NCBI GenBank assembly: GCA_902591495.1 | Contig: CACJAW010000013.1 | Location: 1 to 47,973 of the forward strand | Direction of reading: 5' to 3' | DNA from: an uncultured Pseudohongiella sp. | Lineage (GTDB): Bacteria > Pseudomonadota > Gammaproteobacteria > Pseudomonadales > Pseudohongiellaceae | Length of the DNA: 47,973 nucleotides | In this document: positions 1 through 47,973 of the stretch, in pieces | Numbering within the stretch: the stretch's first letter is position 1 | How the letters are laid out: each line of letters begins with the position of its first letter | Notes under the pieces: model-generated | The model's input: the letters and a program-made list of their open reading frames with translations, nothing else | The model's database searches: none | What the model was told of the DNA's origin: nothing | Translations under genes and position numbers: made by a program

Positions 1-2
1 AG

Positions 3-419
3 ATACAGTTGCTGCACTTTGGTAGGGCGCACACAGGAGGCGATGTTGTCATTTATCTTCCGCAGGAAAAGGTGGTATTTACAGGAGATATGATGTTGCC
101 TGGGTTAGCTTACATGGGGGATGGGCATGTGGACGAATGGCCAGATGCGCTTGAAGGGTTAAAGGGTTTAGACTTTGATACTTGGCTTCCAGGTCATGGA
201 CCTGTAATGCGCTCTAAGGTGCCGATATCAAACTTTCAAGATTATTTGCGAGACCTATGGGATAAATCGAACGAGCTCTATCGTCTTGGAGTTGAATGGC
301 AAGAAGCGGCCATGCAAATAGATATGACCAACCATGCTCGCAATTATTTCCAAATCCGGGGACCAGGCGTGGATCCTCGAGCAATTCGGCGAATTTTTGA
401 ATTGCTCGACGCTCGTTAA
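3..419 (+). CDS. MBL-fold metallo-hydrolase, C-terminal part
   Basis: The frame is open from the window edge, so the N-terminal half is missing. What remains is the second half of a metallo-beta-lactamase fold: an HTGGD segment, a strand followed by FTGD (metal-bridging Asp), and a later LPGHG (last metal-ligand His). After this there is a helical tail of about 70 residues rich in charged and aromatic residues. The arrangement is that of hydrolases with a binuclear metal centre acting on esters, thioesters or lactones. The first HxHxDH motif lies outside the window, so the substrate cannot be judged. It converges on the next gene with only 44 bases between the stops. Confidence 0.8.
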   Translation: MQLLHFGRAHTGGDVVIYLPQEKVVFTGDMMLPGLAYMGDGHVDEWPDALEGLKGLDFDTWLPGHGPVMRSKVPISNFQDYLRDLWDKSNELYRLGVEWQEAAMQIDMTNHARNYFQIRGPGVDPRAIRRIFELLDAR

Positions 420-463
420 AAAATTAATCCGCCCGAGAAGGCTCTTGTCCTTCGAAGGAAGGT

Positions 464-1771
464 TTAATCAAGGATAGGGTAGCCTAGTAATGGTGCGTTT
501 GAATCAATAATAGATTGCATAGCGGTCACTCCTACATCCTGCCTAACCGACAAATGCCTGTATGATGTTATTTGAGTCATCATAATGCCGATCATTTCTT
601 CGACGGGATCTACCCAAAAAATAGTGCCCCAAGCGCCACCCCAACTGAAGGTTCCGGGAGTCAATGGATCGCGAGCTTCGCCAGCATTATTTACGATTCC
701 AAAGCCCAAGCCAAAAGTATATCCAGGCCCACGGATGTAAACATCGCCATCACCACTATGGTTTGAAATCATGAGGCTTACTGTTTTTGGACTTAGTAAT
801 CGAACTCCATCGAGTTCACCACCGTTGAGGAGCATTTGACTAAATCGCCAATAGTCTTTGACAGTGGAAAATAATCCCGCAGTACCGCCATAATAGTTCG
901 CTCCAAAGAAAGGCTTATCCGAGTAGTCTTTAGTTCTAAATAATTCGATTGTCTGATCTTTCCCTGTTGGGCTGTAGACTGAGGCCACTCGATCACGCTT
1001 TTCCTTGGGAACAACATATGAAGTATCCTCCATTTTGAGTGGTGTAAAAATCTCTCTTTGTAAAAAATCCTTGAGTGGTTCGCCTGAGATTCGTTCAACC
1101 AGGAGTGCTACATAGTCTGTTGAGCTGCCGTACTGCCAGTCATCTCCTGGATGAAAAGCCAATGGCAATGGAGCTCTTTTTACGATTGTATCCTCTAAGT
1201 TATCGGTGCGAGCAAGAAGGTCTATTTCATCATCGCTAAGATAGTTTCGATTAGGATCTAATCCAGAGGTGTGTGACAAGACATGTCGAAAATTTATGGG
1301 TCGATGGGGTGGCACTCTGTAAGTTCCAAATTCATTCTCCATAATTACTTGCTTTCCTTGAAGTTCCGGTATCCAGTCAGAAATAGGGTCTGTTAAAAGG
1401 AAATGCCCTTCTTCATAAAGCATCATCAAAGCTGCTGATACAATAGGCTTGGTCATCGACATGATGAAAAATATTGTGTCCTCCGTCATCTCTTCTCTTG
1501 TTTCCTTGCTTTTATAACCTTGTGGCTCGAGATGAATAATCTTCCCTTTTCGAGCAATAAGAGATACTGTCCCTGCGAGTTTGTCCGAATCAATATAACG
1601 CTGCATTGATTTAGTTAACCTGTCCAGTCTGCTTGAGGACACGCCAACGCTTTCGGGTTGCGCCATGGGTAAATCATCTGCAGATGAATTTATTGCCGGA
1701 AGTAAAGCTAAGCAAAATGGTAAAATATGAACAAAAATTCTTTGATGTAATGGACGCGAAGTAGATGACAT
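464..1771 (-). CDS. Secreted serine hydrolase, beta-lactamase (class C-like) family
   Basis: The 435-residue protein begins with a hydrophobic stretch (residues 11-30) that looks like a signal peptide. Serine beta-lactamase / penicillin-binding fold marks are present: SMTK at about 105-108 (nucleophile Ser and general-base Lys of SxxK), LSHTSGL at about 165-171, YGSS at about 214-217 in the place of the YxN motif, and a Gly-rich SWGGAWG near residue 380 in the place of KTG/HxG. Such variants are usual in the large esterase/peptidase group (EstB-like, COG1680) and speak against true antibiotic hydrolysis. Probably a periplasmic esterase or D-amino-acid peptidase; substrate unknown. Confidence 0.85.
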   Translation of the reverse strand: MSSTSRPLHQRIFVHILPFCLALLPAINSSADDLPMAQPESVGVSSSRLDRLTKSMQRYIDSDKLAGTVSLIARKGKIIHLEPQGYKSKETREEMTEDTIFFIMSMTKPIVSAALMMLYEEGHFLLTDPISDWIPELQGKQVIMENEFGTYRVPPHRPINFRHVLSHTSGLDPNRNYLSDDEIDLLARTDNLEDTIVKRAPLPLAFHPGDDWQYGSSTDYVALLVERISGEPLKDFLQREIFTPLKMEDTSYVVPKEKRDRVASVYSPTGKDQTIELFRTKDYSDKPFFGANYYGGTAGLFSTVKDYWRFSQMLLNGGELDGVRLLSPKTVSLMISNHSGDGDVYIRGPGYTFGLGFGIVNNAGEARDPLTPGTFSWGGAWGTIFWVDPVEEMIGIMMTQITSYRHLSVRQDVGVTAMQSIIDSNAPLLGYPILD

Positions 1772-1830
1772 GCACTGACCTTATTTTTTTGATTATTTAT
1801 AGTTTTGAGAATAGCTCAGAAAAGAATAGC

Positions 1831-1860
1831 AGTATTTTGTAGCTGAAACTAGCCAGTCAA
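1831..1860 (-). promoter_or_regulatory. Candidate sigma-70 promoter for the serine hydrolase
   Basis: On the minus strand TTGACT (1855-1860) is followed after 18 bases by AATACT (1831-1836). This would give a leader of about 50 bases before the start at 1771. Five and four of six consensus bases match; this is a reading of the sequence only. Confidence 0.4.
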
Positions 1861-1931
1861 TGATTGAACTATATTATCTATTAGAGTCCGTTTGGCTTGA
1901 GTCAATTTATAAATAAAAAGGAGTACCGTTA

Positions 1932-2354
1932 ATGGATTCAGAATCTGTGGCATCCATATTGCTGCCGCCTGGGCATAATGCTGGTGACCTCGTTGAATCT
2001 TATAAATGGGAGATACTTAAGGAGGCTCCCGGGAAGTTAGAAGTGAAAGCCCATCTTCCTGACAGGTTACTTAATCCTCGAGATCAACTGTTTGGTGGTT
2101 TTCATGGCGTTTATGTAGATCTCATGTCCATTTACGCTGCACGAACTGCACGCAGTGATGCCCAACCTTTTAAATGGTCTAGTACAATTAATATGCGAAT
2201 AGATTATCTAGCGCCAGTCGAAGGTGAAAGTTTCTTAATGGAGTCTGAGTTAGTTAACGATGGCAAGTCAACATGCCTTGTAGCAACTACTTTTAAGAGC
2301 ACAGAAGGAGTGAAACTTGTTTTTGCGATTGCTACCCTGAAAAAGTCCAATTAA
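1932..2354 (+). CDS. PaaI-family hotdog thioesterase
   Basis: A 140-residue single-domain protein of the 4HBT/PaaI hotdog fold. The segment LFGGFHGVYVDLMS (about residues 53-66) fits the family signature in which a GG turn precedes the long helix that carries the acidic catalytic residue (VD). The later NMRIDYLAP stretch is the usual central strand. The family hydrolyses acyl-CoA or other acyl thioesters in the cytoplasm as tetramers; the acyl group here is not predictable. AAAAAGGAG lies just before the start (1915-1923), a good ribosome site. It is a single gene, divergent from the serine hydrolase. Confidence 0.82.
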   Translation: MDSESVASILLPPGHNAGDLVESYKWEILKEAPGKLEVKAHLPDRLLNPRDQLFGGFHGVYVDLMSIYAARTARSDAQPFKWSSTINMRIDYLAPVEGESFLMESELVNDGKSTCLVATTFKSTEGVKLVFAIATLKKSN

Positions 2355-2377
2355 AAAAGCCGGCATTAAACCGGCTT
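2353..2377 (-). terminator. Intrinsic terminator of glnK-amtB
   Basis: AAGCCGG (2357-2363) pairs with CCGGCTT (2371-2377) across a 7-base loop. Read on the minus strand, the stem is followed by a run of six T (A-run 2353-2358 on the plus strand), as expected at the end of amtB. On the plus strand it could also weakly stop the thioesterase transcript. Confidence 0.75.
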
Positions 2378-2398
2378 CTCTAAAACCAAATCAGAACC

Positions 2399-3703
2399 CT
2401 ACATGGAATAACCTTTTTCATCATGATCGGTAATATCGCAACCGACCTGTTCTTGTTCGTCTGTAATTCGTATTCCTGAGGTAAGCGCTGCAACGATCTT
2501 CAGCAATATAAAGGTAACAATTGCTGTGTAAATTCCAGTTGCTAAAATACCAGTTACTTGAACGCCAACCTGCGATCCGATAGTCATCCCCTCAGCTAAA
2601 CCATTACCACTAAAAACTCCGAGATTGTTGGACACTAAAATGCCTGCTAAAAAAGTGCCGACCATCCCGCCAACACCGTGCACGGGAAAAACGTCCAAGG
2701 AATCATCTATTTTCAGATTTTGTTTCAGATAGGTGGTAGCGTAATAACAGACAATGCCTCCTGCTAAACCTACGAGCAACCCACCTGCCGGTCCCACAGA
2801 GCCAGAAGCCGGTGTTATAGTAGCAAGGCCTGCAACCATTCCTGTAATTGCTCCTAAGCCGCTAGGCTTGCCGAATTTGATCCACTCTATAACCATCCAA
2901 GTCAATGCTCCCGTAGCCGCTGAAATATGGGTTACGAAAAGTGCCATGCCAGCTGCCCCGTCTGCTGCAAGCGCCGAACCAGCATTGAAACCAAACCAAC
3001 CTACCCACAGCATCGCAGCCCCTGTAAAGCTCATGGTAAGATTGTGAGGCAAGGTGGAGGATTGTCCGAATTCCTTCCGTTGTCCAATAACCAAAGCCGT
3101 AACTAAGGCTCCCACACCGGCAGTAACGTGAACAACTGTCCCTCCAGCAAAATCTATAAGCCCCATTGATCCGAGCCATCCACCGCCCCAAACCCAGTTT
3201 GCGACAGGAAAGTAAACCAGGAGAGTCCAGAGTATGCTAAAGATAAGCATAGACGAAAACTTTATGCGTTCGACAAACGCACCTACAATCAAAGCGGGGG
3301 TGATAATAGCGAAGGTCATTTGAAAGGCCGCAAAAACCGTCTCGGGAATATCGCCAGACATGGAATTAATATCTATACCACTAAAAAACATGCGGCTAAG
3401 CCCACCCCAATAAGCTGAGTCGGATGGCCCAAATGCGATACTATAACCCACTACCAGCCAAAGAATGGAGATACAAACTGCGATTGCGAAGCATTGCATT
3501 AGGACTGATAAAACATTCTTTGTTCGGACTAATCCCCCATAAAACAGGGATAAACCAGGAAGTGTCATGAATAAAACTAGTGCGGTTGACGTTAAAATCC
3601 AACCGGTATTAGCTCCGTTCAAATCCTGGGCTAGGGAGATTGATGGGACAACTAACAGCGCGAGACTAACAATAAGCTTTGAGTTAAACAGTTCTCTTAT
3701 CAT
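2399..3703 (-). CDS. amtB: Ammonium transporter Amt
   Basis: The 434-residue protein starts with a cleavable-looking signal sequence (about residues 1-25, ending SLAQD), which is usual for proteobacterial Amt proteins, and then shows eleven hydrophobic segments. Family marks include the LPGLSLFYGGLVRTKNVLS region of the first helices, GGTVVHVTAG and VFPVHGVGGMVGT carrying the twin pore histidines, and a cytoplasmic C-terminal tail for P-II docking. It conducts ammonium across the inner membrane as a trimer. It lies 14 bases downstream of glnK, the standard pairing in which GlnK plugs Amt when nitrogen is abundant. Confidence 0.97.
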   Translation of the reverse strand: MIRELFNSKLIVSLALLVVPSISLAQDLNGANTGWILTSTALVLFMTLPGLSLFYGGLVRTKNVLSVLMQCFAIAVCISILWLVVGYSIAFGPSDSAYWGGLSRMFFSGIDINSMSGDIPETVFAAFQMTFAIITPALIVGAFVERIKFSSMLIFSILWTLLVYFPVANWVWGGGWLGSMGLIDFAGGTVVHVTAGVGALVTALVIGQRKEFGQSSTLPHNLTMSFTGAAMLWVGWFGFNAGSALAADGAAGMALFVTHISAATGALTWMVIEWIKFGKPSGLGAITGMVAGLATITPASGSVGPAGGLLVGLAGGIVCYYATTYLKQNLKIDDSLDVFPVHGVGGMVGTFLAGILVSNNLGVFSGNGLAEGMTIGSQVGVQVTGILATGIYTAIVTFILLKIVAALTSGIRITDEQEQVGCDITDHDEKGYSM

Positions 3704-3717
3704 TTCTATTTTTCCTT

Positions 3718-4071
<354 letters not shown>

Positions 4072-4206
4072 TTAATTTAGTGCACTTTTTCGATTTACGC
4101 ATTATTAAAGTGCGTTACTGTTAGTCTCAGACCAGCTTCGATTAAGTCCTAATGCTCCTCAAATGAACCCTTCTAAAGGTCCTAAAATTCGACTATACAG
4201 TAATTA

Positions 4207-4223
4207 TTGCACCGGAAAAGCCC
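4207..4223 (-). promoter_or_regulatory. Possible sigma-54 promoter of glnK-amtB
   Basis: On the minus strand there is a GG (4221-4222) and, exactly ten bases further, a GC (4209-4210), the invariant pair of sigma-54 promoters; the local bases read GGGCTTTTCCGGTGCA. The outer consensus positions match only in part (TGGCAC is GGGCTT, TTGCA is GTGCA). It lies about 150 bases before the glnK start. glnK-amtB operons are commonly sigma-54/NtrC controlled, so the position makes sense, but the match is modest. Confidence 0.4.
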
Positions 4224-4231
4224 TTTAAATT

Positions 4232-4310
4232 GTGCAAATTTTTTTGAAATGGGTCTTATTAGTGCAATCTACACTTATTAATTGTGCAAGAAACAAACCA
4301 ATTTTGTGCG
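4232..4310. repeat. Phased GTGCAA boxes upstream of glnK
   Basis: GTGCAA occurs at 4232, 4262 and 4284, and GTGCG at 4306 on the plus strand. The starts are 30, 22 and 22 bases apart, close to three, two and two helical turns. This lies upstream of the possible sigma-54 element within the 338-base gene-free stretch 4057-4394. The half-site resembles the TGCAC half of NtrC operators, but no complete NtrC palindrome was found. In the same gap GCACTTT (4082-4088) and AAAGTGC (4107-4113) form a further inverted pair in the leader. Confidence 0.5.
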
Positions 4311-4394
4311 TATTCTTCGATAAATGATTACTTACGCTGTTTTATGTGGAGGAGAGCTGTCTTCGTTTACTGGAATGGGGCTGTCTAAGTGCCC

Positions 4395-5357
4395 TTAATT
4401 CTCATGGCTTCGAGCTAATGAATCACTGAAATTATTTTCTTTACCCCACAAAGAGGCGAGTATGGAGCCACTTATGTTATGCCAAAGGCTAAAAATGGCG
4501 CCTGGCACGGCAGCGGATGGTGAAAAAAATTGCAATGCCAGCGTGACGCCCAAGCCAGAGTTTTGCATTCCTACTTCAATAGCGACTGTCTTACATTGGC
4601 GCCGATTTAAACCAAGCAACCGGGAAAAATAGTAGCCTAAAAATAAGCCAAGGCTGTTATGCAGAATTACGGCGGCTATCAGAGCAAAGCCAATGTTACT
4701 TAATCGATCTGAATTTAGAGCAACTACAGTCGCTATTATAAAGAGAATGCATAGCATAGAGAGTGACGGAATCCATTTCTCTATTTTTAGTACAAAATGC
4801 GCAGCATAGGCCTTAATACAAACTCCAAGAAAGACCGGAATAAAAACAAGCTGAATGATGCTCTTCACCATGCCGATCGAATCCACGGCTAAAGTTTCAG
4901 ACAGGTAAAACTCACAGAGGAGGGGTGTTGCGATAACCCCTACTAATGTAGAAACAATAGTCATTGAAATAGATAAGGCTAGATCACCCTTGGCCAAATA
5001 AGTCATGACATTTGATGCTGTTCCGCCGGCGCAGCTACCAACTAACACCATGCCTGCTGTCAGTTGATTGGGGAGCTTAAGTAAATAGGACAAAATTACC
5101 GCGATGAGTGGCATTAAAGAGAACTGGAGAAGCACTCCAATAAATACGATCACAGGTTTCTCTCTGATCCTCAGAAAATCACGTTTATCAAGAGTTAGAC
5201 CCATAAGGAACATAACCAGAGCAAGCATAAGAATCACACTATCTGCTGCTGTAGAAAAAATCTCACTAAAGTATATTGCGACTACCGATAGGATTATTGC
5301 TAAAGCCGGAAAGGTTAGGGTGCTGAATTTTCTTTGCATTGAATGATCTATAGGCAT
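4395..5357 (-). CDS. Bile acid:sodium symporter (BASS) family transporter
   Basis: A 320-residue inner-membrane protein with nine to ten hydrophobic helices. The two crossing regions of the BASS/ASBT fold are recognisable: GSCAGGTASNVMTYLAKGD (about residues 107-125) and EVGMQNSGLGVTLA (about 261-274). Bacterial members carry organic anions such as pantoate, 2-oxoacids or sulfur compounds with sodium; the substrate here is not indicated by neighbours. An internal Met at residue 7 (MQRK) is an alternative start. The gene is downstream-isolated from glnK by 338 bases and divergent from the gene at 5502. Confidence 0.9.
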   Translation of the reverse strand: MPIDHSMQRKFSTLTFPALAIILSVVAIYFSEIFSTAADSVILMLALVMFLMGLTLDKRDFLRIREKPVIVFIGVLLQFSLMPLIAVILSYLLKLPNQLTAGMVLVGSCAGGTASNVMTYLAKGDLALSISMTIVSTLVGVIATPLLCEFYLSETLAVDSIGMVKSIIQLVFIPVFLGVCIKAYAAHFVLKIEKWIPSLSMLCILFIIATVVALNSDRLSNIGFALIAAVILHNSLGLFLGYYFSRLLGLNRRQCKTVAIEVGMQNSGLGVTLALQFFSPSAAVPGAIFSLWHNISGSILASLWGKENNFSDSLARSHEN

Positions 5358-5501
5358 TAATGAAAAAATGGGAACAGATTAATATACATGTTAACAGAAC
5401 CGTAAACTTTTGAGAGTTCAATAGCTGATGTACTTGATGATTCTTTATTTTTATGGTGTTGTAGCCTCCTGCTTATGAAAAAACAAATAGAAGGTTAGTC
5501 C

Positions 5502-6521
5502 ATGAGAGGATACATTTTTTACTTGATCGGTTTAATTAGTCTTAATTATTCTCAATTTATTTTTGGGGCATCAGAGGATTGTCTGGGTGTCGGTGAAGCA
5601 AATTTCGTGTGCGGCCCTGTGAGTCCTGAAGACCTGGTTCAAATTCCCGAATCTTCCTGGGTCGTAGCGTCTGGGATGGAAGATGATGGTTATCTATACT
5701 TTATCGATACCCAGCAACAGAAGTCGACCGCGGTTTATCCCTCGATGCAGCCGGAACATAGGATGGACACAGCAAGGTTCGATAATTGTCCGGGTCCTCA
5801 AATTGAAGGTTTTCGCCCGCATGGTCTCAGCCTAGTCGCGGGCGACAATGGGAAACATAATTTGTTGGTAGTGCGTCATGGTGTTCGTGAGGCTATTGAG
5901 GTTTTTGAAATTAGAGAGACGGCGTCGGATTTACCAAAACTGACTTGGATTGGTTGCGTGCTGGCTCCGGCAGGCGTGGCGTTCAATTCGGTGGTCAGCA
6001 CCCCGGAAGGCGGCATAGTCGCAACACATTTTCAGCTACCGACAGGTTATGTTTATGAATGGTCAGGAGGTTCAAACTGGAGTCAAGTACCTGGTAGCGA
6101 GATTGAGGGTCCTAATGGGATAGAAATTTCCGACGACGGGGAATGGCTTTACATCGCGGGTTGGGGTTCTCAGTCTCTAATAAAGCTGTCTCGAGGGCAG
6201 TCAGGAGTTGCAAGGAGTAGCGTAAAGGTATCCCATCATATAGATAACCTAAGATGGTCGATTGATGGTTCACTCCTAGCTGCGGGACATATCGGCGCAT
6301 TGCCTTCTTCAATTTTTGAGTGTCTCAATGAACGTGAGTGCGAGGGGGTTAGTACCAGAGTTACAAGAGTAGACATCAATAACCTAACGGCTAGACAAAT
6401 AATCGATTATCCTTCAAATCGAAGTTTTCTACTTGGCACAGTTGCCATTGAGGTTGAAGACGAAATTTGGGTTGGCGGTATTGGGGGAGCTGACCGGATA
6501 GCACGATTTGAGTACCGATGA
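5502..6521 (+). CDS. Exported beta-propeller-like protein (SMP-30/paraoxonase-like)
   Basis: A 339-residue protein with an N-terminal signal-like stretch (about residues 3-22). The sequence has repeated strand patterns of a six-bladed propeller. Two segments are typical of the gluconolactonase/paraoxonase group: FRPHGLSL (about 105-112) and GPNGIEISDDGEWLYIAGW (about 204-222), where Asn and Asp usually bind calcium. Two Cys near the N-terminus (about 27 and 37) suggest a disulfide outside the cytoplasm. It could be a lactonase or esterase, or only a propeller. It ends 31 bases before fdsG, so it may be transcribed together with the formate dehydrogenase operon, though no functional link is known. 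Confidence 0.65.
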   Translation: MRGYIFYLIGLISLNYSQFIFGASEDCLGVGEANFVCGPVSPEDLVQIPESSWVVASGMEDDGYLYFIDTQQQKSTAVYPSMQPEHRMDTARFDNCPGPQIEGFRPHGLSLVAGDNGKHNLLVVRHGVREAIEVFEIRETASDLPKLTWIGCVLAPAGVAFNSVVSTPEGGIVATHFQLPTGYVYEWSGGSNWSQVPGSEIEGPNGIEISDDGEWLYIAGWGSQSLIKLSRGQSGVARSSVKVSHHIDNLRWSIDGSLLAAGHIGALPSSIFECLNERECEGVSTRVTRVDINNLTARQIIDYPSNRSFLLGTVAIEVEDEIWVGGIGGADRIARFEYR

Positions 6522-6552
6522 ATTTTTAATCAAGAGAATAGGCGCTTAGATC

Positions 6553-7044
6553 GTGACAAATTTAGATCACATAAATCTTGCAAAAGAAATAGTTTCTGAA
6601 AATAAAGCGACACCAGGTCCTTTAATAGAAATTCTTCATAAGGTGCAAAAACTTCTCGGCTATATCCCAGCGAATATAGTGCCAACGTTAGCGGATGGTT
6701 TAAACTTATCACGCGCAGAAGTTCATGGCGTCATTAGTTTTTATCATTTTTTTCGGTCTACTCCGCCTGGCCGCCATGTTGTGAAAATTTGCCGCGCAGA
6801 GGCCTGTCAGTCGATGGGTTCACGGCGATTAGAAGAGTATGCCAAGGAGTCTCTGGGTATAGCATTCCATGAAACTACTCAGGACCGTTCTATAAGCTTG
6901 GAACCGGTTTATTGTCTGGGTAATTGCGCTTGCGCTCCCGCGATCCGTATAGACGATGCAGTGTATTCGAATGTTGATGAAAAGACCTTTGATCTGCTTA
7001 TGATGAAGCTGAGCCAAATGGAGTTGGAGGAAAAAGTAAAATGA
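6553..7044 (+). CDS. fdsG: NAD-dependent formate dehydrogenase, gamma subunit
   Basis: A 163-residue NuoE-like subunit with a GTG start. It carries the [2Fe-2S] ligand set of this family: CRAEAC in the middle and CLGNCAC towards the end, on a thioredoxin-like fold, preceded by the helical domain with LQKLLGYIP-type sequence. In the FDS-type enzyme this subunit sits beside FdsB in the diaphorase module. Its last codon overlaps fdsB by four bases (ATGA), suggesting coupled translation. It heads the order fdsG-fdsB-fdsA-fdhD-fdsD, the same as in Cupriavidus and Rhodobacter capsulatus. Confidence 0.93.
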   Translation: MTNLDHINLAKEIVSENKATPGPLIEILHKVQKLLGYIPANIVPTLADGLNLSRAEVHGVISFYHFFRSTPPGRHVVKICRAEACQSMGSRRLEEYAKESLGIAFHETTQDRSISLEPVYCLGNCACAPAIRIDDAVYSNVDEKTFDLLMMKLSQMELEEKVK

Positions 7045-8582
7045 TTAATGAAACAATCAAGCTTTTCGTGCCAAGGGATACTACAGCTTGCTCTCTTGGT
7101 TCAGACGAAGTTGCACATCGATTAGAGCAATATTTTGATCAGCACGAGATGAACATTGATATTGTGCGGAACGGATCTCGTGGCCTCTACTGGTTAGAGC
7201 CAATGATTGAAATTGATTCTGATAAGGGAAGAATTGCTTATGGTCCAATCACGCCTGAAGATGTAGATGAGTTTATTGCGCTTTCTTGCTGGGAGATAAA
7301 TACTTCACACCCTTGTTATCTTGGCTCGACGGAGGAAATTCCATATCTCAAAAAGCAAGATAGAGTCACCTTCCAAAGGGTCGGAAAGATCGACCCCTTA
7401 TCCGTTAGCGATTATCAGGATCATGGTGGTTTTGTAGGACTTGTCAAAGCACTCGATAGTAGCTCACAGGATCTTGTTAGTTGCATAAGAGAATCAGGTT
7501 TAAGAGGTCGAGGCGGAGCAGCTTTTCCCACAGGGATAAAATGGCAAACTGTCCTTGACGCTGCTTCTGATACAAAATATGTGGTTTGTAATGCTGATGA
7601 GGGAGATTCTGGCACTTTTTCGGATAGAATGCTTATGGAGAGTGATCCGCTGAGTCTTATAGAGGGAATGACAATCGCGGGTCTTGCTGTTGGTGCTTCC
7701 AAGGGCTATATCTACCTGCGCGAGGAATATCCTCTCTCTGTCAAGATCCTGAAAAAAGCGATTGTGGCCGCTAAAAAGAAAAATTACCTTGGCGATAATC
7801 TTCTTCAAAGCGGCATGAATTTTGACATTGAAATTCGACTTGGAGCTGGTGCATACATTTGTGGAGAAGAAACTTCGATGCTTGAGAGCATAGAGGGCAA
7901 AAGGGGAGAAGTTAGGCCAAAGCCACCTCTTCCTGCGATTAAAGGGCTTTTTGGCAAGCCAACAGTGATTAACAATGTAATTACTTTTGCGAGTATTCCA
8001 ACAATTATTGCAAACGGAGCCTCGTCTTATCAGAAATATGGTATGGGTAAATCTAGAGGTACGCTGCCTTTCCAATTAGCAGGAAACATTAAACATGCGG
8101 GACTTGTGGAAATTGCATTTGGTGCAACTTTGAGGGAACTTTTGTTTGAATTTGGTGGTGGAACGCGAACCGGTCGTGAAATGAGAGCGGTTCAAGTCGG
8201 CGGACCCTTGGGTGCTTATTTAAGTGAGGAAAGTTGGGATACCTTATTGGATTACGAGGCTTTTTCAAAAATAGACGCTATGTTGGGACATGGCGGTATA
8301 GTAGGTTTTGATGACTCTGTTGATATGAGTACACAGGCAAAATTCTCGATGGAATTTTGTACTATTGAATCTTGCGGCAAATGCACGCCTTGCAGAATTG
8401 GTTCGGTGAGGGGGCTCGAACTATTAGAAAAGATTAGTAATAATGAAAACGCACAAAAAAACAAAGAGTTACTTATGGAACTTTGCGATACAATGGAGTC
8501 AGGTTCACTTTGCGCCATGGGCGGGATGACACCGTTTCCAGTACGATCGGCGCTGAAATACTTTGGTGAAGATTTTAACTAG
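7041..8582 (+). CDS. fdsB: NAD-dependent formate dehydrogenase, beta (diaphorase) subunit
   Basis: A 513-residue NuoF-like flavoprotein. An N-terminal thioredoxin-like domain (about 1-110) is followed by the FMN/NAD domain with GLRGRGGAAFPTGIKW (about 153-168) and GAGAYICGEETSML, and by the [4Fe-4S] binding set Cys445-x2-Cys448-x2-Cys451 with Cys491. It passes electrons from formate to NAD+ in the cytoplasm. The family has a usual length of about 520, so the gene is complete. Start overlaps the fdsG stop. Confidence 0.95.
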   Translation: MINETIKLFVPRDTTACSLGSDEVAHRLEQYFDQHEMNIDIVRNGSRGLYWLEPMIEIDSDKGRIAYGPITPEDVDEFIALSCWEINTSHPCYLGSTEEIPYLKKQDRVTFQRVGKIDPLSVSDYQDHGGFVGLVKALDSSSQDLVSCIRESGLRGRGGAAFPTGIKWQTVLDAASDTKYVVCNADEGDSGTFSDRMLMESDPLSLIEGMTIAGLAVGASKGYIYLREEYPLSVKILKKAIVAAKKKNYLGDNLLQSGMNFDIEIRLGAGAYICGEETSMLESIEGKRGEVRPKPPLPAIKGLFGKPTVINNVITFASIPTIIANGASSYQKYGMGKSRGTLPFQLAGNIKHAGLVEIAFGATLRELLFEFGGGTRTGREMRAVQVGGPLGAYLSEESWDTLLDYEAFSKIDAMLGHGGIVGFDDSVDMSTQAKFSMEFCTIESCGKCTPCRIGSVRGLELLEKISNNENAQKNKELLMELCDTMESGSLCAMGGMTPFPVRSALKYFGEDFN

Positions 8583-8618
8583 GATAATGCCAAGAATAAG
8601 AAAAAGACTATAAGGAAA

Positions 8619-11510
8619 ATGTTAAAATACTACGAACCCGATAAAGAAGTAAAAATGGGAGGCATTCTAAATCCATCCAAGGATTTGGGTACTCCGATAT
8701 CTTCGACTGAGTCGAACGCATCGGAAAAATCAGTGACTCTCTGCATCGATGGGCGCACTCTTTCAGTGCCGGCAGGTACATCAATTATGCGGGCCGCAGC
8801 CATCAATGATATCAATATTCCTAAACTGTGCGCTACGGACTCATTAGAACCCTTCGGTTCTTGCAGAATCTGCCTAGTACAAATTCAGGGAAGGAGGGGT
8901 TTCCCTGCATCTTGCACGACACCCGTCGAGGACGGGATGATTGTGAAGACTCAGGCTGGCGCGGTCGCAAAACTTCGCCGAAACATAATGGAGCTATATA
9001 TTTCTGATCATCCATTGGACTGTTTAACTTGCGCCGCTAATGGTGATTGCCAGCTGCAGGATACGGCTGGCGAGGTCGGTCTTCGCGAGGTAAGGTACGG
9101 TTATGAAGGAGCGAATCATTTAACTGTAGCGAAAGATCAAAGTAATTCATATTTCACCTTTGATGCGAGCAAGTGCATCGTATGTTCTCGTTGCGTCAGA
9201 GCTTGTGAAGAGATTCAAGGCACGTTTGCTTTAACGATCGCTGGAAGAGGGTTTGATTCGAAAGTTGCTGTGAGCCAAGGTGAAGATTTCATGGGCTCAG
9301 AATGTGTTTCATGTGGCGCTTGTGTTCAGGCATGCCCTACAGCAACTTTGATGGAAAATTCAATTATTGATAATGGCATACCAGAGCATAAGGTTATTAC
9401 GACTTGCGCTTATTGCGGTGTGGGTTGCGCATTTGAAGCCCAAGTTAAGGGTGATCAAGTAGTTCGAATGATCCCCCATAAAGCTGGCAAAGCGAATAGG
9501 GGGCATTCATGCGTAAAGGGAAGATTTGCATTCGGATACTCTACGCATAAGGATAGAATTACAAAACCAATGATCCGCAACAAAATCGATGAACCGTGGC
9601 ACCAAGTTGATTGGGATGTTGCGTTAGAATTTGCAGCATCTAAGATAAAATCTATTCAGGAACGTTTTGGTGACAACTCCGTTGGCGGCATTACTTCCTC
9701 TCGCTGCACTAATGAGGAAACCTATCTAGTCCAAAAGTTGGTTCGGGCGGCATTTGGCAACAATAATGTTGATACCTGCGCTAGAGTTTGTCACTCACCA
9801 ACGGGTTATGGATTAAAAACTACGCTTGGCGAGTCGGCAGGGACTCAAACTTTTGATTCAGTTGAAAAGTCTGATGTGATTATTGTTATGGGAGCGAATC
9901 CAACGGATGCCCATCCAGTGTTCGCATCTAGAATGAAAAAACGCCTGCGTGAGGGTGCAAAACTAATTGTCGTAGATCCTCGTCGAATAGATTTGGTAAG
10001 AAGTCCTCATGTGAAAAGCGAGTACCACTTGAATCTTTTGCCTGGGACCAATGTAGCCCTCTTAAACGCGATTGCTCATGTTATTGTGAGGGAAAAGCTA
10101 GAAGACAAAAAATTTATAGAAGAGCGCTGCGAGAAGGACGCTTTTTTAAAATGGAAGACGTTCATTGAAAAAGAAGAGAATTCGCCTGAGTTGATGAGTA
10201 AAAAAATTGGTGTCTCAGCTGAGCGAATTATTTCCGCAGCACGTTTATTTGCAGGCGCAAAAAACGGAGCCATCTATTATGGTCTTGGTGTGACGGAGCA
10301 CAGTCAGGGATCTACTGCTGTAATGGCAATTGCTAATCTAGCAATGTTGACAGGTAATCTAGGTAGGGAGGGTGTTGGGGTAAACCCACTGCGTGGTCAG
10401 AACAATGTCCAAGGTTCTTGTGACATGGGCTCTTTTCCTCATGAATTACCTGGCTATAGACATGTGTCAATTGAAAGTGTAAGGCGGTCGTTTGAGAATT
10501 TTTGGGGAGTGAAGATTCAGAGTGCTCCGGGTCTGAGAATACCAAATATGTTTGATGCGGCTGTGTCGGGGAATTTTAAAGGTCTGTATTGTCAGGGAGA
10601 AGACATAGCTCAATCTGATCCAAACATCCAACATGTGGAAGAAGCTTTGCGGAGTCTTGAATGCCTGATAGTTCAAGATCTCTTTTTAAATGAAACCGCT
10701 AAGTTTGCTCACGTATTTCTTCCAGGGGCATCTTTTTTAGAAAAAGATGGAACTTTTACGAACGCCGAGCGACGTATTTCACCTGTACGCAAAGTAATGG
10801 CGCCTCTGAGTGGTAAAGCAGATTGGGAAGTAACAATGGCGCTTTCCAATGCACTTGGTTTTGAGATGAATTATCAGCATCCATCAGAGATTATGGAAGA
10901 GATTGCGGAATTGACTCCGACCTTTCGCGGGGTGAGTTACAAGCGCCTTGATGAGGAAGGATCTATACAGTGGCCGTGTAATGAGAATGCTCCTTGTGGA
11001 ACGCCGATAATGCATGTTGATGAATTTGTGAGGGGAAAAGGTAATTTCGCAGTAACAAAATATGTCGGGACCGAAGAAAAAGCCGGTAAGCGTTTTCCGC
11101 TTTTACTCACTACTGGGCGTGTCTTGTCGCAGTATAACGTTGGAGCCCAAACACGGCGGACGGATAACCTGAGATGGCATCAAGAAGATTTGCTTGAAAT
11201 ACATCCCTATGACGCTGATGAACGGGGAATAAGCGAGGGTGATCTATTAGAGGTGTCGAGTCGAGCTGGTTTAACATCGCTGCGGGCAACGATAACCAGT
11301 CGGGTTCAGCCCGGTGTGGTTTATACGACTTTTCATCATCCAAGTACAGGAGCGAATGTTATTACGACTGATAATTCAGATTGGGCGACGAACTGTCCTG
11401 AATATAAAGTTACAGCAGTTCAAGTTCGCAAGGCGATGAATAAAGCAGAATGGCAGTCGCGGTATGAGAGGTTTACCGAGACGCAAGAGTCATACTTACA
11501 AAAAGTATAA
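8619..11510 (+). CDS. fdsA: Formate dehydrogenase, molybdenum alpha subunit
   Basis: A 963-residue catalytic subunit that oxidises formate to CO2. In order: a [2Fe-2S] ferredoxin domain (Cys71 and the FGSCRIC region), the HPLDCLTC...C cluster motif, two [4Fe-4S] motifs (CIVCSRCVRAC from Cys186, and CVSCGACVQACPTA), the proximal cluster CAYCGVGC (Cys263, 266, 270), and the bis-MGD molybdopterin domains to the C-terminus. The active site reads RVCHSPTG with Cys391-His392: this is a cysteine, not selenocysteine, enzyme. The soluble FDS type is implied, since no signal peptide or membrane subunit is encoded nearby. AAGGAAA precedes the ATG. Catalysed chemistry is reversible in known members. Confidence 0.96.
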   Translation: MLKYYEPDKEVKMGGILNPSKDLGTPISSTESNASEKSVTLCIDGRTLSVPAGTSIMRAAAINDINIPKLCATDSLEPFGSCRICLVQIQGRRGFPASCTTPVEDGMIVKTQAGAVAKLRRNIMELYISDHPLDCLTCAANGDCQLQDTAGEVGLREVRYGYEGANHLTVAKDQSNSYFTFDASKCIVCSRCVRACEEIQGTFALTIAGRGFDSKVAVSQGEDFMGSECVSCGACVQACPTATLMENSIIDNGIPEHKVITTCAYCGVGCAFEAQVKGDQVVRMIPHKAGKANRGHSCVKGRFAFGYSTHKDRITKPMIRNKIDEPWHQVDWDVALEFAASKIKSIQERFGDNSVGGITSSRCTNEETYLVQKLVRAAFGNNNVDTCARVCHSPTGYGLKTTLGESAGTQTFDSVEKSDVIIVMGANPTDAHPVFASRMKKRLREGAKLIVVDPRRIDLVRSPHVKSEYHLNLLPGTNVALLNAIAHVIVREKLEDKKFIEERCEKDAFLKWKTFIEKEENSPELMSKKIGVSAERIISAARLFAGAKNGAIYYGLGVTEHSQGSTAVMAIANLAMLTGNLGREGVGVNPLRGQNNVQGSCDMGSFPHELPGYRHVSIESVRRSFENFWGVKIQSAPGLRIPNMFDAAVSGNFKGLYCQGEDIAQSDPNIQHVEEALRSLECLIVQDLFLNETAKFAHVFLPGASFLEKDGTFTNAERRISPVRKVMAPLSGKADWEVTMALSNALGFEMNYQHPSEIMEEIAELTPTFRGVSYKRLDEEGSIQWPCNENAPCGTPIMHVDEFVRGKGNFAVTKYVGTEEKAGKRFPLLLTTGRVLSQYNVGAQTRRTDNLRWHQEDLLEIHPYDADERGISEGDLLEVSSRAGLTSLRATITSRVQPGVVYTTFHHPSTGANVITTDNSDWATNCPEYKVTAVQVRKAMNKAEWQSRYERFTETQESYLQKV

Positions 11511-11528
11511 GTTTATTGGGAATTACGT

Positions 11529-12341
11529 GTGGCCGAAAGTAATGGGTCTCAAGATCAAGTTATTCAAGTATGGTCGGGCGATAAGTCTTATGAAGACCAA
11601 GACCAGATTGCTCGCGAGGTTGCCATTGCAATAGTTTATAATGGTATTTCTCATGCGGTAATGATGGCAACTCCTTGCGATCTTGAAGCATTTGCAATCG
11701 GTTTTAGTTTGACTGAGCAGATAGTGAAAAGTATAGATGAGATCCAAAATCTTGAGATTGATGAACAGAGACTTGGGTTCGAGATTAATTTACAAATCTC
11801 AAATCGTTCTTTCACAAATCTGAAAGAGCGCAGGCGAAACCTAATGGGAAGAACCGGTTGTGGAATATGCGGCCTGGAATCTTTAGAGCAATTAAACTTT
11901 GCAAATTTACAAGTTTCAAGTAATTGTGAGTTGTCTCATTTAGCGATTAACTCGGCCGTAGAAAAATTACGAGCATATCAGCCCTTGAAGAGTTTAACTG
12001 GTGCTGTGCATGGAGCAGCCTGGTGTGATAGACAGGGAAATATAGTAAATCTTTTAGAAGATGTCGGACGTCACAACGCGTTAGATAAGCTCATAGGAAC
12101 GCTGGCTGGTGATAATAAGTTGAAACAAAATGAGCTGGCTAATGGATTTTTGCTCATCTCAAGTAGGGCGAGCTATGAAATGGTCCAAAAGACAGCTATC
12201 TCAAACATCCCAATATTGGTAGCAGTCTCTGCGCCAACCAGTCTCGCCATCAGACTCGCAAATGAGACGGATGTAACACTAGTCGGCTTTGCGCGAGATG
12301 GTCGACACGTTTGTTATACGAATTCGAAAAGGTTAAAGTAA
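11529..12341 (+). CDS. fdhD: Formate dehydrogenase accessory sulfurtransferase FdhD
   Basis: A 270-residue protein with a GTG start, also called FdsC in this operon type. The hallmark GCGICG loop holds Cys111 and Cys114, the pair that relays sulfur from IscS to the bis-MGD cofactor, which gives the sulfido ligand needed for activity. The DVGRHNALDKLIG stretch and the SSRASYEMVQK segment are further family marks. It lies 18 bases after fdsA and 2 bases before fdsD, so it is in the same transcript. Confidence 0.95.
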   Translation: MAESNGSQDQVIQVWSGDKSYEDQDQIAREVAIAIVYNGISHAVMMATPCDLEAFAIGFSLTEQIVKSIDEIQNLEIDEQRLGFEINLQISNRSFTNLKERRRNLMGRTGCGICGLESLEQLNFANLQVSSNCELSHLAINSAVEKLRAYQPLKSLTGAVHGAAWCDRQGNIVNLLEDVGRHNALDKLIGTLAGDNKLKQNELANGFLLISSRASYEMVQKTAISNIPILVAVSAPTSLAIRLANETDVTLVGFARDGRHVCYTNSKRLK

Positions 12342-12343
12342 GA

Positions 12344-12562
12344 GTGGCAGATAACGAACTCCTGCATTTGATCAAAATGATAAATCATATTGCAGATAAC
12401 TTAGATTACGATGGCGGAGAAACTGAAGTTGCTCTCAAGGTTCTAGAACACATAGATCGGTTTTGGGCACCTTCCATGAAACTTAAGATCGTAGAGTATG
12501 CCGAGGTTGATGGCACCGGGTTAAGTTCAATCTCAAAACTTGCCATAACTTCGATGAGTTAA
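12344..12562 (+). CDS. fdsD: Formate dehydrogenase delta subunit
   Basis: A 72-residue small helical protein. I place the start at the GTG at 12344, two bases after the fdhD stop, with AAAAGG (12327-12332) as a possible ribosome site; a longer in-frame reading from TTG at 12311 would overlap fdhD and adds residues unlike the family. FWAPSMKLKI (near residue 40) matches the FWxPxM pattern typical of FdsD. The subunit is needed for assembly or stability of the FDS complex in R. capsulatus. It closes the operon; the next gene converges. Confidence 0.85.
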   Translation: MADNELLHLIKMINHIADNLDYDGGETEVALKVLEHIDRFWAPSMKLKIVEYAEVDGTGLSSISKLAITSMS

Positions 12563-12572
12563 ACACTGATTC

Positions 12573-12974
12573 CTACTCAGTTAGACCCAAAATCTCCATA
12601 CGTTCACTACTTGCGACAGTGATAGTCCGACCGTCGGTTGTTATAAATGATCGATCTTCAAGTTGATACTTGTACACTTCGTAGCTAACCGGCTGTGATA
12701 AATTGTCCCGATGAAGGTTTACTGTAAGAATGGTGTGATCGTCTAACCAATCAAAGTAATATAAGGTTGCTCCGAGGCCGACCATGAGCGTGAGAAATAT
12801 GTACGCGCCTAATCTTAGATCGGATGTGAATTCGTTTCTGGAATTAACTTTCTCAGTTTTACGAGAAATAGAACGATTTTTCTGACTGATGTTATTGCCG
12901 CTCAGATGGCGTTGTCTAATTACAAAGAAGGCAATAATGATGACTAATGCAGTTAGAAGAAATTTGCTCAGCAT
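12573..12974 (-). CDS. Small two-helix membrane protein of unknown function
   Basis: A 133-residue protein with one hydrophobic helix at the N-terminus (about 3-19), a basic cytoplasmic stretch (about 20-50), a second helix (about 56-72) and a soluble C-terminal domain of about 55 residues with alternating polar strands (ending in SSERMEILGLTE). I do not recognise a family. The architecture would put the C-terminal part on the same side as the N-terminus unless the first segment is reversed. No clear ribosome site is seen. It stops ten bases from fdsD in the opposite direction. Confidence 0.6.
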   Translation of the reverse strand: MLSKFLLTALVIIIAFFVIRQRHLSGNNISQKNRSISRKTEKVNSRNEFTSDLRLGAYIFLTLMVGLGATLYYFDWLDDHTILTVNLHRDNLSQPVSYEVYKYQLEDRSFITTDGRTITVASSERMEILGLTE

Positions 12975-13393
12975 ACAAATTAAACCAGGAATTCAGATAA
13001 AATACTTAAAATTAGATTTTGAATCTAACATTGATCCAGCTTGTTTAAAATATATGTCGCCTAAAGTGACAAAAGTTTGAAGAAGCTTAAATTGGGCATA
13101 AGCATCTGAAAACGAAGAATGGTTCAATTATGTGCGATCAAAAAGCTCAATTATGCGAAATATGCAGAGAATCATCTTAATACTGATTAATATCCAAGAG
13201 AAGATTATTTAATCGTTGGACTTGATTAGGGCCTCTGATTTTAATAGGTTTCAGTAAAAACTGTTCCACCTTGAATTGGTAGGGTTTTTAAGCTTGAGAG
13301 AGTGAGTAAAATTAGGAATAATTAAGCCTCTTGGAATTGATTATTAATCACTAAGTGGTATTGTTATCACACTATTCTATATAGCGCTTTCCC
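12975..13393. other. AT-rich gene-free stretch
   Basis: These 419 bases hold no convincing gene. A direct repeat of TCAATTATG occurs at 13124-13132 and 13147-13155 (23 bases apart). A weak sigma-70-like pair, TTGATT (13337-13342) and TATTGT (13359-13364, spacer 16), lies before the acyltransferase start at 13394. Otherwise nothing was seen. Confidence 0.5.
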
Positions 13394-15139
13394 ATGAGCA
13401 ATCCAACTAAATTACCGATTAAGCCCCGATTTCTGGCTCATATTATTGAGAAGATTTTGGGTTTGTCAGTTCTTGGCGATATTTATGATCGAAGACCGCT
13501 AAACTCAAATTCAAAAGATTTTCTTAGATATACGCTTGATGAGTTGGGCGTTACTAACGTCATTAAACAAGAGCAAAATGTACAGGAAATTCCATCTCAA
13601 GGACCTGTCTTGATTATTGCTAATCACCCTCTTGGGGGATTGGAAGGCATAGCGCTCGCGTATGAAATATTGAAAGTTAGGCCAGATTTACGCGTACTGA
13701 CAAATGAATTATTGAGACTAATCCCAGAGCTCTCCGAACTTTTTATAGGGGTTGATGTCCTTTCTAAAAATGCTGTTGGAACCAATGTCGGAGGTATTAA
13801 ACAAGTACACAAGCACCTTAAGACTGGAGGTGCTGTCCTAATTTTTCCAGCTGGTATGGTTTCTACTTATGAGCATAAGCACAGAAGGATACTGGATCGA
13901 CCATGGAATCGACTCGTTGGTCAGCTGGCAAAGCGTTATGAATGTACTACGGTGCCTGTATATGTGGGCGGTCGTAACAGTGGTTATTTTTATATGGCTG
14001 GCGCGATTCATCCGAGACTCCGGACTATTCTATTGCCTAGACAATTGGCAAATAAAAAAGGATATAAATTGCTTTTAACTTTCGGACGACCAATACCGCC
14101 TCAAGAGCTTCGTTTGTTGTCTAACTCAAAAGCGGTTACTGAATATTTGCGAGTAAGCACGGATGCACTGGCAGGATCACTAAAAAAAGAGGTAAGAAAA
14201 TTAAAGAATAGTGTGCAGGTTCTTACCCAAACAACAACAGCAGAGAAGCTTGATAAAGATGTAAAAAGTTTGCAAGAGTTTGTGTTAATTGAACACGATG
14301 AATTTAAAGTATATTGCGCGCCATTCGATTGCTTAGGGTCAGTAATGGATGAAATAGCTATTGCTCGAGAAATTACTTTTCGAGAAGTTGGTGAAGGAAC
14401 AGGTTTGTCAAAAGATACTGATAAATTTGACCCGCATTATCGACACCTTTTTTTATGGGATAAAGCAAATGCTAGGGTTGTTGGTGCTTATCGAGTTGGT
14501 TTCGTTGATGATATTGTTGCTAAGCACGGTGTAACTGGTCTTTATTCTAGATCGCTTTATCGTTACGACGAAGCTTTTGTAAAGCGCATTGGTGCAGCTA
14601 TTGAAATGGGAAGGTCATTTATCCACCCCAATTATCAACGAAAGCCGATTGCTCTCAACTTGCTTTGGCGTGGCATCGGTCGTGTTTTGGTTGACAATCC
14701 GCAATACCATACTTTATTTGGTTCGGTGAGTGTTTCCAGAGAATATAGCGATTTAGCAAGGTCGCTCATCGCTGACACCTTACTCATGAACTTTAAAGCG
14801 AACGAATTTACAGAATTGGTTAAACCTTTGACTCCGCATAAAGTTAAAAACCGAGTCTGGAGCAATGAGATGTTGAGTGAGCTTGCTAATATAAAAATGC
14901 TTGGTAAGTTAATCGGACGTTGTGATCCTGGGAAAGCTGTGCCGGTATTGCTGCGGCATTACCTATCCCTTAATGGTAAAATGGTATGTTTTAACATACA
15001 TGCCGATTTTAACGACTCCCTGGAAGGTTTGATTATTGTTGATGCTCGTAATACACACCCAAAAACCCTTACTCGTTTTATGGGTGTAGAGGGATATAAT
15101 ATGTTTAATGCGTTGCACAAGCTGCCTCAATCAGCTTAA
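13394..15139 (+). CDS. Bifunctional acyltransferase, OlsF-like (PlsC-type plus GNAT/OlsB-type)
   Basis: A 581-residue fusion. The N-terminal domain (about 60-280) is a glycerolipid-type O-acyltransferase: NHPLGGLEG (Asn77, His78, Glu84) stands in the place of the HX4D motif, with FPAG at 151-154 as the second block. The C-terminal domain (about 300-580) resembles the hemolysin/OlsB GNAT family (AREITFREVGEG, then EMGRSFIHPNYQ). This is the layout of OlsF, which makes ornithine lipids by N-acylation of ornithine (C-terminal part) and O-acylation of the product (N-terminal part). The acid in the first motif is Glu and its spacing is longer than HX4D. The substrate is inferred, not shown; no ornithine or hydroxylase gene is adjacent. 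Confidence 0.75.
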   Translation: MSNPTKLPIKPRFLAHIIEKILGLSVLGDIYDRRPLNSNSKDFLRYTLDELGVTNVIKQEQNVQEIPSQGPVLIIANHPLGGLEGIALAYEILKVRPDLRVLTNELLRLIPELSELFIGVDVLSKNAVGTNVGGIKQVHKHLKTGGAVLIFPAGMVSTYEHKHRRILDRPWNRLVGQLAKRYECTTVPVYVGGRNSGYFYMAGAIHPRLRTILLPRQLANKKGYKLLLTFGRPIPPQELRLLSNSKAVTEYLRVSTDALAGSLKKEVRKLKNSVQVLTQTTTAEKLDKDVKSLQEFVLIEHDEFKVYCAPFDCLGSVMDEIAIAREITFREVGEGTGLSKDTDKFDPHYRHLFLWDKANARVVGAYRVGFVDDIVAKHGVTGLYSRSLYRYDEAFVKRIGAAIEMGRSFIHPNYQRKPIALNLLWRGIGRVLVDNPQYHTLFGSVSVSREYSDLARSLIADTLLMNFKANEFTELVKPLTPHKVKNRVWSNEMLSELANIKMLGKLIGRCDPGKAVPVLLRHYLSLNGKMVCFNIHADFNDSLEGLIIVDARNTHPKTLTRFMGVEGYNMFNALHKLPQSA

Positions 15140-15157
15140 GTTCAAGATTCTTATTCC

Positions 15158-15370
15158 ATGAAAAAAATCGTAGGTTTCGTACAACTCTTCTTAGCCCTGC
15201 TTTTAGTCATTGCGGCTGCGGCGACGGGTGTAAATCTGGTATTAATTAGCATGCGTCCGGAAACGATTTCGGTTGTAAATGTGATTATCGGACAAGGAAT
15301 ACTTATCATTCTCCTTTTGGCGTTTGCGAATTTGTGTCTAAAAAAAGGACGAGAAAGTCTCAAACTTTAG
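15158..15370 (+). CDS. Small two-helix membrane protein
   Basis: A 70-residue protein of two hydrophobic helices (about 5-32 and 40-60) with a Lys-rich C-terminus (KKGRESLKL). It begins 18 bases after the OlsF-like gene and runs the same way, so the two may be cotranscribed. No family recognised. Its coding nature rests on size, hydrophobic pattern and spacing. Confidence 0.55.
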   Translation: MKKIVGFVQLFLALLLVIAAAATGVNLVLISMRPETISVVNVIIGQGILIILLLAFANLCLKKGRESLKL

Positions 15371-15405
15371 AGATCATTTCAACCAGCAACTAATTATCCA
15401 GCAAC

Positions 15406-15434
15406 CTGCATCGAGAGAAAATAAATAGTATAAT
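15406..15434 (+). promoter_or_regulatory. Candidate sigma-70 promoter for ribF-ileS-fkpB-ispH
   Basis: A perfect TATAAT (15429-15434) lies 17 bases after CTGCAT (15406-15411), a weak -35. Transcription would begin about 25 bases before ribF. The -10 match is strong, the -35 is poor. Confidence 0.5.
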
Positions 15435-15465
15435 CCCGCACTTCTCTCACTAAACCGTAACGTCG

Positions 15466-16407
15466 ATGCTTTTATTTCACGATATAGAGGAATTTCCAAA
15501 GCCTAAAAAAGGTTGCGTAGTCACTATTGGTAAATTCGACGGAGTGCATTTAGGTCATCAATTAATTTTTGATCAGCTCAAGTCTAAGGCAACGGAATCC
15601 GATTTGGCTTCCTTGGTGATTGTCATCGAGCCTCACCCAGAAGAATTTTTTACAAAGTACAGCGATAAAAAACTTCTAAGGTTGAATACGATTCGAGAGA
15701 AATTGCAGTTACTTGAGAGTGTTGGTATCGATTTTGTTTACCAACTTAATTTCGATAAGAAAACTAGTGAAATTGCAGCAGAATCTTATATCAAGGATTT
15801 CTTAGTCGATGGGCTAGGAGTTAGAGCAATGATAATTGGTGATGATTTTCGCTTTGGTAAGGATAGACTTGGCGATTATTCTCTCCTGGAAGAGTACGGC
15901 AAGGAATATAATTACCAAGTTTTTAAAACTGCGACTTATGAGCAGAATGGTCATCGAATCAGTAGCACATATGTAAGGGAGCAGCTTCTGAGTGATAACT
16001 TTGATTTGGTGACAAAAATACTGGGTAGGCCGTACTCAATTTCGGGAACGGTTGCTAAAGGTCAACAGCTCGGCGCCAGTCTGGGATTTCCGACGTGCAA
16101 TGTAGATCCGGGTTCTAATCGAATTTCCTTGAGAGGGGTCTTCGCCTGCGAAGTCAAGTTGGGTCGGAGAATTTTCCAGGCAGCCGCTAATTTTGGGTAT
16201 CGTCCTACCGTAGATGAAAAAGCAACCTTACTTCTCGAAGTTCATATTCTTGATTTTAATGAAGATGTCTACGGACAGTTAATTGAGGTTATGTTTCGAA
16301 AAAAAATTCGTAATGAATTAAAATTTGACGGTGTTGATGCTCTAAAAACTCAGATAGGTATCGATGTAGAGGATGTAAGAAAGTATTTTAATGAAGACTC
16401 AGTTTGA
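15466..16407 (+). CDS. ribF: Bifunctional riboflavin kinase / FAD synthetase
   Basis: A 313-residue protein that makes FMN and then FAD. The N-terminal nucleotidyltransferase has GKFDGVHLGHQ (about 22-32) and the IISSTYVRE-like block HRISSTYVRE (about 164-173). The C-terminal riboflavin kinase has GQQLGASLGFPTCN (about 201-214), where the PT pair coordinates magnesium. First gene of the ileS operon, as in Escherichia coli, with 18 bases to ileS. Confidence 0.96.
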   Translation: MLLFHDIEEFPKPKKGCVVTIGKFDGVHLGHQLIFDQLKSKATESDLASLVIVIEPHPEEFFTKYSDKKLLRLNTIREKLQLLESVGIDFVYQLNFDKKTSEIAAESYIKDFLVDGLGVRAMIIGDDFRFGKDRLGDYSLLEEYGKEYNYQVFKTATYEQNGHRISSTYVREQLLSDNFDLVTKILGRPYSISGTVAKGQQLGASLGFPTCNVDPGSNRISLRGVFACEVKLGRRIFQAAANFGYRPTVDEKATLLLEVHILDFNEDVYGQLIEVMFRKKIRNELKFDGVDALKTQIGIDVEDVRKYFNEDSV

Positions 16408-16425
16408 AATACCTTGTGATTTATT

Positions 16426-19254
16426 ATGACAAACTATAAAGAAACACTTAATTTGCCGCATACGCAGTTTCCGATGAAGGCAAATTTATCCCAAAGAGAA
16501 CCTCAAATCTTGAAGAAGTGGCAGGAGATGAATCTCTACCGAAAAATTATACAAAAAAATGCAGGTCAGCCAAGGTTTGTTCTGCATGATGGACCCCCCT
16601 ACGCGAATGGGAATTTGCACTTAGGGCATGCTATCAATAAGTCTCTGAAAGATTTTGTTGTTAAGTCAAAGCAGCTAAATGGTTTTGATGCGGCATATAT
16701 ACCAGGGTGGGATTGTCATGGCTTACCTATCGAACACAATGTGGAAAAGAAAAAGGGTAAGGCTGGGCAAAAGATTAGTCATCGAGAATTTAGAGACGAA
16801 TGTCGGAAGTATGCTAAGAAACAGGTAGAAATTCAAAAGGCGGGATTTGTACGCTTAGGTGTTCTTGGAGATTGGGATAATCCTTATCTGACAATGAACT
16901 ATAAAACGGAAGCAGATATTGTTCGAGCATTAGGGAAAATTGTTTCTAATGGTCATATGGTAAAAGGATACAAGCCGGTTTATTGGAGCGTTGTTGGCGG
17001 CTCTGCTTTGGCGGAGGCAGAAGTTGAGTACCAAGAAAAAGAGTCTTTCGCGATTGATGTGGAATTTAATGTAGCTGAACGTGATAAGTTCTTGGGAGTG
17101 TTTTCGGATCTCGATAGAAAAAAAGTAGCAGACTCTGTCTCTGTCGTCATATGGACAACAACTCCATGGACTTTACCTTCTAATCAAGCCGTTTGTCTTA
17201 GTGCAACTTTAGACTATGCTCTAGTGAAAATCGATAGCGGTGATAAATGCAAAACTATTTTGATAGCCACCGAAATGATTGATGAAGTGATAAGGCGTTA
17301 TGATGTCCAGGAGTACGATGTTCTGGCAGAGATCAAGGGAGCGGCGCTGGAAAATTTTGAGCTTAAACATCCTTTTATTGATAAAAATGTCCCGTTGATT
17401 TTGGGTGAGCACGTCAACACAGAAGCCGGCACCGGAGCTGTGCATACGGCTCCTGATCATGGTCTTGATGATTTCTATGTGGGTCAAAAATATGGGATTG
17501 GCACTCTAAATCTGGTTGATGAAAACGGGATTTTTAGTGAGGATGCTGGTGAATTTGCGGAAGCTCATGTTTATAAAGTTGATGAACAGATAATTGAGAA
17601 ACTAAAAGCGAATAAGAAACTAATAGCGCTCGAGAAAATAACACATAGCTACGCACATTGTTGGCGAACTAAAACACCACTGATTTATAGAGCAACGCCA
17701 CAATGGTTTATTAGCATGACTGAGAAAGATCTTCTTGGTTCCGCTCTAAAAGCAGTCGACCAAATAAAATGGATTCCTGATTGGGGTAAAGCTCGGATAG
17801 AGTTAATGCTTAAAGGAAGTCCAGATTGGTGTATTTCTCGTCAGAGAACCTGGGGCGTGCCTATCACCATTTTTACCCATAAAAAAAATCAAGAATTACA
17901 CCCAAAGACTTCTGAGTTTTTCAAAGAGATTGCTAGACGGATCGAGCAAGACGGTATTGACGCTTGGTTCGACTTGGATCCGAAGGAGTTATTGGGAACT
18001 GATGCTGAGGATTATGAAAAAGTTACAGATACTCTGGATGTTTGGTTTGACTCCGGCGTTACCCATTATTCGGTAGTTGAGAAAAGAGATGAGCTTGATT
18101 TTCCTGCGGACCTTTATCTTGAAGGTTCAGATCAGCATCGCGGATGGTTTTTATCTTCTTTGAAAACGGCAATAGCTATGTATGGACATGCGCCATACAG
18201 AGAGGTTTTAACCCACGGGTTTTTTGTTGATGCCGAAGGGAGGAAAATGTCTAAGTCGTTAGGTAATACAGTCGCGCCTGAAAAAATCTATCAACAATAC
18301 GGTGCAGACGTTTTGCGGCTTTGGGTGGCGGCTACAGACTATCGCGGAGAAATGACAGTATCGGAAGAAATATTTAAGCAAGTGTCTGACTCCTATCGTA
18401 GGATTCGAAATACAGCAAGATTTATGCTTGCTAATTTGAATGGATTTGATCCTGCGAAACACACCATAAGACCGGGTGAAATGTTGGCAATGGACTATTG
18501 GATAGTTCGACGCTGTCAGCTACTGCAAACTGAGTTAATGTCACATTATAACGACTACAATTTCCTTGGCGTATATCAGAAGATCCATAACTTTTGCGTA
18601 GTAGAACTAGGTGGTTTCTATCTGGATGTTATAAAAGATCGTCAATATACATTAAAGTCAGATAGCCTTGCACGAAGGTCAACTCAAACAGCGATGTTTC
18701 ACATTCTTGAGATGTTTAGCCGATTGATTGCGCCGATCATTAGTTTTACTGCAGACGAGATTTGGGAAAACATCCCCGGTGATAGAGCGGATTCGGTGTT
18801 TCTTACAAAATTTTCCGATGCTGTCGAAGATTTACCAGAATTGAGTGAGTTGGATGATCAATACTGGTCAACCTTGATGGAGGTCAGGTCTGCTGTCAAT
18901 AAAGAGTTAGAGGTTAAGAGGTCAGAGAAGGTAATTGGTTCAGGTTTAAGTGCCGAGTTAGAGTTATTCTGTAGCGCAAATTTGATGGCGGACCTTAAGC
19001 GCTTGGAAGAAGAGTTGCGTTTTGTTCTGATTGTATCTAAGGCGTCGGTTTATGACATTGATGACGCAGATTCATCAGCCAAACCAACAGGAATAACTGG
19101 TTTAAAGATTCGCGTTGAGGCTTCTAATTTCGAAAAGTGTGATAGGTGTTGGCATCATCATGTCAGTGTTGGCAAAAACAGTGATCACCCTTTGCTTTGT
19201 GAACGTTGTATTATCAACGTCGAAGGTGACGGCGAAACTCGCAGATTTGCGTAA
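16426..19254 (+). CDS. ileS: Isoleucyl-tRNA synthetase
   Basis: A full-length class I synthetase of 942 residues (Escherichia coli 938). The HIGH motif is HLGH at 65-68, the KMSKS loop is at 607-611, and the editing domain lies between (TTPWTLPSNQA region, GTGAVHTAPDHG). A C-terminal zinc site is formed by CDRCWHHH and CERC near residues 904-930, as in the bacterial short-type enzyme. The usual next gene, lspA, is missing: fkpB begins only 17 bases after the stop. Confidence 0.98.
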   Translation: MTNYKETLNLPHTQFPMKANLSQREPQILKKWQEMNLYRKIIQKNAGQPRFVLHDGPPYANGNLHLGHAINKSLKDFVVKSKQLNGFDAAYIPGWDCHGLPIEHNVEKKKGKAGQKISHREFRDECRKYAKKQVEIQKAGFVRLGVLGDWDNPYLTMNYKTEADIVRALGKIVSNGHMVKGYKPVYWSVVGGSALAEAEVEYQEKESFAIDVEFNVAERDKFLGVFSDLDRKKVADSVSVVIWTTTPWTLPSNQAVCLSATLDYALVKIDSGDKCKTILIATEMIDEVIRRYDVQEYDVLAEIKGAALENFELKHPFIDKNVPLILGEHVNTEAGTGAVHTAPDHGLDDFYVGQKYGIGTLNLVDENGIFSEDAGEFAEAHVYKVDEQIIEKLKANKKLIALEKITHSYAHCWRTKTPLIYRATPQWFISMTEKDLLGSALKAVDQIKWIPDWGKARIELMLKGSPDWCISRQRTWGVPITIFTHKKNQELHPKTSEFFKEIARRIEQDGIDAWFDLDPKELLGTDAEDYEKVTDTLDVWFDSGVTHYSVVEKRDELDFPADLYLEGSDQHRGWFLSSLKTAIAMYGHAPYREVLTHGFFVDAEGRKMSKSLGNTVAPEKIYQQYGADVLRLWVAATDYRGEMTVSEEIFKQVSDSYRRIRNTARFMLANLNGFDPAKHTIRPGEMLAMDYWIVRRCQLLQTELMSHYNDYNFLGVYQKIHNFCVVELGGFYLDVIKDRQYTLKSDSLARRSTQTAMFHILEMFSRLIAPIISFTADEIWENIPGDRADSVFLTKFSDAVEDLPELSELDDQYWSTLMEVRSAVNKELEVKRSEKVIGSGLSAELELFCSANLMADLKRLEEELRFVLIVSKASVYDIDDADSSAKPTGITGLKIRVEASNFEKCDRCWHHHVSVGKNSDHPLLCERCIINVEGDGETRRFA

Positions 19255-19271
19255 GCGTATTTGGTGAAAAA

Positions 19272-19760
19272 GTGGTCGATCTTGGTAAAAAAATAAGTAA
19301 TGGTTCTCGAGTAACCTTACATTTTTCATTGTCACTCGCGGATGAACAAGTGATCGATTCTAACTTTAATAAAGAGCCTGCCAGTTTTAAAATAGGTGAT
19401 GGCAGTCTGTTACCAGAGTTTGAAAACTTGCTTATAGGTGAGCATGAAGGGGCTGTAATTGAGAGTACTTTGCCCCCCCAAAAAGCTTTTGGTGATAAGA
19501 ATCCGGAAAATATTCAGCGTTTTGCCGCTGAAAAATTTACCCATTTGCTTGAAGATGAGGTTCTGCCGACAGAAACAGGAAGTGTCGTAGTTTTTAAAGA
19601 CCCTGCTGGATTTGATCTTCCAGGAGTTGTATCTCAGATATCTAAAGACTTCGTGCTTGTGGATTTTAATCATCCACTATCCGGTAAAGATATTATTTTC
19701 AAAGCACATATTGTTAAAATTGATGACCCGGGTGTTTCACAAATAGAAGTCAAACTCTAA
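19272..19760 (+). CDS. fkpB: FKBP-type peptidyl-prolyl isomerase, SlpA/FkpB-like
   Basis: A 162-residue FKBP with the inserted-in-flap (IF) domain arrangement of SlpA/Fkp[14 protein letters not shown] at the start and [11 protein letters not shown] in the flap are typical. It starts at GTG (19272). It assists folding by prolyl isomerisation in the cytoplasm. In Escherichia coli the order is ribF-ileS-lspA-fkpB-ispH; here it follows ileS directly and is 7 bases from ispH. Confidence 0.9.
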
Positions 19761-19767
19761 AGTTGCT

Positions 19768-20754
19768 ATGACCAACCAAAAATCTCACAAATCTAGCATG
19801 TCAATAAAGTTAGCTAATCCTAGGGGTTTTTGTGCAGGGGTTGACCGGGCGATAGATATAGTAGATCGGGCGCTTGATATTTTTGGTGCGCCTATTTATG
19901 TCCGGCATGAGGTTGTACATAATAAATTTGTGGTGGATAAATTAAGAGGTCGGGGCGCTATATTTGTTGACGAACTATCTGATATTCCCTCAAGAGATGA
20001 TAAAGGAAAGACTCCTGTAGTTATATTTAGTGCTCATGGTGTCGCCAAAGAGGTAAAGGAGGAGGCGATTAAAAGAGGTTTTAAAGTTTTTGATGCAACA
20101 TGCCCTTTGGTCACCAAAGTCCATCTTGAAGTAGCAAAATACAGTCAAGCAGGTAGAGAATGTATTTTGATCGGACATCAGTTCCATCCCGAGGTCGAGG
20201 GAACGATGGGTCAATATGAGACTAGCAATGGCGGGAAAATTTACTTAGTTGAATCAGTAGGTGATGTTCAAACCCTAAAGGTTAAAGACCCTCAACTGCT
20301 TTCTTACGTCACCCAAACCACTTTATCTATGGATGATACGAGCCGAATAATTGACGCACTAAAAGAACGCTTCCCTTTAATTGCAGGGCCACGTAAAAAA
20401 GATATTTGTTATGCAACTCAGAACCGGCAAGACGCAGTGAAACAATTAGCGTTGGAATGTGACTTGCTCCTCGTTGTTGGTTCTCCCAATAGCTCTAACT
20501 CAACTCGCTTAAAAGAGTTAGCGGAGCGCTTGGGTTGTTCGTCATACTTGATCAACAGTGTCGGCGATATCGATCCAAAATGGTTTGATGGTAAATATCA
20601 ATATGGAATTACGGCAGGTGCCTCTGCTCCTGAGATACTAGTGCAGCAAGTAGTGAAGTATCTACAGGAGATTTCCCAAATAAATCCGGAGGAGTTGAGC
20701 GGAGTCGAGGAAAATGTTGTTTTTTCAATGCCAAAAGAATTACGTATGGCTTGA
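19768..20754 (+). CDS. ispH: 4-hydroxy-3-methylbut-2-enyl diphosphate reductase
   Basis: The last enzyme of the MEP isoprenoid pathway, giving IPP and DMAPP with a [4Fe-4S] cluster. The three cluster cysteines are seen in [19 protein letters not shown] and [16 protein letters not shown] and the TAGASAPE block are further family marks. The reading from 19768 gives 328 residues; the ATG at 19798 gives [15 protein letters not shown] and 318 residues, closer to the Escherichia coli length (316), and may be the true start. Neither has a strong ribosome site. It converges with valS, 19 bases between stops. Confidence 0.97.
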
Positions 20755-20773
20755 AACGCTTTCCTTAATTGTT

Positions 20774-23560
20774 TTAATGTAGTCCTTCTAAATTTTTTAA
20801 TTGAGCTTCGAAAGATTCGAGTGTGGAACTAATCTGATTTTTCTTTTCCCGTTCTTTAATTACGATTGAGGACGGAGCATTATTTACAAATTTTTCATTA
20901 TTTAGTTTTGTCTCTACTGCTTTTAAACCAGACAGTAGTTTGTTGATCTCTTTCATTAAACGAGATCGTTCTGCGTCAACATCGATTAAACCTTTCAGCG
21001 GGACTAGTATCTCAAGTTCATCGAATCTCTGGGTTGCTGAAGCAGGAGCTTCATGACCATCTTCTAACCAGCTTATATCCTTAAGTTTTGCCAGTTTCTG
21101 TAAGTAGGGTCTGTGGATCTCCATCCTCTCCCTGTCTGTTAGGGATCCGTTACGTAAAAGTATGCTTATACTTTTCGCAGGCGAAATATCCATTTCTCCT
21201 CTTATATTCCTAATTGAAAGAATTACTCCTTTCAACCAATCGATATGCTCTTCCGCCTCCTCATCAATATTTCCCCGGTCATAAGTTGGATATGACTCCA
21301 TCATTATGCTTTGCCCGTTTATGCTAATTAAGGGTGCAATTTTCTGCCAAACCTCTTCAGTTATGAAAGGCATAAATGGGTGGAGTAGACGTAATGTTTT
21401 TTCAAGAATAAAAATAAGTACAAATCTTGTCGCTTGCGCATTTTCAGGATTTTTTTCTTCATCCCAAAGAGTCGGCTTTGATAATTCGACATACCAGTCA
21501 CAATATTCGTTCCAAATAAACTCATACAACTGCTGTGATGCAAGATCGAAGCGGTAACTTTCCATTGCCAAATCTACTTGTTTAATAGCTCGTTCAAAAC
21601 GACTTATTATCCAACGATCTGAAATCGATAGGTTTTTAAAATCTAAAGAGTTTGCTAGCTGCTTTTCTTCGGAATTCATCAGCACATACCGTGCAGCGTT
21701 CCAAATCTTATTGCAGAAATTTCTAAACCCTTCGGTTCTACCAAGATCAAACTTAATATCGCGACCTGTTGATGCTAGTGAGTAAAATGTGAATCGCAGA
21801 GCATCAGTGCCAAAGCCTGCAATGCCATTAGGGAATGACTCGCGAGTATGCCTCTCAATTTTTTGTTTAAGTTGAGGCTGCATTAGATCCGCGGTCCTTT
21901 TTGATGTTAGCGCCTCGAGACTAATTCCGTCTATTAAGTCTATCGGATCCAGGATATTCCCTTTTGACTTCGACATTTTCTGACCGTGTTCATCTCGCAC
22001 TAAACCAGTGATATATACTTTCTTAAAAGGCACCTGTTCTGTGAATTTTAAGGTCATCATTATCATTCTTGCGACCCAAAAAAATATAATGTCAAAGCCG
22101 GTTACCAAAACATTAGTGGGATGGAATCTGTCAAAATAGTCGCGTTTATTAGGCCAACCTAATGTTGAGAAGGTCCATAATGCCGACGAGAACCAGGTGT
22201 CAAGGACGTCCTCGTCTTGAGAAAGGGTTACAGTGTCGTCTAGGTCGTACTTTTTGCGGACTGATGCTTCATCGGCTGCGGCATAAACATTCCCATGTTC
22301 ATCGTGCCAAGCTGGAATTCGATGGCCCCACCATAACTGACGGGATATACACCAGTCTTGGATGTCTCGCATCCATGAAAAGTAAGTGTTTTCCCAATTT
22401 TTTGGCACGAATTCAATATCTCCGTCTTCAACAGCCTTTATTGCAGGCGCTGCTAAGGACTCTATTGCGAGATACCATTGGTGTGTTAAATAAGGCTCAA
22501 TTACAACTCCGCTTCGGTCTCCTCTCGGGATTTTTAACTTATGGGCTTCTATTCTTTCCAGCAAACCTAAGGCTTGTAATTGGTCTACTACACTAGCTCG
22601 CGCCTCGAAGCGGTCCATGCCTCGGTAAGTCTCGGGTGCATTTTCGTTTACGAAAGCATCGTCCGTGAAAATATTGATTATCTCTAAATTATGCCGTTTA
22701 CCCACTTCATAGTCATTGAAGTCATGGGCAGGCGTAATCTTTACGCACCCAGTTCCAAATTCTGGATCAACATACTCGTCAGCAATTATTGGAATTTCTC
22801 TATCACATAGTGGCAGCTCAACAGATTTTCCAATCAAGTGGAGGTATCGCTCGTCATTGGGATGGACCGCCACAGCGGTATCCCCAAGCATGGTCTCAGG
22901 GCGCGTAGTGGCTATCACGATTGAATCTTCTCCCTTAAGAGTCTTCTCGTCATTTGCAAGCGGGTATCGAAAATGCCACAAGGAACCATCTTCTTCTTCC
23001 GAGATTACCTCTAAATCTGATATCGCAGTTCGTAGCTGTGGATCCCAGTTGACTAGTCTGTTGCCTCTGTATATGAGGCCTTCATCAAACAGATCAACAA
23101 ATACTTTTTGGACCACTTCAGATAATTCTTGATCCATCGTGAAACGTTCTCTGGACCAGTCCAAAGAGGATCCCATGCGTCGCAGTTGTTGGGTGATTAT
23201 GCTTCCAGATTCTTCTTTCCAGTTCCAAACTTTCTCTACAAATGCCTCTCTTCCCAATTCCTGTCTGTTAGTTCCTTTTGTATTTAATTGTCTTTCGACA
23301 ACCATTTGGGTTGCGATCCCCGCGTGATCTGTGCCTACTTGCCATAAGGTCTGTTTGCCAAGCATTCTGTGATATCGAATCAAAGCATCCATAATGGCAT
23401 GCTGAAAACCATGCCCCATATGAAGTCTGCCTGTAACATTGGGAGGAGGTATGGCGATGCAATAGGTGTCGCCTTTGCCTTGGGGTTTGAAATATCCGCG
23501 ATCTTCCCAGGTTTTATACCAACGATCTTCTAATTCTTGCGGTTTGTAAGTTTTATCCAT
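20774..23560 (-). CDS. valS: Valyl-tRNA synthetase
   Basis: A complete 928-residue class I synthetase (Escherichia coli 951). It has HMGH in the N-terminal [12 protein letters not shown] block, the editing domain, KMSKSKGN in the middle and the C-terminal coiled-coil arm typical of ValRS (about the last 65 residues, rich in Lys, Glu and Leu). In Escherichia coli the order is pepA-holC-valS; here holC is absent and a 140-base gap with its own -10 element separates pepA from valS. No T-box or other leader riboswitch was seen. Confidence 0.98.
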
Positions 23561-23598
23561 TAATCTATTGAACTAAGGCGGCTTGAGACAAATGAGCT

Positions 23599-23604
23599 AG
23601 TATA
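23599..23604 (-). promoter_or_regulatory. Candidate -10 element of valS
   Basis: TATACT on the minus strand, about 40 bases before the valS start. No good -35 hexamer lies 16-18 bases upstream, so this is a weak call. Confidence 0.35.
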
Positions 23605-23700
23605 CAGTAAGGATCAAACTAATTCCTGAATCTCAAATATAATTAATCACTTGCAGTTTTAAGTTTGTTAACTTTAAAAGGAATTTTGGCCCCAGACTCG

Positions 23701-25185
23701 TTATTTTTGTCGGCTGAGATATTCAACAAGCAGAGAGACAGGTCTTCCTGTGGCGCCTTTTTTAGCTCCTGAAAACCAGGCTGAACCAGCTATATCTAGA
23801 TGCGCCCATTTCTGCTTCTCGGTAAATCTTGATAAGAAACAAGCGGCAGTTATTGTGCCGGCTCGTGGTCCACCGATATTCGCTATATCCGCAAAGTTGC
23901 TTTTTAAAAGGTGTTGATATTCATCCCAAAGGGGTAATTGCCAAGCTCTGTCCATAGAAAATTCACCGCACTCGAGAATTGCATCTGCTAGAGATTGGTT
24001 ATTGCTTAACAATGCATTGGCATAGGAGCCAAAAGTTGCCACCGCCGCGCCGGTCAATGTTGCAATATCAATTATTGTTCGCGGTTTGAATCGTTCTACG
24101 TATGTTAGTGCATCGCACAATACTAGTCTTCCCTCTGCATCAGTATTAAGGATTTCCACTGTCTTACCTGACATTGTTGTTACGATATCCCCAGGTTTAG
24201 TTGCCTTACTTCCTGGCATGTTCTCAGCAGCTGCCACCAAACCAACAACATTAATCGGCAGTTTAAGCTCTGCGATGCATCCCATAGTTGCAATAACGCT
24301 TGCAGCTCCGCACATATCGAATTTCATCTCGTCCATTCCGCCGCTAGACTTTAGACTGATCCCGCCGGTGTCAAAGGTAATACCTTTACCAACAATCGCA
24401 TAAGGTTGGCTAGTGGCTTTTGTTCCTTGGTATCGCATTTCAATTAGTTTGGCGTCTTCAGCAGAACCTGCAGACACAGAAAGCAACGAACCCATCCCGA
24501 GTCTAGCCATCTGCTTTTCGCTCAAAACCTTAGTAGAAATTCTTCGATTCTTTGAAGCAAGATCCATGGCTTGTTGAGCCAAATAGGTAGGTGTGCAAAT
24601 ATTTCCAGGTAAATTACCGAGTTCTCTTGCTTGATTTATTGCCTTTCCGACTGATTGACCTCGTTTTAAAGAAGATTCTAGTCCTTTCCTATGACTGCTC
24701 AGCTTGGGAGAAATAGAAACTGCTTTAGTCGACCAAGGTTTCAGTTTTTTGCTTTTTGTCTTATCGTATCGATAGCCAGTAATCTCGACTTCCTGCGATA
24801 TCTGTGTTGCAACCCAATTTCTATCTCTGTCATTTGGTTCACAGCTACCAATTGATAAATGAACTGATGAGGCTTTTAATTTGCCACAAGTCTTAAATAT
24901 TGATTCGATAAATTTTTTGGCAGAATCTGCACAGAACTTCTTTTTATCACCCGCGCCTGCTAAAAGAACCCGTTTGGCGGAGATACCAGTAGGCTGATGT
25001 ACAATTAGTGTCTCTCCCAGATTTCCGCCAATGTCGCCCCCAGATACTAAAACACTGATTAACTTCTTAGTCTTATCATCCAAGATTTTAGCCTCATCAG
25101 ATAACCTACCATTGGCCCAAATTGAGACCACCAAACAATCTGTAACGATCTTGTCGGGAGATCCGCCCTTTACCGAATATCTCAT
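23701..25185 (-). CDS. pepA: Leucyl aminopeptidase (M17)
   Basis: A 494-residue cytosolic hexameric aminopeptidase. The catalytic domain shows the two-zinc-site signature NTDAEGRLVL (about 346-355) and GKGITFDTGGISLKSSGGM (about 267-285) with the metal Lys and Asp. It removes N-terminal residues from peptides; in Escherichia coli PepA also binds DNA at carAB and in Xer recombination. It is divergent from lptF, the usual gammaproteobacterial arrangement. A perfect 10-base palindrome stands in its leader. Confidence 0.97.
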   Translation of the reverse strand: MRYSVKGGSPDKIVTDCLVVSIWANGRLSDEAKILDDKTKKLISVLVSGGDIGGNLGETLIVHQPTGISAKRVLLAGAGDKKKFCADSAKKFIESIFKTCGKLKASSVHLSIGSCEPNDRDRNWVATQISQEVEITGYRYDKTKSKKLKPWSTKAVSISPKLSSHRKGLESSLKRGQSVGKAINQARELGNLPGNICTPTYLAQQAMDLASKNRRISTKVLSEKQMARLGMGSLLSVSAGSAEDAKLIEMRYQGTKATSQPYAIVGKGITFDTGGISLKSSGGMDEMKFDMCGAASVIATMGCIAELKLPINVVGLVAAAENMPGSKATKPGDIVTTMSGKTVEILNTDAEGRLVLCDALTYVERFKPRTIIDIATLTGAAVATFGSYANALLSNNQSLADAILECGEFSMDRAWQLPLWDEYQHLLKSNFADIANIGGPRAGTITAACFLSRFTEKQKWAHLDIAGSAWFSGAKKGATGRPVSLLVEYLSRQK

Positions 25186-25192
25186 AATTTAT

Positions 25193-25202
25193 CTTACGTA
25201 AG
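25193..25202. repeat. Palindrome in the pepA leader
   Basis: CTTACGTAAG is a perfect 10-base palindrome that ends 7 bases before the pepA start codon, in the 197-base divergent region with lptF. It could be an operator overlapping the translation start region or chance. Confidence 0.3.
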
Positions 25203-25382
25203 TCCTCAGTTATGAATTGTTTCGCCGTCATTTAAAAGTGGTTATCCTAAATTTATTCCAACCGTTAAGCAACAGTGGTAAAAATCGATCGTAAACAGAA
25301 AATTAGAAATAGCCGAAGTTCACTGACTTTATTTAAAATATTTTAGTAAACTGCTCACAGTGCAAAAACAGGGTCTAATTCT

Positions 25383-26504
25383 TTGATTATTTTTCGATAT
25401 CTCGGTCAGCAAATTTTACAAGTGACTGCCGCCGTATCACTGATACTTCTCTCGGTTGGTTTGATTAGTCGTTTCATTCAGTATCTTGGTCAAGCAGTTT
25501 CTGGTGAGATAGCTTCGGATGTCCTATTTCTTCTGATGTTTTACCGCTTACCAGATTTCTTTTTAGTAATTGTGCCGTTAGCTTTTCTACTAAGTATTTT
25601 GCTCGTCTATGGAAGAATGAGTGAAGACAACGAAATTGTAATACTTATGAATTCCGGAATTAGTCAAAGGAGATTGTTAGGATTTACTTTATTGATTTCC
25701 ATGATTGTTTTTTTACTCATGGGAATGCTAAGTCTGAGTTTTGCGCCTTGGGGTATAAGAAATGTCGAGCGAATACATTCAAATCAAGAGCAGCTGACTG
25801 AGCTCGATTTGATGACTCCGGGACAATTCCAAACATTTGGTGGAGGGTCTAGAGCAACCTATACTGAGACAATTAGTTCTGATCAAGGTGTTGGGAGGAG
25901 GCTTGAAAATGTGTTTGTTGCGCTGAGTCAGGAGCGAGAGAGCTCAAAGGAAAGGGGCTCAGATGCGTCTGCGCCGCGTATTTTTTTAGCGGAAGTTGCC
26001 AGTCCAGTTTTAGATGAAAAAACAGGCGCTCGCTTAATGCGCATGGAGAATGTGCTTCAGTATGATGGAAATCCTGGCAAGGCAGAATTTTCTATTACTC
26101 AATTTGATGTGCACTCGCTGCTTCTTCCGGAGCCTACAAGGTTTGAGCCAACTCTTGAAGAAGGGTCTACTAGAACTTTAGCGTTGGTGAACTCGGATTC
26201 TTTGAGAGATAAAGCAGAACTTCAATGGCGCGTTTCAATTATGCTTTTGATACCTGTTCTTGTACTCATCGCGGTCCCTTTGAGCAGAGTGCGTCCAAGG
26301 GAAGGGCGGTATGGCAGATTAATTCCAGCGGTTATCCTGTATGCCGCTTATTTTTTCTTATTGCAGTTTGCGCGTGATGCAGTGTCCGATGGTGATTTAG
26401 ATCCAAGAGTAGGACTTTGGCCAGTCCATATGTTTTTCATAATGATTGGAGGAGCATTGTATTATTTTCCTAATTTCGAAATTCGTCGATCTGCAAAGGT
26501 ATAA
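25383..26504 (+). CDS. lptF: LPS export permease LptF
   Basis: A 373-residue inner-membrane subunit of the LptB2FG exporter that extracts lipopolysaccharide. Three helices at each end (about 8-110 and 275-365) enclose a periplasmic jelly-roll domain. The N-terminus MIIFRYL with TAAVSLILL and the MSEDNEIVILMNSGIS coupling-helix region identify LptF. The start is TTG at 25383, fixed by similarity to family N-termini. lptG follows after two bases. Confidence 0.96.
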   Translation: MIIFRYLGQQILQVTAAVSLILLSVGLISRFIQYLGQAVSGEIASDVLFLLMFYRLPDFFLVIVPLAFLLSILLVYGRMSEDNEIVILMNSGISQRRLLGFTLLISMIVFLLMGMLSLSFAPWGIRNVERIHSNQEQLTELDLMTPGQFQTFGGGSRATYTETISSDQGVGRRLENVFVALSQERESSKERGSDASAPRIFLAEVASPVLDEKTGARLMRMENVLQYDGNPGKAEFSITQFDVHSLLLPEPTRFEPTLEEGSTRTLALVNSDSLRDKAELQWRVSIMLLIPVLVLIAVPLSRVRPREGRYGRLIPAVILYAAYFFLLQFARDAVSDGDLDPRVGLWPVHMFFIMIGGALYYFPNFEIRRSAKV

Positions 26505-26506
26505 TT

Positions 26507-27583
26507 GTGATTCTTTTAGATAAATATATTCGGAATACCGTACAAGCTTCGATGTTGGTCGTGGTAAGCATGCTTACAACCCTTGATGTTATCTTCAGCA
26601 TGCTTGATCAAATGGCAGATACTGATGAGTATTTCAGTATTCAAAATGCTGTTACCTTTGTGTTACTAACAACTCCCACGACCGTTTACGAAATGTTACC
26701 GTTTGCGGCACTTGGTGGAGCATTAATTGGTTTGGGTATTATTTCTTCGAATAATGAACTTGTGGTAATGCGATCTGCAGGCATCAGTGTTTACCGTATA
26801 GTTTTCTCTATTTTAAAACCCACCTTCTTTATTATGCTGCTTAGCTTATTTCTGGGCGAATTTATTTCTCCGCCTCTTGAGCAGTATGCGCAAAGTAATA
26901 AAGCTATCCAAAAAAGTGGCGTCTCAGCGATAAGCCCTGAGCAAGGTGTTTGGCAAAAAATTGACAATGAATTCATTCACATCAATGCCATTGCGGCTGG
27001 GGGCCGTGAGTTATATGGAATTAGTCGGTATGTTATCGATGAAAATAGGCAAGTAACACTGACAAGTTTCTCAGAATCTGCCAGTTATATTGAATTAGAC
27101 GATGGCTCCTATTGGGAATTACAAGACGTTCAAGAGAGCATTTTTGGCGGATCAGAGATAACGTCTCAGGAATATTTGAGTCAAAATTGGCTCATATCTC
27201 TATCTCCCGAATTACTCGGTGTATTATTAGTTGACCCAGATGAACATTCCATCTCAGGGTTATATAGTTTTGCAGGATACTTTGAAGATCAAGGGTTAGA
27301 TGGTGATGTGTACCTCATGGCTTTTTGGAAGAAATTGCTACAACCACTTTCTACTTTGTTCTTGGTTATTCTCGCAAGTTCAGTTGTTTTTGGTCACTTA
27401 AGGCAAGTTTCAATTGGATCGCGAGTAGTTTACTCAATCGGAATAGCTTTAATATTCACAATATCTCAGCGTATATTGGAGCCTGCGAGCCTACTTTATG
27501 GTTTTAGCCCGCTGCTGGCTGTTATGACTCCGATAATCATTTGTGGTGCTCTTGGAATTTATATTCTTAAACTCGTGCGTTAA
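26507..27583 (+). CDS. lptG: LPS export permease LptG
   Basis: The 358-residue partner of LptF with the same layout of three helices, periplasmic domain and three helices. ILLDKYIRNTV at the N-terminus and SSNNELVVMRSAGISVYRI (coupling region) are typical. Start is GTG, two bases after lptF, so translation is likely coupled. lptB, lptC and lptA are not in this window. An RDD-family gene converges on it 80 bases away. Confidence 0.96.
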   Translation: MILLDKYIRNTVQASMLVVVSMLTTLDVIFSMLDQMADTDEYFSIQNAVTFVLLTTPTTVYEMLPFAALGGALIGLGIISSNNELVVMRSAGISVYRIVFSILKPTFFIMLLSLFLGEFISPPLEQYAQSNKAIQKSGVSAISPEQGVWQKIDNEFIHINAIAAGGRELYGISRYVIDENRQVTLTSFSESASYIELDDGSYWELQDVQESIFGGSEITSQEYLSQNWLISLSPELLGVLLVDPDEHSISGLYSFAGYFEDQGLDGDVYLMAFWKKLLQPLSTLFLVILASSVVFGHLRQVSIGSRVVYSIGIALIFTISQRILEPASLLYGFSPLLAVMTPIIICGALGIYILKLVR

Positions 27584-27663
27584 ACACTTTTTCTACTGCT
27601 CACAAATTCGCAGTTCTTTGTTCAACTCCATTTAGAGGGATTGCTGTTAGTCAGTTTCCAGCT

Positions 27664-28155
27664 CTAAAAAGGTCGCTCAGATTTGGGAATTAGTACCACC
27701 TTTGTGCCAGATATGAGGTCGTGGAGCGTATCACCATTTTTATTAAAAAAGTGCCAAAAATAGCCGACTCCAAACAATAGAAAAGAGGGCCATGCCATCA
27801 GCCATCTAACGAAAACTTGTCGAAGGGTCAGATAATCGTCGCTTTCAGATTTTAGCCTCAGTCTCCAAGCTAACATACCAAGAGTTTGCCCGCTTTTTAA
27901 CCAAAACCAGCAGTAAAAGGCAGCGGCGCTGAAGAACATTAGCGAAAATAGAAGATAATCCACATATAGATTTGTAACTAACTGACCATTAATGATTTGA
28001 GCATTTTCTACTCCAGGGAATAGTTGTATCAGGTAGCCGATTAGCATCCAAATAGCGAAAACTAGGAAAGAATCATACAGTAACGCGGCCATGCGCCTCA
28101 TTAGACCCGCACAAGGTAGTGTGGGGCTTTCTATTTCACCGTCTAGCTTAATCAA
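27664..28155 (-). CDS. RDD-family membrane protein
   Basis: A 163-residue protein with three to four hydrophobic segments. The R and D of the name are seen in LMRRMAALLYDSF (about 18-30) and the GQTLGMLAWRLRL block (about 89-101), with the second D in the LHDLISGTKVVLI end. Function of the family is not settled; some members are sodium/proton exchangers. It starts three bases after pntB ends, so it is the last gene of the transhydrogenase transcript, although RDD genes beside lptFG are common without pnt. Confidence 0.85.
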   Translation of the reverse strand: MIKLDGEIESPTLPCAGLMRRMAALLYDSFLVFAIWMLIGYLIQLFPGVENAQIINGQLVTNLYVDYLLFSLMFFSAAAFYCWFWLKSGQTLGMLAWRLRLKSESDDYLTLRQVFVRWLMAWPSFLLFGVGYFWHFFNKNGDTLHDLISGTKVVLIPKSERPF

Positions 28156-28158
28156 GTT

Positions 28159-29580
28159 TTACGATAACTCTTTGACCGCTTGAATTAAATCGTTGGCGGC
28201 CTTTTGTCCGTCGCCGAACAACATTTTGGTATTGTCGGCAAAGAATAGAGGGTTTTCGACCCCCGAGAATCCAGTGCCACGACCTCGTTTAATAACGATT
28301 ACATTGTCAGAATCTACTGCATCTAAAATAGGCATCCCATAAAGGGGACTACTGCTGTCTGTCTTTGCCGAAGGGTTTACGACATCATTTGCGCCAATAA
28401 CGAGAGCCACAGTAGTTGTCTTGAAGTCGGCATTGATATCCTCCATGTCGTAAATCATGTCATAAGGAACCCCTGCTTCAGCCAACAAGACATTCATATG
28501 TCCTGGCATTCGGCCCGCCACCGGGTGAATCGCAAACTTAACCGAAACACCTTTGTCATCCAATAACTGAGTCAGCTCCCAAATTTTGTGCTGCGCTTGC
28601 GCCACTGCCATACCATAACCAGGAATGATTACTACTTGGCTTGCAAAAGCCATTAGAATCCCAGCATCTTGTGCCTGAATCTCTTTCATCTCTCCTTGAG
28701 AAGTGTCACTTGAAGTAGCTGTCTCTGTGCCAACGCCGGCAAAAAATACGTTGCTAACAGATCTGTTCATAGCGACCGCCATCAGATGAGTAAGCAAAGA
28801 GCCGGCTGAACCTACTACGATACCGGCTATAATCATGGCCGCGTTTCCTAAGACATATCCTTCAAAACCAACAGCTAGGCCTGTTAACGCGTTGAATAGT
28901 GAAATTATCACAGGCATGTCTGCTCCACCTACTGGGATGGTTATAAAGATGCCTAGGACAAGTGCGAGTGCGAAGAAGACGACGATTGGTGCTAGTACTG
29001 AGCTAAAGTAAATACTAATAGCGAAACCCACAGTAGCAATGGCTATCAACGCATTGACTAGATGTTGAGCTGGAAGTAGCTTACTGCGATTAAGACGACC
29101 ATCCAGTTTAGCCCAGGCTATGATACTTCCGCTGAAAGAAATTGTTCCGATGATAGCGCCAAGGATTCCTAGAATTGCGACGTCAGACCCCAGCTCTGTT
29201 GCAATATTCGTAGAATTTGCCGATGCGTCAGACGTCGCTTTAAGCAATTCTACTGCTGCGATTGTGGCAGCAGCTCCGCCACCCATGCCGTTGTACATGG
29301 CAATCATCTGAGGCATGTCTGTTATTGCAACACGCTTACCGCTCCACCATGCATAACCGCCTCCAAGGGCGATAGCCAAAATGATAAGGACTACATTTGT
29401 AGTCGCTTGATCCGTGTCAATAATTTGCGGGGCTAAAAAAGTGACAATCGTCGCTAAAACCATAGCGGCGCCGGCCCATAGAATACCTCGCCTTGCCGTT
29501 ACTGGGGAGCTCATTTGTTTCAGGCCGACAATAAAGATGACTGCAACGATGAAATAAGAAGCTTGAATAAGTGTTTCCAT
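28159..29580 (-). CDS. pntB: NAD(P) transhydrogenase subunit beta
   Basis: A 473-residue protein of nine or so membrane helices (about 1-270) followed by the NADP(H)-binding domain III (about 300-473), marked by IIPGYGMAVAQAQH, HPVAGRMPGHMNVLLAEA, VVALVIGANDVVNPSA-like sequence and the C-terminal KRGRGTGFSGVENPLF. It couples hydride transfer between NADH and NADP+ to proton entry, the main NADPH source in many aerobes. Three bases separate it from pntAB. Confidence 0.97.
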   Translation of the reverse strand: METLIQASYFIVAVIFIVGLKQMSSPVTARRGILWAGAAMVLATIVTFLAPQIIDTDQATTNVVLIILAIALGGGYAWWSGKRVAITDMPQMIAMYNGMGGGAAATIAAVELLKATSDASANSTNIATELGSDVAILGILGAIIGTISFSGSIIAWAKLDGRLNRSKLLPAQHLVNALIAIATVGFAISIYFSSVLAPIVVFFALALVLGIFITIPVGGADMPVIISLFNALTGLAVGFEGYVLGNAAMIIAGIVVGSAGSLLTHLMAVAMNRSVSNVFFAGVGTETATSSDTSQGEMKEIQAQDAGILMAFASQVVIIPGYGMAVAQAQHKIWELTQLLDDKGVSVKFAIHPVAGRMPGHMNVLLAEAGVPYDMIYDMEDINADFKTTTVALVIGANDVVNPSAKTDSSSPLYGMPILDAVDSDNVIVIKRGRGTGFSGVENPLFFADNTKMLFGDGQKAANDLIQAVKELS

Positions 29581-29583
29581 TTT

Positions 29584-29883
29584 CTAGCCTCCGTTAGTTT
29601 CTTTGTTGCTAGACTTAAACATTTCTAACATTCGTTCCGTTACAACGTAACCACCAACGGCATTTCCGGCACCGAGTAATACCGCCAGAAAACCAATGAT
29701 TTGCTGAGTTGTGTTCTCAGCGATGCCCAAGGCGATCATGGCGCCTACTAGCACAATACCATGAACGAAGTTCGAGCCAGACATTAAGGGAGTATGTAAA
29801 ATAACCGGGACTTTGCTAATGATTTCGTAGCCCGTGAAGCCGGCTAGCATGAAGATATATAAAGCGGCTAATCCTTCAATCAT
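29584..29883 (-). CDS. pntAB: NAD(P) transhydrogenase alpha subunit, membrane part
   Basis: A 99-residue protein with three to four hydrophobic helices corresponding to the C-terminal end of the Escherichia coli PntA. As a separate gene it defines the three-subunit form of the enzyme (as in Rhodospirillum rubrum). TPLMSGSNFVHGIVLVGAM is the typical central stretch. Its start overlaps the pntAA stop by four bases (ATGA). Confidence 0.95.
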   Translation of the reverse strand: MIEGLAALYIFMLAGFTGYEIISKVPVILHTPLMSGSNFVHGIVLVGAMIALGIAENTTQQIIGFLAVLLGAGNAVGGYVVTERMLEMFKSSNKETNGG

Positions 29884-31013
29884 GACGAAGCTCCTTTAAC
29901 TTGTTCTTTGATTCTAGGGTTATAAATTTCGCCATCATGTGTGATCAAGCTTTCTTTTATAATCTCATCCTCGAGGTCTATTTTTACTTCTCCTTCTTGG
30001 ATAAGAAGTTCGAGGAAATTTTGAAGATTTTTAGCGTAAAGTTCACTCGCATGGTTGCCTACCATACTTGGAACATTTACGGGCCCATGGATTTTTATTC
30101 CGTTATAGATGGTGGTCTTTCCTTTCTCAGTTAGTTCACAATTCCCACCACCTTCGGCGGCGAGATCCACTATTACAGAACCACCTCGCATACCTTCGAC
30201 CATTTGTGTACTTATTATTCTGGGAGAGGGCCGCCCCGGTATCGCTGCCGTGCTAACGATTAAATCTGACGAGGCTACGTGACGAGCTAAAATGTCTTGT
30301 TGTTGCTGCTTTTCTTCTGCTGTTAACTCGCGAGCATAACCTCCGCTGCCCTCAGCCTTGATTTCTATGTCAACGAATTTAGCGCCTAGAGACTCCACTT
30401 GCTCCTTAGTATCAGCTCGAACATCATAAGCCTCAACGATTGCACCTAGCCTTCGAGCAGTGGCGATAGCTTGAAGCCCGGCAACCCCTGCCCCGATTAC
30501 AAGACACTTAGATGGACGAATTGTTCCTGCGGCGGTAGTGAGCATTGGCAGAAATTTTCCAAGTATGTTACTTCCTATCAACACAGCTTTATAACCAGCG
30601 ATGGATGCCTGAGAGGAAAGAGCATCCATTGCCTGAGCCCTTGAAATCCTCGGAATCATTTCGACGGAAAAAGCACTTATCTTTCTCGCGTTCAGTTGGT
30701 TAAATCTTTCCAAGTTTGAGAATGGGTCTAGATAGCCAATTAAAATGGACCCTTCTCTTAATTGGGAAATTTGCTCTGCTGTAGGAGGATTAACCATGAG
30801 GGTTATATCTGCAGATCCGAGTAACTTTATAGAATCTGGAACTATGTTTGCGTTTGTATAATCTTTATCGGAATAACCCACCAGCTCGCCTGCACTAGCC
30901 TCGATGTTTATACTCAGCCCAGTTTTCGTTAACCTGTTGACAATGTCAGGTACAAGAGCGACGCGTTGCTCATCTTTGCGAACTTCTTTTGGTACACAAA
31001 TCTGTATTGCCAT
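29880..31013 (-). CDS. pntAA: NAD(P) transhydrogenase alpha subunit, NAD-binding part
   Basis: A 377-residue soluble domain I with the alanine dehydrogenase/PNT fold. VPKEVRKDEQRVALVP opens the protein, and the Rossmann dinucleotide motif VIGAGVAGLQAIATARRLGA (about 170-189) binds NAD(H). RGGSVIVDLAAEGGGNCE is the conserved later block. It receives hydride from NADH at the cytoplasmic face and works with PntAB and PntB. GAGGAAAAGT precedes the ATG and a good promoter lies upstream. Confidence 0.97.
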   Translation of the reverse strand: MAIQICVPKEVRKDEQRVALVPDIVNRLTKTGLSINIEASAGELVGYSDKDYTNANIVPDSIKLLGSADITLMVNPPTAEQISQLREGSILIGYLDPFSNLERFNQLNARKISAFSVEMIPRISRAQAMDALSSQASIAGYKAVLIGSNILGKFLPMLTTAAGTIRPSKCLVIGAGVAGLQAIATARRLGAIVEAYDVRADTKEQVESLGAKFVDIEIKAEGSGGYARELTAEEKQQQQDILARHVASSDLIVSTAAIPGRPSPRIISTQMVEGMRGGSVIVDLAAEGGGNCELTEKGKTTIYNGIKIHGPVNVPSMVGNHASELYAKNLQNFLELLIQEGEVKIDLEDEIIKESLITHDGEIYNPRIKEQVKGASS

Positions 31014-31051
31014 ACTTTTCCTCAGAATTTCAAATCTTTCATGAATCGCGC

Positions 31052-31079
31052 AGTATATAACGATATTGTTTCAGGTCAA
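31052..31079 (-). promoter_or_regulatory. Sigma-70 promoter of the pnt operon
   Basis: On the minus strand TTGACC (31074-31079) is followed after 16 bases by TATACT (31052-31057). The start point would be near 31045, about 32 bases before pntAA. It is among the best promoter matches in the window. Confidence 0.65.
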
Positions 31080-31187
31080 TGTGTATAAATTAGGGAATTT
31101 TGGTTCCTTGCTTATAAGGGTTTTTGATAACATCTTCGTTTGACCCCATTCAACTGCCGCTGGAATGCGCCAAGCTAGGAAAATTTG

Positions 31188-32726
31188 ATGACTAAAGTCA
31201 AAAATGACCGTCGGATAAGTCTGATGGACACCACATTGCGTGATGGAGAGCAAACGCAGGGAGTTTCCTTTTCGGCAAACGAGAAGGTCAATATCGCTCG
31301 TGCACTGCTCCAATCTTTAAAAGTCGATCGTATAGAAGTTGCTTCAGCATGTGTGTCTGATGGGGAGCAGCAAGCAGTTGCAAAAATTTGTGATTGGGCT
31401 GCTGAAGAAGGTTTGGTAGATAGAATTGAGATTCTTGGTTTTGTCGATTATAAAAGAAGCGTTGACTGGATTAAAAAGGCTGGTGGTTCCGTGATCAATT
31501 TGCTTGCTAAGGGCAGTGAGAAGCACTGTCGCGAGCAACTTGGCAGAGATCTCGCTGCTCATATTGATGATATTTCAAGAACAGTTGAATATGCCAGGGA
31601 GAGACAGCTTAGAGTGAATATGTATCTGGAAGATTGGTCGAGTGGATATAGTGATAGTAGGGACTATGTCTATGGATTAATCTCAGGGACGCAGGACCTA
31701 GGTATCAGCCATTATCTTTTACCAGATACGCTAGGATTGTTTTCTCCACGAGAAGTTTTTGATTCTTTGAAAGAAATGAAAGAACAGTTTCCGAAGGAAG
31801 AATTCGATTTTCATCCTCACAATGACTACGGATTAGCTACGGCAAATGTAATCGCTGCGATAGAAGCGGGTATCGATAATATTCATTGCACAGTCAATTG
31901 TCTCGGAGAGCGAGCGGGTAATGCTTCACTGGCTGAAGTTGCTGTTGTTACCAGAGACAAGTTGGGAATCGATTTGTCTATTGATGAGACACAGATCACA
32001 CTTGTTAGCCGAATGGTTGAAAATTTTTCGGGTAAATGGATTGCTGCGAATACGCCGGTTGTTGGGGCTGATGTATTTACGCAAACCGCAGGTATCCATG
32101 CTGATGGAGATATGAAAGGCAATCTCTATGTATCGAGGCTCACTCCGGAGAGATTTGACCGCAAACGGAGTTATGCGCTCGGCAAGATGAGTGGTAAGGC
32201 ATCTCTAGTAAATAATTTAGAAGAGCTTGGTATTTCTCTGTCGGAGGAAGATCAAGCGAAAGTTTTACAGCGAGTAGTTACATTGGGAGATTCTAAGCAT
32301 GTCATAACCGTAGAAGATTTGCCTTTCATTATCGCTGACGTCATGGAGAGCAAAGAGTATCAGTATGTTGATCTCATAAAATGTGACATCAATACAGGGC
32401 TTGATAGGGGTAGCTCCGTCTCTTTGACACTGAATATTGATGGTGAAGACTTTGAGGATGACGGAATGGGTAATGGCGGGTTTGATGCATTTATGGACGC
32501 GGTCACTAAAATATTGTCCAAAACCGGATTCGTCATGCCGCTGTTAAAGGATTATGAGGTTCACATACCTCGTGGAGGAAAAACCGACGCGCTTACCGAA
32601 TGTATCATTACTTGGCAGTCGCAGGAACAGGAGTTTAAAACACGAGGAGTAGACTCAAATCAGGTCATGGCTGCTGTAAAGGCCACTACCCGTATGATCA
32701 ACATGAAGATGCACGCGGCGCCATAG
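31188..32726 (+). CDS. 2-isopropylmalate / citramalate synthase-type enzyme
   Basis: A 512-residue DRE-TIM metallolyase: MDTTLRDGEQTQGVSFS at the start, FHPHNDYGLATAN (metal His pair), GERAGNASLAE, and a C-terminal LeuA-type regulatory domain (about 385-510). These condense acetyl-CoA with a 2-oxoacid: 2-oxoisovalerate (leucine) or pyruvate (isoleucine by citramalate). Residues around YLEDWSSGYSDS and FTQTAGIHADGDMKGNLY recall, from memory, the form common in Bacteroidetes rather than the Escherichia coli LeuA; this could mean transfer. The ATG at 31188 with AGGA seven bases before it is preferred to the TTG one codon earlier. Converges on leuB. Confidence 0.85.
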   Translation: MTKVKNDRRISLMDTTLRDGEQTQGVSFSANEKVNIARALLQSLKVDRIEVASACVSDGEQQAVAKICDWAAEEGLVDRIEILGFVDYKRSVDWIKKAGGSVINLLAKGSEKHCREQLGRDLAAHIDDISRTVEYARERQLRVNMYLEDWSSGYSDSRDYVYGLISGTQDLGISHYLLPDTLGLFSPREVFDSLKEMKEQFPKEEFDFHPHNDYGLATANVIAAIEAGIDNIHCTVNCLGERAGNASLAEVAVVTRDKLGIDLSIDETQITLVSRMVENFSGKWIAANTPVVGADVFTQTAGIHADGDMKGNLYVSRLTPERFDRKRSYALGKMSGKASLVNNLEELGISLSEEDQAKVLQRVVTLGDSKHVITVEDLPFIIADVMESKEYQYVDLIKCDINTGLDRGSSVSLTLNIDGEDFEDDGMGNGGFDAFMDAVTKILSKTGFVMPLLKDYEVHIPRGGKTDALTECIITWQSQEQEFKTRGVDSNQVMAAVKATTRMINMKMHAAP

Positions 32727-32749
32727 CTTTCGATTTATTTTGAAATTCG

Positions 32750-33847
32750 CTATGTTTGCTCTAATTCGCTTAGGACCAGATCGCCAAACTTTTCAGTGCT
32801 TATTAGCTCAAGTTTCGACTCCGGTTTTGAGAGGTCAGGTGTCGAGAAACCTTTTGAAAAGACACTTTGCATCGCTTGCCAAACCTTGTTGCTTTCCCCA
32901 TCCATGTTGAAACTCATTTCAAGCATCATTGCTACAGATCCAATCATCGAATAAGGATTAGCTATACCTTTGCCTGCTATGTCTGGTGCTGATCCATGTG
33001 AAGGCTCATAGTAAGCCTTATCTGGTCCAAGACAAGCAGAGGGCATCAGTCCAAGGGAACCAAGTATTCCTCCACCCTGGTCAGATAAAATGTCTCCAAA
33101 CATGTTTTCCATGACCATAACGTCAAATTGACTGGGGTTCAGACATAAGTAGGTGGCAGCAGCATCAACAAGGATGGGAATCACCTCAATATCAGGATAG
33201 TCTTTACCAACTTCTTCTACAATTTCATTCCATAAAACGCTTGATTTAAGGACATTGCTTTTGTGTATATTGTGAAGGACTTTCTTCCTTTTTCGTGCTG
33301 TATCAAACGCGACCTTTGCAATTCGTTTAATTTGGTCTTCATTATACTCTAAGGTCTCACTAACGAAGCGTTTGCCATCCTCATTAATCCCTGTCTCTTT
33401 TTTACCAAAATACAGCCCACCCACAAGTTCTCGAATCATGATCAAATCGATTCCGTTGCCAATTATCTCGGGCTTAAGGGGAGAAAAATGAGCCAACCCA
33501 TGGGGCAAAAATACGGGCCGAATGTTAGCGAATGTGTTGTAACGTTTCCTGAGGGGTAGTAGCGCGCCTCGCTCTGGCTGCAAATCGATTGGAATTGTTT
33601 TTGAATCTTCGTGATTCAAGCCGATTGGACCTTTGAGTATTGCGTCGGCTTCGTCACAGATTTTTTTTGTTTCCACCGGGAATGGATGACCATGAGAAAA
33701 ATATGCGGCTGCTCCGAAGGGTGCATAGTTCAACTCAAATTCGATCTGATTGCGAGAGCCAACGAATTTCAGAATCTTGATTGCTTCTTGAGTAATCTCC
33801 GGACCAATACCATCTCCCTCCAACACAGCTATTTTATATACAGTCAT
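32750..33847 (-). CDS. leuB: 3-isopropylmalate dehydrogenase-family enzyme
   Basis: A 365-residue NAD-dependent beta-decarboxylating dehydrogenase. Seen: LEGDGIGPEI, LLPLRKRYNTFANIRP (substrate loop typical of LeuB, not isocitrate dehydrogenase), IMIRELVGGLYFG, NIHKSNVL (catalytic Lys), DAAATYL and the EPSHGSAPDIAGKG adenine loop. The usual IPMDH stretch is VDKANVL, so HKSN is a slight deviation. I chose the ATG at 33847 because GGAAGGAA stands just before it; an earlier in-frame start at 33874 adds nine residues. leuC and leuD are not nearby. With the synthase facing it, it may serve leucine or the citramalate route. Confidence 0.88.
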   Translation of the reverse strand: MTVYKIAVLEGDGIGPEITQEAIKILKFVGSRNQIEFELNYAPFGAAAYFSHGHPFPVETKKICDEADAILKGPIGLNHEDSKTIPIDLQPERGALLPLRKRYNTFANIRPVFLPHGLAHFSPLKPEIIGNGIDLIMIRELVGGLYFGKKETGINEDGKRFVSETLEYNEDQIKRIAKVAFDTARKRKKVLHNIHKSNVLKSSVLWNEIVEEVGKDYPDIEVIPILVDAAATYLCLNPSQFDVMVMENMFGDILSDQGGGILGSLGLMPSACLGPDKAYYEPSHGSAPDIAGKGIANPYSMIGSVAMMLEMSFNMDGESNKVWQAMQSVFSKGFSTPDLSKPESKLELISTEKFGDLVLSELEQT

Positions 33848-34017
33848 ACAAAGTTCCTTCCAAATTCGACTCAAAAAATTTTAGGCGCGTAATGTATCAC
33901 GAGGCGAAGAAAGTGAACAGTTGATGGCCTATAAAAGCTTTTTCAGTTTAGTAGTTGAAAGATTTATAAGTTAGACTGTGGCAATTAATCAAAACCACCG
34001 AGATTCTTTTCATTTTT

Positions 34018-36189
34018 ATGCAAAGCTTTAATATACAGATTCTAATGATTCTTGTGATTACGCAGTTATGCTATCAAGAGGAGGCAATGAGTCATCCGCA
34101 TGGCGACTCGAAAAATATAGAAATAAATTACTATGTGACTAATCCGCCTGCCGAGTATTCCTCAAATCTCAACAATGTTGGGAATTTCAATGCTAATCAG
34201 GGCAAGATCTATACTTGTCTTCAGCCTTACACGAATGGCGTTCTGTCTCCAATTGATGGTGTCAGTGAGTTTGCTATTGCTTTTGATATCATTTCAGCCA
34301 CTGACGGTAGGATTGGTGTATACGAATCAGGAGCCTTTAATTCGGCGGGAAACTTAGGTTCGGATGGGGCTAGATTATCCTGCAGTGGTAGTTATGAGAC
34401 GACCACGGGGATTTATACTGACACAATTCTCATTAATTCAAATCTAGTTGAAACAAGTTTCCAGCTTATAGATTCAACAATACTTACATTTAATCTCCTT
34501 TCGGCAGACACCCTAGTTAAGTCGTCAGCTCTAAGCCCTGTAGAATTTATTCCAAAGAAAAATTCAAAGACTATGGGTGTCACAGATAAGATTACAGTTA
34601 TGTTCAATAGATTGATTTTTAGAGAAAACGGCAAAATAGAATTGATTAATGTGCAATCGGGAGCCGTTGAGGAATTTGATATTAATGACTCTACAAAAGT
34701 AGAAATTGACGGAATAAAATTATCTCTTCGGCCAGAGAAGGCCTTGATATCAGACAACAATTATACAGTGAGGATTCCCTACGGCACATTAAAAGATAGT
34801 GAGGGGCAGGGTTACGACGGATTAGATAATTATCAATTCAAAACGCAAACTGATATCGCTTTCCTCATTGTTGGTTATGGTGATACTAGTCTTTATGAGA
34901 CAGTCGAGAGTTTTGATCCCAGCGCTAAAAAGACCATGTCTTTTTTAAACTCACTCAGCGCCGGACAGATAAGCTCTTACAAGACCTATCGACTAAATAA
35001 TATTAGTATAAGTGACTCAAACGCTATGTCTCTGGGCCATCTTGAGGTTGTGGATGCGGCGCTCAAAGGGTGGGGTGTGGATGAACTGTCAAATTATTTT
35101 AGGGACAAGATTTGGAATCCCGATGCATTGCAAAGTCCGACGGTTCAACAAAGAGAAGTGCTTCAAGACCTAAGGCAGTGGCTGTTAGATAATCAAAAAG
35201 GTGCAGAGGTGTGGGCTAACTCCGCTTTGGGAATGCAGCACTATTCTAGCTGGGTGAATGATAAAGTTCTAAAATTTTCAAGGCCGGCATACTTCCTTCT
35301 TGATAGTCTGAAGTTGCCTGCTGAATTTGTACCTCAAGAACACAAGGTGATTTCTTTCATTCTATCTGATTCGGGTAAAACTAACTTTAGTGCTGCAGCT
35401 AGTAACTTTAACGCATTAGGTGGTTCTCAGTGGAGTATCAAAACAGCGGATGGTTTAAAGATTACTCATGACCAAGATTTTTTCTATAGTGATCATAGCG
35501 ATCCCTTCGGAGATTCAGCGTCCGAGTTGCTGCTGAATATCAACACTCGAGTGGACGTTCACGAGGCGATCCACACCTGGGGGCATGCTGGACATGACAC
35601 AGACCCCCTAATGGTAGGATATTCGACGATGTCACAGGCGGGAGGAGATGCTGACCTTCAGTTTCGAAGGGATCCGCCCACTTATCCGATTTATAATAGG
35701 GTATATTTAATGGGTTGGTTGCCTGAATCGGCTATTACAACTGATGCAAGTTTGATAAGAGACGCTGCAGACCCGATTGTTTGGGGGCAGAAATATCTTT
35801 TGAAAGTGGGCCGATTTAAATACCAAGAGCTCTATGACGGACAATGGTTCCAATATTCTGTGCCCAGTTTGCAGAATCAGCTTCAGGCTTGTAAGACAAC
35901 TAGCATTGTTACCGCACCGACTGCTACCAACCCTAGTTACGATGCGGGTAATCTTTGCAAGCCCATACTTAAAGATAAAAGCTGTGGAATAAAGTCAGAA
36001 ATTTTTGGTCTTCCTGAGACGATGTGGGATTTTAGGAGCTGTGAATTTATCGATATCGATGCGGAACTCACACGAGAACTTTTTAAATCTTACTTAGAAG
36101 ATTTTGACGGTGAATACAATAGTGCCATAAATTTTGATGCTCTAATTATGGAACCCGCAGATGCCTCTTTGAGAAATTATTCCAACTAG
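34018..36189 (+). CDS. Exported multidomain protein with HExxH zinc-peptidase-like motif
   Basis: A 723-residue protein. A short hydrophobic segment (about 7-18) may be a signal peptide; an alternative start is Met24. An Ig-like SbsA/Big_5-type domain spans about 180-285 (MGVTDKITVMFNRLIF ... DNNYTVRIPYGTLKDSEG). The C-terminal part has HEAIHTWGHAGH at 515-526, which contains HExxH plus further His, followed by the GYSTMSQAG stretch that resembles a metzincin Met-turn, and NRVYLMGWLPE, similar to the GWL segment after the active site in M6/M11-type peptidases. The third His sits one residue later than in HExxHxxGxxH. Probably a secreted metallopeptidase or a relative that lost activity. Single gene. 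Confidence 0.55.
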   Translation: MQSFNIQILMILVITQLCYQEEAMSHPHGDSKNIEINYYVTNPPAEYSSNLNNVGNFNANQGKIYTCLQPYTNGVLSPIDGVSEFAIAFDIISATDGRIGVYESGAFNSAGNLGSDGARLSCSGSYETTTGIYTDTILINSNLVETSFQLIDSTILTFNLLSADTLVKSSALSPVEFIPKKNSKTMGVTDKITVMFNRLIFRENGKIELINVQSGAVEEFDINDSTKVEIDGIKLSLRPEKALISDNNYTVRIPYGTLKDSEGQGYDGLDNYQFKTQTDIAFLIVGYGDTSLYETVESFDPSAKKTMSFLNSLSAGQISSYKTYRLNNISISDSNAMSLGHLEVVDAALKGWGVDELSNYFRDKIWNPDALQSPTVQQREVLQDLRQWLLDNQKGAEVWANSALGMQHYSSWVNDKVLKFSRPAYFLLDSLKLPAEFVPQEHKVISFILSDSGKTNFSAAASNFNALGGSQWSIKTADGLKITHDQDFFYSDHSDPFGDSASELLLNINTRVDVHEAIHTWGHAGHDTDPLMVGYSTMSQAGGDADLQFRRDPPTYPIYNRVYLMGWLPESAITTDASLIRDAADPIVWGQKYLLKVGRFKYQELYDGQWFQYSVPSLQNQLQACKTTSIVTAPTATNPSYDAGNLCKPILKDKSCGIKSEIFGLPETMWDFRSCEFIDIDAELTRELFKSYLEDFDGEYNSAINFDALIMEPADASLRNYSN

Positions 36190-36390
36190 GCAGAATAATA
36201 AAAAGAATATTCAAGTTAAGAAGACTACTTACGGATGTTTGATACGAGGTGAAAGTTAAAGCTAGTAGCTTTTTCAGACGGATCCCAGTATTTCGACTTC
36301 GGTGGTGTTCATAACCCTACCACAAAATATTTCAGCAACTTAGTCCATATCAGAAGTGCAGATCTTGGTATACCTGTGGTAAAAATTGGT

Positions 36391-36411
36391 TACCTAATTT
36401 TTCCTTAGGTA
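36391..36411. repeat. Inverted repeat upstream of the gene at 36439
   Basis: TACCTAA (36391-36397) and TTAGGTA (36405-36411) are a perfect 7-base inverted pair with a 7-base loop, followed by TCTAATTTTT. It lies 27 bases before the next start codon. It may be an operator or a small terminator of upstream transcription. The rest of 36190-36438 shows nothing. Confidence 0.4.
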
Positions 36412-36438
36412 TCTAATTTTTAGCAACAGGAGTAAGAA

Positions 36439-36954
36439 ATGAACTTTGTTGAATTGGGCGCTTTGGGCGAAGTTGTGGCGGCCCTCGCCACGGTTGGTAC
36501 GCTTGGATACTTAGCTGTTCAGATAAGATTAAGTAACAAATTAGCAATTTCATCCATTGAACATAATTTGAATACTCGGGTTTATGATAGGAGATTCACT
36601 ATTTCTAGGGACGATGAGTTTTGTGAGTTCTTATCCAGGGATTGGAACTCGAATGAATTATCTCGGATCGAGAAAACAAAAATCGCGCAGTATGTGACTA
36701 TGCTGATCATTGACGCGCGAGAGGTCTTTTTGCAGGATAAATTCGGTTTCGTCTCAGAACATTTATTGAGCGCTCGACTTGATGTTTTAAAGTTGGGGAT
36801 AATGCAAAATCCTACCTCAAAGTCCGTTTGGGCCTCCTATCGAAAACTTGTTGATCCTGATTTTGCGGAATATTTTGAGCAAGAAATTTATCCAGGAGGA
36901 ATCGATGAGGGGCTAGTGATTAATCACCCACAATATAAGCCTGCCAAGGATTAG
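36439..36954 (+). CDS. Membrane-anchored protein of unknown function
   Basis: A 171-residue protein. The N-terminal hydrophobic helix (about 5-28, LGEVVAALATVGTLGYLAVQ) ends in a basic, polar stretch; the remainder is helical and cytoplasmic in composition with conserved-looking aromatic and acidic residues. Proteins with this start are, as I recall, frequent and unnamed in marine proteobacteria. CAGGAGTAAGAA gives a good ribosome site. Stands alone; no functional hint from neighbours. Confidence 0.7.
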   Translation: MNFVELGALGEVVAALATVGTLGYLAVQIRLSNKLAISSIEHNLNTRVYDRRFTISRDDEFCEFLSRDWNSNELSRIEKTKIAQYVTMLIIDAREVFLQDKFGFVSEHLLSARLDVLKLGIMQNPTSKSVWASYRKLVDPDFAEYFEQEIYPGGIDEGLVINHPQYKPAKD

Positions 36955-37106
36955 AGATTTTTATTTACGTTTAGTAGGAATTTTTGCAGTATAGGAAAGG
37001 GGATAGCGTTTTATCTATTTTGAGATTAAAAATGATCTTTTGTCTGTGAATTTGGCATAGACCTCTGATAAACGCATACGTTTATACAAAAATTTTGGGA
37101 GAATAC

Positions 37107-37550
37107 ATGACAAATTTAAGTAGATTTGATGAGCGAACAGTTGATTGGCAACCACTACCAGATGTAGACCATGTCTGGTTGTCGATTTTGAATGTTGATG
37201 ACACAGCTAAGATTGTTGATGTGTTATTCAAGTTCTCGGCCAATGAAAAAATTATACTTCATAGACATACGGCGAACTTCAATACTTTTGTTATACAAGG
37301 TGAACATCGAATATACAGCCCAGAGGGGGATTTGAAAGAAATCAGACCAGCAGGAACATACAAGGCTGGACTACCTGATATAGAGCCACATAAGGAGGGT
37401 GGTGGTGATGAGGATGTAATAATTCTATTCAGTTTACGGCCTTACAACGACGATCCTATCTATGAAATTCTTGACGATGACCACAGTGTTTTGGATACCA
37501 TGACCTTTGGAGATCTAAAGGAAATGTATAACGAGCAGCAGGCCGCTTAA
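37107..37550 (+). CDS. Cupin-domain protein (ChrR-like)
   Basis: A 147-residue single cupin. The motif stretch ANEKIILHRHTANFNTFVIQGEH fits cupin motif 1 (H-x-H and later Glu/His in place), and DIEPHKEGGGDEDVIILF fits motif 2, so one metal is likely bound by the His set. I start at ATG 37107 with GGGAG five bases ahead, rather than the in-frame TTG at 37095. Such proteins can be small dioxygenases, isomerases or sensors; the role is not predictable. It precedes an epoxide hydrolase-like gene by 22 bases, so the two may be in one transcript. Confidence 0.72.
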   Translation: MTNLSRFDERTVDWQPLPDVDHVWLSILNVDDTAKIVDVLFKFSANEKIILHRHTANFNTFVIQGEHRIYSPEGDLKEIRPAGTYKAGLPDIEPHKEGGGDEDVIILFSLRPYNDDPIYEILDDDHSVLDTMTFGDLKEMYNEQQAA

Positions 37551-37572
37551 TTAAAGAGGCTGGAGATTTCAG

Positions 37573-38556
37573 ATGGAAGAATTTACATCAGGTAAGTTGC
37601 AGGCTAACGGGATAGAAATAAGTTATGTCGAAAAAGGAACTGGGCCGCTGATCTTGTTGTGCCATGGTTTTCCTGAGTCATGGTATTCATGGAGGCATCA
37701 GATCCCCGCACTTGCCGCGGCAGGATACAGGGCCGTGGCACTGGATATGCGAGGTTACGGGGGAACCAGTAAACCGGAGGAAATAGAAGCTTATACTATT
37801 TCCAATCTTGTTGGCGATGTAGCGCAAGCAGTTATCGCCTTGGGAGAGAGTTCGGCGGTTATAGTCGGTCATGATTGGGGTGCCCCTGTAGCTTGGTACG
37901 CTAGTTTAATGAGGCCCGATATTTTTCGAGCCGTCATCGGTTTGAGTGTCCCGTATTCTCCCCCAGCTGCTTTGCCAGAAGGAATCGACCTCAATCAGGT
38001 AATGAAAATGAGTGCTGGGGAAAGGGATTATTACCGCCTCTACTTTCAAGAGCCTGGTATTGCAGAGGCTGACCTTGAAGCAGATGTCAGGAAAACAATG
38101 TTAGGTTTTCTGTATACCATTTCGGGAGATATCGTGAGGGATGGGATCCATGCGTCCGGATGGGATGGCTACTTTCCTATGGGAGAATCAGTATCAGACC
38201 AATTTGTTGTACCCCAGGAATTGCCAGTCTGGCTTTCTGAAGAAGATTTGCAATTTTACGTGAGTCAATTTGCGGAATCAGGTTTTAGGGGAGGGCTTAA
38301 CTGGTACCGAAATATTAAGAGAATACCATCTAACCTGGCCCCTTTTATAGGAAAACAAATAAATCAGCCGAGTCTTTATCTTTATGGCGAAAATGACATG
38401 ATCGCTGGAAACACACCTGAAGCCATAGACGCGCTGTCTCTAGGTTTATCAGATCTTCGTGGTGTGCGTAAGTATTCAGATACAGGACATTGGCTGCAAC
38501 AAGAAAGACCGCATGAGGTCAACACGGCCATACTAGAGTTTCTTGAGACAATATAG
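37573..38556 (+). CDS. Alpha/beta-hydrolase, epoxide hydrolase-like
   Basis: A 327-residue enzyme with the full catalytic set of soluble epoxide hydrolases: the oxyanion HGFPES near residue 31, nucleophile Asp101 in GHDWGA, an acid Asp275 in YGENDMIAG and base His306 in DTGHWLQQE. A cap domain (about 130-250) with Tyr residues lies between. A nucleophilic Asp, not Ser, favours epoxide hydrolase or haloalkane dehalogenase over esterase; the SWYSWRHQ segment is usual for epoxide hydrolases. Follows the cupin gene; a small membrane protein gene begins five bases after it. Confidence 0.85.
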   Translation: MEEFTSGKLQANGIEISYVEKGTGPLILLCHGFPESWYSWRHQIPALAAAGYRAVALDMRGYGGTSKPEEIEAYTISNLVGDVAQAVIALGESSAVIVGHDWGAPVAWYASLMRPDIFRAVIGLSVPYSPPAALPEGIDLNQVMKMSAGERDYYRLYFQEPGIAEADLEADVRKTMLGFLYTISGDIVRDGIHASGWDGYFPMGESVSDQFVVPQELPVWLSEEDLQFYVSQFAESGFRGGLNWYRNIKRIPSNLAPFIGKQINQPSLYLYGENDMIAGNTPEAIDALSLGLSDLRGVRKYSDTGHWLQQERPHEVNTAILEFLETI

Positions 38557-38560
38557 AGAA

Positions 38561-38983
38561 ATGCCGATCAATAAACTTGAGAACATTCTAATGAGAAGAC
38601 CCTTCTGGATGAATGTGGTGTTTCTTTTCTTTGTCTACATGACGTTTGTTTATTTGCCTTGGGATGTTTTTATAAAGCCAATAGCTGAGGATGAGGAAGT
38701 ATGGTTCGGATTAACATTCTATGGCTGGATGGCAAAATTAGGCGGGATGGTTCATTGGGTTGTTTATGCAAGCTTGACTTACGGGTTGTGGTATATGAGG
38801 TCGTGGGCTCGCCCGTGGGTCGGACTCTACTTGTTACAAGTCGCGGGGAGTATGTTTGTTTGGGCGTTCTATATGGATTCTCCTAATCCGGCGTGGCCGA
38901 GCTTAGTAGTAGCATTGGTATTTGTATTTCTTTCGGTGCTTTTCGCTCGAAGCAAGTCTTTATTCGAGTCGGAGTTACCCTGA
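38561..38983 (+). CDS. Four-helix membrane protein of unknown function
   Basis: A 140-residue protein with about four hydrophobic helices (around 15-32, 52-72, 78-100, 108-128). I use ATG 38561, five bases after the epoxide hydrolase stop; the open frame from TTG at 38543 would overlap that gene. Composition WYMRSWARPWVGLYLLQ and the C-terminal KSLFES are not recognised. Probably the third gene of the cupin/hydrolase unit. Its stop is seven bases from the converging small genes. Confidence 0.65.
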   Translation: MPINKLENILMRRPFWMNVVFLFFVYMTFVYLPWDVFIKPIAEDEEVWFGLTFYGWMAKLGGMVHWVVYASLTYGLWYMRSWARPWVGLYLLQVAGSMFVWAFYMDSPNPAWPSLVVALVFVFLSVLFARSKSLFESELP

Positions 38984-38989
38984 AGTGTT

Positions 38990-39112
38990 TTAAGAATCTT
39001 TCCTGGTAGACGGATCCTCTGCCTTTTGAAATTCTCTCATGGATGTAAATAATCCGGTCACCATAAGCGAAAATACGACTACGGCTATTGCTAATAAGGT
39101 AGTTGTGCTCAT
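38990..39112 (-). CDS. Tiny single-helix membrane protein
   Basis: A 40-residue protein: STTTLLAIAVVVFSLMVTGLF is one membrane helix, then a short charged tail (REFQKAEDPSTRKDS). It is too short for an ordinary gene finder. The start codon overlaps the stop of the preceding gene (39109-39112, ATGA), and GGGAG lies ten bases ahead. A longer frame reaching to 39406 exists, but its N-terminal part would overlay the upstream gene and looks like noise. Confidence 0.55.
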   Translation of the reverse strand: MSTTTLLAIAVVVFSLMVTGLFTSMREFQKAEDPSTRKDS

Positions 39113-39288
39113 GAAGTCTTTGCTCCCAAAACCATTAACTTGAAGTAGATGCCAAAACTTAGAATTGAAGGCACCCATACAGCGGTAAACAGGCCTTCCT
39201 CTCTTTGCCCCGAGAACCAAAGGAAAGCTGATACTGCGAAGGAAATCATAACTGCCAGAAGGATGAAGAAATCGGATTTTCTTATCAT
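39109..39288 (-). CDS. Small two-helix membrane protein
   Basis: A 59-residue protein beginning MIRKSDFFILLAVMISF, with two hydrophobic helices (about 7-22 and 30-53). I choose ATG 39288, since AAAGGTG is seven bases upstream. It is followed with a four-base overlap by the 40-residue protein, indicating coupled synthesis. A longer reading to 39336 adds 16 residues that look non-coding. Confidence 0.58.
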   Translation of the reverse strand: MIRKSDFFILLAVMISFAVSAFLWFSGQREEGLFTAVWVPSILSFGIYFKLMVLGAKTS

Positions 39289-39299
39289 AGTTTTCACCT

Positions 39300-39518
39300 T
39301 TATTTGTCCCAAAAACCGATGGCTGCAAGTAGGCATCCGGAAATGGCGACTCCGGCGATAGTTCGGAGTCCGGATTGTCCACCAACGCTAAAGTGCTCAA
39401 ATGCAAATATTCCTAAAAGACATCCCACGAAGAATATCGAGGCGACTAGCAAGGTCATGACTCCCGCTATAACGGCTATCTTTTGCCATGGTTGAAATTG
39501 ATTATTGGTTAGTTTCAT
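39300..39518 (-). CDS. Small two-helix membrane protein
   Basis: A 72-residue protein with hydrophobic helices at about 13-38 and 50-68 (GLRTIAGVAISGCLLAAIG). It is first of three tiny membrane genes read to the left with 11 bases to the next. No clear ribosome site is seen. I do not recognise any of the three; the set resembles small subunits or assembly factors of membrane complexes, but this is a guess. Confidence 0.55.
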   Translation of the reverse strand: MKLTNNQFQPWQKIAVIAGVMTLLVASIFFVGCLLGIFAFEHFSVGGQSGLRTIAGVAISGCLLAAIGFWDK

Positions 39519-39767
39519 TGCATCAGTAACGCACTTTTCACTGAGGTAGATCAGTTAAGGTACTAAATAGATTATGTTTACCAGAAGTTGGACGATTGAA
39601 TGAGTGTTGTTCGCAACATCCAATTCGCGGTTAATAGCGTATTCGATCTTAAAATGAAGAACTCTACGTAGCCACAAGACACATGTTTTTTAAAGTCCTA
39701 ATCTAAGTTACAATTCGAAGATAAGAAAAATCCATGAAAGCGATTTCATTCGGAAGGGGTATAAACT

Positions 39768-40838
39768 ATGCAAGTTATGACAAACAGCACATTGAAAACT
39801 TTGGCATTTGTTGGGGCACTTGCGCCTTTGACATTGCTGGCTCAATCGCACCAAGACCACGGTGGGCACGGAGCTCATGGCGGCGGACATGGCCATGCTC
39901 ATATGGGTCAGGCTGTGAGCTGCGAAAATCTCGCCTCTCCGCCATGGGATGGATTGGCGGAGCAAGATAGGAATCAGATTGCTGATCTAAAGGATGAGCT
40001 AGCTTCCCTTAGTACACCAGAAGCTGCAAAAGCTGCGGGCTTCTTCCCCGCACTTGGAGACATTCCCGGCATGGGAGTCCATTACGTAAATTTGGGAATG
40101 GGGCTAGAAAAGACTATTGATGCAGACTTGCCGAACCAACTTTTGTTCTCAAATATAGATGGGCGCGATCAACTTGTCGGTGCCGCCTACGCTTTTGTTG
40201 ATGTGCCCAATACAGATGTGGCATTACCATATGATAGTGATCTTGCTTCATGGCACGATCATCCTCAATTTGCAAAAGATGGAGAGACTCTGCACATGCT
40301 TCATGTTTGGTTTGTCGATTCTTCAAACGGTCCATTTGCGGGTCTAAACTTTTGGCTTCCCTACCAAACTGCCGGACTAGAGGTTCCAAATCCATGTTGG
40401 ATGTCAGATGAAGGTGTTGCGGATAAGATAAGGAAAGTGTCCTTTGCACTGACTCAATTTAGTTGGGAACCCAATGATGGTGCTTCGGTCGTCCGATCAG
40501 CCGCGCCAACTGAGGATATTCAAAACGTTGCAGACAAAACAGGGCTTGATCAAGAGGTGGTGGAAGCAATCGTAACAGAACCTGATGGGACTTCTGGAGC
40601 TACATGGAGCAAGCCACCCGCTCTCAGCGACGCAAGGAAAGAACTGGTATTGGCCTTAGACTTTGCAGTGCGTGAAGATGATGCGGACGCTTGGGCTGAG
40701 GCTGCTGACATGTTTCTAGCCGACCTTAGTGAAGAAGAGATGAATCGAGTACTCAGCACGCTGGGAGTGTTGGGGGAGAATCAAATGTCATCTGCGCAAA
40801 GAGATGAGGCTGGAATCGCGCAACCGGGGTCAAGATAA
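39768..40838 (+). CDS. Exported His-rich protein, possible metal-binding
   Basis: A 356-residue protein with a signal peptide (about 1-25, ending LLAQ). A His/Gly-rich stretch at residues 28-45 carries seven His in 18 residues, like metal-scavenging tails. A conserved-looking domain (about 85-215) follows with GVHYVNLGMGL, DLASWHDHPQF and LHMLHVWFVDSSNGPFAGLN. The C-terminal part is acidic and helical (about 255-345). The family is not known to me. Aqueous metal (copper, zinc or nickel) binding in the periplasm is likely. GGAAGGGG precedes ATG 39768. It is a single gene, ended by a strong terminator. Confidence 0.7.
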   Translation: MQVMTNSTLKTLAFVGALAPLTLLAQSHQDHGGHGAHGGGHGHAHMGQAVSCENLASPPWDGLAEQDRNQIADLKDELASLSTPEAAKAAGFFPALGDIPGMGVHYVNLGMGLEKTIDADLPNQLLFSNIDGRDQLVGAAYAFVDVPNTDVALPYDSDLASWHDHPQFAKDGETLHMLHVWFVDSSNGPFAGLNFWLPYQTAGLEVPNPCWMSDEGVADKIRKVSFALTQFSWEPNDGASVVRSAAPTEDIQNVADKTGLDQEVVEAIVTEPDGTSGATWSKPPALSDARKELVLALDFAVREDDADAWAEAADMFLADLSEEEMNRVLSTLGVLGENQMSSAQRDEAGIAQPGSR

Positions 40839-40864
40839 CAAACTCATTAATTTATCCTTTGAGA

Positions 40865-40901
40865 AACTGCTAGTATTTAAAAGGTACTAGCAGTTTTTTT
40901 T
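40865..40901 (+). terminator. Strong intrinsic terminator after the His-rich gene
   Basis: AACTGCTAGTA (40865-40875) pairs perfectly with TACTAGCAGTT (40885-40895) around a nine-base loop, and a run of eight T follows (40894-40901). One of the clearest terminators in the window. Confidence 0.9.
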
Positions 40902-40945
40902 ATCGATTCCTCGTTAAGAGAACATCCATTAAAGGAGTTAAAATC

Positions 40946-41539
40946 TTGTCCATACCTATTGATTATTATCTATCGTTGGCGTCCCCTTGGTCATACCTTG
41001 GTCATAAGCGTCTGACGAAAATTGCGAGTGAGTATGGTTGTCGGATTAATATTCATCCGATTGATTTGTCTTTAGTTCTGCCTGCAACCGGGGGTATACC
41101 GCTTCCGAAAAGATCTCAGCAGAGGAAAGATTATCGCATGCAGGAGTTAAGGCGGTGGCGCGACTACCTGAACTTGCCTTTAAATTGTGAGCCAAAACAT
41201 TTTCCGGTGGCTGATGCATCTGCGGCAGCCATGGTTATAGCAATTAGGGAGGAAAATCCGGAAGCAGCACTTCACTTCGCTGGCTCATGTCTTGAAGGCG
41301 TATGGGCCAATGAACTAGATATTAGTGACACGTCAATATTGTTGAGACTAGCGGAGGAGCTTGATATCGATGGAGAAGCGGCGCTGTCAAAAAAGGAATC
41401 AATGCTTTCGGTACGAGAATCTGAGAGTAAGTTAGCTATCTCTAAAGGGGTTTATGGCGCCCCAACCTACGTTGTAAATGGAGAAATTTTCTGGGGTCAA
41501 GACCGATTAGATTTTCTCGAACGTTTCGTGACTGACTGA
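40946..41539 (+). CDS. DsbA-family 2-hydroxychromene-2-carboxylate isomerase-like protein
   Basis: A 197-residue thioredoxin-fold protein of the HCCA isomerase/kappa-GST type, which uses glutathione in aromatic degradation. The N-terminus IDYYLSLASPWSYLGHKRL fits the family, with a Ser in the active-site turn where DsbA has Cys. KGVYGAPTYVVNGEIFWGQDRLDFL is the cis-Pro and C-terminal block. TTG start at 40946, with AAAGGAG eight bases earlier. No naphthalene-type pathway genes are near, so the substrate is open. Confidence 0.85.
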   Translation: MSIPIDYYLSLASPWSYLGHKRLTKIASEYGCRINIHPIDLSLVLPATGGIPLPKRSQQRKDYRMQELRRWRDYLNLPLNCEPKHFPVADASAAAMVIAIREENPEAALHFAGSCLEGVWANELDISDTSILLRLAEELDIDGEAALSKKESMLSVRESESKLAISKGVYGAPTYVVNGEIFWGQDRLDFLERFVTD

Positions 41540-41563
41540 CTGACATTGGTAATCCAAGGACGA

Positions 41564-41977
41564 TTAGCTTGAACATTGAAAAATGTTTGTGCTAACCATT
41601 TCTCGAAAGAAGGTGTTCGATGATACGGAACCTCCTAGACGAGACAGAGAGGCTTGACCACTCTCTATATTTAACACTAGGAAGTCATAGGGTTTCGTAT
41701 CATTTCTGACGCAAGAAACAAGTCTCTCCCCAGTATCGTTTTTAGTGTTTACACAGCTTAGAGGAATATTCTCTGAGTTTAAGAACAAGGAAGAATTTGT
41801 TCCGTTAAAATTAAAAGCGATATTTGTTTTGGGAACGACTTTAATATCCCATCCATACCCTTCCTCCGTATTCCAATTAAAGCCGACGGCATTGGTGCTT
41901 TGGCACTGCCAAACCTGTAATTCTTCGGCTTGAAGGCAAGTAGAGATAATTAATGTCAGAAATAGGGAATATTTCAC
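41564..41977 (-). CDS. Small exported protein of unknown function
   Basis: A 137-residue protein with a typical signal peptide (MKYSLFLTLIISTCLQA, cleaved before EELQ). The mature part is strand-rich with two pairs of Cys (about 25, 75, 89 and 135), which suggests disulfides in the periplasm. Not recognised. It is divergent from the exported gene at 42228. Confidence 0.65.
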   Translation of the reverse strand: MKYSLFLTLIISTCLQAEELQVWQCQSTNAVGFNWNTEEGYGWDIKVVPKTNIAFNFNGTNSSLFLNSENIPLSCVNTKNDTGERLVSCVRNDTKPYDFLVLNIESGQASLSRLGGSVSSNTFFREMVSTNIFQCSS

Positions 41978-42074
41978 TAATAATCACCTTATGACCGTAA
42001 TTCGATGGTCCCATAAATTATCAGTTAAGACGAAAAAGTGATAGGACAATTAATGTGATCGTTAGTTCTTGGAG

Positions 42075-42147
42075 TCTTTTTCAGATTGACTTCAACCCCG
42101 CATAACTGCCAATATTCTTTGCACTTAATCTGGCTCTTTGAAAAAGA
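42075..42147 (+). repeat. Long imperfect inverted repeat in the leader of 42228
   Basis: TCTTTTTCA (42075-42083) pairs with TGAAAAAGA (42139-42147), and GATT next to it can pair with AATC (42127-42130) with a bulge. A folded leader or an operator pair is possible; chance cannot be excluded given the T- and A-rich arms. Confidence 0.3.
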
Positions 42148-42227
42148 TCAGATCTCGTGTGCTCCTCGATAGTGACGACCTGTCGAGAGTTTGGTAAGTC
42201 TAATTTAAATTGAACAGGAATCTATTA

Positions 42228-43190
42228 ATGAAAAAGTGGTCAATTTCCTTACTAATTGGACTTCTCAGCGTAACTCAGTCTGATTATAGTGACGCCCAGA
42301 CTCGTATACCGGGTTGGAATAGGGTAGCACCACCCGGTGGTCACCAAAATGATCCTCAATTAGTCAGGGCTACTGGAGGGCCGGTTGTACCAATTTTTGA
42401 AGGGTGGTTTCCTAATCCTGATGGGAGCTATCAACTCTGTTTTGGATATTTTAATACGAATACTGAAACTGTTTTTGATATACCTATTGGCTCTAATAAC
42501 TTTATTGAGCCAGAAGAATATAATGGCTTACAGCCGACGCACTTTGAACCTCAGCCAGACGGCGGTCGCCGGCACTACTGCGTGTTGAGTTTGACAGTGC
42601 CAGAGGATTGGGGCGATAAAGATGTCCGCTGGACCTTGGTAGATGAGATGACCGGCCAGGAATTTAGTTCACCCGGCCGATTAATTCATAGCACTTATCG
42701 TCATGACGAACCGGTGCAACCTTCGCGGAAAAATAGTCCGCCTAAGGTTCGCCTTCAAGCGGAGGGACCTATTTCTGAGGGCCGCGTCGGATTTGGACGT
42801 GGGATGGTTTCAGAAATTTTGCAAACCCGCGTGGGTGAGCCTATAGAATTATCAGCGCGAGTCCGGCGTGATAACCCATTCAGAGAAGCAGATGATCGTT
42901 CAATACGAGTAAGATGGTTTAAGTATCAAGGGCCAGGCGAAGTTAGTTTTAATCCTAACTGGAGTTCTTGGAAAGAGGAAAGTGTTGGTTGGGTAGAGGC
43001 GTCGAGCTGGCTTGGTTCAGAGTTTGCATACGGGGAGGATATAATTGAAGCCGTCTTTAGTATGGCGGGAGAATATGTCGTTCAGGTGCAAGCCTATAAT
43101 GATGTGGGTCGTTCAGCCTATGAAACTCAAGATTTCGAATTTTGGTGTTGCTGGACCAATGCATTTGTAAAGATCAATGTAACAGAATAA
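42228..43190 (+). CDS. Exported protein of unknown function, partner of the heme/copper gene
   Basis: A 320-residue protein with a signal peptide (about 1-24, ending SDAQT). The mature part has strand-rich Ig-like character, with GWFPNPDGSYQLCFGYFN near the start and the sequence FSMAGEYVVQVQAYNDVG near residue 287, which resembles a PKD/Ig-fold strand pair. ATG 42228 is used, with AGGA ten bases upstream, rather than an in-frame TTG at 42210. It is followed after 47 bases by the cytochrome/monooxygenase-like gene, and I recall such a pair in other aquatic bacteria. It may be a structural partner of it. Confidence 0.65.
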   Translation: MKKWSISLLIGLLSVTQSDYSDAQTRIPGWNRVAPPGGHQNDPQLVRATGGPVVPIFEGWFPNPDGSYQLCFGYFNTNTETVFDIPIGSNNFIEPEEYNGLQPTHFEPQPDGGRRHYCVLSLTVPEDWGDKDVRWTLVDEMTGQEFSSPGRLIHSTYRHDEPVQPSRKNSPPKVRLQAEGPISEGRVGFGRGMVSEILQTRVGEPIELSARVRRDNPFREADDRSIRVRWFKYQGPGEVSFNPNWSSWKEESVGWVEASSWLGSEFAYGEDIIEAVFSMAGEYVVQVQAYNDVGRSAYETQDFEFWCCWTNAFVKINVTE

Positions 43191-43237
43191 TTAATAATTC
43201 TAGCAGAGCGATATAAAATCGCAGAGGTCTAAAGATA

Positions 43238-44758
43238 ATGAAAACCTTAATTATAAAAACAATAAAGACATTGTTAAAAACTTACATTGAGTATTCTTTG
43301 AAATGCGTCTGCATGGCGACTATAGCTTTTAGTACTTCAATCTTGGGAGCTCAGACAACCGAATCTATCCAATCACCGACATTTTCAAACGAAGTGGTGA
43401 GAGTGTTGCAGGAAAAATGTCAACGCTGTCATCAGCCTGGAGGTATAGGCCCCATGCCGCTAGAGACCTATGAGCAGGCAAGGGCATGGGCGCCTAGAAT
43501 TAAAGAAAATGTGCGCCGTCGCATAATGCCTCCTTGGCATTTAGATCCGACAATCGGTATACAAGAGTACAAGAATGATTTTTCGTTAAGTGAAGAACAG
43601 ATTGAAATTTTAGTTGATTGGGTCGACAACGGTACTCCTGAGGGTGATTCTTCGAATATACCCCCACCAGTTGACTGGCCAAATTGGCTAGAATGGGAGC
43701 TAGAGCCAGATTTAGGAGAGCCGGATATGGTCTTTGAATCTGGACCAATTGCGGTGCGAGCCGAGGGTGGTGATTTTTGGCCATCAATAGACGTCGAGTG
43801 GCCGGCTTTAGAAAAACCAAAGTATTTAAAGGCTGCAGAAATCCGGAATACTATTCAAGGCCGGGGGGCGTTGCATCATAATAATATTCGGTTGGATTTA
43901 GAAGAAGGCCCTTCAGGTCGAGTGGTTGGCGCTGGCGCAGGAAAGCGATGGGATTATTTTGGAGAGGATACAGGCATCTTGTTCGATGTTGGTCCAGGTG
44001 TGGTTAATTTTGGGGCACATTATTTCCCGATAGGCGTGGAGTTCGAGGATAATATTGAAGTCGCCTTTTGGTTTCACCCTGACGATCAGCCTCCTGAGAC
44101 AGTAGCCAGCGTTGAGATCCACCATCTAATCGACCAATTTGATCCTGGACAACCGCGAGCTCGAGATATATTGATTCCGCCTCATGGGACACAGACGATG
44201 TACCGAACATGGGTGTTGGACGAGCCAGTTATGCTTAACAGCTATCGCGGGCACATGCATTTGCACGGTATTGCTATGTCAATTGAGGTGATTTGGCCAG
44301 GAAGGGTGAGGGACTATTATGGCCCGGGAGCGAATCGCCGTGATGTGATTGCATCTATTAATAACTACAATCATAACTGGCAGACCAGTTTTGTGTTCGC
44401 AGACGATGCTAGACCGATTTTGCCTGCAGGCACAGCAATAGTAATGCGCACACATTTTGACAATACCGAAAACAATCCTCTTTCTATTGACCCGGATCAA
44501 TGGGTTGTCTTTGGAGGGAGAAGCGTGGACGCGATGTCCCACTTCCATGTGAGTGTTACTTATCTAGAGGAACAGGAGTATGACAACCTTTTGGATGCTC
44601 GTTTGGAACAGCTCTCTTCGCGCAGGGATAAAAATGGCAACTATGGCACAGCTCTGTTGGCAATTCATCCTGATGAAAGGGCAAGACTCGATTCCGGAAC
44701 ACCCGGAGTTTCGATTTCGGAGCGCTCAACTGGGACCTCTCAATACTCTCAAAGGTAG
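43238..44758 (+). CDS. Exported heme c protein with copper type II monooxygenase-like domain
   Basis: A 506-residue protein with a basic N-terminus and hydrophobic stretch (about 22-38) as probable export signal. Cytochrome c part: CQRCH at 61-65 binds one heme, with MPPWH as the probable distal Met region (about 97-101). From about residue 150 the sequence resembles the PHM/dopamine beta-monooxygenase fold: His213-His214 in GALHHNN, GAHYFPIG, RGHMHLHG (His339, His341, His343), NYNHNWQ and MRTHFDNTENNP. Copper sites are thus possible; an oxidative enzyme fed by the heme is a sensible reading. MHLHG replaces the usual MHYRG. The substrate is unknown. Confidence 0.72.
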   Translation: MKTLIIKTIKTLLKTYIEYSLKCVCMATIAFSTSILGAQTTESIQSPTFSNEVVRVLQEKCQRCHQPGGIGPMPLETYEQARAWAPRIKENVRRRIMPPWHLDPTIGIQEYKNDFSLSEEQIEILVDWVDNGTPEGDSSNIPPPVDWPNWLEWELEPDLGEPDMVFESGPIAVRAEGGDFWPSIDVEWPALEKPKYLKAAEIRNTIQGRGALHHNNIRLDLEEGPSGRVVGAGAGKRWDYFGEDTGILFDVGPGVVNFGAHYFPIGVEFEDNIEVAFWFHPDDQPPETVASVEIHHLIDQFDPGQPRARDILIPPHGTQTMYRTWVLDEPVMLNSYRGHMHLHGIAMSIEVIWPGRVRDYYGPGANRRDVIASINNYNHNWQTSFVFADDARPILPAGTAIVMRTHFDNTENNPLSIDPDQWVVFGGRSVDAMSHFHVSVTYLEEQEYDNLLDARLEQLSSRRDKNGNYGTALLAIHPDERARLDSGTPGVSISERSTGTSQYSQR

Positions 44759-44906
44759 TCCGAAAGGAGAGGAAAAGACCAGATCACTAGCGTAAAGTAA
44801 TTTAAGGCTTTTCGATTAGGTCCGATAACAGATAGGTGCGAGAGTTTAAAGTGAGAAGGAGCTTCGCTGAAATACACACTTAATTAATCAATAAACGGTA
44901 CCGATC

Positions 44907-46691
44907 ATGGCAAAACGAAATTCGATTCGGTTTGGGGACTACATACAGGCAATGTCTGTGGATTCGCAGAGGGTTCCATTTTTGGAGTTGATGCCCGAGC
45001 CTTTGTTTGATCGGCATGGTAACGAACATCCGCAACCAGTGCCCAAGATGAAGTTGGGTGGTGGTGATGTTGTCAAACTTCTTCAGCCTTATTTTTCTAC
45101 CCGTTTCATGGATCAGGCCAGAGCTGTTGTGCCGCTTGCTGCCTATCTTGCTCTTTTCCAGTACATTGTCCTGCAAACCCCCGTCATCGATGCCGCGATT
45201 ATTGCGGGTGGATTACTGGCAGTGATGGTTGGGTTGATGATGTTCATGGAAGGCTTGAAGCTTGGACTGATGCCATTCGGTGAGGTCATCGGGAACACGT
45301 TACCCAGGAAGCTGCCGCTAGCTGGTGTTCTTACAATAGCTTTCTTACTTGGGATTGGGGTTACCTTTGCAGAACCCGCGATAGGAGCACTTCAGGTTGC
45401 GGGTTCGCTTGTGGATCCTGTGCAGGCGCCTTATCTGTTTACTCTCCTTAACGACCGGTCTGGCACGACTGTTTTGCTCGTTGGTTTGGGAGTTGGTCTA
45501 GCGGCGGTTTTAGGAACGGTTCGATTTTTACGAGGTTGGAGCCTCAAGCCTCTGATTTTCATTACTTTGACTCCTACGTTGATTCTCAGTGTAATTGCGT
45601 TTTTCAATGAAGACCTGACAACGATAGTTGGACTTGCCTGGGATTGTGGTGCTGTGACTACAGGTCCAGTGACAGTGCCTCTTGTTCTCGCACTCGGGAT
45701 AGGTGTAGCCTCAGCGGCAGGTAAGGGGGCAGATTCCTCTTTATCTGGCTTCGGGATAGTGACTCTAGCTTCAGTATTCCCTATTTTGGGCGTGCTTTGC
45801 CTAAGTTTTTACACTGCATACACCGTGCCTGCTGAAGAAATTATTGCGCGTGCGGCAGAGATAAGATTGGCCGCAGAGGCGGCGGCGAGTCAGCCAAATT
45901 GGTTCGAAGTAACACCATGGACAGAAGTTATTTTGGGAGTTCGGGCAATTGTTCCTCTAGTGATTTTCTTAGCAATTATTCTGTTTATCGTCTTGCGGGA
46001 GAAAATGAAAAACGCGTTTATCACAAACTACGGGATCATTCTGGCGGTTCTGGGAATGTGCATTTTTAATATAGGGTTGACATACGGTCTTGCAAAACTC
46101 GGAGATCAATCTGGCGGTTTAATTGCTGGTGCCTTCGAATCTATCGATACAATAGCCGCGAGTCCGCTCTATAGTTTTTCTGTAGGTGTGGGAATTGCGG
46201 CATTATTCGCATGGGTATTAGGGTTTGGATCTACACTCGCCGAGCCGGCTCTAAACGCACTCGGGATGACTGTTCAAAATTTGACGAACGGTGCATTTAA
46301 GAAGTCAATGTTAATGGGAGCAGTTGCATTTGGTGTAGCTATTGGCATTATGTTGGGCGTTTTAAAACTGATCTTTGATTTTCATATCATGTATATCTTA
46401 ATTCCCGGTTATACGATTGGATTAATTTTAACGCTGTTATCAACAGAAGAATTCGTCAATGTTGGATGGGATTCGGCTGGTGTTACTACTGGTCCGGTCA
46501 CAGTGCCACTTGTCCTGGCAATGGGTCTCGGATTTGGTAATGCCCTAGGATCAGTAGAGGGTTTTGGCATTTTGGCAGCAGCATCAATATGCCCAATCGT
46601 GGCCGTACTAACCTTAGGTTTATATGTTCAGTTTAAAGTAAAGCGGGAAGAGCGAAGACTGGCGCTTGCCGAAGAAGGAGGAACTGCATGA
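44907..46691 (+). CDS. DUF1538 membrane protein, internally duplicated
   Basis: A 594-residue polytopic protein (about 14 helices) after a soluble N-terminal tail of about 70 residues. It contains two copies of one unit: TTGPVTVPLVLALGIG near 250 and TTGPVTVPLVLAMGLG near 526, each preceded by Trp-Asp (Trp245 and Trp521, 276 residues apart), and TFAEPAIGAL against TLAEPALNAL. Such inverted or direct doubling is typical of secondary carriers and channels. The family has no settled function. Two P-II-like genes follow, the first overlapping by four bases, suggesting that transport is gated by P-II-type sensors. Confidence 0.88.
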   Translation: MAKRNSIRFGDYIQAMSVDSQRVPFLELMPEPLFDRHGNEHPQPVPKMKLGGGDVVKLLQPYFSTRFMDQARAVVPLAAYLALFQYIVLQTPVIDAAIIAGGLLAVMVGLMMFMEGLKLGLMPFGEVIGNTLPRKLPLAGVLTIAFLLGIGVTFAEPAIGALQVAGSLVDPVQAPYLFTLLNDRSGTTVLLVGLGVGLAAVLGTVRFLRGWSLKPLIFITLTPTLILSVIAFFNEDLTTIVGLAWDCGAVTTGPVTVPLVLALGIGVASAAGKGADSSLSGFGIVTLASVFPILGVLCLSFYTAYTVPAEEIIARAAEIRLAAEAAASQPNWFEVTPWTEVILGVRAIVPLVIFLAIILFIVLREKMKNAFITNYGIILAVLGMCIFNIGLTYGLAKLGDQSGGLIAGAFESIDTIAASPLYSFSVGVGIAALFAWVLGFGSTLAEPALNALGMTVQNLTNGAFKKSMLMGAVAFGVAIGIMLGVLKLIFDFHIMYILIPGYTIGLILTLLSTEEFVNVGWDSAGVTTGPVTVPLVLAMGLGFGNALGSVEGFGILAAASICPIVAVLTLGLYVQFKVKREERRLALAEEGGTA

Positions 46692-47044
46692 AACGTTCAT
46701 TTACTACCTTAACAGATGCGACGCTAATTACTGCCGTAGTCCAGAGTGGTTATGGCGAGATAATAACAAACGCTCTCCTTGATGTTGGCATCGAGGGATC
46801 AACGATTCATGCAGCTATGGGAGTTGGTATCCGCGAGCGGTTAGGCGCTCTTGGCGTTGCTGTAGACGCTGAACGAGAGGTAGTAAGCGTTATGGTGTCA
46901 AGTGATGAAGTAGATCGAGTTTTCGAAAGGATTTTTTTAGCGGGAAAGCTTGATATTCCAGGCTCAGGTTTCATGTATGCAACACCTTTATTGCAGGCTG
47001 CGACTTACGTGCCACCATCAATTGTATCTAAATACGTCGGGTAA
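46688..47044 (+). CDS. P-II-like protein, first of two
   Basis: A 118-residue protein of the GlnB ferredoxin-like fold. ATLITAVVQSGYGEIITNAL fits beta-1/alpha-1 and DVGIEGSTI beta-2; the T-loop is shortened to a stretch near IRERLGALG with no uridylylation Tyr; the end of the fold, LAGKLDIPGSGFMYATPL, replaces the [12 protein letters not shown]-loop. So the nucleotide site is altered from GlnK at 3718-4056. It overlaps the DUF1538 gene by ATGA. Probably a private sensor for that protein; its ligand is unknown. Confidence 0.78.
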   Translation: MKRSFTTLTDATLITAVVQSGYGEIITNALLDVGIEGSTIHAAMGVGIRERLGALGVAVDAEREVVSVMVSSDEVDRVFERIFLAGKLDIPGSGFMYATPLLQAATYVPPSIVSKYVG

Positions 47045-47049
47045 TTATC

Positions 47050-47436
47050 ATGCCTCTACCAGTATTAAAACCAGATCTCGGTGAGCACTATCTTGACTAT
47101 ACATGGTTAATATCTGGCGTACTCTATGAAGGTGGGACAGATTTATTGATTCCGGAATTGATGAAAAAAGGGATCAACGAAGTCTATTTTTATAATGTGG
47201 CGGGGTCCCCTATAGGGAGGAGATCTGTTGCAGGGGTCGCTGATTCTTTCGATGTTGAGCAGTTTCATTTAGTAGTTTCGGCGGACCAAGCTGACAACAT
47301 ATTTGATTATATATACCGTTTCTGCAACTTATCGGAGCCGAACAAAGGATTTATCAATATAAGTAAATTGTTCCGCTCCACAGGACTTGATCTTCCTGAT
47401 TTAAATGACGCTACAACTGAAGAAACTACCGACTAA
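47050..47436 (+). CDS. P-II-like protein, second of two
   Basis: A 128-residue protein that aligns by pattern with the previous one: WLISGVLYEGGTDLLIPELMKKGIN (in part) as beta-1/alpha-1, EQFHLVVSADQADNIFDYIY as beta-3/alpha-2, and EPNKGFINISKLFRS as the last strands. It lacks both a canonical T-loop and B-loop. It lies five bases after the first, so the pair may form a mixed trimer. An acidic tail (NDATTEETTD) ends it. It is followed after 15 bases by a helical protein gene. Confidence 0.72.
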   Translation: MPLPVLKPDLGEHYLDYTWLISGVLYEGGTDLLIPELMKKGINEVYFYNVAGSPIGRRSVAGVADSFDVEQFHLVVSADQADNIFDYIYRFCNLSEPNKGFINISKLFRSTGLDLPDLNDATTEETTD

Positions 47437-47451
47437 TCAGCAGGTGACCTA

Positions 47452-47973
47452 ATGGCTAACGAAACAGATTTAGAACTAGTAGCAGAGAATAAACTTGGTA
47501 TCCAGAAGAACAAGAAGCGAATCTTCGAACTTGAAGCTGGAGTTTCAACTACCTACGCTGAGTTGATGTTGCTTCTAGCAGATATAGGTGAGAACCGCGC
47601 ATTACTTGATAGAAACTTTGCATCTTCCTTTACTGGGAATAGGGCGATAGCGATCGATAATGTTGATGATCTTTTTAATTCCCGTTTGTTAATGATTGAG
47701 TCACTTGAACCGAATACAGAAGTTGAGAAAAATTTTCAAACTATGTTTTCAAACTTGGTTAAGATAGATCAGCTAGAAAACCGAGCGAAGCTTAACGATA
47801 AACTAAGTGAAATCTGTTCAAGAGTGCAGGAAATTAATCCGATGCTTCAAGCTATCAATACGCTGGTTGCCGAAGCAAATGAGGCTGTTGTTGAGCAGGC
47901 TGATGAGATGATCTCTGAAAATGCGGAGTGGGTCGATGGAGCCCTATCGGCGAAGATGGATGCAGCAACCGCT
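47452..47973 (+). CDS. Helical, probably coiled-coil protein (3' end outside the window)
   Basis: An open frame of 174 codons from ATG 47452 (AGGTG just before it) to the window edge, without a stop. The sequence is polar, Glu- and Leu-rich and almost free of Gly, Pro and Cys: MANETDLELVAENKLGIQ, then a heptad-like pattern (NKLGIQKNKKRIFELEAG, IGENRALLDRNF, and later IDQLENRAKLNDKLSEI). No signal peptide or membrane helix. I do not recognise it. As fourth gene of the DUF1538/P-II-like cluster it may be a cytoplasmic adaptor or scaffold. Confidence 0.75.
   Translation, partial: MANETDLELVAENKLGIQKNKKRIFELEAGVSTTYAELMLLLADIGENRALLDRNFASSFTGNRAIAIDNVDDLFNSRLLMIESLEPNTEVEKNFQTMFSNLVKIDQLENRAKLNDKLSEICSRVQEINPMLQAINTLVAEANEAVVEQADEMISENAEWVDGALSAKMDAATA

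Follow-up and report, generated by a model that had tools for sequence, protein, structure and literature searches.

A conserved DUF1538 carrier cassette with two private P-II-like proteins: a candidate P-II-gated cation/proton antiporter

Introduction

Canonical P-II proteins such as GlnB and GlnK use residues Q39, K58, K90, R101 and R103 for Mg-ATP and 2-oxoglutarate, and are uridylylated at Y51 within the stretch TELYRGAEY. GlnK is sequestered at the membrane by AmtB. Known membrane partners of P-II proteins include the transporters for ammonium, nitrate, urea and bicarbonate (PMC10710835). In the SbtA-SbtB system, a Na+-dependent bicarbonate transporter is paired with the P-II-like protein SbtB, a homotrimer, and some SbtB proteins carry a C-terminal CGPxGC motif (PMC8352866). 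UmpAB of Halomonas zhaodongensis, a split DUF1538 homologue reported as a heterodimer, is a Na+(Li+,K+)/H+ antiporter; umpA and umpB alone sufficed for antiport in E. coli, so P-II is not needed for basal antiport, and the paper's main text mentions neither P-II nor PII (PMC5484666).

Here we describe a DUF1538 locus at the end of a contig from an uncultured Pseudohongiella sp. The whole stretch of DNA analysed, 47,973 nucleotides, is referred to as the window. An earlier note, made from the sequence alone, had proposed that four genes at this locus form a regulated transport or sensing system, and we compared the locus with its relatives in other genomes and with the systems above.

Results

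The locus encodes a fused DUF1538 carrier

Both the reading frames and the tight spacing of the four genes proposed in the earlier note were confirmed, and the GlnK-Amt pair that it had placed in the same window was found on the minus strand (Table 1). The gene 4 frame is open at the window end and, because this coincides with the end of the contig (contig C13, 47973 bases), the frame is truncated.

Table 1. Features of the DUF1538 locus and of the GlnK-AmtB pair in the window
Feature	Coordinates	Strand	Basis or remark
DUF1538 protein, 594 aa, fused double	44907..46691	+	ORF list, Pfam PF07556
P-II-like protein a, 118 aa	46688..47044	+	start overlaps DUF1538 stop as ATGA
P-II-like protein b, 128 aa	47050..47436	+	five bases after P-II a; profile comparison
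Gene 4, 5' part, 174 of about 251 aa	47452..47973	+	15 bases after P-II b
GlnK-AmtB pair	2399-4056	-	named by sequence, P-II part also by a separate search
GlnK of the window, TELYRGAEY stretch present	3718-4056	-	

The duplicated nature of the DUF1538 membrane protein is borne out by two stretches matching PF07556 (327.6 bits, gathering cut-off 22.6, E 3.3e-98). Residues 66-300 match UmpA and residues 345-582 match UmpB of the NCBIfam pair NF041627/NF041628, with 208.6 bits (equivalog cut-off 490) and 159.4 bits (equivalog cut-off 500), respectively. The protein scores under both UmpAB equivalog cut-offs, as do the matching halves of the split relatives L043 and L045 (337-380 bits). Like UmpAB, the window protein pairs two homologous DUF1538 units in the same order; it differs in being a single fused chain, in falling under the equivalog cut-offs and in having P-II partners encoded downstream. 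We propose, from these matches, that the fused protein is a putative monovalent cation/H+ antiporter with a UmpA-like half followed by a UmpB-like half. Its substrate may differ because both halves fall below the cut-offs, and the reported heterodimeric state of UmpAB counts against a carrier gated by P-II (PMC5484666). The AlphaFold model of the protein (pLDDT 81.8, pTM 0.81) had no fold relative in the PDB at E<=0.001 by Foldseek, and we therefore claim no transporter superfamily for it. The view that DUF1538 has no known function has to be given up, since UmpAB belongs to the same Pfam family and is a characterised antiporter (PMC5484666). DUF1538 is also among the key pH-adaptation genes tabulated in a machine-learning study (PMC13255231). 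The family was found in 126 of the 398 phylum genomes drawn, and four unannotated records in a phage collection carry DUF1538 matches at 26-34% identity.

Two non-canonical P-II-like proteins

The two downstream proteins had been called non-canonical P-II-like proteins, and profile comparison places both of them there. P-II a passes the cut-off of the Pfam P-II family (PF00543) narrowly, with 26.2 bits against 25, and a profile of its family plus five P-II rows from split operons finds P-II proteins of solved structure, the top one at E 1.4e-9. P-II b (P0003) has no Pfam match over the cut-off, nor any at E up to 1. That it is unrelated to P-II is nevertheless ruled out: its family aligns with the P-II a family in hhalign at a probability of 99.5% (E 4.2e-23), among PDB entries its profile scores best against a P-II protein (E 2.2e-4), and 8 of its 29 family members hit the Pfam P-II model with E no higher than 1, the best at 2.1e-5.

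Most of the canonical ligand residues are gone in P-II a. Across 28 P-II a rows, Q39 is replaced by R in all 28, K90 by F, Y, I or M in all 28, R101 by T in 27 and A in one, and R103 by V or I in all 28; K58 stays basic in 28/28. The columns were set for P-II a only, by HMMER alignment to 3o8w ending at chain residue 100, and the R101 and R103 columns come from an extension of this alignment without a gap. As read from this alignment, P-II a has largely lost the canonical P-II ligand residues. The TELYRGAEY stretch with Y51 is absent from both P-II a (P0002) and P-II b, as is the CGPxGC motif, with P-II a having no cysteine and P-II b one. We also considered c-di-AMP, the ligand of PstA-type receptors. 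The diadenylate cyclase domain DAC (PF02457) was found in 0 of 58 related genomes, the window's own included (66% complete), whereas the control was positive in 11/14; this count covers related genomes rather than cassette hosts of other classes. Because these 58 relatives lack a diadenylate cyclase, c-di-AMP is unlikely as the ligand.

P-II genes accompany DUF1538 across genomes

We then compared the locus across genomes, with HMMs for P-II a, P-II b and gene 4 built from the window's close relatives; the E-values come from small ORF sets and are not comparable with database E-values. A P-II-like frame adjoins DUF1538 in 19/19 loci from related genomes and follows it in 30/30 loci of a phylum search, these 30 being the best-scoring, non-random draw. 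Among 80 scan loci, the best 80 of 409, a P-II a relative follows DUF1538 in 79. A second P-II-like frame is present in 76 of the same 80; six of these are weakly supported, having been located by position with scores of 12-15 bits (L150, L151, L153 and L155-L157), and the remaining four loci all run off the contig end. P-II was also found beside DUF1538 in all five annotated plasmid records viewed, among nine matching. The spacing recurs as well: in these best 80 of 409 loci, the gap is at most 40 bases in 75/79 cases between DUF1538 and P-II a (a 4-base overlap in 44), in 67/70 between P-II a and P-II b, and in 33/37 between P-II b and gene 4. Since order and tight spacing recur over many genomes, chance adjacency of carrier and P-II is ruled out.

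The association is also specific. Over the 58 genomes, the best 21 matches of the P-II a profile all adjoin DUF1538 and outscore every P-II elsewhere, and none of the 19 genomes whose DUF1538 passes the cut-off lacks such a match; the P-II b profile matches only cassette P-II frames. The earlier note's idea of a carrier with two private, degenerate P-II proteins thus holds as a conserved unit, and the possibility that these genes rarely occur together is refuted by the 76 of the best 80 of 409 loci that have all three, the other four stopping at a contig end, and by gene 4 in 37 of the 38 loci of one clade. The link is not, however, peculiar to the fused carrier, as every DUF1538 locus that we looked at, whether the carrier is split or fused, had a P-II neighbour unless a contig end cut it off.

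Among the papers listed by full-text search, with most subscription journals outside it, we found no printed report of a DUF1538/UmpAB-P-II link, and the DUF1538 papers and the cable-bacteria papers mentioning UmpAB that we checked for PII or P-II gave no link (PMC13255231 was checked for DUF1538 only). The string 'pii' in PMC7221264 is part of a motif. The adjacency of DUF1538 and P-II is visible in public annotation.

Variant architectures and neighbouring genes

In 28 of the 30 best-scoring phylum loci the carrier is split into umpA and umpB. These umpA-umpB-P-II operons share the carrier family and the P-II neighbour with the window cassette; in contrast, their carrier occupies two genes and one P-II is seen, with a CBS-pair frame often replacing the second P-II and gene 4. 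Such a frame is visible in 23 of the 30, 21 of them among the 28 split loci, and no CBS gene is annotated in two alphaproteobacterial split operons viewed. CBS pairs have adenylate-type ligands, and the 23 of 30 best-scoring loci with a visible CBS-pair frame make adenylate-type sensing possible. Single chains with two P-II modules lie beside DUF1538 in three clostridial records (the first module is weak in L203), and chains with three modules in G012 and G039. Because such chains occur elsewhere, it is probable that P-II units join with one another, and the three-module chains are suggestive of a P-II trimer.

No neighbour within three genes on either side recurs in most loci of either type in the best 80 of 409. 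At 10 of these 80 loci phmmer places a gene related to a Na_H_Exchanger that also bears a cyclic-nucleotide-binding domain; Pfam was applied to three of them. All 10 are among the 43 loci of this set without gene 4, and none was seen in the 37 loci with it. In L111, Ion_trans and ClC genes lie downstream of the cassette.

Gene 4 is a conserved, lineage-specific addition

A search for gene 4 beyond the window, as the earlier note had advised, gave five close full-length relatives of 249-251 aa. One homologue (L081) was modelled with three helices at residues 4-83, 90-170 and 174-250 (pLDDT 93.9, pTM 0.74), and the gene 4 product is accordingly modelled as a long three-helix rod. Gene 4 could not be assigned to a known family, as no search passed its cut-off: Foldseek found no similar fold in the PDB at E<=0.001, the best PDB match by sequence had E 0.024, Pfam and NCBIfam gave nothing over cut-off for P0004, L040 and L036 (L036 had no NCBIfam match at E 0.01), and the best Pfam match of 15 family members had an E of only 0.0042. 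A spurious frame is ruled out by the full-length homologues and by pN/pS of about 0.16-0.38 in six comparisons (pS being near saturation), which indicates purifying selection.

Within the best 80 of 409 scan loci, gene 4 is present in 37 of the 38 loci of one clade, the lone miss being a contig end, and in none of the 42 outside it, 34 of which have room. Its presence maps to one change on a branch with SH-aLRT 100, in a quick LG+G4 tree from which L145 was left out and in which eight rows without a gene-4 state are uncounted. On the tree built, gene 4 was gained once, as a later addition to the three-gene unit. Relatives are present in SAR116 and other groups, in records named Alpha-, Beta- and Gammaproteobacteria; among the 398 phylum genomes, the only strong match was in the window's own, the rest being partial and weak. 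A scan of viral_contigs gave no relative, which argues against phage carriage of gene 4.

The earlier note's suggestion of a new component is upheld by a protein of no known family that is conserved in this clade (37 of 38 loci, best 80 of 409). Gene 4 could instead be a passenger: a helical protein in its own right that happens to be transferred along with the three-gene unit. This reading, which concerns gene 4 only, would fit seven stand-alone relatives in six genomes (E<=1.2e-17), with no DUF1538 or P-II in the stretches examined, and the absence of gene 4 from the 42 loci outside the clade, 34 with room. However, its retention in 37/38 clade loci after one change on the tree, its position within 40 bases of P-II b in 33/37 (best 80 of 409) and the span of its records over three proteobacterial classes make a passenger unlikely.

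Discussion

We consider it likely that the cassette is a cation/proton antiporter gated by its own hetero-P-II sensor, with gene 4 as a later scaffold. The carrier, with UmpA and UmpB fused in one chain, would exchange a monovalent cation for H+. P-II a and P-II b probably form a hetero-P-II particle. By analogy with SbtB on SbtA and GlnK on AmtB, this particle would attach to the carrier from the cytoplasmic side and either lock or release it in response to a cytosolic signal. The gene 4 rod probably scaffolds or tethers this carrier/P-II complex. The Na_H_Exchanger relatives near 10 of the best 80 of 409 loci and the Ion_trans and ClC genes of L111 speak for this reading. Speaking against it are the lack of the exchanger at the 37 gene-4 loci, the stand-alone gene 4 relatives, the two split operons with no annotated CBS gene, and the fact that neither the carrier model nor the gene 4 model resembles a PDB fold at E<=0.001. 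Like SbtA-SbtB, the cassette combines a secondary carrier and a non-canonical P-II-like protein in one operon, but the carrier family is another one, SbtA has one P-II that forms a homotrimer, and the CGPxGC motif of some SbtB proteins is missing here. Similarly, GlnK-AmtB, of which there is a copy in the same window, couples a P-II gene to a membrane protein gene, whereas the cassette has no Amt and two different P-II proteins, which lack the TELYRGAEY loop stretch and, in P-II a, most canonical ligand residues.

A different substrate for the fused carrier, such as bicarbonate, a weak acid or an organic ion, with the P-II pair still gating transport, appears quite unlikely. In its favour are the missed equivalog cut-offs (208.6 bits against 490, 159.4 against 500), the DUF1538 model that resembles no PDB fold at E<=0.001, and the SbtA precedent, where bicarbonate import driven with Na+ is tied to a P-II-like protein (PMC8352866). 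However, the only characterised members found are cation/H+ antiporters (PMC5484666), some loci adjoin Na_H_Exchanger, Ion_trans channel or ClC genes, and DUF1538 is listed with key pH-adaptation genes (PMC13255231).

Least likely is a transceptor, in which the carrier senses flux or membrane energisation and binds or frees the P-II pair, with freed P-II acting on a distant target. The sequestration of GlnK by AmtB is its precedent. Against it, no neighbour recurs in most loci of either type within three genes on each side (best 80 of 409) and the P-II b profile matches only cassette P-II frames in the 58 genomes. A distant target would be in keeping with a review's remark that single P-II proteins could have several targets (PMC10710835).

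Returning to the gated antiporter, we tentatively extend it to a broader reading, a new class of regulated ion carrier, in which dedicated P-II sensors would generally control DUF1538 cation/proton antiporters. In this lineage an obligate hetero-P-II, with P-II a lacking the canonical nucleotide pocket, would be held by the three-helix rod, and the resulting assembly of four parts would link sodium and pH homeostasis to a cytosolic signal that is not c-di-AMP. Because the only exceptions in the loci examined are contig ends, a simple complementation host would allow a direct test of the linkage. Gene 4 represents a conserved protein family without a name, and the two- and three-module P-II chains make hetero-P-II particles a concrete idea. 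If P-II also controls this widespread antiporter family, its signalling would extend beyond nitrogen and carbon to ion and pH homeostasis.

Conservation of the DUF1538-P-II cassette

The earlier note described four tightly spaced genes at the right end of the window, and the reading frames confirm that spacing; all four lie on the plus strand (see table). Pfam finds two DUF1538 stretches in the carrier and places P-II a narrowly above its cut-off. For P-II b and gene 4, neither Pfam nor NCBIfam gave a match above cut-off. By profile comparison, P-II b is nevertheless a relative of P-II, as the note had proposed: its family aligns with that of P-II a over 114 columns (hhalign, 99.5% probability), and among solved structures its profile scores best against a P-II protein (E 2.2e-4). 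The window also holds a canonical glnK-amtB pair, in which the [10 protein letters not shown]-loop of GlnK is intact. The frame upstream of the cassette, a 506 aa protein with a CxxCH motif, has a similar-looking counterpart upstream in L081; none was seen directly upstream in loci L082, L091 or L093.

Features of the window and of comparison loci (G000, window genome; L, fetched loci)
Feature	Location	Strand	Context
DUF1538 carrier	window 44907-46691	+	
P-II a	window 46688-47044	+	
P-II b	window 47050-47436	+	
Gene 4	window from 47452	+	cut because the window end is the contig end
506 aa frame with CxxCH motif	window 43238-44758		just upstream of cassette
Canonical glnK-amtB pair	window 2399-4056	-	amtB named by sequence
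Second canonical P-II	G000:C6:51666-51983		
Two-module P-II protein	L200:3892-4560		fused DUF1538 before it; clostridial plasmid record
Two-module P-II protein	L202:3892-4560		fused DUF1538 before it; clostridial plasmid record
Two-module P-II protein	L203:4655-5329		fused DUF1538 before it; clostridial plasmid record; first module weak
Three-module P-II-like chain, 403 aa	L039:7673-8884	-	beside fused DUF1538, genome G012
Three-module P-II-like chain, 420 aa	L042:8399-9661	-	beside fused DUF1538
Na_H_Exchanger with C-terminal cyclic-nucleotide-binding domain, or relative	L122:3304-5784	-	plus nine further loci
Two tandem Ion_trans proteins and ClC protein	L111:9435-12811		directly after gene 4; betaproteobacterial cassette

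A phylogenetic profile, proposed as a check, showed that carrier and P-II recur together. DUF1538 matched in 20 of 58 related genomes, 19 of them over the cut-off; the twentieth, G013, has a weak stretch containing stops. All 19 loci fetched from 18 related genomes besides the window (two from one genome) have a P-II-like frame after DUF1538, and five have gene 4. Of 398 genomes drawn across the phylum, 126 matched DUF1538; in each of the best 30 loci the DUF1538 pair is adjoined by a P-II-like frame, and 23 of these loci also have a CBS-pair frame within the 1500 bases on either side. The species-genome collection yielded 409 relatives; among the best 80, P-II a follows DUF1538 in 79 (the remaining locus ends inside DUF1538), a second P-II-like frame is present in 76 (six supported by position and weak scores; the other four are contig ends) and gene 4 in 37. 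Across the 58 genomes, the 21 best P-II a profile matches all adjoin DUF1538 and outrank every P-II match elsewhere, and P-II b matches, in seven genomes, all lie inside DUF1538 cassettes. Nine annotated plasmid records match; all five that were examined, three of them from Clostridia, have a P-II gene directly after DUF1538. In the loci examined, the P-II link travels with DUF1538 and is not limited to the window-type cassette.

P-II variants and candidate ligands

Split umpA-umpB operons have one P-II; of the 28 phylum loci of this kind, 21 also show a CBS-pair frame, and the annotation of two alphaproteobacterial plasmid operons of this type lacks a CBS gene. These CBS pairs may point to an adenosine-type signal. 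The window-type cassette has two separate P-II genes. In the three clostridial records, a single protein of 222-224 aa, annotated as a single P-II regulator, comprises two P-II modules by our own profiles; Pfam detects both in L202 and one in L200 and L203. Three-module chains (403-420 aa) occur with fused DUF1538 in genomes G012 and G039, and their third module scores lowest: hhalign gives it a probability of 92.8% against the P-II a family and 8% against that of P-II b. P-II proteins are trimers, with which three modules per chain are consistent, and these chains are possibly covalent pseudo-trimers. Modules that are separate in one genome and fused in another often bind each other; since the P-II modules show this pattern, we infer that P-II a and P-II b would form a hetero-P-II particle. 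G012 itself holds two different fused DUF1538 loci, L038 and L039, one with two P-II genes and the other with the three-module chain.

In 28 P-II a sequences, with positions numbered as in GlnB, Q39 is replaced by R, K90 by F, Y, I or M, R101 by T (once A) and R103 by V or I, whereas a basic residue is retained at K58. Lacking these four residues, P-II a is not expected to bind Mg-ATP and 2-oxoglutarate in the conventional manner. c-di-AMP is an unlikely ligand, because a diadenylate cyclase domain was found in none of the 58 related genomes (control search positive in 11 of 14).

Gene 4

A search beyond the window located full-length homologues, five close ones having 249-251 aa. In a tree of 83 DUF1538 proteins, a single branch sets apart those accompanied by gene 4 (SH-aLRT 100; one change). 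Gene 4 is present in 37 of 38 scan loci of this clade, the exception (L109) ending 152 bases past P-II b, and in none of 42 outside it, 34 of which have at least 700 bases after the last P-II. Records in the clade are named Gamma-, Alpha- (SAR116, Planktomarina, IMCC14465, Kordiimonadaceae) and Betaproteobacteria. Because carriers of L081-L108, which mix Gamma- and Alphaproteobacteria, are 84-99% identical to that of the window, the cassette has likely been transferred between classes.

The L081 homologue is predicted to form three helices of ~80 residues each (pLDDT 93.9); the model had no PDB fold match at E<=0.001, and the best PDB sequence reached E 0.024. Nine of 14 invariant or nearly invariant columns in the wider family are Asn. 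Among 390 order genomes, 14 matched the gene 4 profile at E<=0.01; four of these carry the match in a cassette, six have stand-alone relatives and four give weak matches. The stand-alone relatives (seven loci, L074-L080, in six genomes; E<=1.2e-17) mostly share a core of IEENR, AAFMGNRQLAN and NTDDI; DUF1538 and P-II were not found in the stretches fetched around them, of which L074 starts only ~600 bases before the gene. The wider profile matched eight of the 58 relatives, six within cassettes; G002 (E 5.3e-54) has no DUF1538 match, and G021 matches weakly. Given this distribution over cassettes and stand-alone relatives, gene 4 appears to have been recruited from a small family without a name.

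Discussion

The claim of an undescribed transport or sensing system holds in part: comparison of loci shows the cassette to be a real, conserved unit, part of which the literature already accounts for, DUF1538 having a published function. In the excerpted account (PMC5484666), UmpA and UmpB of Halomonas zhaodongensis, both DUF1538 proteins, form a heterodimer and jointly confer on E. coli KNabc the ability to carry out Na+(Li+,K+)/H+ antiport; the pair works there without P-II, which a regulatory role of P-II would predict. NCBIfam finds the first half of the window carrier UmpA-like and the second UmpB-like, but both fall below the equivalog cut-offs, and thus a substrate of the same kind is only likely. 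The predicted carrier model (pLDDT 81.8, pTM 0.81) had no PDB fold match at E<=0.001.

Most likely, the P-II pair would dock onto the antiporter from its cytoplasmic side and so switch it. This is modelled on SbtB and GlnK, which, in excerpts of the respective accounts, act by docking on SbtA (PMC8352866) and AmtB (PMC10710835). Ion-transport neighbours in some loci are consistent with cation homeostasis. The Na_H_Exchanger-type genes lie near the three-gene cassette in 10 of the best 80 scan loci (Pfam run on three of the ten), none of which has gene 4, and Ion_trans and ClC genes follow the cassette of L111. Similar-looking frames were seen in L115.

The excerpted review of transporter regulation (PMC10710835) lists AmtB/Amt1, Nrt, Urt and SbtA as transporters on which P-II acts, and our literature search found no report of a P-II-DUF1538 link. 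We rate the cassette as a probable variant of the known P-II-gated transporters, carrying an unnamed fourth component.
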